Shown: positions 1-64,000 of the stretch, in pieces
Layout of the letters: the number at the start of each line of letters is the position of its first letter
How positions within the stretch are numbered: the first letter of the stretch is position 1
Assembly (NCBI RefSeq): GCF_030704535.1
Contig: NC_081809.1
Location: forward strand, 1,224,501-1,288,500
Reading direction: 5' to 3'
Source of the DNA: Vitis vinifera
Taxonomy: Eukaryota > Streptophyta > Magnoliopsida > Vitales > Vitaceae
Length of the DNA: 64,000 bases
Made by a program: the position numbers and the translations under genes
The notes under the pieces: generated by a model
Told to the model about the DNA's origin: nothing
The model's input: only the letters and a program-made list of their open reading frames with translations
Database searches by the model: none

Positions 1-740
1 ATTTCATTGCAATCTTGACTTCTTCTGGTGATTTTAGGTCAATACTCCTGTCCTTCTCCACACATGCGCTTGCTATGCTCTCAATAGACGCTCAAAGTTG
101 TATCTTAACACGCTGAGAGAAAGTTGAGATGGTTTAGTCATCTGCAACAAATATCATTGACCTTAGTAAGAGGGAGTATTATGGTTATAGGTTGAAAGGC
201 TTGTGCCGATGAAGGAGAGGCAAACCTTCATTTCTTTTCTTATGTAAGAAAACATGTGAATATAAATTATTGAGGAAAATTTAAGATACAATGAAGGACA
301 AGAAGACCTTCAAGAATCAAACCATAGCTTATAACGCACTGCCAAACATAAGAACAGGCAAATAACATGCAACTGACACTAATGCCCTCTAGATGCTTCT
401 AAAATGGTGGTACAAAACTCACTTCTAGAGCTGCATAGGATCTCTAGTTTCTCTCAGCAGGTGGCTATGTTTTTAGACACCCATTTGAATCAATAATGAA
501 TAACCTCTGAGGCTGTCCCAAAAGAATCAGAATGATTTTTGCATGGCTTTGGAATTTTAGATAATTTTTTGGAATAGATCCTTCAAAGCAGACAAGGATC
601 TCTTTTTCTTCTTCCTCCTGCCTTATGGTGAATTGTAATCATTCTGCTATATTTTATGCATCTTGAAATTGCAGCAGGGACTGCATGTTAATAGGTTTTA
701 TTGTTAACACTGATATCAGTGTTTGGTTTTGTTTATGAAG
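1..740 (+). other. Intron of the Raf-like kinase gene (no exon recognised)
   Basis: The first 740 bases contain no stretch that translates to kinase sequence. The next exon starts in the middle of the kinase N-lobe, so this interval is most simply the 3' part of an intron whose upstream exons lie left of the window. The acceptor AG is at 739-740. No repeat or RNA gene was recognised here. Confidence 0.6.
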
Positions 741-3209
741 GTATCTCTCATGAAAAGGCTTAGACATCCAAATGTTCTGCTCTTCATGGGTGCAGTAACT
801 TCACCTCAGCGTCTATGCATTGTCACTGAGTTCCTTCCACGGTGTGTTCTCTGCTTTCCGATTGAAAACTTTCTCAAGCAAGCTTATTTCATGTGTCTTG
901 CCTTGTAAAATTGGCCATATTTGATTTTCTTTTTTTGGGCTGCTTATAATCATGTAATAGTTTCTCAGAATGTTAGGGCCAATTCACTTATATATCCATT
1001 TTTTTTTATAATGCAGTGGAAGTTTATTTCGGTTACTCCAAAGGAACACATCCAGACTAGATTGGAGACGACGTGTACACATGGCTTTGGATATAGTGAG
1101 TATTAAGCATCCATTTGCTATATGGAAATGATTACTTTTTTGGTTATTCAAATATAAGATATCTGTTAAACGGCATCTAACAAAAGAAGACACAAATCTT
1201 AGTAAAACGGAAACAATTTTCATTTCAAGCTGACAATCAGTGAAGGGTACTCATTCCAATGGTACAATTGTATTGATTTCCATTTGTTTTGTATAATTGC
1301 TTTAGTTAATTTCTCATACAAGTACACCTTTTATTGCTCTAACTTCTGTACAGGCACAAGGCATGAACTATCTTCATCATTTCAACCCACCTATCATCCA
1401 TCGTGATTTGAAGTCTTCAAATCTTCTAGTTGATAGAAACTGGACTGTGAAGGTCTGCCTTTGCTTCTAATTATTTATCCAATTTTTCTTCTTTTGTTGG
1501 GCAACAAACCTTATAGGTGTATGCAAATATATCCATTGTGATTGTATTTTACATTTTAACCTCTTTTTTATTTTTTGAGTTAAGGTTTAACATGATTTCA
1601 TTTCATGTTGAGTCAACAGGTTGGTGATTTTGGTCTATCACGTCTCAAACATGAAACATATCTCACAACAAAGACTGGGAAAGGAACGGTACTAACCGGC
1701 ACTCACTACCTCTTCCGTTTAATTGGATCTACTTGAGCATGATCTAAACAATAATTCAAGTTCTCAATAGTTTAACAAATTATCCTTCTTGTTTTGTAGC
1801 CTCAATGGATGGCTCCAGAGGTTCTCCGTAATGAACCCTCAGATGAGAAGTATGGCTTAAATCTTTAAGATGGAATAAAGTTAAACATGGCTGTGATATG
1901 TGTGATTCAAGTTTACTTTTGTACATCTCCGGGCTTTGTCAAATTAACATATATTCTCCTATCTCTGTTTGGAAACATTTAGGTCTGATGTATATAGTTA
2001 TGGAGTAATATTATGGGAGCTTGCCACTGAGAAGATCCCTTGGGATAATCTCAACACAATGCAGGTATTCTTCTGGTTCTGAAAATTAATTTTGACTATT
2101 TGAAAGAAAAAAAGAAAGAAAATCAAGTGCTGCCTTCATCTTTCTTAAGTTCTTTCATGCAAAGTTTATATCACTTACAATATTCATGAAAGAAGTTGTT
2201 TCATCTGTAAATTCATATTAATGCTTTGATAAAATAGTCCTTTGAAGTACTCAAAACTAGATTTGCTTTAGGGATGATGTGGAGATGGTGTCCTGAGTGG
2301 AATCTACATTATGCTATTTAAAATAAAACAAAAGTTTTATGGGCATTGCATGTTTTGCAGCACTACATATATATGATGTCAGTAAGAATTTGCTTTGGAT
2401 GCTTGCAGGTGATTGGAGCTGTTGGTTTTATGAACCAACGGCTTGACATACCAAAAGAAGTGGATTTACGATGGGCTTCTATAATTGAGAGTTGCTGGCA
2501 CAGGTGCTTCTTCTCTTCATGCTTAATGCCTGCTTTAACTGAAATTTCCTAGAGCCATGGATTAAGCTTTTAGCCTAAGCTACCTTCAACCTTAACTAGC
2601 TCATCTAGAAAAGCTACTTATAACCTTCACAAGGATACGTGTAAAATTATTAGGAGTAATTCAGAATAGTTGATTGGGATGCTTGCACAATCCAACTTCA
2701 AATGGTCATCAATTAGAGCAATAACTTCTTCCTCCACAGCATCCGAGTTTGGTACATGCCATCAAATGTCATCAAATGAATGTGGGGTGAGTGGGGAAAG
2801 AAGTTATTACCCTAGATAGAGCTAATTGGACGATTTATCCAACCAACCCAGGAATTGAATATTATCAATATCCCACAATAATCTAGAAGGTTCAGGTCAT
2901 TTCTGGAAACTTTTTACTGTTGAAAGATATTAAGATGTAGATGTTTGTTATTTCAGTAGTGGAGGTAGCTTAATATCTGTAGATTGGGTTACTGAATGGA
3001 CAAATTGAACAATCCTCCTCATTGTGTCTTTCTTGCAATTATCGGTTAGCTATTGTGCTGATTGAGAATTTTGTTAAACTAGTGATCCCCGGAGTAGGCC
3101 AACATTCCAGGAATTGCTGGGAAAGTTCAAAGATATACTGAGACAGCAAACTATGCAATTTCAGGCAGCCCGTGCTGCAGCTGGAGATAACACCCAAAAG
3201 GAGTTGTAG
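741..3209 (+). CDS. Raf-like MAPKKK, 3' exons (partial gene)
   Basis: Serine/threonine protein kinase of the plant Raf-like (CTR1/EDR1, PAS-Raf) MAPKKK group, missing its 5' part. Exons by eye: 741-841, 1017-1095, 1354-1452, 1620-1688, 1800-1849, 1983-2064, 2409-2503 and 3083-3209. Visible in order: the N-lobe [19 protein letters not shown], the catalytic loop [10 protein letters not shown], the Mg-binding DFG ([10 protein letters not shown]), the activation segment ending GTPQWMAPE, the subdomain IX motif [13 protein letters not shown], and the final SRPTFQELL. The protein ends GDNTQKEL then TAG. The tail [14 protein letters not shown] resembles PAS-domain Raf kinases such as Arabidopsis At1g67890, but the PAS region is outside the window, so the subgroup is inference. 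All catalytic residues in the visible part are intact. It converges on the HYPK gene on the opposite strand. Confidence 0.9.
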
Positions 3210-4472
3210 AGAGCCAATGCTTTTTTGCTCCTGCTATTTACACTTAACAGTATTTGCCAGCAGAATCATTGGCACTTTTTTGGAAACATTTACATCCACA
3301 ATTGGTAGGCAGATGGCCACACAAGTTGCCGCAAATGCTTTTGGCATTGGGCCACTAAGAGCGAAGGGAGATTCTAGCTCATTGCAGCGGAAGAAAAGGC
3401 CAAAGAGAGTGGTACTTAACTTTGTGAGCTGTCTAGTTTTGATGGCGATTGGTCGGGTTGGATTGTGTTATGTTAGTGCAGGTTTGTTTATGGACACCAG
3501 AAAAACCTCTTTCTGTTCCCATGCGATTGAATTGAATTCATGTTATTATAATCATTTGTAATCCACGGAAAAAAAAACCATGTACAAAAAAAACATCGAA
3601 TGTATTTTGTTCGGTTATCTGAGTTAGATTAATCTCTTGCTTTAATTCCTTCGTATGACGTATTCTTCGCTTTCATTTTTGTTGTAATCTTTCCTGGCAT
3701 GATCTGTCCAAGGGTTTTTTTTTTTTTTTTTGGTAAATTTTCCCGGAGCTTCATTCTTTTCTGAACCAGTTGTGTCTTTGTAGAGGGTTGGGGCTCGTTT
3801 GGTGCCCAGGGAAATGTAGGCACTGTAAACTTTATACAAAATATTACGTGAAAACTCACTGTTTTAGCATCAAAATAAAGGGAGCTTGATAAAAAATAAT
3901 TAAATAGTGCCCCCGTCTTTTTCCATTTGGTAAATGCTGTTTCCCCAAATAATGGGCCAAGAGGTTCATGCAACTTTGTTTCACTCAACCAATGGCACAA
4001 GCTTTTTGTACTCTTCATGATCCAAGTGGGAGCAACTAGCTTGTGGCACTCAATCCCGCATTGCTGAATTAAATAGTAGTTAAAGCAGCAACAGCATTTT
4101 TTCAGAACAGAGAGATATACAGATCCATTATAGATCATCATTACTTAGTTCTTGCTACTTAAAGCATCAAGACTCCATTACTTAAATAGTAGTTAAACCT
4201 CATTAGTCATTACTTAGTTCCTTAAAGGCATGTCCAAGACTCCAAGTATCAAGCTCTCTTGCTACTTCACAAATGCAAAGTCAGATATATGTTGTGACAC
4301 TAAGCAGACACATTCCAATAGGCACACTTGGGCTTTGAATTGGTTCAGCTGACAGAGAGTGGCTATGTATTCATCATTTATATTTGGATTGCATTCAACA
4401 TGCAAAAATCAAGATTGAGAAAAAAAAAAAAAAAAAAAAAAAGAAACAAGAAATTTTCACTCCAACAGCTAT
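3210..4472. other. Convergent intergenic region with the 3' UTRs of two genes
   Basis: This region lies between the stop codons of the kinase (+) and HYPK (-). It should hold both 3' UTRs. T-rich and A-rich runs occur at 3716-3731 and 4420-4442. The open frames here contain long lysine or phenylalanine tracts from these homopolymers and match no family that I recognise. Confidence 0.5.
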
Positions 4473-7400
4473 CTAGCGAAGCAAGTACCGAATGGCAGCA
4501 ACAGCATCACCTTTGTGTTCACGTAAGGTTCTCTCAGCCACCTTCTTGTCCAACTGTTCTCAATGTTACAGTAAAGAACGAGTAAATGTCTAGGAATGAT
4601 TACATGACAAAAAAGGCAGAGAGATGGGAGGAAACCAACCTCTAGTTCATTTGCAATTATGTCAACGTCGGCTGCATTGATCTTGACAGCAGCTAATTCT
4701 TTCTCCCTGCGACCACATAGATATCCATGTTTGTTGAAACACATTGATTTAAAATAGCAGCAGTTGAAGAAATGTTCAGACAGCCAAAGAGGAAAGAAAA
4801 TCAATGCCCTTGCATAAGCTTCATGCTTCAGTCACAACTAATTGCACCCAAAACTGAATTAGTATCAACATGAAAAATTACATAAACAAAACTAGTTGCA
4901 CCCAAAAAGCCTAGAATTCCATGACAACATTTTCATAAGTTGGGACCAAAAACATGAAAGCAATCCTTCTAGTAAAACATTATCAATAATTAATAATGAC
5001 CCTTAAATAAATCATAATAACAAAATCTATCACTTCCTGTATTTAGGCCTAACATAAGTGTGTAATTTAATATCTTTACCTCCATCATGAACACATGCAT
5101 CTTGTTATACCAAATATAAATACTAATATATGTCCTCTGATGTCATCAGGATATAGGTGTAAATAGCTGCACCAAGCCCTGACAAGCTCATCTCAGGCTT
5201 GTGATCTTGGTCATTGGTGCTTGGGCATGCTCCCGTGTGTTCAGCCTTAATTGCTATAATCTACCATATCATCTCCAGTGCAGTTTCTTTTTCTTTTTTC
5301 TTTTAAATCCACTATGCATTTAAAGTAGTCCAAATGGTTTTGATACTGATTAGGTCTTATTCATCTTTTTTTTTATTTATAGGTAATTAGATCTTATTCA
5401 TCCATTTAATTTATATATCAGAGCAAACCTAGCCCAAATAGCAGCGAAAATAACCTGACCTAAGTACAATTTAATGCTTGTAACAATGTCTTTTCAAGCA
5501 TGTAACTATGAATTATTGTAACATGTCATCTAGCAAAGCCTACCCACATGAAATCTCTCAAAAGGAGAATATGTGCTGCAAGCAAGAATGCTAGAAATGT
5601 GTTTTTTATTTTTTTATAGGCAAATAAAAGAGAATAATAAAAGCACTAAAAGAACTAGCGCACCAGAGTACATAGGATGTATATGATAAGCACCTAGAGG
5701 TAAAGGAAAAAAAAGGGAAAATAAAAATCTACCCCCTCCTTCAATAATATCCCAACCAATCTACAAAATTAATTAAAGGCATTAGAGTCTTCATCTATGT
5801 ACACCTTGAGACACAGGTAGAGGTTATTAAGGAAAGTGCTTTTGAGCCTTTGATCATACTTATCCTTATTTTCAAATGATCTTCGGTTTTGTTTCCCTCC
5901 AAACAATTCAAAAAATGCACAAGAGAATGACCATCTACACCTTCTTTCACCTTTTTCCTACAAAAGAATCATGCCACCCTAAAAGAGTCTCCATGACCAT
6001 AGTAGAAACACCAAATAATGAGAACAACAACTATCATAAAATCCTAGATTTGTCATGATGAAGAAGAATGTGGTCAATGGATTCTCCAAATGCATAAGTG
6101 AATGACTATCCATGCCTTCTTTCACCTTTTTCCTACAAAAGAATCATGCCACCCTAAAAGAGCCTCCATGACCATATTAGAAACAACCTAAGAAACACCA
6201 AAAATGAGAACAACTAACATAAAATCCTAGATATGTCATGATGAAGAAGAATATGGTCAATGGATTCTCCCTCCACTTTGCAAAGAGACATCTATTGACT
6301 AATGACCAACATCTTCCTTGATGTAGGTCCAAAGTCAAACACCATACCCATAAAGGCCTTCCAAGCAAAAAAGCTCATTTTAGACAAAATCCAGGGTTTC
6401 CAAATTATCCCTAATAGAAAGGGAATGACATAATCTAGATCCAGGACAAAATAAACAAATTATCCCTAATAGAAAGGGAATGACATAATCTAGATCCAGG
6501 ACAAAATAAAGGGCTTTCACTGAAAAGCTTCCATGGTTAGTGCCCCTCCATACTACTTAATCCTCCATTAAAATTCCTTGCGAAATAGAAATTCCAATGT
6601 CCACCACTTCGCATCCATAAATTTGTCACCCACACCTCTTTCAACTCGACGAAGGTAAATAAGGATGGAAAGGAAACATATGAAGACTCCTCACCACACC
6701 ACTTATCCTTCTAAAACTTCAACCTTCTCCCATTACCCACAGAAAATGAGACTCTACTATAAAAAAGATCTCATTCCTCTCTTATACCTTTCAATAAGCT
6801 GACTCATAAGTATCTCTTACCCCATAAGAACACCACCCCCTTTCTTCTTTCCCATACTTGTCACCTATAAGCCTCTTCCAAAGAATATCTCTTTCATATG
6901 TATAACACCAACTCCATTTGCAAAGAAGAGCTTTGTTGTTCAAAGAGAGATCTAACACCCAAACGCTCTTTAGACTTGGCCTTACAAACAATCAACCACT
7001 TTGCTAAGTGTGGCTTTTTCTCTAGGGATCCTCCTCCCCAAAGGAAATCCATTTGGATCTTCTCTAGCCTTAAGCAAGAATTCCAGAAATGTTGAAGCAT
7101 AGACCTTGAGAAACGAGGGTTAAGATTCACATTGTCTCATTTAAAAAAGAAAACTAAGTAAACATAAGAATTGTTTGCAATATGTATCATTCAGGAGATT
7201 AACTGTTTATGTTCAAGATCCCTAACATGGTATCACATCAAACATTCAACATTACAAACAGTTCCAGAGCAATTGTTACAACATTATTCAAATCCATTTA
7301 TAAGAATATTAGCTGCAGCTTAGTAAGATGCAAAAGCTCACCTCATTCTCATGGCATTCCAGTCTGCTTCTGCGGATGCTGCAATTGATGCCATGGCCTG

Positions 7401-8170
7401 TCACAATCATACCACAGTTGTGAGCAAGCATGAGAAATATATAATCTAAGCAAACATGCAATTCACTTTGATTTTTCTACTAGTTTTCACCATCCTCAGC
7501 CCAAGTTCAATGATCTGTAAGCTGGGCAACCCATTATAGGTAGAGATAACAAGTTATTCTGACCATCAGTTTGATTAATGAGAAAATTAAGGGAAAAAGG
7601 AAAATGATACAGGGCCCTTTTTGTTAACAGAAAAAAATATATTATATTTACAACCAATTTCATTTTCGAAAATGAACCAAGAGAATATTTTCATTTTCAA
7701 ATCGATTCCCATCGTTAAAAGAGTTTGCTTCCTTATACTCCAGTATTTTCTCCACAAATGACTAATTTTTAGTAAAAAAATTCATATTCGAAATCATGTT
7801 ATCAAACATATCTTCCGTGTCCTTTTTCAATTTCTTTTTCTATTTCCGAAGGCGGAAAAAAATTCTCATACCAAACAACCCTAAAAGTTTAAAATTTTGC
7901 TTTTAAAAAATAGAACCGCAATTCAAGTAAACGGTAAACCACGCACTTCTTAATATTCAGACCTTGCTTTTTCTTTTTCCATTCACACATTTTCCCAGCA
8001 ACCAAATGGAGAACTAAAGCAAAATTAACCAAAAAAAAAACCTCTTGAACACGAGTGGAATCCAGCTGGCGATCTTCCACATGATCAGTGAGCTTGTCTA
8101 GGGCTTTGCTTTGCTGTTGCAAGTCCTTCGAATCCACTACCCGATCGATTCCTTCATCTGCTACCTCCAT
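4473..8170 (-). CDS. HYPK: HYPK-like protein, NatA acetyltransferase regulator
   Basis: Four exons read on the minus strand: 8170-8042, 7397-7342, 4706-4640 and 4553-4473, giving 110 residues. The start MEVADEGIDRVVDSKDLQQQ is followed by the charged helix SKALDKLTDHVEDRQLDSTR, then AMASIAASAEADWNAM. The C-terminal UBA-like domain runs from NAADVDIIANELE through DKKVAERTLREHKGD to the end, RYLLR. This is the plant homologue of huntingtin-interacting protein K. In other eukaryotes HYPK binds the ribosome-associated NatA complex (Naa10/Naa15) and controls co-translational N-terminal acetylation; plant HYPK is reported to stabilise NatA. All splice sites are GT-AG and exon phases agree. Intron 2 (4707-7341, about 2.6 kb) is enlarged by a LINE fragment in the same orientation. 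Four TGGGCY motifs upstream fit a translation-related housekeeping promoter. Confidence 0.88.
5913..6270. repeat. Tandem duplication, unit about 175 bp
   Basis: Copy A (5913-6087) and copy B (6088-6270) share long blocks, including CCTACAAAAGAATCATGCCA and GGTCAATGGATTCTCC, with scattered differences. The unit lies inside the LINE 3' fragment, so part of the LINE tail has been duplicated in tandem. Confidence 0.8.
6401..6510. repeat. Perfect 55-bp tandem duplication
   Basis: The 55-bp unit beginning CAAATTATCCCTAATAGAAA occurs twice in a row (6401-6455 and 6456-6510) without a visible mismatch. This implies a recent replication-slippage or repair duplication inside the older LINE remnant. 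Confidence 0.85.
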
Positions 8171-8219
8171 CTCTTCTTCACAGCTCTCCCAAAACTTTAG
8201 GGCAATATCACACTTTATT

Positions 8220-8400
8220 ATATACTATGGTTAAGGGGCCATCTCCATTACATATATCGGCCCAAGTCCAGATTTCAGTCAAACTTAGCCTAAGAAGAGG
8301 TCCAGACTCAATCGCTTTAAATAATGGGCCGAAGTCCAGAATTGTTTGGGCTAGGAATAATCCAGGCCGTCTTCCCAATTTTGAGCCCAATGCCGAAGTA
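8220..8400 (-). promoter_or_regulatory. HYPK upstream region with four site II (TGGGCY) motifs
   Basis: Just upstream of the HYPK start, in the direction of its transcription, site II-type elements occur on either strand: GGCCCA 8259-8264, TGGGCC 8335-8340, TGGGCT 8347-8352 and AGCCCA 8384-8389. Such motifs are known TCP-factor targets in promoters of ribosomal and other translation or proliferation genes. That would suit a ribosome-associated NatA partner. Function is inferred from motif clustering only. Confidence 0.5.
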
Positions 8401-8900
8401 GCTTTGAGTTGGTTAATAGAAGGTAGAGGGAAAATAAAGATGAGTGAGAAAAAAAAATTGAAAAGGAAAAGAGAAGATAAATAAATAAAAAATAGCTTTG
8501 ATTTAGTAAGGGTGTGTTTGGTTGCAATTTTTTTTTCAATTTTTTTAAAATAAAAAATAAAAAATAATTTTCTTTCCCTCAATTTTATTTTAAAATTGTC
8601 CATAAAAAATAAAGCATTTTTGCATGGTGTAATTGACACGGCACGCTTGATTTGAAATTGGATAAAGCTATGAATTGGAGGGCAGAAGAAGTGATCCAAA
8701 TGAGAGGTGGTGGGGCTTTGTATTACTAAATAAGGTTGGTTGAGGGCTAGGTCAATACAGTTATGAGATACGCACCGCCTATTAATCAACACTCATTTTC
8801 ATAAAGAGTTGAATTCTGAGCGTTTGGACTTGGTAATCCATATCTCAAATGCAGACAAAGACTCTTCAACTACATGCATTAATGCTATCAAGTATGCATT
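8401..8900. other. Head-to-head intergenic region between HYPK and the glycine-rich protein gene
   Basis: No gene was recognised. An AT-rich stretch starting GGGTGTGTTTGGTTGC near 8510 resembles the end of a small inverted-repeat transposon, but I could not find a matching opposite end. The minus-strand open frame across it is low-complexity and has no family resemblance. Confidence 0.4.
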
Positions 8901-8905
8901 ACCGT

Positions 8906-8913
8906 TATAAATA
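8906..8913 (+). promoter_or_regulatory. TATA box of the glycine-rich protein gene
   Basis: TATAAATA lies about 100 bp before the chosen ATG at 9010, leaving room for a 5' UTR of roughly 70 bases. This is a near-consensus plant TATA box, as expected for a strongly regulated wall-protein gene. Confidence 0.7.
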
Positions 8914-9009
8914 ACATTCTTCTCTACTCAGTTTTAATCATCCCAATCACTTATCTTTTCCTCTAGGCTCGTTTCTTTTCTTGTAATTCTTCTTTTGGAT
9001 GATAGAAAG

Positions 9010-9558
9010 ATGGGAAAAGTTTCTAAGTATGTGGGAGTGATGGGTGTAGTGATGGTATTGGTGGTCGTGGGAATGGCAGAAGCCAGAAAGCTGGAGAAGG
9101 ATTCGTTTTCTGGTGGAGGGCTTGGTGGTGGAGGAGGATTTGGCGGCGGAGGTGGTGCCGGAGGAGGGTTTGGAGGTGGAAAAGGTGGTGGAGGAGGGTT
9201 TGGAGGTGGGAAAGGTGGTGGAGGAGGGTTTGGAGGTGGGAAGGGTGGCGGAGGAGGGTTTGGTGGTGGTTCAGGAGGAGGATTTGGCGGTGGGGGCGGG
9301 TCTGGTGGAGGTGCTGGCGGTGGGTTCGGAGGCGGCAAGGGTGGTGGTGGAGGATTTGGAGGTGGGGCAGGTGGCGGAGCTGGAGGAGGATTTGGAGGTG
9401 GAGCTGGTGCTGGCGGGGGTTTTGGAGGTGGATCAGGTGGGGGTGCTGGAGGAGGATTCGGGGGTGGAGGCGGCTCCGGAGGAGGGATTGGCGGTGGTCA
9501 CGGAGGTGGTGCTGGTGGGGGTGGAGGCTTTGGTGGTGGTTCTGGCGGTGGATTTTAA
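9010..9558 (+). CDS. Secreted glycine-rich cell-wall protein
   Basis: Single exon of 182 residues. The start ATG at 9010 opens a signal peptide, MGKVSKYVGVMGVVMVLVVV followed by GMAEA, with likely cleavage near residue 25. After a short linker (RKLEKDSFSG) the rest is almost only glycine, in irregular GGGFGGG, GGGAGGG, GGKGGGG and GGGSGGG repeats ending GGSGGGF then TAA. This is the layout of class I plant glycine-rich proteins, which are exported to the cell wall and can stiffen vascular or dermal tissue. No RNA-binding, cysteine-rich or oleosin domain follows. The repeats are encoded mainly by GGT/GGA/GGC codons, making a purine-rich + strand; the long proline-rich frames on the opposite strand are shadows. 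The exact tissue role cannot be read from the sequence. Confidence 0.9.
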   Translation: MGKVSKYVGVMGVVMVLVVVGMAEARKLEKDSFSGGGLGGGGGFGGGGGAGGGFGGGKGGGGGFGGGKGGGGGFGGGKGGGGGFGGGSGGGFGGGGGSGGGAGGGFGGGKGGGGGFGGGAGGGAGGGFGGGAGAGGGFGGGSGGGAGGGFGGGGGSGGGIGGGHGGGAGGGGGFGGGSGGGF

Positions 9559-9690
9559 ATCTATGTTTAAGTAAAGCTTGTGACATAAGACGTAGTACAC
9601 CATGCTTGAGCCGTTGTGGTTTGTGCATGGACAATATTATTGGAATAAAGTCCACTAGGACTCGAACGTACCCTCTCGCTTATCCCATGC

Positions 9691-9706
9691 AATAAAATAA
9701 AATAAA
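9691..9706 (+). terminator. Poly(A) signal of the glycine-rich protein gene
   Basis: Overlapping AATAAA hexamers (AATAAAATAAAATAAA) lie about 130 bases after the stop codon, a suitable place for the near-upstream polyadenylation element. Confidence 0.5.
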
Positions 9707-10439
9707 ATCATTATCTTGCTTTATATTTGTTATGCCATGATTTTGTTTCAATAATATTTGCAATTCCTACACCCTAATTGATTGATAGATGTCTTTCGTT
9801 ACGCCTTCAACCTTATTTGGACTTGGTCGGTTCCCAAAAAATACAATTATTTAAATCATACTATGTATATATACTTAAATCCTCGTTTCTTTATATCTTA
9901 ATTTCATTCTTTTATGTCTTGAATTTTAATCTTTTGTACTTTGATCCTATCATGATCTAAATTTTAATATGTATTTTCAACAACCAAAATTGAAAGTTCG
10001 ATAGTTACCTTTTCCATGCCTTAATTAAATTTTTCCTATTTCAACATGTGTTAATTAAATCAAAATGTGACTAAAACGAAAAACCGAGGTATGAGAAGTG
10101 ACCGAAGGTACTAACAATATGATTAGGGTACATACAAAACTGAAACCATTTTTTTTTAATTTAAATTATCAACAACTTGGACCATATCTTAAATTCCAAT
10201 GAATGGTATCAAATATTAGGTACGATATCCTTTGGTACGGTAGAATGTTATAATCAAAGTAATCATAAAGTGAAAGATTAATTTTTGTTTAATAAAGGAA
10301 TGAATTGAAAAGAACACAGAAGATCGAGTATCTAAAGCTTCATGTGAGCGTATGAGCAAAGAAGAAGAGGTGTAAGTTGGTATAAAATTAACAATCATTT
10401 CCGATAATACATTCCTGGCTAATTAATCGATCATCTGCT
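9707..10439. other. Convergent intergenic DNA between the glycine-rich protein and pectinesterase genes
   Basis: AT-rich sequence without a recognisable gene or repeat. Its right part should contain the 3' UTR of the minus-strand pectinesterase gene. Confidence 0.5.
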
Positions 10440-11885
10440 TCATAGCCATGCCGGTAGCCATTTCTGGCCATCCACGAAGTCCACGGAGAGGTAAGGAGCA
10501 GCTTCTTCATCAGTGAGCTGTAAAGACCATGAAGCCCGGTTCTCTGTTTCTGCTCCTGGTCCATAGCATTTGTACTCCGCTTGGAATAGGTTCCTGTTCC
10601 AATTTACAGTCAATATATAATCTGATAAGTTGTTCATAAAAAGAAGATTGAAGATGGGTTTTGGGTTTAAGGTTTAATTTTTTCTTACTCGGTGCTGCCA
10701 GTATAGCTCCATTTGGTCCAGCCCTGCGGGACTATTGTCCTAGACATATAAACCTTCGCAAAAACCGCTCTAGAATGGGAGCCTTTGGCTCTACCCAAGT
10801 ATACTCCTCCAATGCCATACACTTTCCCTTTCACAAACACAAACCCACTGTTATCTTCTCCACTTTGCCTGTTCTGAGCTGTGATGGATCCTGAGATCTT
10901 CACCCTTTGGTCTGCAATCACGAATATCTCACAGTTCTGCGTTCACCCAGAGAGTGAGAGGATTAAGAACAAAAACACAGTTTCAAGAATCATGACGGGG
11001 TTTTTTTGGATTGCGTTAAAGCTTAAAACTCACATGGAAGATGGATCTTCCGCGGCCAAAGATGAAATCAACTGAGCCCTGGATGTAGCAGTTGTGGTAG
11101 AAGTGCCTGCCTTTGTAATCAAAGAGAGTGTTGTGGGTACTGTAGAAGGAGCAGTGGTAGAATGCTACCATCTCCGCCCCCACATATGCTGCCACTGACT
11201 GGTTCTGTGAGGTCTGGGCGACCCCGGTCGGAGCATCATTCTGTAAAACCGTATACATAGAATTAATATCGAATCGAATCTAATCAACCATCTTTATCAA
11301 TGGAGTCATGGAGATCAGTGGAGAAGAAGCAACGGACCTTGAAGCTGATACCAAAGATAACAACATGGGGGGCTTTAACTTTGAAAGTTGCAGACTCTAT
11401 GTTGTCCTTGGAGCTTTGGGACCAAACGATGGAAGTCCTGCCTCTCCCATTTCCTCTCAGGAAGATATAAGGCTTGTTCTCTGGTATGTGAACCTTCTCT
11501 CTGTGAATCACAATTAAAAAGCATTCCACATTAGGGAAATTTAAAATAAGGGTTTTTTTTTTTCTTTTAATTATAGAATTGGTTTGAAGGAAAGGGAAGA
11601 AACAAATTACTTGTACACCCCTTTTCTGATATGGATGATAGTCCACTTGCCATTCCCTTCAGGAACAGAGTCAATGGCAGCTTGAACAGAAGTGAAGTCT
11701 CCTCTGCCATTGATATCGACCTTGATCGTGTGGTTGGCACCAATCTTTTTCGTCAAGAGAGGAGAATCTAACACTGTTGTATTGAGATTGGGGGATTTGT
11801 TATGTGCTGCATGGGATGCAGGGATGGAGACGGAGACAATGACCAGAAAGGCAATGTGAATGGCTTGAAGGAATGGTGAAGACAT
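10440..11885 (-). CDS. Pectin methylesterase family protein (active site altered)
   Basis: Five exons on the minus strand: 11885-11611, 11500-11338, 11240-11034, 10936-10689 and 10593-10440, giving 348 residues. A signal peptide (ending near SHAAH) precedes a single pectinesterase domain with no inhibitor-like pro-region, so it is a group 2 type enzyme. Conserved blocks: IKVDINGRGDFTSVQAAIDS, GVYKEKV, the oxyanion Gln in NQSVAAYV, QGSVDFIFG with the nucleophile Asp, and YLGRAKGSHSR with the catalytic-loop Arg. Family members de-esterify wall homogalacturonan. Oddly, the usual QDTL block reads STHNTL, so the general-acid Asp is Asn and the preceding Gln is His, and the Trp of LGRPW is Lys. Frame, splice sites and the rest of the fold are intact. 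It may therefore be weakly active or non-catalytic. Confidence 0.9.
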
Positions 11886-14800
11886 GGTTTCCAGGAGGAG
11901 CAGAAGCTGAATTGTTTGGATATGGAAAGGGAGCTTGTAGGAGATGAAGTTTTGATGGAGTTTTTGGGAGATCTCAAAGTGAAAAACATTGTGTTCATTT
12001 TAGGGGAGAGGTTGTTTGGAAGGTAAAATTGGAGGTTATTGAATTGAATGGCGTCTCTGTTTTGGAGGGCCTCCAACGGTTTCTTTTGTGGTTGATGTGC
12101 TCTGTTTTTGTTTTGATCTCTCTGCATGACATCTCTCTCATTCGTCCACAACTAGATGTGGTTGAATTTTATAACTCTGGAATTCCATCAAACACTTCAA
12201 TTATTTTTAAGACTTTCTAAATAAGGGTATCATGCTATATCCAAAAATGGAACATGCCCCATCATTATTAGTTGAAAATGGGGATATGGCGCTACCTTTT
12301 TGCCATAGATGAGAATTCATAGTTGGGATGACTTACCTTAAACATGGGTTATATATATGATAGAAGACGAGGGGCTTATTTGGGCACATTATGGAAAATA
12401 GTTTTTAAAAATAGTTATCAATTATTTGGGCACATTTTAAACATGGGTTATCTAATTTTTTCTTTGTTAATTTTCAATGGGCCCAAGTCTCGGTGTTGCG
12501 ACTCTAAATAATGATTAAATTGACCAAGTTAAGTAATTTACATCCAAATTCCATAAGTTATTACTAAATCACAAGATATTGACTCATGTGTCAAACTTTA
12601 GACTATCATTGTGGAAACAAATATAACTTGATGATATTTTTAAACCATGAATGCCATGGGCTTAGAAGGTTGCTTCTATGAAAACTATGTTTGGGAAAAA
12701 AGAAAAGATTTCTTTTTCAAATAAAATCTTTCTCCATAATAAACATGTTTAGGGTTTAGAATTCGAGTAGGTTGAGATGGAACACCCTTATCCCAAATTC
12801 AAGGTAAAGTAGGCTAATGGGTTGCCATCCTCATTTACAAATAAATATTGTCCTTGTCTCATCAATGCAAATCTAAACCCTAGATCATCCATGAATTTGA
12901 ACCCTTCTCAAGGTCAATCCTCAAACCAAAATCTTAACAAATCCATTGTTTCATCTTCTTCGATTTCAAGGCTTTGACATTCTTATCAAGTTATGCCTAT
13001 GAAAAAAAGGCTTTTATTTTTTTTTATAATTTTAAAAAGGTTAGAGCACCCTTAGGGGAATTGTAGTGGCATCACAAGCAATGTTCTAGATAATTAGGTA
13101 CTTTGCACATATTTAGGACCAATGACAAATATGATTGGGCGATGGATGGAAATGATGAGGCCTAACGATTAGTTCAACGTTACTTACAAATAGTTTTCAG
13201 GATTAAGACTAAAGTAAGAGTAACGTGAAATTCATTTCAAAGATGAGTTTTAACTGCTGTATGGGAGGAAGAAGAAATGGGGCAATCAAAGTGGGGAAAG
13301 ATTCGAATCCAAACATAAGGGTTCTAAGGCTAATGTTTGGAAAAATAATTCTTTATGGGAAGAAGTTTTTATTATTTTTTTAATATTTGAAGGACAATTT
13401 TCAAAATTCACATTTGGAGTAAGTTAGTAGAAAACGTACATACCCCAAATCCAATTCAGGTTTTGAAGATGTTTCCAAATCCATTCCATTCCCAATTATA
13501 ATATTTCCATACTTATCCCAATGGGTCGAGCCTGGTCGGGCCAAGCAACCCAAATAACCTGCAAAACTTCCATCCCTAAACATGTTTAGGAGGGATGAGA
13601 ATTCCACCATCTCAGACCAGTTGGAGATTGAAATAAATGAAGAATGGAGTAACGGGGACCAGGGGTATTTATCATTGAATTGGATGATGTTAATATTGAG
13701 AAATGTTGCCCATAACATATGATGAAGCATGAAAGAGACTCTTAATAATAAGGTCCAAACTATGGAGTATGAAAGCCCATAATCAATGCTCCATCTGAGG
13801 AATTTATATGGAAAGAATTTAATATTCTCGTCTCTCATTCTATTAGTCGTTAACTATGGAGCATTAAGTTTCAGAATTATTAGTCTGTCTTTGCAATTTC
13901 TATGGAAAGGGGGTAATATTCTCTTTTCTCATTCTATTGCTCTTTAATGTAGTTAATAATATTCCAAAATTTAATGCTGAATTATCACAGTACGAATTAT
14001 TGCCTGTGGAGATGGATAAATGGATTTAGGTAATGTTTGACTTTTTGTCTTAAATCCTAAATCTTAATTTAAGTCAGAATAAAGTAAAATGTTTAGAGGG
14101 CGTTTGTTTTTTTTACTTTTTATTTAAAATAATTTATTTTTTGAATTTAGGTGGTTTGTTTTTCTACTTTTTCATCATTTATTATAAACCTTTTAAAAAA
14201 ATCAAAATATTTAACTTTTAAAAAAAATCAAAATATTTAACTTTTTCGAAAAAAAAATAAAAAAATATTGGTTTTTCTTTACTTTTTAATACTTAATAGA
14301 AATAAAATACTACAAAAACAAACAACCTAATATTTAATACTATTAAATATTAAGTTTCTACTTAAAATTAAACAAAAAAACAAACACCACATATTTATTA
14401 TGATATTACATGTTAAATTATTTGTTTTTACCTATAAAAGTATTTGAGACAAATTTGTCCTAAAAAATATTTATTTTATATAATTAAGATAGAATATTTT
14501 AAAAATAAAAATAAAAATAATGGAATATGTTTCCAAGTATCTCAAAATCTTAAAATAATGGAATATTTTCATTATTGACAAATCAATTGATAATCAATTT
14601 TTTAGTGAAAGAAGTTTTTTTTCTTTACTCTTTTCCTTTTCTTAGACTTTATATTTACATATACTCTCATATGAATCTAGATAATTAGCAAGATGGGAAT
14701 TCGTAAGAACAAAATAAATAAGGCAAACACAAATAAATGGGGTAGTAGAAAATTTGACTTTCGTTGTTCTTTTGTATTCAACATTTTTAACAAACAAATA

Positions 14801-15713
14801 GATTATAGCATTTCATGTTGGATCAATAAATTATTGAGCTGAGTTGGATTTGAACCAACAAAGACATATTGTAAATGAATTGACAATCCTTCCTCATTAA
14901 CCGCTCAAGCATCAAACCCAATAATAATCAATTTTAGGATTATCGATAATCTATGGTCAACTTCTTTTCTTCTTATTCCTAACAAAAGTCGAATCTTCAT
15001 CGCTTCCTTAAAAAAGAGATGTCATGAACCCCTAAATGATGAGAACATGCTTCCTTGATTGTCATCATACTAAGATGATAGTATTAATGGTTTTTTTGAA
15101 ATTGTTAATATAATGTAATGATATAACTATATTTGAAGGATCTTTCCTTCTTTCATGATTTCATAGAATCTTTTGATTCATCATTTGGATTCACGAATCA
15201 ATCATTCTAATCGACATTCTGTATATAAATTAATAGTTCTATTTTATATTAAAAAGTTTTATAATAGCTAAATCATCAAAGCATTTAATAGATGCGTTTT
15301 TCATAACAATTGTCCGATCAAGTTTTGATAATTTTATTTGAAAATCAATTAATTTCAAAGAGAATAGGTCAAATTTTTTTACAACATTCTATATCATACA
15401 TCTTTTTTTTTTTTGATAGGATATATCATACATCTTATAGTCTTATTCTAATTGTTATCATTTGCACTATCCATTTCAAATTTAAGAGCAATCGTGCATG
15501 ACACCCTACCCCTAGTCCATGAACTTTTTAGGCATTAATGAGGTGAGGGTACCCGTGCATTTTTCAACCATCATCAACATCACAACCATTGTTACGTGAC
15601 CTAAGCCATGATACATGCACAAAAAAAAAATATATAAAAAATGATGCGTTAATTGGTTTTCTGAGACGCCTGTACTGAGTTGGATCCAAGCAGACCGCCA
15701 ATTCTTCTCCGCT
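11886..15713. other. Divergent intergenic region, no gene recognised
   Basis: About 3.8 kb between the pectinesterase and peroxidase genes, which are transcribed away from each other, so both promoters are here. The left end contains the pectinesterase 5' UTR. A 145-codon minus-strand open frame at 13401-13838 has no recognisable domain and no clear promoter; its GC-richer core may be a decayed repeat. AT-rich MITE-like sequence occupies 14098-14390. I see nothing else that can be named. Confidence 0.5.
14098..14390. mobile_element. Nested MITE-like inverted-repeat elements
   Basis: The outer ends GGGCGTTTGTTTTTTTTAC (from 14098) and, at the right end, CAAACACCAC (to 14390) are imperfect inverted repeats. 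Inside, GGTGGTTTGTTTTTCTAC (from 14150) pairs with CTACAAAAACAAACAACC (ending 14327), with TA on both outer sides. The AT-rich interior and lack of coding suggest small non-autonomous DNA transposons, one inside another. The superfamily is unresolved. Confidence 0.45.
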
Positions 15714-15721
15714 TTTAAATA
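15714..15721 (+). promoter_or_regulatory. Possible TATA box of the peroxidase gene
   Basis: TTTAAATA lies 72 bp before the peroxidase ATG at 15793. It is a variant TATA sequence in a suitable position; no better candidate is nearby. Confidence 0.45.
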
Positions 15722-15792
15722 GCCATTACTCAAAGGACTTAATTCTCACGAGTTCTGTTCTGAGTTCTAGCCGATCATCAGCAATAAAGAAT

Positions 15793-16965
15793 ATGGATCA
15801 TCTGAAAAAACTAAGTACTGTTCTGTGCTTTCTGCTCTTACAGTTTGGGGTTGAAGGCAGAGGACTTTCGTATAGTATTTACCAGAAATCATGCCCCCAA
15901 GTTGAGGACATTGTTCGAGCTGCCCTTGGACCCATATTTCTCTCTGATCCCAGCTCCCCTCCAGCTTTCTTGAGGCTCCTCTTCCATGACTGCCAAGTTC
16001 AGGTCTCTTTCTTATGATCTTATCCCCCTCAAGCTATACATTAGGCTGATGAGAGAGATCATTTCATTTTTCAATTTTTAATTAACTGCTTTGAATTTTT
16101 TGATTCACAGGGCTGTGATGCTTCCATCCTTGTCGATCCAGCTGGTGGGAAAACGCCATTGGAGATGGCTTCAAGCAAGAACTTCGGAGTGAGGAAAAGG
16201 GAGTCGATCAGCCTCATTAAATCAGTGGTGGAAGCTCAATGTCCTGGTACAGTTTCTTGTGCTGACATCCTCGTAATGGCGGCGAGAGATGCGGTTGCCT
16301 TCTCCGGAGGGCCATGGATTAAGGTCCCGTTTGGAAGGAGGGATTCGTCCCGTGCTACCAGCTATAAACTAGCGGATGCTTTGCTCCCTCCGGCGAACGT
16401 CGATGTCAATGGCCTGCTTCAGATCTTCACCCAGAAGGGAATGACCATAAAAGAAGCTGTTGCCATCATTGGTAGTATTATAATGTTATGACACAAAGTC
16501 TTCATACCGTCCATTTGCATGCTGTGAGAAAGTTATAAACACGGTGCCATTTTTGCAGGGGCGCATACCATAGGAATAACGCATTGTTTGAATATTAGGG
16601 ATCGGCTGCAGAGGCCAGAAGGAGGTGGCAGGGCCAGAGGAATGGAGCCAGGGTTCGAAGCATTCCTGAGGTTGAGCTGCCCAGAAGGATCTTTGATCTC
16701 AAATTCAACCTTTGTTGTGAATGATCCAAGTGCTTTTACCTTTGACAATCATTACTATTCTAACGCAATGCACGGCCGTGGCATACTGAGGGTCGATGCA
16801 GAAGTGTCGTCAGACTCTAGAACAGCTCCGATTGTGTCGAGTTTTGCAGCTGATCAGAGTGAATTCTTTCGGTATTTCGCTTCTGCCTTCGTGAAACTGT
16901 CTACTTCGGGTGTTCTAACTGGAAATCAGGGTGTTATTAGAAAGAGCTGCAATAGATTAGATTGA
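15793..16965 (+). CDS. Class III peroxidase (PER29-like)
   Basis: Three exons, 15793-16002, 16111-16471 and 16559-16965, giving 325 residues. The signal peptide (LCFLLLQFGVEG) precedes YSIYQKSCPQVEDIVR. The distal haem site is LRLLFHDC with Arg and catalytic His, followed by QVQGCDASILVDP. The proximal haem ligand is in GAHTIGITHC, and FGRRDSS and ADQSEFF are family blocks. The unusual HDCQVQGCD (most class III peroxidases have HDCFVNGCD) and the end NQGVIRKSCNRLD match Arabidopsis PER29. Class III peroxidases use H2O2 to oxidise phenolics in the wall or vacuole, acting in cross-linking or lignification. Family cysteines and the signal peptide are present and the frame is intact. The intron positions flanking the two haem blocks are typical of the family. 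Confidence 0.93.
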
Positions 16966-17622
16966 GAAGTTACAAGCTGGTATGTATTCTAGGGTGCTCT
17001 GTTCTGTGTAGCATGCTCAATGTTTAGTAAGAAATGTTTATGTTTTGTGGCTGAAACTTCTTAAAAAGTTCAGAAATCTCTTTGCTTGTGGTATCTCTCA
17101 GATCACTTTCCAAATGGGTTTGTCGTTTGTTCGATAAATTGTAAAAAAATAAGACATTGGAGTCGGGCCAGCACAAGCTGGGACTCAACCTGGTGCAATA
17201 TAATAGGCCATTCTCAGTGCTCATGGTACAATTTAGCCATTCCTACAGAATTACAGAAGAATGGTGTGGGACAAGTGTTCTCCAAACTACTGTTTTCCAA
17301 CTACTCTTTGTAAACTTTCGTAAAACGGAAAATGGTATGCACGCTTTCGTGAAATGGAAAATGGTAAGTTATAGTATCTCTTGGTATCATTTCCAAGTCA
17401 CCGTGTCAGACAGAGCTCATCTTGGTCCTGACGGAGTGATCCCATATGAGTTATATGTTTGCCTTCAATGAACAAAAAATCTTGAATCTAGGAAAGACAC
17501 ATAGAGGGAAGCCCCTCACAGTATGCATTGAACAAAAAAATCCTAACCATTGAATGTAAATACTAAAATCAAGGCTCTTCAACGCGAGTACAAAAAAATT
17601 AGACCCAAATATAAAAACAAGA
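16966..17622. other. Peroxidase 3' UTR and intergenic DNA
   Basis: This holds the 3' UTR and downstream sequence up to the first foldback element. The open frames are short and have no family resemblance. Two close copies of a CGTAAAACGGAAAATGGTA / CGTGAAATGGAAAATGGTA segment occur near 17318-17365. Confidence 0.45.
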
Positions 17623-17740
17623 ATAAATAGGGAGCTTTGACCCAAAATAATGCTTTTTAAAAAAAAATTCCAAAAAATAAAGTGGTTTTGAAAATAATGC
17701 CCGATCTAATGCGTTTGTGCCACATAAGCCGCCACGTCAT

Positions 17741-17938
17741 AAAACCGTAGTTGGTGACTACGGTTTTATTTTTCTAAAGTGTTTAGAAACCGTAGTTACC
17801 AACCACGGTTTTAACTTTTAAGTTTAAAGCCGTAGTTGGTGACTACGGCTTTGACTTTTTTTTTAAATGGTCAAAGCCGCAGTTGGTGACTACGGCTTTG
17901 ACTGGTCAAAGCCGTAGTCACCAACTGCGGTTTTAACT
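17741..17938. repeat. Cluster of five short hairpin repeats in the left MULE arm
   Basis: Variants of CCGTAGTTGGTGACTACGG occur five times in about 200 bp. The first (17741-17767) is a perfect hairpin with the 11-bp stem AAAACCGTAGT, the loop TGGTG and the stem ACTACGGTTTT. Other copies start with GCCGTAGT or GCCGCAGT. The mirrored cluster lies in the right arm at about 19291-19488. They are likely subterminal transposase-binding or structural repeats. Confidence 0.8.
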
Positions 17939-18521
17939 TTATATATATTTATATATAACTTTAATTTTTTTAATAAAAATATTATATTATTTTGATTTTA
18001 AATATACTTATTTCATTATTTTAAAAATTATAATATACGAAATTAAATAATTGATATTTTTAATTTGATATAAAAATATATTTTTGAATTTTATTAAAAT
18101 AATAGGCACTATATTTAATATAAATATAATTAATTAATTAAAATAAAATATAATAAATTATATTTATTTAAAATAAATAAATTATAAATGCCTATTTAGA
18201 AAAATAAAAAAGTAATATAAATTATTATATTAATTAATAATTTTTTATATATTATATATAAGTGGTATATAATACCTCTCACACACACATATAAAAGTCT
18301 AATTTAAGTTTAAAATTTATCACATTTTTATTTAAATATATAAATAAATATTATTAAAACATTTGACACTATATTTAATATAAATATAATTATTTAATTA
18401 AAATTAAATATAAATAAAATATAATAAATTATGTTTATTTAAAATAAATAAATTATAAATGCCTATTTGGAGAAAAAAATAATATAAATTATTATATTAA
18501 TTAATAATTTTTTTATATATT

Positions 18522-18707
18522 ATATGTAAATAGTATATAATATGGCCGGAAGATGGGCAACTAAGTCTCCCATGTAAGGCTCCCATAAAACCTGTTAAAA
18601 TCAACATTTGAGATTAATACTGAGTATAGGTTTAAATGGTTAACAATAACACATTACATCTTATATGTACCTGGTCATGGGTCTGTGCATCTAACTGGTC
18701 TCGATAA
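18522..18707. other. Unpaired centre of the MULE element
   Basis: A 186-bp single-copy spacer between the inverted arms, with more mixed base composition (GGCCGGAAGATGGGCAACTA) than the AT-rich arms. It contains no open frame of note and no gene fragment that I recognise. Confidence 0.6.
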
Positions 18708-19729
18708 AATATATAAAAAAATTATTAATTAATATAATAATTTATATTATTTTTTTCTCCAAATAGGCATTTATAATTTATTTATTTTAAATAAACATAA
18801 TTTATTATATTTTATTTATATTTAATTTTAATTAAATAATTATATTTATATTAAATATAGTGTCAAATGTTTTAATAATATTTATTTATATATTTAAATA
18901 AAAATGTGATAAATTTTAAACTTAAATTAGACTTTTATATGTGTGTGTGAGAGGTATTATATACCACTTATATATAATATATAAAAAATTATTAATTAAT
19001 ATAATAATTTATATTACTTTTTTATTTTTCTAAATAGGCATTTATAATTTATTTATTTTAAATAAATATAATTTATTATATTTTATTTTAATTAATTAAT
19101 TATATTTATATTAAATATAGTGCCTATTATTTTAATAAAATTCAAAAATATATTTTTATATCAAATTAAAAATATCAATTATTTAATTTCGTATATTATA
19201 ATTTTAAAATAATGAAATAAGTATATTTAAAATCAAAATAATATAATATTTTTATTAAAAAAATTAAAGTTATATATAAATATATATAAAGTTAAAACCG
19301 CAGTTGGTGACTACGGCTTTGACCAGTCAAAGCCGTAGTCACCAACTGCGGCTTTGACCATTTAAAAAAAAAAGTCAAAGCCGTAGTCACCAACTACGGC
19401 TTTAAACTTAAAAGTTAAAACCGTGGTTGGTAACTACGGTTTCTAAACACTTTAGAAAAATAAAACCGTAGTCACCAACTACGGTTTTATAACGTGGCGG
19501 CTTATGTGGCACAAACGCATTAGATCGGGCATTATTTTCAAAACCACTTTATTTTTTGGAATTTTTTTTTAAAAAGCATTATTTTGGGTCAAAGCTCATA
19601 AATAGGATTAAAATATAAACAATAGAACTTAAAAATATATATTATCTAATTAATAATATTTTTCTATAGGTATTGAAAAAAATCTATTTCAATATTGTTG
19701 TCTAATCATCCATAAACCCATTGAAATAA

Positions 19730-21037
19730 GGGAAATTTGTGTTTTGATGAGACTATTAGGGAAATATATGGTTTTCGAAACCCAACTTTATGAAATCTAA
19801 AAATCAATTTTTAATATGAAAAATTATATATTTTTTATGCACTTTGAGTCAGTTGTATATTTTGTGTTGAGATTGCTTTTTTCTTTTCTTCTCCTATACC
19901 CACCATCTGTCTCTCCCTCCCTCCCCAGTGAAACCGATCGGCACTTTGCCGGCGTCATCACCGGTCTCCCCCTCTCTCCCTTTCCCTTCCCTCTTTCTCT
20001 TTCTTTCCTTCCCTTTCGACATCACCAAGAGAGAAGGCGGTGGCAATGATGGAGAACCAGGACTGAAGGGAAGAAGGCGCAACTGGTTGCCATTGACGGC
20101 GGCAACCAGCAATTCTCGCGGTCATTGACGACAATGGCGATGGAAGCACCAACATAGGGAGAGACATCGAGGAGGGGTGGGTTGGTATTCCTGATTATGG
20201 AGGATCCATGGTGGGTTCTATTGTTTATCCTCAAAAGGGCTCTTTAGGGTGTGTGCCTTTTGAGGGTGACAAGCCCTTCAAGTCTCGCTCCTCTCCCACC
20301 ACTGTTCTTCTTCTTGACCGTAAAGGTATTCCAGATTCATCCCTCTTCTTTAATTCTTGTTTGTTTGTTGGGAATTTGATTTAGTACTATAAGAGAATCC
20401 ATTTCTCAATGATGGGTGGGTCTTGCCTTTTCCTTCTCCTTCTTCGTTTGCCCTTATATTAGCTGAATTTGTATGGAGTTATTGCATTAATGGGTATTTT
20501 GTTTGGCTTCTGGATTTGGGTTTTTGATGCTTTGAATTTGAATTTTGCGATAACGGTGGTGCTCCCCTCTGGGTAGAGCTCCCCTTTCTCCTACACTGGT
20601 GTTTTCGTCGTCACCACCGTCGTCAATGACCACAAGAGTTGCTAGTTGTCATCATTAATGGCAACTAGTCGCGCCTTCTTCCCTCCGGCCCTGGTTCTCC
20701 ACCATTGCCACCGTCGTTTTCTCTCTTGATGATGTCAAAAATGAAGGAAAGAGAGAGAAAAAGAGGAAAGGGAAAGGGAAAGGGAGAGAGGGGGAGGCCA
20801 ATGATGATGCCAACAAAGTGTTGGCCGATTTCACTAGGGAGAGAGGAAGACGTGGATGGTGGGTACGGGAGGAAAAAAAAAAAAAAAAAGGGCAATCTCG
20901 GCACAAAATATGCAATCGGCTCAGAGTGCATAAAAAATATATAATTTTTCACATTAAAAATTGATTTTCAGATTTCATAAAATTGGGTTCCAAAACCATA
21001 TATTTTTTAAATGGTCCCATCAAAATATAAGTTTCTT
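19730..21037. mobile_element. Older foldback element carrying a captured gene fragment (Pack-MULE-like)
   Basis: Imperfect inverted arms, about 19730-20165 and 20575-21037, pair end to end. Shared blocks include AAAAATTATATATTTTTTAT, CCCCCTCTCTCCCTTTCCCT and GGGAAGAAGGCGC, with many substitutions and small gaps between arms. Possible 9-bp flanking repeats are TTGAAATAA (19721-19729) and TTAAAATAA (21038-21046), which differ at one base. This would fit a Mutator-like element, but the ends GGGAAATTTGTG and AAGAAACTTATA match imperfectly, so the superfamily call is tentative. The loop holds an exon piece of a vacuolar sorting receptor. Proline- and serine-rich open frames in both arms are translations of the same inverted repeat, not genes. 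The arm divergence makes it clearly older than its neighbour. Confidence 0.6.
20175..20325 (+). pseudogene. Captured fragment of a vacuolar sorting receptor gene (PA domain)
   Basis: One uninterrupted frame reads GWVGIPDYGGSMVGSIVYPQ, then KGSLGCVPFEGDKPFKSRSS, then PTTVLLLDRK. This matches the start of the protease-associated domain of plant vacuolar sorting receptors (pattern GxPxYGGxMxGxVxYP ... PTxxLLDRG). After DRK comes a plausible donor (AAAG|GTATTC), and the following 250 bases look like intron. Genomic DNA, not a spliced message, was therefore captured. It has no start codon and is cut off on both sides by the foldback arms, so it cannot make a receptor. The identification is from memory of the family. 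Confidence 0.65.
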
Positions 21038-21046
21038 TTAAAATAA

Positions 21047-23397
21047 TTTCTTATAATTGTATTTAATAATTACGCTTTTAACTTAAATTAAAAGACAAAA
21101 ATTAATGACGTCCTCTACAGTAACAAAAGGACCATTTTAAATGTAAATTTAACTATTTTGCCCCCAAATCTCCAACCTGCAGCCAAGGGTGATGTTTAAA
21201 TTTGTTGGCAGAGGAGTGGTTCAATGGGACCTATAACAGCTGCTAATAATAAATAAAAAGACCTAATTCTGTACAAGAGAGGTTTTATCAAGTCAAAATG
21301 TACAGGAATCAGATCAAACCACACAGACAAAATTAAAGAAGCCGCTGTGCATTTGTCAAATCAATGTGGTGTCTTTTTCTGTTAAGGGTAGAAACAATCA
21401 CATAGATGTGATTTAAACTATAGCATAGTTCTTTGACAGGAGGCCAACAACTACACATTAATGTTGATAAGGGCTGTCAATATCATATAAGAATTACGAA
21501 AAAAAAAATTAATATATTTTAAAATTATTTAATTTTTATATAATAATAAAAAATAAGGAAAATAAATTTGAAGAAATCTATAACCTTCAAGTATTTTACT
21601 TTGAATTTATTTTTTATTTCTTTTTAACTTTTTTCTTCAAATTTTTTGAGAATCAAATATAACCTAAAGTTATTAATCAATGCTTTTATAAGATCCCAAT
21701 ATATTTGGTTGATCAGAGGTATCAAAGAAAGAAAAAAATTATTTTTTTATATTTAATTTTATTATGAAATAAATGAAAAGAAAGTAAATCTAATTAAATT
21801 TAATAAGAAATTTATATATTTTTAAATTATTTAATTTTATATAATAGATAAAAATATAAAATGAGTTTGAAATAAAAAATAAAAATAACTTATTAATTTT
21901 AAATTTATTTTTTATTTTTCTTCATTTCCATATTTTCTCTTAAACTTTCCCCAAGCAAAAATAATCCTAATAATTTTTCTTCAAACCTCCAAAAGACCCA
22001 CATTTAACTCTACACAAGCAGTGCAAGAAACCTACTTTCTTGCACATTCTGCTAGATGTTTCTAAACAAAAACATTGTTCAAGAACTTGAAAAGCCTTTG
22101 GCGTGTACACAAACCATAATAATTCAAATAGAAGGTGCTTTTTTTTTTTTCCAAGTTTATGCTCAGAATAAACCTCCACCATAAGTAAAGTTTCACATGC
22201 TGAAGAAAGGGGTGTCTCTGCTTCCATCTCCTGCACCATGTGAAAGAACCTAACCCATGAGCTCCTCCCCCCTCCCCCCTCCCCCCTCCCCCCTCCCAAC
22301 CTCAACACGAATCCATCATGTGTCATTATGATAAAGAGATGGGGCAAGAATCTGGAAGCAACAACCTAATCAACCAAAGCTTAATATTAGGCTGCGGTCC
22401 CTCCGGGAAGGTTAGGCCTGGATATAAATGTTGCTTGGTAACTTTCAATCCACTCATTCCTCTCTGTCAGACCAATGCAACAAAGGAAAAGGGTGGTGCA
22501 CTACTATTCCTAGTCTGTCTTCTTCCCTGAAATAAAACTATTTTTAAATAACATTTTTTAAATTGTTTTGGATTGTTTTCTTATAACTGTTTTAAAAAAT
22601 AATTAAAAGAAAAACACAAATAAAAATTATTCTAAAAATATATGTAAAAACGTGAAAAAAAAACATGTTAAATTCTGAACTGATTTTTATTTTACAAAAT
22701 ATAAGATACCAAATTTTAAAAATTATTTTCAAAAACTATTTTTTCAAAATAAATTTCAAAAACACTTCTTAAAGGAAGCCTAATAAATGAGCTAGTTTCT
22801 ATTTTTAAGTTACTGCATTGAATTCAGTCCATGCGGTATCCCCCATTTGTTTGAATTTTGAACAGTCGTCTGGGTTGGGTTCGTTGGCAGTTGCATCAAT
22901 TAAAATATTTACTTTGTATGCAGAAGCACGGACGACACAGTAGCTACTAATTCAGTCTTTTTACTAGGGTTTTCGCCTCAATTTTCTACTCCCAGTAGGC
23001 CTTAATCACATCCTGCTTTCACGGGTTGGTGGTGAGATTTTGCAGGGCCATCAATGTTCTCTACACTCAATCCATGCTTTAAATTTTTCACCAAAGTTTG
23101 GTCCATAGAAGGGTATGTTTAACAATACTACTGTTTCTGGTGTTATCGTCATCTTTGCTTTTTGTTTGATGGTAAGAAAGCTCAAAAACCCTGGCCTTGA
23201 ATCTTGATTCTTCCTCCCCCTTTGTAGCCCATTGCTTATATGATCCAAGAATAGAAAAGGGTCCTTTTCATCTTTCCTTATAGGCTGGTTTTCGTGAATA
23301 GAGAGTTAGAGAAAGGCCTCATTTTCATATCTATGGTATTTCAAAATTTCTGTTTTGATTTTGAAGTTCTTCCATACACTTACACACCAACTCTTTC
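21047..23397. other. AT-rich intergenic region upstream of the GDSL gene
   Basis: No gene was recognised in about 2.3 kb. Degenerate AT-rich blocks (21500-21580 and 21800-21880) resemble each other and look like decayed small transposons. A C-rich repeat at 22264-22297 is listed separately. The right end should contain the GDSL promoter. Confidence 0.45.
22264..22297 (-). repeat. C6T tandem repeat, G-quadruplex-capable on the minus strand
   Basis: Four CCCCCCT units followed by CCC. The minus strand has five G runs (GGG, then four GGGGGG) separated by single A, an excellent intramolecular G-quadruplex pattern with one-base loops. It lies about 1.26 kb upstream of the GDSL gene. Confidence 0.85.
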
Positions 23398-23404
23398 TAT
23401 ATAA
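23398..23404 (+). promoter_or_regulatory. Possible TATA box of the GDSL gene
   Basis: TATATAA lies about 150 bp before the chosen ATG (23554), implying a 5' UTR of roughly 120 bases. Confidence 0.5.
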
Positions 23405-23553
23405 TCTAATAGTCTTTGTAGGCAAATTCATTCAAAGCATTCTTCTATGCATCATTGTGTTCTTCAGTTCCTCCTTCCACTTTTTGGTTCTTCCTTTCAC
23501 CTTTTTTGGCTGCAGATCCTGTGTTTATAGTATCGCTCAGTAGATTTTGGGCT

Positions 23554-25279
23554 ATGGGTGCTCTCTCAAATAGAAAAATCACACTCAGGATTCTATTTCC
23601 AATATCCACTTTCCTGGTCTTCTTGTTAAGTCCTTGTTTGGCAGGGAATGTTCCTGCAAATTTCGTTTTTGGGGATTCTTTGGTGGATGCGGGAAACAAC
23701 AATTACATTGTATCTCTTTCCAAGGCCAATTACATACCAAATGGGATTGATTTTGGGAAGCCAACAGGAAGATACACAAATGGAAGGACAATAGTGGACA
23801 TTATAGGCGAGCTCTGTTCCTTTCTTCTTTCACTTCTGCTTGATTCTATCTGTCATAGATTTTTTGAACTAATGGGAATGCTCATATCATTTGTTCTTCT
23901 TCTTCTAAATTTTCACCCACCAGGTCAGAAAGTGGGCTTCAAAGATTTCACTCCTCCTTACTTGGCTCCAACCACAGTTGGAGATGTTGTCCTCAAGGGT
24001 GTCAACTATGCTTCTGGTGGAGGAGGAATTCTTAATTACACTGGGAAGATCTTTGTAAGATCTCTGCTCTTCTTAATTGCAAGTTTTTGAGCCTTAAATT
24101 TTTCTGATTATATGTTCTGTAAGCAAATTGATGGGGTCTAGTCTAACTTTGAAGCTTCAAACTCTGATAGTGATTTAACGTGTATTAAGTGCCTTCAGTT
24201 TGTCAGAAATAAATGTTGTATGCAGAAAAAAAACTGATGGGCATTGAGTATTTGATTGACTCATAGGGTGGAAGAATCAACTTGGATGCACAGCTTGACA
24301 ACTTTGCAAACACAAGGCAAGACATAATCTCAAGAATTGGTGCACCTGCAGCTCTGAAGCTGTTCCAAAGGTCTCTGTTCTCAGTTACAATAGGCTCCAA
24401 TGACTTCATCAATAACTATCTGACACCTATCCTCTCAGCAGCTGAGCAGAAGCTGGTCTCTCCACAAACCTTTGTGGGCACCATGATTTCAAGATTCAGG
24501 CTTCAACTTACAGTAAGAAAAAAAAAAACACCCACCTTCGGCTTAATGGATTCAGCCAAGAACCTTTCTAATGGATTTGGACTGCCTGCAGAGACTCTAC
24601 AGTTTGGGGGCGAGACGGATCATTGTGGCAAATGTTGGACCGATTGGGTGTATCCCATATCAGAGGGATACAACCCCAGGTGTAGGAGACGACTGTGCTT
24701 CCCTTCCGAACCAGATGGCCCAGTTGTTCAATACGCGGTTGAAGAGCCTAGTAGCAGAGCTCAGCACAAGTCTTGAAGGCTCAAAATTCGTGTATGCAGA
24801 TGTGTACAACATTGTGGACGATATCATCCAGAATTATGAATCATTTGGTTTGTAAACTCTTTTCTTTTGGTTGATTTACATAGCAATATGTCACAACCTG
24901 CTCAAAATGATCACCCACTTGAGTTTTATAAGGGAGCAGAAAGCTTCTTGCTGCCATAAGCCGTGTTGAGAAACACCTAAGTCCGTGACAATTAGCTTCC
25001 ATTTTTTCTTTTTTCTTTTTTGAGATTAAATGCAATTTTTTTTTCTCTTTTATAGGTTTTGAGAATGCAAATTCGTCGTGTTGCTACATTGCTGGGCGCT
25101 TTGGGGGTCTAATCCCATGTGGGCCTCCGTCTAAAGTTTGTTCAGACAGATCAAAGTATGTGTTCTGGGATCCATACCATCCTTCTGATGCTGCTAATGA
25201 AATCATGGCCACTCGGCTACTAGGAGGCGACTCTGATGACATTTGGCCAATGAATATTCGCCAACTGATTCAATCCTAG
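23554..25279 (+). CDS. GDSL esterase/lipase
   Basis: Five exons: 23554-23806, 23924-24054, 24267-24512, 24592-24847 and 25056-25279, giving 369 residues. The ATG at 23554 starts a hydrophobic signal peptide ending near residue 30 (LLSPCLA). Block I is FVFGDSLVDAGNNN with catalytic Ser42, block II is NYASGGGGIL, block III is the oxyanion GSNDFINN, and block V is DPYHPSD with Asp334 and His337 completing the triad. Plant GDSL lipases are secreted SGNH hydrolases acting on cutin, lipids or other esters; the substrate cannot be inferred. Intron 1 starts ATAG|GCGAGC and ends CACCAG, so it is a GC-AG intron. A GT donor there is not possible while keeping the conserved VDIIG-QKVGF junction. The other introns are GT-AG. 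The gene appears intact. Confidence 0.93.
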
Positions 25280-25868
25280 TCTCTGCAGTGGAATCCATGG
25301 ATTCATAGGATCATTGAAGCAAAAAAAGTAATAGAAAAATAAGAAGTCTTCCCTTTTTGATCGATGATAGCGCAAGTTCAATAGAAAATTTGTCAATGAT
25401 ATTGGGGCCTTCCATTCAGTATAAGCATTGTCTTTGGCCCTGCTAATTATTGATTATTATTGATATGTAATACTATTCAACATTTCCCATAGTGGTTATT
25501 ATAAGAGTCTTACGTCTTTTTCTTTAGTCAACCAAAATAATAATAATAATAATAAATTAAAATTCATTTCTCAATGATGGTGAGATGATCCAGAAGTGTC
25601 ACAAACCACTCAAGCTCTCACTGAGTTGACCTCTATCCATTTTTGCTGAAATTTGAATCTATGATCTAATCCTGATGCCATTGGTTAGGATTAAGGACTT
25701 AGACACTTCATTCGAAAATTAATAATTGTCAATAATTGCATGTGGCACATCCATTTTGGGACCTTGAATTATCCCAAGATTTATAATGATGCCTCATCAT
25801 CTCCAACCTTACATACACATTTCAAAATTAATTTTCACATGTCATATTTTCCATTGTTAAATCTCTAA
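25280..25868. other. GDSL 3' UTR and intergenic DNA
   Basis: A short AATAAT microsatellite lies near 25537-25556. No gene was recognised before the Harbinger-like element. Confidence 0.5.
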
Positions 25869-26799
25869 GGGGTGTTTGGTACCTTGGGGAATGAAAATGA
25901 ATATTTTGTTTTCATTTCTATTTTTTAGTGGATAGAAATGAATTTGATTATTCCATTTCTAGCATTTAGATGAACTTAGGAATGCAAAATTGAAATGATT
26001 ATTTGTTTTCATTCCGATGTTTGATAATAATAGGAATAAAAATGAAAAATAAATAAATTTACAATAATATCATTTCATATAATTTAAAATAATTTTTTTA
26101 AAAAATAAAATTTGAGAGTTTTTTTGTTATTAAATAATAATACTAATATATATATATATATACTCAATAAATAAAAAATTAACCATAAAAAATCATATAA
26201 CCCTAATGTACAAATATTCCATTATTATTTTTATTAAAAATTCGAATAATTTGTCATGCTTAAGTAGTTATAAAATTATATTTTACCAAAAAAAATATTT
26301 ATTATAATATTTAAATTCTCAAAGCTGGCAAATGTTTTTCCTATTTCCAAAGGAGGAAATAAAAGAATTCAAATTTCATTCTAATTTTCAACAAGTATCA
26401 TATCCAAAATTATAATATTTAAATTAAAAATTAAATTTTTTTTTCTAAATATCGTGAAAGGTTTGATTGATTCAGTTTAAGAGAATCACTTGTTGCATAA
26501 AAGTAGATGATGAATGAGTTTCTAACTTTGCAAAAAAGATAAACATTGGGCTTGAAGAATGAGATAAGAGGGTAAAATAGTAAATTTGAGTTATTTTATA
26601 TTATTAAATGGGTTAAATGAATCAGAATAGTACCTACTTTTGATGAATTCAAATTCGACTTATAAGTTGGATTTGATTTTTACATGAATAATTTTTCATT
26701 TTATTTTTGTCTTATTAACATTTATCTAAACATAGGAATAAAAAAAAAAATGAATGATATGTCTATTTTCACTCCTTATTCCCGTGTACCAAACACCCC
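25869..26799. mobile_element. PIF/Harbinger (Tourist-like) non-autonomous element
   Basis: The left end GGGGTGTTTGGTACC (from 25869) and the right end GTACCAAACACCCC (to 26799) are inverted repeats, perfect for 14 bp and loosely similar further in (GGGAATGAAAATG versus CGGGAATAAGGAG). A TAA trinucleotide lies directly outside both ends (25866-25868 and 26800-26802). Three-base TAA/TTA target duplications and G-rich GTTTGGTA termini are typical of PIF/Harbinger and Tourist elements. The 931-bp AT-rich interior has no transposase frame. Confidence 0.78.
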
Positions 26800-26802
26800 T
26801 AA

Positions 26803-27372
26803 AAGCATTAGGAATCATCCTACGTTGCAACCAAAATATTTACATCATACAAAAAGAAGTGACACGTGATAGTAAGAAAAAAATAAATGTTTTGATATTA
26901 ATGCCATATTATATGAAGTAAATGTACGGTAAAAATAAGCTACAAAGCAAGATTTAGGATATTAATTTTTTTTTATCTCTCTATAATCCAAGATTTTTAT
27001 TTTTCTCACTTTGTATGGTAAATTTTTTTATTTTTCAACCTACTAAACCCGCCAATATATATGCTATGAAAGACAAATTTTTCATAAACCAAAAAAAATA
27101 TGGCACGTGTGAGGCGTGGATGCAATATTACACTCAAAAACGTTGGTCAGCGATTCACGGTAAACAGTCGTGCCGTTCATGCTGAGTAATGACACTGGCT
27201 TTGCTCATTTCTATACAGATATAGCGATCACGAAATGGAGAAGAGTCAGTTACAGACGCTGTTGCGAAACGACGTCGTCCTTATCCTCTCACACACTCCA
27301 ACGCGCTATCACAATCCTCCACCTCAAGCCACCCCTTCCACCTCCCTCACCCCTACACCGATCTTACTTTCC
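26803..27372. other. Promoter region of the enoyl-CoA hydratase-like gene
   Basis: No gene is present here. AT-rich DNA changes to more GC-rich sequence near 27120. CACGTG-type cores occur at 26862 (ACACGTGA) and 27104 (GCACGTGT). Confidence 0.45.
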
Positions 27373-27381
27373 AAACCCTAA
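27373..27381 (+). promoter_or_regulatory. Telo-box overlapping the start codon
   Basis: AAACCCTAA ends on the first base of the start ATG at 27381. Telo-boxes in plant 5' leaders are associated with expression in dividing tissue. Here the position is certain but the function is inference. Confidence 0.4.
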
Positions 27382-30153
27382 TGGCTCCATCCTCATCTTC
27401 CGAAGGGCTGATACTCGTGAATCGTGAGCCGAGCGGCATCGCCTTCGTGACGATCAATCGGCCGCAGCTGCTGAACTCGCTGACCAGGCCGATGATGGTC
27501 GATCTGGCGCGGGCGTTCAAGAGCCTCGACGCCGACGATTTGGTTCGGGTCATTGTGATCACTGGATCGGGTCGGGCGTTCTGTTCCGGCGTGGATCTTA
27601 CGGCGGCGGAGGAAGTGTTCAAAGGCGATGTGAAGGACGTGGAGATCGATCCGGTGGTGCAGATGGAGCGGTGCCGGAAACCGATTGTTGGCGCCATCGG
27701 AGGGTTTGCGGTTACTGCTGGATTCGAAATTGCTCTCGCTTGTGATATCTTGGTTGCTGTTAAAGGAACCAAGTTCATCGACACTCATGCTAGGTATTTA
27801 TCTCCTAAATTATAGGTTTGCAATTTTTTTTAGACTGTTTGTTTCCCGGGGAAGTACCTTCGGTCTAGAATTCTGCCTTTTTAATTGAGGTGATTTTGGT
27901 TCATGGTTTAGTGATGTAGAGTTTGGATCTATTTGATTAGTTTACTGTTGTGTTTTATTGGTTTCTGTCCTTGTCGAATGAGGTTTGCAAACCTGTAAAT
28001 GGCAGGGGAGGCAAAAAAGATGTTGAACGTTAGATTCAAATCTTGTATGTACAGACCTTTTTAATTTATCATTTCTTACTGAATTCATATTATTAACAAA
28101 GAGGGAAAAGGCAGTTGTATCGAGAATAATGATTCAAAGCCCTGTGACAGTCTAGGCTTCCACTCTTACATGTTTAGCATTCTCTTGAACATTCTTTGGT
28201 CCAGATGAAAAATCCTTTTGAGCGTCATTTCCTGTGATATGATGGTTTTCAGCCATGAATAAGGATATGCCTTTTGTCTGGATGTAAAATTGGTGATGTG
28301 GGTGCCTTCTGATAATGTGTTTAGATAAAACTGTTCTTGCAGGTTTGGGATATTTCCTTCATGGGGTCTCTCGCAGAAGCTCTCACGGATTATAGGAGCC
28401 AACAGAGCTCGTGAAGTGTCTTTAACAGCTATGCCTGTGACTGCAGAACAAGCTGAGAGGTGGGGATTTGTGAACCATGTTGTTGAAGGAAGTGAACTCT
28501 TGAAGAAAGCTCGAGAAGTTGCAGAGGCCATTATAAAAAATAATCAAGATTTGGTGATGAGGTACAAGTCAGTTATAAACGATGGCCTCAAACTGGACTT
28601 GGGTCATGCTCTTGCTCTAGAAAAGGTAGGGTAATTTATCTTGTTAGTGGCATATTTTTAAGAAGTATCTACCTTTAATTGTTTTGGTTTGTCTTTCCAA
28701 TTGGTCTTAGCAATCAAGTTCATATGATTCTTATGACCAAGCCTTACATCTCAGTGCTCCATGCTTTTGAGGCTCTCCTTAAGTTTTTGCCCTTTCCTAT
28801 GACTTTATTTTTATCATCCAATTTTATGATTTTATTGGGTTAAAATTCATTGTATATCTTTAATGATCATGAAACCTATTTGTCGAGCTGAAGTTTTTTC
28901 CAATAATGCCTCCCTTTTTTATGATTTTGTCTTGTTAACACTTATTTAAAATTTGTTGAAAGTATTTAATGATCTCAAAAACTGTTTATTAAAGTTTGAG
29001 GTTCATGTGCATGACATTTAGGTACTAATTCCTCCATTCACTCCTTTTACCCCCTGAAACAGTGACCTAAACCACTTGCATCACATATTAATAGGCAAAG
29101 TTTGTGTTTCCTTTTAAAAAGAAGGGGCATAGTGATTGTAGTTGGTCCGTACTCCTGAATGAGTGATGGCTATGTATCTTTGGCTTTTGTTCTTTTTTGG
29201 TGTCATCAGGAACTGGGCAAACCATAGATCATGGATCTTATCAACAGGAATGGTAGTTTGGCTCTTGATGGTCATCTGCTATTGGGGCTCCATGACTCCA
29301 CAGAGAATGGGAAAAAGAGAGGATTTGGATGGTTAAAATTTAAATAACTTTGTTTTGGTTTGGGGAGAGAGAGGTGGGGCGGGTGGTGTGAAGGAGAGGA
29401 AAAATGTCTTTACAGGTATTTACTGAAAAATTCTATATGAGAAGCATGTTCATTCACAATTGGTTGCTACTCTATATGAGTGGTTATTGCTACTAGTAAC
29501 CATGGTCTTATATTTCTATGAGGAGGACAATATCTCCATTGAGATTTCCCTTCTCTACAGTTGCCCAGATCTTCTCTCTCTGATCCTTATCCAGGTGGAG
29601 ATTTCTAAATCCTTAGAAACTTCATGGGAGAGAAGTCTGGTGGAATTGTCACTTTTAATGTCTAAATAGGTTGTTGTTGATTGTTGCATAGAATTTATAA
29701 AGTTAAATCTTGTGCTATTATGGTTATATATATGTGCTTTACAGCATAAATTTTCAGATCCTAGATGCCACACACTTGTCATGCATGCATAAAATCTATT
29801 AGTATTTGGATTTAATGGTTGAATTCTTTTCTTTGTCTAGTATATATACTTGTCGATGTTTCATTTTGATTTCCATGTTTTTAACTAGTTTGACTCATTT
29901 TTTTTTCTCAAATTATCATCTATATAAAAAAGTTAACACCATATCTATCAATATCTCTGCATTCCCTGACCATTAAGACCTTGGTAGCAACATATAATTT
30001 AATTTCGCATACGATTTATTTTCTATCGCTTGACATTGTTATTTCCAGGAGAGGGCTCACAACTATTATAACGGAATGACCAAGGAGCAGTTTAAGAAGA
30101 TGCAGGAATTTATAGCAGGTCGGAGCTCAAAGAAACCTTCCCCCAAGTTGTAG
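27381..30153 (+). CDS. ECHIA: Enoyl-CoA hydratase/isomerase family protein (ECHIA-like)
   Basis: Three exons, 27381-27793, 28343-28625 and 30049-30153, giving 266 residues. Crotonase fold: GIAFVTINRPQLLNSLTRPM near the N-terminus, oxyanion-hole segment GRAFCSGVDLTAAEE, then GAIGGFAVTAGFEIALACDI with a Glu at one catalytic position. Next comes FGIFPSWGLSQKLSRIIGAN, and near the C-terminus HNYYNGMTKEQFKKMQEFIA. The sequence closely follows Arabidopsis ECHIA (At4g16210), linked to peroxisomal beta-oxidation. In the block where classical hydratases have their second Glu (PExxLG), this protein has THARFG, so true hydratase activity is uncertain. It ends SPKL; a terminal PKL is close to, but weaker than, the SKL peroxisome signal. 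Intron 2 is about 1.4 kb. The gene looks intact. Confidence 0.9.
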
Positions 30154-33100
30154 ATTCACTTCTGTTTGACTTGTAAAAATAAATTAGTTGGGCCACCAAG
30201 GGACAGAGAAATGATAAGCAACGAACTAGCCTGGTTGCCCAACTTTGTCATTATGCAATGATATTCCCAATTGGCCATTCACTGCTGTCTGTTAATAATA
30301 AGATGCTCTTGTTCAAGTTGCCAAATACACATCTGATTAGTGCAGCTGCTTCTTTTATACAAATTAAGCACGCAGAATGAACCGTATCCTTGCGAAATAG
30401 CTTTTATGCATATTTAAAGCCAATTGCACTGAGCTGGATGGTCTCTGGGCGCATTCAGTTCAGGGGCAAAGATGGGGCGGTTCTCAACTATTGGAAGAGT
30501 TGATTGTGATAGGTCAAGGGTTTTAAATTATTGTAAGACTTCATTGATAGGTTAAAGGAGTCTTGCATCATCTAGCCCAAAGAAAAATTAAGGGAAAAAA
30601 AAAAAAGATCTTCACAAAATTGTGTTGTTAAATACCAGATAGGTTGGTTTTTTGATGATTTTTCATATTCACAGCTGCGTTATCTGAGTATCCTCCATCT
30701 TGGTGCACCTTAGTATGCAATATTTATGTGTGTAGATAGAGATTAGATATTCGAAGAGGCACTTTTCGGGTGTCACAGAAGGCAGAGTTAAGGAGTTTTG
30801 AACTAATTTTGAGATATGCACGTCTCCCTCTAATGGAGGACTCTTCATGAGAAGACAAAATATCATGTAATCATGCTGATACAGTCTAATCCTTCTATAT
30901 ATCTCTTCTCCTCAGTACAGATTGCCCTTCTGATGTATTGTAATTAGTCTATAATTCCATCATGAAATCAGCTATTGAATAATCCTCCCAACGTACTTGA
31001 ATACAATTCCAAAAGCTAAAACTAGTTGCTACTTTCAAAAACGACCTCATGCCCATGTCTGAGAATTGGCTCAGGCCTAGTGGCCCAAGCTTTACACACA
31101 GCAATGGGCCATGATTGTTTAAGGAGTTCCTATTAGGAGTGTGTCATCCAGCTTACATAGGGAATGTTTGTAATGCTTTGTTAGTTAGTTTCCAGACATG
31201 CATGTTTGATGTTTAAGTGTTGTGGAGGATTGTTTTGGTTTTAGTCAGCCATTCATTAATTTTTGCTCTGTTCCTGTAGTTGTCATTTAATAATTTAATA
31301 TGATTTAATATGCTCAATGTATAACAGTGACAGCCAAAAATGTAGATTTCTGCATTCTGTTAAACCGAATGATTCAGTTGGCTTTAATACTACTCTCTTA
31401 GAGCTTATGAAATGCTTTTGGGGTGTGTAAAGAAGTGTTGCTTTCTTATTTCATGAAGCAAGCTCTATGGAGTAAATAAGTTAATTCTAAAGCATCTATG
31501 ATTTGGAAATGACTTATTGAACTAAACTTTTAGCCAACCAATTTAAGCAATGTTTACCTTCAAGGGCAACAACTACCAGGATTCAGAATTGACAGGTTAC
31601 CTATGGGGTACAAGCTGGCTGAATTCTTGAACTGGCACTCTTCTCTTTGCAGGTGAAGTTCTGATGTTTCTGCTGTACAATTCAGAATTATTTGAACTGA
31701 ATTGTCTGCTTATGATGTTTACTCTCTCTTCTTTTATCTTAATATAGTCTGTATTAACTTGAGCTTTCTTACATGTGAACATGTGACATTAAACCTGTGT
31801 TATTTGTTATGTTATACTGTTCTATTGCCTTTTATTTTCTGTTTTTTTCCCTCCTTAAATTGAGCAGAAGTCAAACAATTCCGTGTAAATGAGGGAAAGG
31901 AGGCATAGCCCCTCATGAAGGGGGTTGTGGCAGAAGAGGAGGAGGCCCATCCTTAGGAGTTAAGTCTCTTTTAACTTTGTTTCTTTCCTGGTTATGGTCA
32001 TATGCTCTCTACACTTTTGAAGATTCGCATTCCTATTCATTGACTTAATAACCTTTTGGCTTTTGCTTTTGTATGGAAGTCTTGCACTCACCATTGACTC
32101 ATAACCTTTTGTATAGAAGTCTTGCACTCAATTTTTATTTGATTAGTTTTGATAGCATGCCTCTTTTGCCTCTCATTTCATTTGAACCCTGGAAAAATCT
32201 GGAACTCATCACTTCCTGTTGCTGGATTTGTAGAAGTAGAGCAATATTATTCATTTATTTGCATTCACTTTTCTATTTGATTGCCCTAATTTCACTTGAC
32301 TGTGTCTCTCACTAGCAAATTTGGGTAGTAAGAAAAGTGGAGCACCAGTAGCATATGCCACTACCCTATTCTTATTGCTTTTGGCCACCATAGGAAGAAG
32401 CTTAAAAAATAAAGTTGAACATGAAGACTAGTGCCATTTTTTGAATAGAGTAGCTCCATTTTCTCCATATTAATGTGTCCCTTATTAGTGGGAATCTATA
32501 TCTAGGAGGCTAATTTCTTTATACCCTGTACCATTCTACTATTTCCTACCATATATTATGTTTTTATAAAGCTAGCTAACAAAAAGGGTAGAGAGAACCC
32601 CCTTCCCCTTTATTGCTCCCACCAAATATCTTAGGTGACTAGGTATTAGTGGCACAACTGGAAGCCACTGTTTCATATTCTATATGATATATATAGATGA
32701 CTTTTGCTACTATAGTATAGTTTTAGTAAATTCATATTAAATCAGCAATTGAATGGATTGAACCCCCTTTTTCAATTAATCTCCAATATATTATATTTTC
32801 TATAGGAGAAGTATTAGGAAAGTTAAGTGTCTGTTTTTAATTTGTTTTTAAAAATTGTTTTTTATTTTATAATTTAAAAAAATTTAGAAACATAATCAAA
32901 CAAGCCTATGTTTTTCTTTTATTTTTAAAAATTAGTAAAAATAATTTTTACTTATTCTCTAAAAATTGTTTTTTATTTCATTTTGTTTTTAAAAATTATT
33001 TTCAGAGAAAAATAATCAGATGATATATTATTCTATCTTTAAAATAAAATAAAATAAAAACTATCTTTAAATTATAGAACCATAAGTTTTTTGCTTATTT

Positions 33101-33277
33101 GTTTTGTTAGAAACCAAAAATAATAGTAACTTCATTAGTTATAAAATATGATAACTTTAACTCTTGAGGTTTTGTATAAATATATTAAATCATGAGTTTT
33201 AAATTTTGTGTTATATAGATGCATTTTATATATAATTTTTTTGGGAAAATAAAATATATTTTTTTAAAGAATTCTTA

Positions 33278-33318
<41 letters not shown>

Positions 33319-34905
33319 AATTCTCACCTAAAATCTTTTGAAAAAATAAATTTTATAAGATGAGTGCTTAAATCAAATCACTAGTCTCAATGAAATTAAC
33401 CTTGTAAAATATTTTATCTCACCTTTTTCAAAATCATTTTAATATTTTTAAATTTAAAGTAATATCTTAAATTTTTTTTAAAAAGTTTGTGAAAATTATT
33501 CTCTTTTTAAGGTTAGATGTAAAGAGTTTTTATTTTATATGGGAGATAATATTATGTTTTATTTTAGAGGTGGTAAGTAAGAAATTGGACCCTTCAAAGT
33601 CAGTGGGCCCCTTTCCTTTTCTATATACAGACCTTTAATAATGAATTGATTTGATGGAAATGGGATGATATTCCGACAAGCCTCAGTACCTTAGCGAGGA
33701 AAATAGGGCATACAGAGTGGTATGGAATGGATCGCGCATGGTTCTGCATTCCCGAATAAGAGAAATAGCAATCCATGCGTGACGCAGGGATGGATCATTT
33801 GGTACGCTAATCTTTTCAAGAGACATGGTTTGGTGGAGACTATAGTTATAGTTCAACGTCGCTTCCTTACTTCTTCTAATCTAATACATAAATTAGTAAA
33901 TAGAAAGTGTGCGCGTATCTCATCACAAAAAAATATATATTATATACTTTATTTTTAAAAAAACCTTAACATAAAAATATAAAGAAATTTAATATAAGAA
34001 CAAATTATAAATGGGTTCAGAAAAATTATTTATAAGAATTAAAATAAAAGAGAGATGATGAAATAGATTAAAATCAAGTGATTACAAATCCAATTTCAAA
34101 TCATTTGATGGGAAGTAATCAGATTGTTTAATAATATTTTCATATAAAAATTAATTAATTATTAAAAATATAATAATAATAATAATAATTTTTATTATTC
34201 AAATGATTAGATTACTTAAACTCATTTGGAAGAACATTTAAATTTTGTGTTTAATAATAAAAGTGGAAACAAAAGTATGTCTCACTACAGTCCCATTTAA
34301 TTTTATATTTAAAAATTATATCTTAAAAGTACTTTTTTTGAAATCAGAATGATATGAACGGAAGACTAGGCGGAGTTGACTGCTTCCCAATCCCAGTGGC
34401 TGGAATGGGAAAAATACATAAGAGTCTGGAGGGGGACCTAGTGGAGTGGGTGGCAAGTTCCTCGTTAGGTTTTATTTCCCTTTTAGCCTCAATTTTAGTT
34501 TTAACACCCACCCTATAATTTTGAGATAATATTCACTTTCCGGAGTGGAAATCGGTTTCTTACCAAACAAAAAAAAAGGGGAAAAAAAAGGGGAAAAAGG
34601 GGGTGCGTGAAATTGAGTGGGAGGCGCGTGGGTCAAGCAGGTGGAGGATATTACGGGAAGGGTTGGACTAACTTAGCTGATCACGTATCTTCAGCATCAA
34701 CATTTCGTTGCATGAATAAAGGAAGGAAGGAAGGAAGGAAAAGAGGAAGATATTTCATATTTCCAAAGTTAAAAAGTTAAAACGAAGGAAAAGATCAACG
34801 GTGGGATCAGCCTCCACCTCACCGCTCCATAGCCTTCATAACATTCTCTCGTCCACAGGCCTGTTTCGAAGAAGAGGAATCCCAGAAGCCGAGAGGTCGG
34901 TGGCT
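30154..34905. other. Long intergenic region, no gene recognised
   Basis: About 4.75 kb. The left end is the 3' UTR of the enoyl-CoA hydratase-like gene. AT-rich blocks near 32820-33120 look like decayed small transposons. An (AT)n microsatellite occurs at 33292-33315 and GGAA repeats at 34719-34739. The right end should hold the promoter and 5' UTR of the E2 gene. No coding segment with family resemblance was found. Confidence 0.45.
33292..33315. repeat. (AT)n microsatellite
   Basis: About twelve uninterrupted AT units in intergenic DNA, a typical highly variable plant microsatellite. Confidence 0.9.
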
Positions 34906-35994
34906 ATGGATCCAAATGGAGAGATAGTGGAGGAGGCGGAGGAGGACAACGGGTTTAGGCGATTCGACGTCGTTTCGGACGACTCCGACCACCACTACGT
35001 CAAACTCAACCGGACTGCGAACAGCGACGCCGACTGCTTCAGTAACGCAGCGAGTGGCGTTTACTCTAAGATCATGCAGGAGTGGAAGATTCTCGAGAAG
35101 AATCTTCCCGATTCGATTTTCGTGCGGGTCTATGAACGGAGGATCGACCTTCTCCGGGCGGTGATCGTCGGCGCCGTGGGGACGCCGTATCACGATGGTC
35201 TCTTCGCCTTCGATCTCGCTTTTCCGCCTGATTACCCCGCGCATCCTCCGCAAGTCCATTACCGCTCATTCGGGCTTCGATTGAACCCCAATCTGTATGC
35301 AAATGGGCGGGTTTGTTTGAGTCTGCTGAACACATGGGTGGGGAGGAAGAAGGAGAAGTGGGATCCTTCCCAGTCCACGGTTCTTCAGGTCTTGGTTTCG
35401 CTCCAAGGCCTCGTTCTCAACGAGAAGCCCTACTTCAACGAACCGGGTCACGGGGTTCTACCCGGTCGGAGTCTGTGGGAAAAGAATTCCATGGCTTACA
35501 GTGAAACTGTGTTTGCCTTGTCTTGCAAGACGATGCTTTTCATGCTCCGAAAACCCCCCAAAAACTTCGAAGCTTTGATCGCAGCGCATTTTCGCGACCG
35601 CGCGCTCTTTATATTGGAAGCTTGCAACGCCTATACCGATGGGCGCGTCAAAGTTGGGTACTACAGAGGCGATGGCTCTTCTTCTTCTTCTTCTTCTTCT
35701 TCTTCGTCGACCGTCCACGTCTCGCATACTTTTAAGACTTCGATGCAAAAGGTGTTTCCTGATCTCGTTCACACATTTACTAGAAACGGGGCCTCTCTGG
35801 GGAATTTCGTCGAACAGGTAAAGCAGGATAGAAAAAAGGCGTCATCACAAACTCAAGCCGCTGTTCACAAGAAACAGGGTATTGCAATTAAGTTTATAAG
35901 CAAATTGAAGATGATTTTGGGGTTGAAGAAGAGTAGGAAGAGCAATGGTGTCGTGGGATCAACCGCAAATAATAGAACAGAAATAGAGGGGTAG
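34906..35994 (+). CDS. Ubiquitin-conjugating enzyme E2 (UBE2O/PFU-like)
   Basis: Single open exon; the first in-frame ATG (34906) gives 362 residues, MDPNGEIVEEAEEDNGFRRF onward. The frame stays open upstream to about 34801 without an ATG, so an upstream exon cannot be excluded. The UBC fold spans roughly residues 50-215: SKIMQEWKILEKNLPDSIFV, HDGLFAFDLAFPPDYPAHPP, and the active-site block NGRVCLSLLNTW with catalytic Cys137. This is followed by GRKKEKWDPSQSTVLQVL and NEKPYFNEPG. The long insertion after the Cys and the downstream helices match the large E2 class (UBE2O/BIRC6-related; plant PFU and E2 23-26/38 proteins, related to PHO2). A serine run near residue 258 is encoded by a TCT microsatellite. 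The basic C-terminal tail (KFISKLKMILGLKKSRKS) is unassigned. It should transfer ubiquitin, possibly as an E2/E3 hybrid; substrate unknown. Confidence 0.88.
   Translation: MDPNGEIVEEAEEDNGFRRFDVVSDDSDHHYVKLNRTANSDADCFSNAASGVYSKIMQEWKILEKNLPDSIFVRVYERRIDLLRAVIVGAVGTPYHDGLFAFDLAFPPDYPAHPPQVHYRSFGLRLNPNLYANGRVCLSLLNTWVGRKKEKWDPSQSTVLQVLVSLQGLVLNEKPYFNEPGHGVLPGRSLWEKNSMAYSETVFALSCKTMLFMLRKPPKNFEALIAAHFRDRALFILEACNAYTDGRVKVGYYRGDGSSSSSSSSSSSTVHVSHTFKTSMQKVFPDLVHTFTRNGASLGNFVEQVKQDRKKASSQTQAAVHKKQGIAIKFISKLKMILGLKKSRKSNGVVGSTANNRTEIEG
35673..35706 (+). repeat. In-frame TCT microsatellite encoding polyserine
   Basis: About ten TCT units followed by TCG encode the serine run of the E2 protein. Length changes in whole units would alter only the linker between the UBC domain and the tail. 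Confidence 0.85.
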
Positions 35995-36694
35995 AATTGG
36001 GTTTTCCTTGAAGATATGGTACAGGTTTAGGTATTTTCCTTTCGCTTTCTTTTGGGTTTTAAATTTTTAATGTTAAAATATAACATCGGCGGCATACATA
36101 ATACATTCGCAGAGGGATGTGTTTCTTCCTTAAAGCATGCCTTTCCTAATCTTTTTCTTTGTGGTTGGTAACTTGGTATAGTGATCTGATTGTAGTATCA
36201 GAAACAGTGCGGAGGAGCATATTTAAAGTCCGTTTCAGATGATTCTAGAAAGAGTGTTTAATATATATATATATATATATATTTTTAAGTACTTAATTTT
36301 TTTTTAAAAGTGAAAATAAAAATAAATGGAGGGGTTCTGAATAAAGGAACAAAAATACCATTTGAAAAGGAGAAAAAAATGCTTGAATTCATTGCATTAA
36401 TTCATTCAATGCATTAGTATGCAGTGAAAATAAAGGGACGAAAATGCCATATATAAAAAAAGAGGAATCAGAGTTCAAAACAGACACATACCATAAATGC
36501 TTTAATTCATTATAGATCAAATATACAATATTTGTCTAAAGAGTTGTGGTATAAAAAAAAAATCTATTACTTTGCATATTAGAGAAGAACAAAAATGAAA
36601 ACACCCATGACCCATCTTTGTAATCCCAAAAGCTATGTCAATTTCCCTATATTTCTATGGTCCCTTTGAAAACCAGGACTTCCACACCAATATC
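35995..36694. other. Convergent intergenic DNA between the E2 and stachyose synthase genes
   Basis: Contains the two 3' UTRs. An (AT)n run lies at 36261-36281. Two similar AATGCATT-containing segments, each followed by a GTGAAAATAAA-like stretch, occur near 36300-36450. No gene was found. Confidence 0.5.
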
Positions 36695-39600
36695 TTAGTG
36701 AATTAGAATGAGAACATCAGATGATTCCCCACCAGTCCATGGGACTTCAAAACTCAGAATTCCATTGCTTGTCCACTCATACTTCACCTTTTCCCCATTC
36801 AGAACAACCTCCCCTGGCTTCTCACTTGAGTAGGCCAAGAACTTCCCTGCTCCCTTAACCTTCATCTTCACACTACAAAGCCCTCCTATGCAGCCACACT
36901 CCATGCCTTCAATTGCCCCTCCACTGTTAAACATGTTCTCAAGGCCTATCCCTGCGAATTTAGATCCCTTTCTAAGTTTGTGAACTGGGGAGATGGTGAA
37001 TATTTCAAATGTTGAAGGCAGGAGGGTGATGTTGATCTGCTCTTTAGGCTTCACCAACCGTAGATTATCACATTTGTTGAGGTAGACAGCAAACTCATCC
37101 GCACCTCGAAACTCTGCCGTAGAAGCCTTCTGCTCCCACTCAACATCATCCGAAGAAACCGAGCCAGACATGGCCTTGTAGCATTGTGGGTAGGCCTTAC
37201 ACTTGTGCTCCTCCGGATACCATCCAGCTCCTTGGCAGTTGAATACTCCCACAACCCCAGAAAACTGCATTCATCCAAAGCTCTTGTTGGTCAGAGCCAT
37301 TTCTTATGGAAAAAAACTTTTAAGTTTTTACCATTCTAAAGAAGCTAAAAATACCTTGTTTAGGTTCCAGATTTTGAGGAGGGTCTTGCCATCAAAGAGT
37401 GGGTTTTCAAAGAGGCAATCTCTGGTGGGAAGGGCGTAGTGCTGGCATCTGAGTATGGTTCCATCAGGCAACACTAGCTTTCTCAGAAGATCAAAGTTAT
37501 GGTGCCCCACCTTATCGCTTACATACACCGGTCCTCCGCATATTGCTCTTGAACCGGCATGGAACTCAGCGCAGAGATGATCGGATTGGAACATGTCCCA
37601 GTCAGGTTGTATGAACTGTCCCTGCCATAAGCTGTTGTAGCTGCAATGGATCATGTGGACTCCTTGCAGCCAGTACACTCCCATGGGATCTCCATTAGGA
37701 TCTTCAAACCAGAAGTCATCACCTACACAGAGATAACCCACCCCAGTAAGCCTATAGAAAAGGGAGAAAAAAAAAATGAAACAAGAAGAATCTCAATCTC
37801 CTATTACCAACTCTGCCCATGGAGATTTGCTTTGTGGCCAGGAAGAAGAAGTCATTGCACTGCTCCATGCTTGCTATGAAGCCACTTCCTCCAAAGTTTT
37901 TCTTCAGTGACTGGCTCAGACCATCATAGTATGCCCTGGCAAGCTCAACTCTGCCGCCATATTCCTCACCCACATACTCCAGAGCCTGTTGCAAGATGAA
38001 GAGCCAAGGTAAAACAGAGAATAAAAAGGTGGGTTTTGTAAATGTGATGGTCCTGTATAGGGCCCAGCCAATATGTTTATATTCACATTTACATTATCCA
38101 AAATGCTAGTGATGGATAATTGGATATGGGCATGCCAGCCCAGGCCCATGTCACTACCCCGAAATCTATGCTAACCTTGTTATAACTTTTAATATAAAGG
38201 AGAGGTCCTGAAAATCCCTTAATTTATTTCCTTGAATGGTTGTATACAGAAAATAGTCAAAATGATTTTAGTGAATATACACAAAGCTTATAAATCAAAT
38301 ATACATATATAATGAGGTAAGATAGAAAAAAATATAAATGAAGAAAGAAAGTCCAGATCAAAAAATTTAATGGGAAATTTTTTAGGAAATCTTCAGGTAT
38401 TTCAATTGAGAGTTACTGTCTAGGAGTTAGAATCCTCTCCAATTCATAGGCTCATGGGAGAGGATCTTAACCCACTGCTTACAACTTCCATGGATTCTAC
38501 ATGACACCTTTAACACCTTAGTATTTGTAAAAGCCATATTAAAAGGTAAAAGAGTGCTTACCTGAATATTATACTCTGCAGAATATTAACAAAACATGCT
38601 CTTCTCTGTCCTTTGATATGTGACTTGTGATTTTATATGAATCTCCCCTAGTAATAACAAAGATTATGTTGATGACCATGATCATGATGATCATGATGGA
38701 AAAACAAGATGCTTGTTTGAAATATGAATATGATGCGAACCGATTAATGGAAGAAGAGGAGGAGGAGGAGAATGAAGTATGATAGAAATATGAATGTATA
38801 TGTGAGTGTTGGTTGCAGAACTTACATGGATGACATCCACCTTCACACCAGTGATACCAGCATCAGCAAGATATGAATGCATGGATTCATATAGATCTCC
38901 AGCTTGGCTTGGATTAACCAGCCCAATCCCACCTTTAACCACCATAACAACTGCCAAATCATACATGGTCTTCTCAAGCCCTGCAGCTATGGTTGCTTCA
39001 CAGACCTTGTTATCCAGGTGGGTAGTCCCTGGCCTCACCCCTCCCCAAGCTCCACACAGAGCATGCCACACATAAACATCATCCAACCCTGAAAACTTTG
39101 CCTTCAAATCATTCACAAGTGCCTTCAGCCCCCCTCTCTTCACCCCCTTTTCTTCCTTGAGGTACTCTATGATGGTGGCCTCTGGAAGGCCCGAGTCATC
39201 GCCCCCTTCCTCCTTGATGGCCTTCTTCTTCATGGCGAGAGCAACCATCTCTTTGAATCGCCTGTCGTGCTCCTCCTGACTGAATTTCGGAGAGTGGAGT
39301 TTTAGCATTGCGCCCGCTTGGTACTTTGCGAATTTCTCGTTCTCCTTGAATCTGTAGAGCCTGCAGAGCATCTGTGAGCCGAGGCCCGTTAGATCTTTGG
39401 AGTCCTGTAGAGGGGGCTCGTGGTCCATGTTTATGCTCTGCCATCCATCGTCGATGATCAGAAACCTGGGAGGAAACCCATTTTCTTGGAAGCTCTTAAC
39501 ACCATGCCACACTCCGACCGGCTCCACCGTGAGATAAAAAGCATCCCACGAGCACCACCCGAATTTATCGATAATCCGCGGCGGAGTTTTCTCCTCCAAG

Positions 39601-40253
39601 AGCCGGAAAGTCCCCAAATGAACACGAACGGCGGCGAAAGCGTCCCTGAAAAGATCGTAAGGGTTGTCTCCGACGTGAAAATAAGCACAAGAACTGAAAG
39701 AACTGCCCTTAACTTTGGTGGAGCCACTCTCTACGCACAACACCACTTCTCCGGCAGGACCGGGGTGAATAGCCGACCGGAAACTCCCTTCTATGAGAGG
39801 AAGAATGAGGGCGTAAGAGTTGAACTCTGGAACTTGCAGAAGAATCACCTGGGTCTCCATTTGCAGATCGGAGCCATTTGAACCAATCCACATGGTCGAC
39901 CACCACGTCTTGAACCGGAAAATACTCATGAACTTCCGATTCAAGAGCTTCCCAATGGGGTTGAGGATTCGATCCTGGGGCTCCCTCACGGATAATCCGA
40001 GGAAGGCTCCGTTTTCGGATTTGGATAAAACGGACTTCAGCATGTAATCTGGTGGTTTTGAATCATCATCATCGGAGAAATGAGGAATGGAAGAGAAAGC
40101 AGAAAGTTTCACGTTGTTTGGAACGTCAGACAAAAGGGTCACCCCATCTACAGAGATTTCTCCTTTTGGGGACAAAGAAAATCTCGAAGTGGAAACACCC
40201 TCTTTGAGAGAATTATGGGAATGAATCTCAGTGAACAAGTTAGGAGGCGCCAT
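36695..40253 (-). CDS. STS: Stachyose synthase (raffinose synthase family, GH36)
   Basis: Four exons on the minus strand: 40253-38826, 37985-37808, 37722-37355 and 37264-36695, giving 847 residues, near the usual length. It transfers galactose from galactinol to raffinose to make stachyose, in the cytosol. Family blocks: KFGWCSWDAFYLTV (about 231), FLIIDDGWQSINMDHEPP (about 264), VYVWHALCGAWGGVRPG (about 393), ITGVKVDVIH with the presumed nucleophile Asp473, and PDWDMFQSDH (about 575). An extra acidic/basic block of about 80 residues (305-385, YQAGAMLKLHSPKFSQEEHD onward) separates stachyose synthases from most raffinose synthases. This supports the STS call over RFS or alkaline alpha-galactosidase. 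There is no signal peptide, as expected. Two CACGTG boxes lie upstream. The frame is intact throughout. Confidence 0.9.
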
Positions 40254-40375
40254 GAACGAACAAGAATTTACTGGAGAAAATCAGTAAGAAGAAATGAAAG
40301 TTGAATGGAGGGAAAGTGGAAGCAAGGCACATATTTGTAAGCAAATATCCGAATACACTGTATAATCACTCACAC

Positions 40376-40417
40376 CTGTCATAAATCCCTGAAAGACACA
40401 TGTCATAAATCCCTGAA
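40376..40417. repeat. Short direct repeat in the stachyose synthase promoter
   Basis: TGTCATAAATCCCTGAA occurs twice, starting near 40377 and 40401, 25 bp apart. It lies immediately next to the proximal CACGTG box. Confidence 0.75.
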
Positions 40418-40420
40418 CGC

Positions 40421-40426
40421 CACGTG
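40421..40426 (-). promoter_or_regulatory. G-box/ABRE upstream of stachyose synthase
   Basis: CACGTG in the context GCCACGTGTAGG, 168 bp before the STS start codon. ACGTG cores of this type bind ABA-responsive bZIP factors. Raffinose-family oligosaccharide genes are known to be induced in seed maturation, cold and drought. Confidence 0.5.
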
Positions 40427-40691
40427 TAGGGCTGATATTTCTGGGGCCATACAGGTAGAAAAAAACCTACCCGGTCAGTTAATGTCGGTTGCTAAAAAAC
40501 TCTCGTCGCCAAATTTCACATTTTTAAGGATGTTTGGTATCTGGAGATTTTATTCTCTAAAAGCTAATAAATAAATAAAAATCCAACAAAATGAAAAAGA
40601 AAAAGTAGTGACTCTATAATTAGAAAAAATCAACGGCCTACCATTTCTCGTATTCGGGATGAATCCCTGAAAAGGACCAATCACGATTCCC

Positions 40692-40697
40692 CACGTG
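40692..40697 (-). promoter_or_regulatory. Second G-box/ABRE upstream of stachyose synthase
   Basis: CACGTG in the context CCCCACGTGTTGCC, about 440 bp before the start codon. ABREs usually act in pairs or with coupling elements, so two copies make ABA regulation more plausible. Confidence 0.45.
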
Positions 40698-41448
40698 TTG
40701 CCAGTATCGATCATCCACCGTTTTGTCGGAAGAGAAGATGTTATCCAGATCGAAGATTTTAGTTACGTTTAATATCATGAAGATGTCAAAACAAATCTCT
40801 AATGAAGTTACTTAAAACTTAAGCTTTCATTAAAAGGAATACGTTTCTATAAATGAATTAAAATTATTATTTTATAAAATAGTCCTAGTCTTTTGGATAA
40901 GTTAGTTAAATCAGTTTGAGGTAGGTAAGAAATGTCGGTTCGGGCGGTGGTTTTTGTCTTGGAGACCGTTACTTTTTTTTAAATAAAATAATAAATATAA
41001 TGTTTTGGAGTGACATCATTTGGTCCCAAAAGGTGGGGTAACGGGACATGGCGGATTTTATCTGGTGTTGTTCAGTTTCCATTGGGACATGTATCTGAGA
41101 CTCTTGTTCTCTTTCCAGGTGTTGGATAAGGTTTTGTATGTATGGTTTCCTTTAGGATATGTGGATATATGGGATTCCTTTAATAATTAGGATAAGCTTT
41201 CTTTCTTATGTACACGTTAGAGGTTTATACATGGGAACTAACAATGTCCCATGCTTTCTCTTACCTTAATATCGAAGGACCCAAGAAGTGTGGCTTTCAA
41301 CTAGAGATAGATATGAGACCTTGCAAATTTCGAGGGAATAAAAACATAGAAGAAAATTTGTAAAATTTAGGAATGCTTTTTTCTTTTTTATATTATATTT
41401 GGTTTTAGAAGATATTAAGAAAATAAAAAAAAATATTAATAAATATGA

Positions 41449-42960
41449 TTTTTGGTAAAAAAAGAAAAAGTTAAAATATTTAACTTTTTGTATTTAAATG
41501 AAAGTTTCATATTAATTAATATAATTAAGAGTACGTTAGTAGTGATTTTAAAAAATATTTATAACATTTATAACACTTAGAAATTTTCATTCTTCAAATA
41601 TTAAAAATGTTAGAAATATTTTATATAATCATTGTTAACGTACTCAAAACTGAACATATTGATAATAATTTCACTTTACTTATATTAGTTAATATCAATA
41701 AATTATTTTTACCTGAATAAATTTTTTTTGAATATTTTGATTTTTTTTATTTTATTTAAAAAACAAACATCATCAAAACGAGAGTTAGAAATATCACCCT
41801 AAAGTTTGTATGGAATTAATAAACAAAACTACTTTAGGTATGGAATTAATAAACAAAACTAATAACATAATGATATTGGAAATATCCTGAATCTTCGCGT
41901 GTCTCCTCATCATGCCGATCTCTTTTCGGTCCTATCCATTATGAATATAAAATTATAGTCATAAACAAATTATTATATATTAAAAAAATAAATTGTAGTT
42001 GGATTTGAATTTTGTGGTGGAAGCCTCCTATCAAGAAGTTTCCAGCTACATTGCATTGAATGTGCTATGATTTTAATATTATAGAAATATATATGAAATA
42101 TCATTTATTTAATGGGAGAAATGATTTGAATAAACATTTGGGAAATAAATAATTCACAAGTTGAAAAATAAATAAGTTTGAAAGTGTTAACAGTAAAATA
42201 AAATATCAAGAAGCACACCTTTCAATTTCGTGTAGCATCGTTTCAATTAAAGAAAAAAAAAATTAAGATGATGTTTGCCTTTGGGTATTAAAAAAAAAAA
42301 AAAAAATATTTAATTTTTTATATTTAAATAAAAGTTCCATATTAATATTAATCAATATAATTAAAAGTGCGTTTGATAGTAATTTTAAAAAGTATTTATA
42401 ACATTTATAACACTTAAAAATTTTCATTCTTAAAATATTAAAATGCTATAAACTTTTTTTATAATCACTGTTAAACGCACTCAAAATTGAATATATTGAT
42501 ATTGATTTCATTTTAGTTATATTAGTTGATATCAACAAATTACTTTTAACTGAATAAAAAAAGTTAAATATTTTAATTTTTTATATTTAACCAAAAAACA
42601 AACACCATCTAAATGAGAATTAGAAATATAACCCTAAGTTTGTATGGAATTAATAAACAAGACCAATAACATAATGACATTGGAAATATCCTGAATCTTC
42701 ACGTGTCTCCCCATCATGCCGACCTCTTTCCGGTCCTATCTATTATGAATATAAAATTATAGTAATAAACAAATTATAATATATTAAAAAAATAAATTGT
42801 AGTTGGATTTGAATTTTGTGGTGGAAGCCTCCTATCAAGAAGTTTCCAGCTACATTGCATTGAATGTGCTATGATTTTAATATTATAGAAATATATTAAT
42901 GAAATATCATTTATTTAATGGGAGAAATAATTTGAATAAACATTTGGGAAATAAATAATT
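41449..42960. repeat. Direct duplication of about 700 bp
   Basis: Copy 1 (about 41449-42154) and copy 2 (about 42271-42960) are collinear. Shared segments include GGTGGAAGCCTCCTATCAAG, AAGTTTCCAGCTACATTGCA and CATGCCGA(T/C)CTCTTT(T/C)CGG. They differ by substitutions and small indels. A second short duplication (GTATGGAATTAATAAACAAA twice, near 41810-41860) is present only in copy 1. Both copies carry the same small inverted-repeat element, so the duplication came after that insertion. Confidence 0.85.
42266..42610. mobile_element. MITE-like element in duplication copy 2
   Basis: The ends AGATGATGTTTGCCTTTGGG and CCAAAAAACAAACACCATCT form imperfect inverted repeats around about 345 bp of AT-rich DNA. 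A second inverted pair inside (AAGTGCGTTTGATAGTAATT and its partner TAATCACTGTTAAACGCACT) suggests another small element nested in it. There is no coding capacity. In copy 1 only the right outer end is clear. Confidence 0.55.
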
Positions 42961-45444
42961 TCCCAAGTAGGGAAGGGTATGCTCATTTTTAATTGTAAAT
43001 TGTATAAGCAGGGGAGTGCCCGGGCTTGTGTGGTATCTGGGCCGGACCCATTAATGGATAAGGTTTCCAATTTGGGAGGCCCACATTTCTATTCTTTGTT
43101 CTATCAATGCCGTGTTTTCCTCAATTTTCCAGAAACCAAACTAGGCCTCTAGAAGAAACCCATTTGGCATGAGTTCGAACCTTGTTGCATGTTTATTTGT
43201 ACCAATTTATCGTGTCCATTCCTCTGCTCTTCTACGTCGCTTTTGTACAAGTTAATGTGGGCCGAAGCCCAGATTACTTGTTATAGAGGGCCGGTGGCTT
43301 CCCCGTCCAAGTTAAGGAAACCCAGGTCCATGCTAAAGAAGCGAACTCATGACCCCAAACCATACTCAGGGCTACAGCTTCAACACAGTCGACTAACCAA
43401 AGTTGCAAACAAGGCCCAATCCAGACAACAAACCGGGGCCCAATCTTCCAACTGCCCCGACCGTCCATCCAGGTGAGCCCCACAACAGGTATGGCCTGGC
43501 CTCATCCCCCTAGGCCCACACTTGACCAGATACTTCCCATGCAAAGCGAGTGGGCCCAATGTCCATAATCAAGACAGGCCATGGGGCCCATTTCGGCACT
43601 GAGCTGGACTCCTCAGCCCATTTCCTGGAACCCCGTTATAAACAAAATAAATATTTGCCACCAAGAAGTAGATCAAATTGGACCCATTCTCCACGCCACA
43701 GTGTAAGTCCATAGCGAAGAATGCTGGAACCTGCTTGGAAAAATACAGTAAAATGGAGGCATTATTGCTTGAAAATTGGTTGCAATGTCCCCATCCACGA
43801 GACAGATTTACAACCAGAGAATACACATTCAAACGACAAGTTTTCTCACTTATCATCGACCCTACTTTCAACATGGCTGCAACCAAATTTTATGTTGCTA
43901 TAAGTGCAACGAATCTTCATAGAGTCAAAATATGTCTACATCCTGATTTGCACATGCATAGCACATCAATTTCCGTCAAAGGCCCCTGTATTTAATGTGT
44001 TGGTTTCCAAAACATGATTTTTTTTTTCTATGGTCTCTTGCAGTTTTCGTAGCAAACCCGATTCTGACTTTGAATTAAAGAGATTTTCACAATTTTAAAA
44101 TGTCTACATAATTCAGAAAAATCATAAATATATCACACCAAATTTTTTTTTCTATTTTTCGATGTGGGATCGAGCTCTGCCCACTATCTCTTCCATGGAT
44201 AAATTAGAGATTAAATATGTGGAGAAGAAGGCCTTTGCGCCATTAACATTCTCCACATCTTCAATAATTTGAGTTGTTGGGTGAGCGACCAGAGATTCTC
44301 CCTCTTAAACACTGAGAGTGACATTTAATTATTGTATTTCTGATTGGGCCTCAAAGTGTGGCCCACTGCTATGCTGCTGCCTCCTCCTTGGGGAGTATCT
44401 CCCTTCACTGTCATCCTCTACCTACTACCGCTATTCAATTTGTTTGTTCCAAGTAAAAATATTCCAAGATGAATTTATGATCTAATAATTAGTCACTTTC
44501 TGGAAGTAATAAAGATTATAAATAAGAACAAAAATGGTATAAAAAAAATTATTTGGTGTCACATCTATAAAAAAGAACTATATTTTAAAACATTTCTTTT
44601 AATAATTATTTAAAAAATAAAAATATTATTTAGGGTGTCAAAAATAAATTAATTAAAATATTATCATTAGTCTAACGAAGGAGGGACTCTATAAGCAAAG
44701 TTATTAGTAAAAATCTTGACCTTGAAATTGGGCCTTTATGGAGAAAGTTTCGGCCCAGAGGAAATGGGCCAACTTGTCAGCCTGGCTTGTTTCAAGGCAA
44801 TGGGATAAAAGGTGAGTGGTCTGGGCCTTGCACCTTCAACAGCCCATCATTAAAAAGGAAAAAAAGAGAGAGGAATGCTAAAGGGTACTGCTAGGCTGCA
44901 TCAAACACAGGGTTGATATCCTTGTTTGGGCTGGATACAGGCCCAATAAAGCCCAGTTTAGGTAAAATCTCTGGCCTAACATTTGTGCTCAGAATCCCTA
45001 GTCATAACCAGCCCAGCCCACTATGTCTTCTTCCTCCTTTTAACCACTACGAAATGACTGCCAGGCTGAACGCCTAGAGACTTCTACCCTCAACAGCGGT
45101 ACAACAGCAACTTCCACTTCACAAAGTTAAAAAACCTCACAAATGACAAAACAAAACAAAACAAAAACAAGCAAAGCGTTGTTCAAAAACAGAAGCAAAA
45201 AATATTTTCAAAACAGAAGATTTAAAATATTAAAATAAAAATAAAAATTTTTATATTTGAGAAATGGAGACATTGAAAATAACACCCAACAAAAGGCTTC
45301 CCCACGCCATCTTCTCCCACAAGAGAATGAACGCGTCGCTGTTCCTCTACAACCGAACACCCCCCATCCCCTCTTAACCTACGCACCCCTCCTGCTCTTA
45401 TCCTACGCGTCAAGCTAGGGTTTTTTCTCAACCCCCACCAAAAC

Positions 45445-45450
45445 TATATA
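45445..45450 (+). promoter_or_regulatory. Possible TATA box of the PP2C gene
   Basis: TATATA in AAACTATATATC lies 64 bp before the start codon used here. Confidence 0.5.
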
Positions 45451-45480
45451 TCTTCTGGGTGTGGAGTGCTTCGGTGTTTT

Positions 45481-45494
45481 TAGGGTTAGGGTTT
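45481..45494 (+). promoter_or_regulatory. Telo-box in the PP2C 5' leader
   Basis: TAGGGTTAGGGTTT, the complement of a double AAACCCTAA-type telo-box, sits between the TATA box and the start codon. Telo-boxes often work together with site II motifs, which occur upstream near 44700-45020. Confidence 0.5.
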
Positions 45495-45501
45495 CTGAGA
45501 G

Positions 45502-45564
45502 ATGTGGGATGCTCGGTGCTTTGATGAATCTCCTCTCTCTCTGTTTGAAGCCATTTGGCCGTGA
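45502..45564 (+). promoter_or_regulatory. Upstream ORF overlapping the PP2C start
   Basis: An ATG at 45502, seven bases before the main ATG and in another frame, opens a 20-codon frame ([20 protein letters not shown]) ending in TGA inside the PP2C coding exon. If transcription starts before it, scanning ribosomes meet this ATG first. It has A at position -3 (AGAGATGT), as good as or better than the main start (GGGATGC). Confidence 0.5.
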
Positions 45565-48500
45565 TTCAGGGAATGTCGAGCTTGGGAGTGAAGGAAGAGA
45601 GGGTTTGCTTTGGTTTCGGGATATTGGGCATTATGCGTCCGGCGACTTCTCGATGGCCGTGGTTCAGGCCAATCAGGTGCTGGAGGACCAGAGCCAGATC
45701 GAGTCGGGGCCATTTGGGACCTTCGTGGGGGTTTACGACGGTCACGGAGGGCCCGAAGCGGCTCGCTACGTGTGCGATCACCTTTTTCGGAATTTCCAAG
45801 GTTCGTGTTTTGATCTGATCTTTCTGGCTGTCGATTCGCCACGTTTTTTGAGTTTTTGTTGGTTATTTGGGTTGTGATATTTATCTGCTAGCAGATTGGG
45901 TGCTTTTACATGTGTAGTATTCAATCACGGACCTTTTTCCGAGATGTTGGCTTTGTTTGGACGTTTTGGAGAGGTTTGATTGCAAAAGGAATCTTGTGCG
46001 GTGGGTAACCGCCAAATCATAAGTATTGAATGAGACCCAGAACCTAGAATTTGCTAATCTGGGTCTTCACTACAAGATTTGGGATTTGGGTATTATCCAC
46101 TGTAGATGATTCTTCTTTGACCTTCTAAGCTCGAAAAGGTCAAATTGGAAGCAACGAGTCAATTTGGTTTTATTGCAAATTCCCTTAAAGCATTATGCGT
46201 TGAAGCCCAATAATGAACTGTTATAATTCTCGGGAGTTGAGTTTTCTTAGTTAATTTTTATCTTTTGAATACTAAAGAAAGAAAGCTTTCTTATGTTGGA
46301 GTTCTTAGGTTTTGTGTTTATGCAGCAATATCAGCTGAGTCCGAGGGTGTTGTGACCACGGAGACAATCAGAAGGGCTTTTCTCCAAACAGAGGAAGGGT
46401 TTACAGCTCTTGTGTCCCAGTTATGGATTAGTCAACCCAATCTGGCGTCAGTTGGCTCATGCTGTCTAGTGGGAGTTATATACGAGCAGACCCTTTTCAT
46501 TGCAAACCTGGGAGATTCGCGGGTTGTGTTGGGCAAGAAAGTAGGCAACACTGGTGTTGTTGCTGCCATACAGCTCTCGACTGAACACAATGCTAACGTT
46601 GAGGCTGTCAGGCAAGAGCTCAAAGACTTGCACCCCAATGATCCCCAAATTGTTGTCCTCAAGCATGGTGTTTGGAGAGTAAAGGGCATTATTCAGGTTA
46701 TTTCAAATACCTTTTGACCATGCTTAAAATTGCTGTAATTTTTGGAAATTGTTTTTCGGTTTTCGTGTTCTCCTGCACATTGACCATTCTTGACTTGTAG
46801 TTCCTCAGAAGCTAGCTCTCATAGAATTCTTCAAGTTCTGGCCTTGTGACTCCCTAAATCCTAAGGTTTGTGGGCAGAATGATCTAGAGATCATATGGTC
46901 CTTTTGCGTGTCATCAAGGCTGTTCAAAAACTGGATGTAGATGTTGTGTGAGAACTTTCTGTAACATTTAGTGAAGAACTTGGACGGTCTGTGATATCCA
47001 TGTACAAGAAATTGAATAGATGTGTGTGTGAGTGCTACACTGTATATGTTTGCTGTAAAAATTTGAGAAGTTTCAAATTGGAATGAGTAGGGTCTGCAAC
47101 ATGGAGCCCAAAAGCATTTCAAATGAATATAAAGGTAATAACACAATCTACTTGCTGATAAAAAAAATAAAAAAAAGAGAAAAGAAAAAAGACACATAAT
47201 CTACTGACTTGCAACCTTGATCAATTATAGGGGCTAAATTGACATCCATTTCCTAATACCGACTGAATGTCTGCTCTTGAACTCATCTGGATTCTTGATG
47301 AAATCCAGATGTATATGTTTTGAATCTGATTATAGTTAGAGGCATGCTATGGTAGGTAAATATTTAGTTTAGATGCCCCCACCCTGCATGTCTTTCTCCC
47401 TTTGATAAATCATTTCTGAAATGCATAGGCTATCATATGTGGACAACTGCATGTTGGCCCAAAAGCAGTTATATGCAATTGATGAACTTATTCATCACGT
47501 TCCAACTGGCTGTTCTATATAAACCTAATACCAATATTTTACTTTCCCGGGTTTGATTGATGTTTACCAGACGTTTATTGCCATTTTATGGATCACAATA
47601 CCCATGTTCTAACTTCTGCATAACATTGGCATAATTTACTCAGAACTGCTTCCCTGTAAATTGCCAAATTAACACCTAGATTATTTCCCTTTTTTTTTTT
47701 CTTTTTTTCTTTTTTTTTTTATAACACCTAGATTATTTCTTTTTGTGTTTAATTACTACTTGCATATTTAAAGCTTAATTTAAAGTATAGTTTCAGAAAA
47801 AAGGGGGAAAATGCATATCAATTGCAAATCTTGAATGGAATAACCTTTTTTTTTCTTTTACCTAGATTTATTGAACTCAACTATATTATGGGAAATTGGA
47901 ATCTGAATTTTCTGAGGAACTTTGATTAATTGCTATAGCATATTTTTCTGTTTAAATTTTAGATTCTGTGTGATCTTGTGTCATCAACTTCATGATTTTA
48001 TTTGATGCAGGTTTCTAGATCTATAGGCGACGTATATATGAAACATGCGCAGTTTAACAGAGAACCACTTAATGCGAAATTCAGACTTCCTGAACCAATG
48101 AACATGCCTATCTTGACTGCCAATCCATCTATTATTTCTCATACTCTCCACCCAAATGATTCTTTCCTTATATTTGCATCTGATGGTCTATGGGAACACT
48201 TGAGTAATGAAAAAGCTGTGGATATCGTCCATAGTCATCCACGTGCAGTAAGACTTTATCCTCTGCATTCTTTTTGCAATAATGCTTTTCTACATTGAAA
48301 TGTGGTTCAATGTTTTTGTGATTCTCTTTTGTAGGCATTATATGACCTTAAAATTCAAGTTTCAATTGTCTAGGGTTTGTTCATTAAATGGTTGCATGGT
48401 GGTGACCCTCTAATGTACATTATTTGCAATTCTGTTTCATCTATTCCTGGAAGATCTCTGAAGTAATTTTTTTTTTCCTTAAATTGATTTTCTGGGTACA

Positions 48501-50011
48501 GAGCTTAATATCTGGTAAATCATTTGTGTATCTGCCTCTTTTAATAGAGCAATCATAGAAATCTTGTCAGTAATTTCTCGCCTAATGCCTTTGTAGTTTG
48601 CACTCATCAAGAAATTGTTTTTCTTTAATTTCTCATGCTATTGATATAAATGGCCTGATGGGTCATTGTGCCTGCATTAGTTAGTGGTCATCTAGACCTA
48701 GTTTTTGAGGGTGAGCTTCATAGTGATGCAGGTGCCATTATCTTCAGACCGTTTACATCAGTGATACCATATTTGTGAGAAATTGAAAGAAAAAGAATTT
48801 TTTGGTTAGGGTAAACCACAAAGGCCTAAAGTGGGAAATTACTGATAAAATGTGCATGACTTTTCTATTTAGAAAAGGCAGATGCATAAACGAGTTACCA
48901 AATATTAATCTCTAAACCCTTCTATCTGTGTTATTTTTGTAACATACCAATATCTGATGTAGATATGTGAAATGACCATCATTATGGGCTCCACGCAAAT
49001 TTGCTGAACTACTTGCTTGGCAATGCTTTGTAAATCCTTTTGAACTTGCTAGCAAATATGAACTCATAAAATATTCAAAATCGTACTAAATCAAATTTGT
49101 TTTGATCACTGACATAAATTGATAGGGATATGGAGACAGAATAAAGAATAGCTGTGAAACTATGCATTTGCTAAAATTCTTTTGTTCACTTGTCCCAAGG
49201 GAAATGCATGCACGTTTGAATAAGGATACCTTAGCAAAAAATATGCTGCCCTCTACCATTCTGTTCAACACAAATTTTAGCGTTGGACCTCCAAGTTAAG
49301 TGATACCTGTGACAGATAAAATCTTTGCTTGCTAGTGTCTCAATGTTCTGAAGACCCTTTCTTCCTCCCTTCCCTCTGGGATAAATGAAACGGGTCTTTT
49401 CGTTGCTAATAATTCACAGCTGACAGATCTTCTTGGGGAATATTATGAAAATTTCTGATGTAGGCAATCTTGGAGGGCCTTTGTCTCAATATTAATACAC
49501 TGCCTAATATTAGCATAAATAAAAGTAGAATCTCTTATAAGCTAGCTGCAGATAGTTTGTAGGCAACAGATCTTAACGAGAACATTTTGTACTTTTTCCA
49601 GATGATGTTTGTGGATATTACATCCTTATATGTTGAACTGCAGTTATATTTATCAAAAAAAAAAAAAAAATGTTGAACTGCAGTTACTTGATAAAGTAGA
49701 CATTAAACTCATGCACATGTGTATAATGTGTATCTCTTCATATAAATTGGTTTTGGTAATTCTGCATATGTCAAGCTCACAAGTTTCCATCATTGCAGGG
49801 AAGTGCCAAACGACTTGTAAAGGCAGCCCTCCAAGAAGCAGCAAGAAAACGAGAAATGCGGTACTCAGATCTGCGAAGGATTGACAAGAAGGTCAGACGA
49901 CATTTTCATGACGACATAACTGTTATTGTTTTGTTCTTAAACCACGACCTAATATCCAGAGGCATGGTGCAAGACCCTCCACTTTCAGTTCGTAGTGCAC
50001 TGGAACACTGA
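45509..50011 (+). CDS. Protein phosphatase 2C (clade D type)
   Basis: Four exons: 45509-45800, 46326-46696, 48011-48247 and 49799-50011, giving 370 residues. Mg/Mn-dependent Ser/Thr phosphatase. Motifs: [20 protein letters not shown] near the N-terminus, metal-binding VYDGHGG (76-81), [11 protein letters not shown] (about 157-167), [20 protein letters not shown] (222), [11 protein letters not shown] (about 276) and [12 protein letters not shown] (about 335). The block [16 protein letters not shown] and the overall layout match Arabidopsis clade D PP2Cs such as At4g38520 and At3g55050. Some clade D members act on plasma-membrane H+-ATPases under SAUR control. The start [13 protein letters not shown] fits the clade's short hydrophobic N-terminus. 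All splice sites are GT-AG and metal ligands are intact. Introns 2 and 3 are 1.3-1.6 kb. Confidence 0.92.
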
Positions 50012-50876
50012 TGATTTATGGAACTAAAAAAGCCCATTTCTCCTTCCCCTGATTTCGGCAATTGCCCTAATATTCCTCATGATGCATATGGTTAGAGAGA
50101 GCAACAACAATTGGCAAAGCAAGCAGTTGAGCTACTCGGATACTAATAGAGAGGTCCCCCCATTTATTTGAAGAGGCTTGAAATTTGTAAAATGTTGTTA
50201 GAAGATCTAAGCTCCCTTGTAATACCCTCATATAATCTACTTGTATGCATGTTGTATTTTTTTCTTTTTTGGCTTCCACTCTCCTTCCCTTCAGTCTCAC
50301 TCTCTCTCTCTCTCTCTCTCTCGATATGTGTGGGTGCGGAGCTCAACATCGACTAATATCATTTGGTTAAATAGTGTTTTCAGGTGGATGTATGTGTTGC
50401 ATGGTAACTAGAGGATTTAAGAGTGTGGGCTTATCATTTAGTTGACTTGGCCTGGACTAACTTATGGCTAGAAGCCGCTCAAGAGTTCTTGCCTTCCCCT
50501 CTCGTCACCTTTGCTTTACTACCAATTGGGGCAGACTCCAGGTTATATTTGTGATGAAATATATTCCTTTGTTTTTCTCCCAATGAGATTTTTTTTTTTT
50601 TTTTTTTTTTTTTATCTTGTAAAATGGGGGAATGGTGATGTTAATTCTATGTCTGGATCCATTTTTGATTAGTATGAGAAAATAATTATAAAAAAAATAT
50701 TTTTTTTCAAGTTATTTAAATTTTATATAGAAAAAGAAAAGTAAGTTTAAAAATAATTTATTGGTTCCAAATTTGTTTTTTAATATTATTTTTCCTACTT
50801 ACCATAGGGCAGAGAATCAAGATTAATTCCTAAGTGGCAATGGTCTTATTTCTTACCTTCCCCCCTTATCTACAAG
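50012..50876. other. PP2C 3' UTR and intergenic DNA
   Basis: A (TC)n microsatellite (50301-50322) and a T run (50588-50613) are the only clear structures. No gene was found. Confidence 0.5.
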
Positions 50877-50881
50877 CTGGG

Positions 50882-52484
50882 TGTTAACCCCTTAGCCTCT
50901 TGACTCAATCATGGAGGAAAAGGCCTCATGGATAGGCCTTGCACCCATGAGAGCCTTGGCAGAAAGTAAGGAAAGTCTGGAGGTTTGGTGGTTCAAACTC
51001 CAAAAGTTAAGTGAGGAGACCACGGGAGAGCCAAACGCATACCGCGCATGGGCCAAATGCGCACTGCGGGTGAGCCAGACAGGCATCGAGCACGCACCGC
51101 GTGCGCACCAGATGGGCACCACACATGCACCAAGCTTATGTGGTGCAGATGAAGGCTGAGTTGGAATTTTATTTATATTTATTTAATATTCCATTATGTC
51201 TCCTTAGGCATATTGATGTATCTTCCATAAACAATGAAAACGACTCGTATTGTTCTTTAAGGGGGGAGGGGGGTAGGTGATTCAAAGGGGGAAGCACCAA
51301 GGAAAAGCATTGACAGCACCAAGGGGGCACCATGGCATAGCCATGGGCGTGCCTAGGACACACGGATGAGACTCGAGCACGCACACATGGGCTCCACGAC
51401 ATGTGTGGTGTGCACCCCGTGGCTGCAACGGCACGGGCCTGGTGCGACCTACCTCCTCCCCGTGCAAGCATGAGGACGCCTAAGCCTTGTGCGGTGAGCC
51501 AGCTGAGGAAGCCATGGGCCCAATGCCATGGCCTGATGGGGCAATAGACAACAACCGACTCACACCATGATGTCTATGCACAGCACAGGGGCGTAATGCC
51601 TTGTGCACCAAGAGGGATCAGCCATGGGCGCAATGTCATGGCTCGTTGCTATGGAGCTGGACCTGACATTGGAAGCAAACAACACGCCCAAGCCATGGGC
51701 ACCTAGACATGGCATGGGGTCACACATTAGTGTGGGAAAGGCACACTAATGCACCAGACGCTTGGTCAGCTAGTTGGTGCACGCTGCCTGACTCGGAAGG
51801 CCTTGATCAAAGACACGTTGGTGGGTACCCAGTCACAAAAGGCACCTTGCAATGAAGGAGACAGTTTGTTAGGGGGACTCTCCAACAACTTGGTTAAAAA
51901 GGTTTGAGGAGATGATAATGCAACTAGCTAGTGGCAACGTAGTTAGTCAGTGGCAGCTAGCTGGGACATCAAGTGATCAAGTCAAGTAGCCAATTGACTT
52001 ATAGTTGGCTAAGGAGCTTATGGCTGGTGCAAGTGGGTGGTTCATGAGCAGGTCATTATCTGGGTGGTGGGCGGTTATGTAAAGGCAGTTATGGGCGGTT
52101 TTGGCTAGTTGCATAACCATCAGATTGGCTCCAACTTTTGAATTTGGGAATTCAAATATGTAACCGCTGGTTGAGTCTTTTAAAAAGGGTTCCTGCATCC
52201 TTGAAATCAAAGAGTGAGAGATTGGGATAGGGTTCTTCTCTTAATGCTTAGGGTGTAAGCATTGTACTCTGACTTGGGGAAACAATTTTGTCTTGTAGAG
52301 TGAATTAATACAAGTTGGGAAAAGTTTCCTATAAATCGTTGGTGTCCCTGTTACTGTGTTTTTACTTTGCTTGAATTTGCTTTTACTTTGTTTTTCTAAA
52401 AGTTGGGAAGGAAGGTTGGCTAAAAAAGGGTCCTTAGCACCGCGCATTCATGAAAAATTTAGTGGGATCTTCAAGGGTGTAACA
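50882..52484. mobile_element. Solo LTR of an LTR retrotransposon
   Basis: The 1603-bp segment starts TGTTAACC and ends GTGTAACA, giving the TGTTA...TAACA termini usual for LTRs. It is flanked on both sides by the 5-bp direct repeat CTGGG (50877-50881 and 52485-52489), the expected target duplication. No internal coding region lies inside and no second LTR is nearby, so this is most likely a solo LTR left by recombination between the two ends of a full element. The length suggests a Ty3/Gypsy-type source, but that is a guess. A GC-rich patch at 51020-51140 contains GCGCAC/GGGCAC-type short repeats. The perfect target duplication argues against great age. Confidence 0.75.
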
Positions 52485-52489
52485 CTGGG

Positions 52490-52574
52490 CTCGTATAATG
52501 TGAACTCTTGTTACAATAATTATCATTACTGACTTTGAAGTCTCTCTTAACTCCTTAGGTCTTATTTGCGTAGC

Positions 52575-52605
<31 letters not shown>

Positions 52606-53103
52606 GTTGTTATTATTAATTAATTTTAATTAAATATGAAATAGTTTTAATTTTTTTTTTTCATAAAAGGAGAATGTAAGAACATTATTATTATTATTAT
52701 TATTATTTGCATTCGATTGTTGTACAAGTTGATATTGAAAAAAGAGAAGGTAATAAAAATACAAGTAGTTATACACTTATATACAAGAAAAATTCGCCGT
52801 TTTTGTTTAATAAAATTATTAATAAACGTCCATTAGTGGACTTGGAAGGTAAATCCAAACAGCACCTAGAATTAACCAAGGGATTATTGGTCTGAACTCT
52901 GAAGTGATCTGATCCTGATAGAACGACAGTGCCAGTGACCAGAGGCAGAATCGTAATTATAAATAAACAAAGGTGCATTTTTGGAAATGCGGCTCTGTGG
53001 ACTACTAGAGAAAGAAATGAACCTAGAAGAACGGCTTTTGTCTATGGGGCACGGGAGCGACGATCAGAAGTAGCCGGAGTCCGATTTTCAACATCTGACA
53101 GCC
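52490..53103. other. Intergenic DNA and promoter of the exine-protein-like gene
   Basis: Two TTA/ATT trinucleotide microsatellites (about 52578-52605 and 52684-52707) precede the likely 5' UTR. No gene or clear TATA box was recognised. Confidence 0.5.
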
Positions 53104-56100
53104 ATGAAGTCAGTTTTAAGCGCGGTGCCTGTCTTAATACTGACGCTGACTGTGGTCGCCATTCAGTCGGCGTCCGCGGCTCCGGAGGCCTTCCGGCGAG
53201 ACCCGGGGCATCCTCAGTGGCACCACGGGGCTTTTCACGAGGTCAGAGATAGTGTCCGATCTGATGTTCGCCGCATGCTCCATACGCGTGCCGAGGTATT
53301 CGTCTTCCCTTTGGTTGCTCGGAAACTGCAAGAAAATGAAGGAATGTTAAAAGATTATGAATCTTCGATTTTTGATGCTTCAGATTCACTTAATCTGATT
53401 GGTGCATATTCCTTTCACACTGTGTGATCGTGTTTGGATTTCGTGTCAATCTATTTTTTATGTTTGCTATGACAATTTACTCATTCCTTCCGTTAATTTC
53501 TATGTTCGAACCTTCCTCCTCCGTTTGGTTGCTGAAAAATGGAGGAAAGCAAAATTTTGGATGTATATATTCCATATTTTTAAGTTTTTCATCATACGGA
53601 AAGCTAATTAATTAAGCTGCTTGTGTTGATCATAGCAGCGTGGAGGTTTAGTTTGCTCGCCCCAAATATTGAGAATTCTAAGGTTCAGAAGTTCATTTTT
53701 CTTATTCCTTTTAAAGGGATTTCCTGGAACCACACCATGCCACCAAGTAGCCAACAGCATGTCAGTTGTGCTATTTGGTCCCTTGTAAATGTGGTTATTT
53801 CATTTTGTTAACATTGATATTCCAGTGCTTCTCTGTGGTGTTCGATATGAAATAAGAGCTATTTAGGTTTACTTCAGAATTTTTTCTTAGTATAGTGGCC
53901 CATTTCCTCCAAAATTCTACAACTTGGCACATTTCTACAGTTAGAATCATACTTCAATCTGGATTTTCAGTCCTATGGAGAGTCCTAATGGATGGCAGCA
54001 CAGAGGTACTACTAGGTTGCATCTAATCAAAGAACAGATGGTTCCCAATCCATGACTAACCGATCCCTGAAAAGTTAAAGTTGATTTAGACACATAGGCT
54101 GCACTATGCCAGCTAATGAATAATTTTTTTATTCTCATCCTGGGCAATTTATCCTGAGAATTTAAACAACTTATGCAAAGTCAGTGGTAGATTGAAGATA
54201 GCATAATTCATGAAAATGGTTCTGCTGTACTAGCTTTTTTTAAGATGCTAAATTGACAACCAATTTGATTGGGAAAAGAGTTACCCCACCTGTGTATATT
54301 TTCCTTCAAACATTATGAACCTTGTTTTGGTAGTTTGTTGTAGGCTGCCCTTGCTTTGGATAAGAGCATAGGAGGTGAAGGGAAGTGTGCTGTGACAGAT
54401 TTTACTTAGAAATTTTTGCACTCCCATGAAAGTGTAAAATTCTGCAGCCCCTTTTCCCCCCTGCATCTTCCACGAAACTACTTCCAGTAAATTGAAGAAT
54501 GAAGTTTTAACTTTTCCAGGGCTTGAATGGTTCTTTGTTTTATGCTTTTCATTTTGTTCAAGTTTGTTATCTCAGTAAGTAAATGATGAAGGTATGCTCA
54601 TTTTGGTTCCTCGCTACATGCTGAAACAGGACCTTCTTTAGTACATTCATAGGCTTTGGGTCATTTTGTGCCTGAGCCCATGGGAAACTACTTGTTAATT
54701 TTCTGGTTGATGAGCTGCATAGTTTTCACCTCTATGGAATGTTGACTCTTTATTGTCTCAAAATTGAAATTAAGATGAATAGAGACATTGGCTGAATCAA
54801 GGAATATTCAATTTGTGCATCTAGAAAGTGACATTACACCAGGGGCTAACTAGAACCATCTTAGTTTTCTGAAGTTCGGTCATTTCCTTAACTATTTTTG
54901 AATGAGTCTTCAAGTCAAACGTACCTTGATAGCCAATACCCATGATGCCTCCATCTATCAACAAAATCATGGAATGTTTCTTCTACATTCAATAGAAGTC
55001 TCAGCTTCTTTTATCCCTTTTCTTCAAAATATTGTTACATTCAGTGTTGGAATTTTAACTAGGTAATAAATCACTGTTGATATTGCTATTATTTTAACGA
55101 GGGTGTCTGGTTTGAATGTTTAATCATGTATATAAGTGTCATACAGGTTCCATTCCAGGTCCCACTCGAAGTAAACATAGTCCTCATTGGTTTCAACAAT
55201 GATGGAGGCTATAGGTATACGGTTGATGCACACAAATTGGAAGAGTTCCTCAGAATCAGCTTCCCATCTCACAGACCCTCATGCTTGGAGACAGGCGAGC
55301 CCCTTGATATTGAGCATCACATTGTCTACAATGTGTTTCCTGTAAGTTTCAGTAAACTGTTATTCTCACTAATATCACCTAACATGGTTGGTGCAGTTGG
55401 ATGTTTCAACTTGTTGCTTTGGATTTTCTATGTGATCATAATGATTCTAGTGTATTATAAAAAAAATTGGGAGGAATATGATGCCTTTAATCGGTTCGAG
55501 TCTATTATCATAATCCCTTTAATCAATTTTGTAGATTGGGGGGTGGCATCTAGATGGGGGGGGGGGGGGGGGGAGTAGTTTTTTGTGTTTTCCCTCATCC
55601 AGGCTATGCCTTTTGATGTCCTTTGTATACAACCTGTGTACATGGGTGTATGGTTTTTAATTATAAATTTATTCTCTTTGCTTACTTGTCAAAAGAATAA
55701 TGATTCTAGTGTGTTACATGCCTTATAATTTGTCTATAACCATATTCAACAGCTTAGTGCTAGTCATCCTTGTTTAATATTTACTTGGTACCCTTACAGT
55801 TTAATATCATATCTTGCTGGAGCTCTATAATGTCATCTTTTGTAGGCATGACTACTTCCATTTTAAAAGGAAAGTAAAATGAGAGGGAAAAAAAAAAAAA
55901 AAAAAACAGTGGAAATCTCTTATCAACATGGATCAAATAGAGTCAAAATTTTGTTGTTAACTTTAATGATTGGCAGTGAAAAAATTTAAATAGATCCTTT
56001 TTTCATATAGGTAAATTTTATCCCCATTGGGACTTGAACCTGGAACCTCCCACAAACTCTCCCCATCCCTTTACCACTTGAGCCAGGCCTCAAGGGCAAA

Positions 56101-59100
56101 AAACTTAAATAGATCCTAATGAAGCACAGGCGTGTGTTGCTAGGTGAGTTATATGAAAAACAATTGAAACAAGGAATGGAAATTTTTCTATGTTTTTGCT
56201 AGAAATAACCAATTTGGTGTGAGTTTGGTTTCCAGCCATGTCTCAATTTGTGTGATCTGACTCTTCTATGGTTCTCGATGACTTACAAGAAATCTTCCTC
56301 TGTTATTACATTTTCTAAATGAAATGTCTTGATATTATACTAAAAAGAACAAAAAAAAAAATTACCTTTTTCTGACTTGGGTTATCTAGGTATCATGCAT
56401 TTACTCATGGTCTGTATGTAACTTTGGCATGTTGGAGCCTTACCTGAATGGACAAACATGAACAAAAGAGCCATCCATACTCATGCAGTTAACCCCCTTC
56501 CAACTTTTACTTACAATCTTGGTGATTTCTTGGGAGTATATGGTCAGCGCATAACATTCTTTAATATGCTTGGCTTCTAGAGTGAGTCCTAAGATCATGG
56601 CAAGCTTATGTTTTTACTGCTGCTATTTGGATGTTCGTAATGTGCATTTCTAGCTTTTATCATTGTTCAAATTTAATTCATAGAAACAGAACCTAGTACA
56701 GATAGAAGAGATTTGTTTTATGAAATGTGAAACCTAGACCTGATCACATCAATATGCAACTTTCAACATGTTCCAGTTATCTTCTCACCAAATTATTTTG
56801 TGATCCTAAAGCTGCTTGATTCCATTAAAACTTAGTGTAGGTTTTTCCCCCCTTCAAATTTTGCATGATATTGGGTTAATATTTCTGATTGGTCTCATGG
56901 CAATGAAGCCAAAGAATGGAATGCAACTTTATCTTTTGAGTCGGTGCAAGTGCTACTCCTTTTAACCATTACATTATGTATTTGTCCTCACTACAGGCTG
57001 GGCAACCAGAGCTGATAGCACTGGAGAAGGCACTGAAAGAGGCCATGGTTCCTGCTGGAACTGCTAGAGAGGTTACTGTCATTGTTTCTTTCAATTATTA
57101 CTGCTGTCTTGATTATTGCTGAAAAAGTTACAGATATCATTTGGCTTCAAATGAAGTTCTAAAATCTAGTTACAACTTTTAGTCTGATTATGGAAGGGAG
57201 GTGCCGTTGTTTGGGGTGGATGCAACAGCTGTGGAGCCTGTATTTCAGAAACTATATTCCTACATATTTGACATGGATAATAGTGGATACAATGCAGTAG
57301 AGATGGATAGACCTGTGCCAAGTGCAATTTTTATTGTCAATTTTGATAAGGTATATTCTGCCGTTCTTTGCAATTCACTACTGTGGTTATCTTCTATGAA
57401 CATTGCTAATTAGAATACTTCTCAAATATTTCATCTAGGATGGGATTACTGCAGTTTCTTCACAGAAAATGTTTCTTGAAACCATATGATTTGATCATCT
57501 ACACTGTCTAATAAACAAACTTCCTTCCTTTTTTTAATATTCAAATTTGGGTGGTTCTACTTTATTGCAGGTGAGAATGGATCCTAGGAACAAGGAGATT
57601 GATCTCGACAGTTTAATGTATGGAAAAATTACCCAGCTAACTGAGGAAGAGATGAAAAGACAGGAGGGGGAATACATTTATCGTTATCGATATAATGGAG
57701 GAGGGGCATCTCAAGTTTGGCTGGGTCTTGGAAGGTATAGTGAAAAAAGCTCATACAGAAAAAATTGGGTTTTGAAATTAATCATCAGAGAGGCTTTAAT
57801 TATGTAACAGTGCCAGGTTCTTCTCTTGAAAACATGGTATGCCATGAAAAAACATAGATCCCATTTTGTGCTAGTTTTTGTGCTCTCTAAGGCATTTAAT
57901 GGGATCTGAATTATACTTAGCATTTCTTCAATATATATTAAATGGGTAATATTTAGTTCCTTGATTTGCTCTCCAATATCACATGAGACATTAATTATGT
58001 TCAGTTTGGGAAGATCTAGATGGAAAATTATTTTTACCATCCATAATTTTTACATGTTGATTCTGTCATGAAATATCCAACTTAGTGTCAAGTATCACAT
58101 GAAATATTTATTATGCTCTGATTTGAGAAGATCCAGGTGAAAATTTATGTTTTTGATTTTTGTCATGAAATTGTCAAACTATGATCCATAGCATGAAATA
58201 TTGGTACCTTTAAATGTTAAACCATGATTTTTGTCAAATTTAAGCACTTCCAAAGGACATGTGTTGGATTGATCAAATGTGTGATTGATTTTTCTTTGTT
58301 GGTTTGGGACCCTTTGTCAGTCCTTTGTGGTCATCATGTATTTTAATCAAAGGTTCCTTAACTTGTTATGTATCTGTGTGAAATTCATTTTAATCATCTA
58401 TGGATGAAAATGCATTTCAGGGAGTCTAAGTTGAATCTGCATAAGGTGAAGCCAATAAAAGAAATGGAATGAGTCACATGTTCAATCATAAATGTTGAGT
58501 CTAGCCCCCAGATGATGCCAAGTCTCCTTGGGCAAATACAAATGCTTGAAAGTGAGCTCCATAAGAAATTCGATATTGAGAGAAATGCCTTTTTTTTCAA
58601 GTTTAGTATCATCCTAAAAAATCACATTATATAATGCAATTTATCACATTATTTGGAACCATGCTGTGATTGAATAATTAATATCTGTGATGCGTTTGGA
58701 GTTGATTTACCATCATGTTTGTAAGGACAACGCTGAGTTAATTCTCCATATTATTCTCTTGCATTACTGTGTGGAATTATCACTTTATTTGGAACCATGC
58801 TATGATTTCATAACTAAGATCACATTGAATCTGTTAATCTCTATGATGAATTTAGAGGTTTTTTGCCGCTTGAATTTTGAGGACAATGTACTTTTAGTCC
58901 TCCACATCTCTCTCTCTCTCTCAATCTAATTTCCTGCCTGTACTATTCAGATTTGTTGTCATCGACCTCTCAGCAGGGCCTTGCACATATGGAAAGATTG
59001 AAACTGAAGAAGGAAGTGTCAGTTCAAAAACACTCCCACGGTTGCGGAATGTGTTGTTTCCAAGGGGTTTTAATGCAGCTAGTGTTCATTCTACTCATGA

Positions 59101-62100
59101 TACTTTTGTTGGACAACTTGCTGCTTTGGTTTCAACCACAGTTGAGCATGTTATTGCCCCAGATGTTAGGTATTATTTTACATATGCATTTGTCCTTTCT
59201 TTGTAGCTTTCCTGTTTTCTGCAAGAACATTATTTCATGGATTAAACCCAGTCCATATTTTAATCTTAGGCATGCATTTGAAAAATGAGAGCTCCACATT
59301 TTTTTGATTGGAAACGATACAAATATATATTAATATAGAAAAGGAGTACAAGAAGAAGGATGAGAAATCCTCCAACCAAAAACAACTAAATTACATGAAA
59401 AAACACAAAAAACAAACGAACACCCACTAAGGACCAATCCCTATGGAGTACACACCGCTATCCAATCCAGTTGAATCACATTAAGGGGAATCCCCTTAAA
59501 TGCCTTGGAACAGAAGGCCCAAAGGGAAGCAAGGAAAACTATAGAGTCCCAAAGGTACTCTGAATTCCTTGCTTTATCCTCAAAAATCCTTGCGTTTCTT
59601 TCCCACCACACAACCCGAATTAGAGCTATGCTCGCAGCTTGCCACAAAACTATCCCTCTCTTAGAATTACCGAAGCCTTTAAATTTGATGGACATCATGT
59701 CATATATGCTCCTTGGGGAAACCCAATCCAACTTAGCTAACTGAAATAGCCTGTGCCACAACCCAATCGTCAAGGAACAATGAAGAAATAGATGATCTGC
59801 TGATTCCCCGTGCTTCATGCACAGGATACAAATATCAGGACTAAGGGCTTTGTAGGGTCTTCTCACTTGTAACATATCATTAGTATTCACCTTCTTGTGT
59901 GCCACTAACCAGACAAAGGACTTCACTTTGAAAGGAACTTGAGAATTCCACACGAACTTTGAAGGAAAGTTCTGAGAAGATCCAGAAGATTGAGATAATG
60001 CTAGAAAAAAGGATTTGACTGAAAAAAGCCCTGACGAGGATAAAGGCCATAATCTGGCATCTGGGACCGAAGGAGAGAGATACAAATCATCAAGAGACCG
60101 CATGAGGCCTTCTAAGTCCTCAATCTCAGAATCTGACAGGTTACGGCGGAAATTCAAATTCCACAAGAAAGGCCGAGATGGACCGAGAACTGAAGAGATA
60201 GAAATGTTTTTGTCCACGACTACTCTGAATAGTCTTGGATATTGGGTTCCCAAAGGTTGGTCCCCCCGCCACAAATCTTCCCAGAACCGAATTCTATCCC
60301 CACATACCGAGTAATCAAAGAAAACTCCTGAAAGACTTGAGCAATAGCCTTCCAAGGACAGCGATGAGACCATCTGACTACAGTGTTAGCATCCCAACCA
60401 TTAGAGTGTGAACCATAAATGCTTAAAATGACCTGATGCCAAAGAGCTGAACCCTCTCTAGGATACCTCCATAACCATTTCCCTAGTAGAGCAAGGTTCC
60501 TCCAAGAAATATTCCCCAAACCCAAACCCCCTATTGTCTTTGGTCTGCACACAATATCCCACCTCACTAAATGATCCCTTTTGCCTTCCCCAACCCCTGA
60601 CCATAAAAAATCCCTTTGCAACCTCTCTATTTTTGCCGCCACTGTAGCGGGCATTTTAAATAAGGATAGGAAGTAACTTGGCAAATGGGTAAGACAAGAC
60701 TGGATAAGAGTTATTCTCCCCCCGAAGGATAAGTAGGCCTTTTGCCACCCATCTAATCTACTTGAGATTCTCTCAACCACTGGATCCCAAAATCCACACG
60801 ACTTAGGATTCCCGCCCAAAGGGAGGCCCAGATATAGAATAGGCCAACCAGACGCCTTACAATCAAGCATCTCAGCCAATCTTGAAAGATGAGCCTGATC
60901 AAGATTGATGCCATAAATGCTGCTCTTGTTAAGATTGACCTTGAGCCCAGAAATGTGCCCAAACACTAACAAAAGACTCTTCAGAGTCTGCAGCTCTTCC
61001 TCCCTTGAGTTAGAAAAGAATATGGTGTCATCAGCAAATTGCAAATGGGACACCCTAGTTCTATTTCTACCCACCCTGAAACCCTCCAACATATTTCTTT
61101 CCTCAGCTCTCATGAGCATCCTGCTCAGTACATCTGCAACTAAAGTAAACAAAAAAGGGGATAAAGGGTCGCCTTGTCTTAAACCCCTAGATGCCTTAAC
61201 CCACCCTTTAGCACTACCATTCACCAAGATTGCAAAAGATACTGAAGATAAACACCCACTCATCCATTTCCTCCATCTAGGGCTGAACCCTTTCTTTTCT
61301 AACACATGATCCAAAAAATCCCACTTCACGTGATCGTATGCCTTTTCAAAGTCTATTTTGAATACGACACCTTCCTCCCCTGACCTTCTTCTCTCATCCA
61401 CTATCTCATTCGCTATAAGAACCGCATCCAATATTTGTCTCCCTTGAACAAAAGCGCCTTGAGTATAGTGGATGGTCTCATGTAGAACCCCTCTTAGTCG
61501 CCCAGAAAGCACTTTGGCTATTATCTTGTAGAGACTAGTGATCAAACTAATGGGTCTAAAGTCTGATATTCTCTTTGATAGACTCTTTTTGGGTATTAGA
61601 ACAATGAAAGAGGCATTAGTGCTTTGATTGATAATTCCGCTCCTATGAAATTCAGCGAACACTCTCACCAAATCCTCCTTAATCACATCCCAACACTCTT
61701 GGAATACGGCAATAGTAAAGCCATCTGGCCCCGGAGCCTTGTCCCTATCCAACTGAAAAATGGCCTTAGAAATCTCTTCTTCGGTGAAAGGGGATTCTAA
61801 CCTTAACGCACTCTCTTCCGAAATAGGGGACCAATCTAAACCTTCAACACCCCAAGACTCTCCTGTAGGATTTGTGTAAAGCTTCTCAAAGTAATGTAAA
61901 ATCTCCTCTGTGATACTCTCGGCATTCTTCAGCACTAAAATGAGAGCTCCACATATCTCCTAAAAAAGCCAATTTTGGAAAGAAAAAAAAAAAAACTAGA
62001 ACTGGCCCTTCCCCATGACAGGCGTTCTTTCTAGGTTCAAGTCCTTGGCTTACACAGCACACAGTTCTTAGGGGAGTGGTCATATCTGTTGTTTTATCCA

Positions 62101-64000
62101 GTCTTGCAAAGCAAGGCGATTGGGTTTCTATATTATCTGAAAATTCTCATCATTGGAGATCCATATAAGTATTTCAGGTGGCATAGGGGAAACATAGTCC
62201 ATACCATGGTTAATGTGACATCTAATATATTTTTGTCTTTATATCTTGTTCTTTTCCTAGTTTTGATGGGTGTTGTGATTGTAACTTATGGAAATTCTTT
62301 TTACTTCATTTCTTGTCATCTTTCTATGTCCATGCTATTTGACTTGGTTTTGCGCCATTTGCATTAACTGATCATGCTGTGGACTCAGGTTTGAGACTGT
62401 TGATCTGACGAAAAGGTTGCTTATACCAATCATAGTCCTTCAGAATCATAATCGATATAATATCTTGGACAAAGGCCAAAATAACAGCATAGACATTGAA
62501 GCAATTGAGGCCGAGGTCAGTTGTTTACTCTGGATGATATCTATTACTTGTTTGCTTGCCTTTGGGTGGTGATATGCCTTAATTAATGAGTAGCAGTATC
62601 CTGGTTATTGCACTATCTTGCACTCCCTTTTTGCTGAACTATTTTGATAATTTATTATGGTTGGAGTCAATGAAAGCAGCAGAAAAATTAGCATTAACAC
62701 TGATCCTATAGTCCTTGTCTAAAAAAACAAAAGAATAGCTATTATCTAAACAAGCAGATGTCAGAATGAGGAATGTACAGTTCTGAGATGTTAAATTATG
62801 CCAGCTTTTTCCTCACACTTGGATGGATCAAGTTAGTTATTCAGTCAAAAATGAACTCTAGCTTCTTTTATTTCATTGGCCAAACCCCATTCCTGACCCT
62901 ACCATGGGGTGCCTAAGCAGGATGCAAATACACATCCTCCTCTGTTCATGACTGAACAAGAATGAACTCTAGCTCCTCTAATTCCATTGTCCAAATCTCA
63001 TTTCTGCCCCTGCCATAAGGTACTCAAGTGGGATGCGAATATACACTCCCCTGTGCATGACTGAACATGAAATGGGGTAATGAATATGGGAGTTGCTCAG
63101 TCTGATTTACTCTGGGGCCAAGGAAGACACTACTAACATGTAATTATTTGATGATGCACAAAAGGCTTAGTTAGCAAGTAAAGTGTGGATTTGTGAATGT
63201 TAAGGACAATAGGAATTCAGAGGAAAAAATTGGTTTTGACTATTGAAGAATTCGAGGAAGGATATATCAGGGTTGCTTTGAAAATGAAGATATTGGTTGA
63301 AAGCTTATTGGATGGTACTAGAAATTGGTTGAACCCCTACATTTAATTGCTCAGAGTATCTTAGGAAAAGAGTTGTGAATGAACCAATGCCATTTCACTT
63401 GATAAAATTAACATCTATGGTAAATGATCTCCAATCAAATGTCGACGTGAACTAATATTTCTTACAAAATAGTTCATCAGTAGGAGTGACGAAAATGTTT
63501 CTTGGTTTATTGACTGCTCTATCATGGGAAGGTATTTGTTCCTTGTTATCATGGGCCCACAGTTTCTTTGATTGATTATGTTTTTTCAGCTAGATATCTT
63601 TGAATGATTAGATGGAGGGGGTCCTCCAAAGCTTTTACTAACTTTTAGGACATCCAGAATTTGGCCCTCTTGTGCTGGAGCAGTTGATTGAGGGATTTCA
63701 TGGACATTTTTCTTGTCCTGTTCTATTATGTTATTGATTTGTGGAAAGTAAGGATGTTACTTTGAGTAGTAGGGGGTCCTTAAAGTTTTCATGCTTGATG
63801 CTGCACTTGCAATCAGAACTTTGTCTGAATATTTATGTAATCACATAATTGCATTTAATAATCCAGTGTCTTTGTTACTTATTATGTTGTTATTTTCAGG
63901 TTAAAAAGATGGTTCATTATGGTCAGGAAGTAGTAATTGTTGGGGGTTCACATGCACTACATCGCCATGAAAAGTTGACAATTGCCGTTTCAAAGGCAAT
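53104..64000 (+). CDS. Secreted/membrane protein similar to Arabidopsis At5g58100 (5' part)
   Basis: Eight exons lie in the window: 53104-53295, 55147-55341, 56997-57071, 57183-57350, 57571-57734, 58951-59169, 62389-62515 and 63900 onward, running off the right edge. That is 380 complete codons plus part of exon 8. The N-terminus MKSVLSAVPVLILTLTVVAI plus QSASA is a signal peptide. Then come VPFQVPLEVNIVLIGFNNDG, ETGEPLDIEHHIVYNVFPAG, QPELIALEKALKEAMVPAGT, and later RFVVIDLSAGPCTYGKIETE. I recall this as a plant-conserved family of unknown biochemistry that includes At5g58100, implicated in pollen exine patterning (SPOTTY-type mutants). No enzyme motif was recognised. Exon 2 has a possible tandem acceptor 12 bases apart. 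Introns carry a SINE and a LINE, but exon phases agree throughout. Confidence 0.82.
55556..55573 (+). repeat. G18 homopolymer in intron 2
   Basis: An uninterrupted run of eighteen G residues in the intron after exon 2 of the exine-protein-like gene. The length may be affected by assembly or slippage. Confidence 0.8.
55999..56097 (-). mobile_element. tRNA-derived SINE in intron 2
   Basis: On the minus strand the sequence begins GCCCTTGAGGCCTGGCTCAA. It has an A-box-like TGGCTCAAGTGG (56085-56074) and a B-box-like GGTTCAAGTCC (56040-56030), the RNA polymerase III internal promoter of tRNA-derived SINEs, and ends in an A-rich tail (TTTTTT on the + strand near 55998-56003). The flanks AAAAAATTTAAATAGATCCT (55979-55998) and AAAAAACTTAAATAGATCCT (56098-56117) are direct repeats with one difference, the expected target duplication. 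At about 100 bp it is short for the class. It is not a functional tRNA gene, since the body beyond the boxes does not fold as a cloverleaf by inspection. Confidence 0.78.
59300..61936 (-). mobile_element. 5'-truncated L1-type LINE with an 18-bp target duplication
   Basis: The insert runs antisense in intron 6 of the exine-protein-like gene. The exact 18-bp repeat AAAATGAGAGCTCCACAT flanks it (59282-59299 and 61937-61954), and a short A tail (T6 on + at 59300-59305) marks its 3' end. It encodes an L1-type ORF2 C-terminal part. The 61935-60220 frame carries reverse-transcriptase blocks: DKAPGPDGFTIAVFQECWD, IPKK, FRPISLITSLYKIIAKVL, GLRQGDPLSPFLFTLVADVL and the catalytic FADDT. The 60373-59441 frame continues with RIRFWEDLW and a zinc-knuckle zf-RVT end (FVWLVAHKKVNTNDMLQVRR, CILCMKHGESADHLFLHC). 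The two frames join through one frameshift near 60310-60330; otherwise the coding is open. The endonuclease domain is lost by 5' truncation. The perfect duplication and long open frames show a recent insertion. Confidence 0.92.
62848..63070. repeat. Diverged tandem duplication, unit about 111 bp, in intron 7
   Basis: Two successive copies each start AATGAACTCTAGCT(T/C)CT and end CATGACTGAACA (62848-62957 and about 62959-63068). Many substitutions separate them, so the duplication is old. No coding or RNA function is apparent. Confidence 0.7.

Follow-up and report, generated by a model that had tools for sequence, protein, structure and literature searches.

How does a transposable element come to carry the same long sequence, inverted, at both of its ends, and what moves it thereafter? 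The locus that raises this question is a 1,966-bp element at positions 17632 to 19597 of the window, by which we mean the whole 64,000-nucleotide stretch of Vitis vinifera DNA that was analysed. It is flanked on either side by ATAAATAGG, a 9-bp target-site duplication that can be read directly at 17623 to 17631 on the left and at 19598 to 19606 on the right. By alignment, an 890-bp left arm (17632 to 18521, plus strand) and an 890-bp right arm (18708 to 19597, minus strand) enclose a centre of 186 bp (18522 to 18707), and 1,780 of the 1,966 bp thus lie in inverted arms, as in a foldback element. The gapped alignment of the two arms, 891 columns in length, contained 1 substitution and 2 single-base indels, and their inverted pairing was recovered independently in stretches of 506 nt at 100%, 236 nt at 99%, and 171 nt at 100%. 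An earlier note on this DNA had described near-identical 890-bp arms, a 186-bp centre, and a 9-bp duplication, and both the coordinates and the sequence proved exact when re-aligned. Its description of the element as non-autonomous also stood, as no open reading frame (ORF) of at least 130 amino acids is present within the element; the closest ORFs of this length stop at 13838 on one side and start at 23455 on the other. The element was found to be undescribed in the titles and abstract openings of the open-access literature searched.

The surroundings of the element contain further repeats and coding sequences. Beside it lies a second, more diverged inverted repeat (19732 to 20151 and 20597 to 21035, 79% over 440 aligned bases), which is not flanked by an exact 8- to 11-bp duplication. 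A direct repeat of ~740 bp with 84% identity occupies 41421 to 42161 and 42249 to 42968, and a head-to-tail repeat of ~180 bp, 86% identical, occupies 5913 to 6087 and 6088 to 6270. The element's setting also includes a raffinose-synthase ORF, and on the minus strand at 59441 to 61935 there is an ORF with an RVT_1 match (4.9e-39), LINE-like by eye, followed by an ORF of 310 amino acids.

To place the element in its family, we searched the arm against the 496-Mb genome (21 contigs), which gave 469 candidates, and scored the best 40 of the 469. This sample of 40 places, the window and 39 others fetched with their flanks, was selected for resemblance to the window arm, and the proportions of copy types in it therefore do not describe the genome. 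Two inverted arms were present in 36 of the 40 places, or in 35 of 39 without the window. Both ends could be called in 31 of the two-armed copies, and in the other 5 (L032, L036, L042, L043, and L045) one end or both had degenerated. The 4 remaining places (L023, L027, L028, and L038) have a single arm and are parts of long elements that share 3.5 to 5.2 kb at 95 to 97%. An extra, unpaired arm match (83.7%) was seen at L014:5267-5588, at a distance of ~1.7 kb from where the L014 copy ends; it is truncated by the edge of the fetched stretch.

Members of the Mutator superfamily (MULEs) are recognised by target-site duplications of ~9 bp (9 to 11 bp). Among the 31 copies with both ends called, 23 had a duplication of exactly 9 bp, and these 23 duplications were 71% A+T and of mixed sequence. 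Imperfect 9-bp duplications were found in 2 copies (L026, with one mismatch, and L033, with two), and 2 more, L029 and L034, had no target duplication. As a control, we paired the left and right flanks of different copies and obtained no match in 930 pairings. The earlier note had named other duplication lengths elsewhere in the family as grounds against its proposal, and the 9-bp length mostly held, the exceptions being 3 of the 31 copies with exactly 10 bp (L015, L016, and L037) and 1 of the 31 with 7 bp (L021). That the second arm might be an assembly or sequencing duplication, a concern because near-perfect inverted repeats are in general hard to assemble, is next to impossible as a general cause and is refuted for the family, given that 35 of the 39 other fetched places share the two-arm shape, that the called ends of the copies sit in different target duplications, and that L012 and L017 have the same two joins as the window copy.

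The genome-wide search with the arm had been proposed at the outset as a way to find family members and a copy with a transposase, and it yielded both. When L048 was joined to L023, the two formed a single 10,865-bp element of contig C7, carrying transposase ORFs and, on the same strand, a plant mobile domain (PMD) gene (L048:5273-7900 with L023:598-2191). Both termini of this long element carry a 22-bp end identical to that of the window element, and its flanking 9-mers agree at 8 of 9 positions; the corresponding figures are 9 of 9 for the L027 element and 8 of 9 for the L028 element. Its transposase is split into two ORFs in a single frame with one stop between them, which may be a defect or lie within an intron, the first with a MuDR DNA-binding domain (PF03108, 2.9e-10) and the second with MULE (PF10551, 9e-19), SWIM (1e-5), and Transposase_mut (PF00872) domains in Pfam. 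Downstream of it lie the two ORFs of the PMD gene (PF10536, 1.7e-52 and 1.1e-18). The PMD ORFs are open in 3 of the 4 long copies, and the only long copy read from end to end, that on C7, has a stop within its transposase reading. Taken together, the 9-bp duplications found throughout the family and the long relative, whose ends are identical and whose ORFs encode MULE transposase domains, bear out the identification of the window element as a MULE.

Purifying selection on the PMD gene was unsupported, with pairwise dN/dS values of 0.34 to 3.8 and few changes, and a comparison of PMD with solved structures gave 7 weak matches, all to a kinase (TAK1) fusion with E values of 0.014 to 0.018, which we took as chance. 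The idea that a PMD gene on a MULE might itself be a novelty was dropped. PMD has been reported on MULEs of grasses and Amborella in the available part of one paper (PMC5418596), and the excerpted text of another gives it for most members of several MULE groups, including MUDRAVI2, which has grapevine members (PMC6446971); according to a passage of a third paper, eudicots hold mainly genic PMD-C (PMC7156037).

Aligned to the long element, positions 1 to 912 of the window element correspond to 10865 to 9918, which is the PMD-side end read inward (94.1%, gaps counted), positions 909 to 1079 to a stretch of the PMD gene lying 2.4 kb deeper in the C7 element (97.7%), and positions 1073 to 1966 to 9936 to 10865, which is the PMD-side end inverted (94.4%). 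The left arm thus aligns as one copy of the PMD-side end and the right arm as a second, inverted copy. Short internal-repeat matches aside, what the transposase-side end has in common with either arm is limited to the outermost ~234 bp, the TIR part, which lies at 17632 to 17865 in the left arm (plus strand, 91.9%) and at 19365 to 19597 in the right (minus strand, 91.5%). When substitutions only were counted, the window arm differed from the PMD ends of the long copies by 1.3% (L023), 1.3% (L027), 2.2% (L038), and 2.7% (L028); for the left arm and L023, this amounted to 12 substitutions in 889 aligned bases.

The centre begins with 22 bp that continue the arm as in the long elements (18522 to 18543, plus strand) and otherwise consists of a 168-bp relic of the PMD gene (18540 to 18707, minus strand), which comprises the end of the inter-ORF gap and the first bases of the second PMD ORF (97.7% to long element 7341 to 7511). 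These two pieces meet at join 1 (18540 to 18543) in the sequence ATAT, a 4-bp microhomology common to both parents. At join 2 (18704 to 18710) the PMD relic passes into the inverted arm with a BLAST overlap of 7 bp containing one mismatch and a strict overlap of 3 bp (AAT). As judged from these alignments, both window arms derive from one end, the PMD side, of the long element, and the centre is a scrap of the PMD gene. Since arms and centre alike map to the PMD end and the PMD gene, the foldback appears to have arisen by deletion together with inverted duplication of one end. We consider it highly probable (about 0.88) that the window element is a non-autonomous palindromic foldback MULE whose founder came from the long PMD-carrying MULE family, and that this family moves it in trans.

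Long TIRs are, on the other hand, typical of MULEs, and the grapevine family Mutavine-7 has TIRs of 710 bp according to part of the report describing it (PMC2528002), so that the window element might be taken for an ordinary MULE with ancestral 890-bp TIRs from which the transposase gene was deleted. However, the inverted repeat of the C7 element is only ~234 bp long (90.6%), and its two ends differ beyond it. Furthermore, the L027 and L028 elements have a transposase-side end that matches that of C7 and resembles the PMD end over only 235 to 246 aligned bases, and PMD-side sequence is found throughout both window arms. Ancestral 890-bp TIRs are thus ruled out for the three long copies with far ends covered (the C7 element, L027, and L028), and we regard such an ancestry for the window element as very improbable.

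The preferred origin, from a single PMD-side end, could be followed in the sister copies, which fall by arm sequence into a subfamily A of 16 copies, the window included, and a subfamily B of 18, with L019 and L026 standing apart; three of the B copies (L036, L042, and L045) were assigned by matches alone. Part of the PMD piece is kept in 12 of the 16 subfamily-A copies, although L011 has only 19 bp of it. Join 1 survives in five (the window copy, L012, L017, L022, and L024), and L012 and L017 keep the whole centre and both joins. None of the piece is left in L009, L013, and L020. L016, which has A-type arms, extends beyond join 1 to either side and is missing the PMD piece, and with this different join it implies that not every A copy fits a single founder plan. 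Of 76 candidates for the 168-bp piece, 40 were scored, and these comprised 3 known palindromic copies, the 4 long copies read here, and 33 unread places.

Subfamily B differs from A at the join. Beyond A's join 1, 15 of the 18 B copies follow the long elements further inward, at 84 to 96% over 168 to 220 bp, and the remaining three (L030, L036, and L041) show 71 to 78% there; in 15 of the 16 A copies the match beyond join 1 is only 72 to 77%, which is that of the arm's internal repeat. Each of the 13 tested B elements combines two arm types, and each type groups across elements, whereas the A arms, left and right, group with one another and with the long PMD ends; L040, a B copy, was exceptional in having both arms in one clade. 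In the arm tree, many forks of which are weak and the bootstrap of which is not settled, the PMD-end arm of L023 fell inside a 33-row subfamily-A clade. The tree and the join differences together point to at least two doubling events, in that A and B would each go back to an inverted duplication of its own, both affecting the same end; the exception would be a common ancestor in which gene conversion overwrote one arm. L019 and L026 have another join in common (long element 9136 to 10227), and this join and that of L016 may represent additional events or deletions that happened later within a larger palindrome. We dropped a count of three palindrome events because different joins may be such later deletions, and kept the A/B split alone because the arm tree also shows it. 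A fold point estimated from the long matches was dropped as well, as the arm interior repeats itself and the matches therefore overlap.

The element had been proposed to be young on the strength of its near-identical arms. Since the two arms go back to a single end, their divergence is no clean clock, and we used the distance between sister copies instead. The left arm of the window copy and that of L009, which lie on different contigs and in different target duplications, differed by 0 substitutions and 2 gap columns in 885 aligned columns. The 95% upper bound on this divergence is ~0.34%, which at a plant substitution rate of 5e-9 per site per year corresponds to less than ~0.35 million years. 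The comparison upholds the proposed youth and supports recent mobility of the window element family.

Arm identity could also reflect continuing gene conversion between the two arms of a copy rather than youth. Consistent with this, the arms of 15 A copies were more alike within elements than in random pairs (only 1 of 5,000 re-pairings gave a value as low), and a private variant is common to both arms of L011. The effect in A is nevertheless small (a mean of 1.46% within elements, compared to 1.69% between), and the two arms of L016, L017, L018, and L021 carry different indels. Moreover, when 13 B elements were re-paired in the same way (L040 and L032 were left out), their own arms were more different than random pairs, with 4,999 of 5,000 re-pairings as low or lower, which implies that conversion is not general. 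Continuing conversion in place of youth is therefore an improbable source of the arm identity. The four copies with different indels have a 10-bp insertion in one arm and a loss of ~36 bp in the other. The arrangement of these indels relative to the centre is swapped between L017 and L021, which hints at arm exchange or flipping.

The arms contain palindromic motifs that may account for their mobility. Five 19-bp units, CCGTAGTTGGTGACTACGG and variants of it, lie at 17745 to 17930 in the left arm (starting at 17745, 17790, 17830, 17877, and 17912), and mirror units lie at 19298 to 19484 in the right arm (repeat families D1 and D2). Allowing up to 2 mismatches, we counted 5 occurrences each for the arm and the PMD end, 3 for the transposase end, and none for the C7 interior. 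These motifs are likely to be transposase sites, candidates for transposase binding; binding to palindromic subterminal motifs is on record in another superfamily, for piggyBat, in the portion of that study available (PMC11707139).

The best-supported course of events would begin with a long element whose PMD-side end was doubled in inverted orientation and joined through 3- to 4-bp microhomologies, and which lost most of its interior and the whole of the opposite, transposase-side end. Because of these microhomologies, we infer that the doubling took place during repair, plausibly the interrupted repair of an excision gap, which is probably how the palindrome originated; other microhomology-mediated rearrangement, or later deletions in a larger palindrome, would look alike by sequence alone. 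The product would have kept two full ends and all the subterminal palindromic motifs, such that a transposase could still pair and cut them, and it would then have been amplified and mobilised in trans by the transposase of the long family; we infer that a transposase of the C7 type in particular was responsible. The window copy would be a recent insertion in which the entire centre has been retained. A more speculative extension, which we consider unlikely at present, is that one-end palindromes are recurrent and favoured: the PMD end, with 5 motifs versus 3, would be the stronger transposase partner, and copies with this end doubled would out-transpose the mixed-end element. If true, this would explain why the same end underwent at least two inverted duplications and why the products spread, and the foldback would be a hyper-mobile parasite of the long element. 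Whether doubling of the stronger end drives foldback amplification can now be tested.

The same palindrome might act against its parent. In this scenario, a form of which the earlier note had raised by analogy with Mu killer in maize, read-through RNA would fold into an 890-bp hairpin and be processed into small interfering RNAs (siRNAs) able to silence the long elements. Complementarity extends over the full length of the arms, 661 of 867 arm 24-mers (and 696 of 870 21-mers) are found exactly in the C7 long element, and both TIRs come from one end, as they do in Mu killer in the part of the account consulted (PMC3440606). However, the doubled end is the downstream, PMD side and not the transposase side. 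By place in C7, 613 of the 24-mers matched the PMD-side kilobase and 63 the transposase-side kilobase, some of them in both, and 0 matched the interior with both genes; for 21-mers, 77 matched the transposase-side kilobase and 5 the interior. The first ATG of the C7 transposase ORF lies 3,144 bp from the transposase-side end, and the copies have spread to many sites, suggesting that any silencing was at least not immediate. Mu killer, by contrast, comes from the end next to the transposase gene, includes mudrA sequence, and has been proposed, in the same partial source, to act through the coding sequence (PMC3440606). If the arms are transcribed, siRNAs from them could mark the long elements at their ends and could hardly attack the transposase message through its coding sequence. 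A Mu-killer-like role for the locus is thus unlikely, and we continue to view the element chiefly as a palindrome mobilised by its long relatives. It is now testable whether hairpins from an accessory-gene end can silence a Mutator family, as the duplication of a transposase end does in maize.

The long relative itself resembles described grapevine MULEs. In the excerpted survey (PMC6446971), the MUDRAVI2 group of grapevine and other dicots has TIRs of 80 to 290 bp, a 9-bp duplication where indicated, a SWIM or CCHC finger, and PMD in most members, and PMD is often antisense. We found PMD, SWIM, a TIR in the range of 80 to 290 bp, and a 9-bp duplication (with one mismatch in 2 of 3 copies) in the long relative, features of MUDRAVI2 and of Mutavine-2, whereas its PMD gene is on the same strand as the transposase. 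Mutavine-2, as set out in part of its report (PMC2528002), is 11 kb long with a 180-bp TIR, and the likeness to the long relative is one of description.

Foldback MULEs are already known. FARE1 of Arabidopsis and MuTAnT of Medicago are MULEs that likewise lack autonomy and fold back on themselves through long inverted arms, and MuTAnT has an autonomous MULE relative, as the window element has a transposase-bearing long one; compared by description in the accessible text, MuTAnT differs in having 144-bp arms in 292 bp and TA-microsatellite targets, against 890-bp arms and mixed targets here (PMC4486113). Tomato MULEs with multiple or tandem TIRs also carry extra end copies, for which a template-slippage model is given in the part of the paper at hand; their additional TIRs are external and internal, whereas here a whole end replaces the opposite end, inverted (PMC3310237). 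Mu killer is also a one-end duplication, in which an autonomous element lost internal sequence and one of its ends, present a second time in inverted form, supplies both TIRs; in the sections available, it consists of the mudrA end with ~1.3 kb of mudrA and silences MuDR, whereas the window element is built from the accessory-gene (PMD) end (PMC3440606). Transposase gene sequence from the transposase-side end, which marks the inverted copies in Mu killer, is absent from the window element, whose family is dispersed over many sites. What sets the element apart is an origin that is unusually clear, with the parent visible: the foldback with its long arms, the family of long elements it came from, the joins, the gene scrap, and the sister copies are all legible in a single genome.
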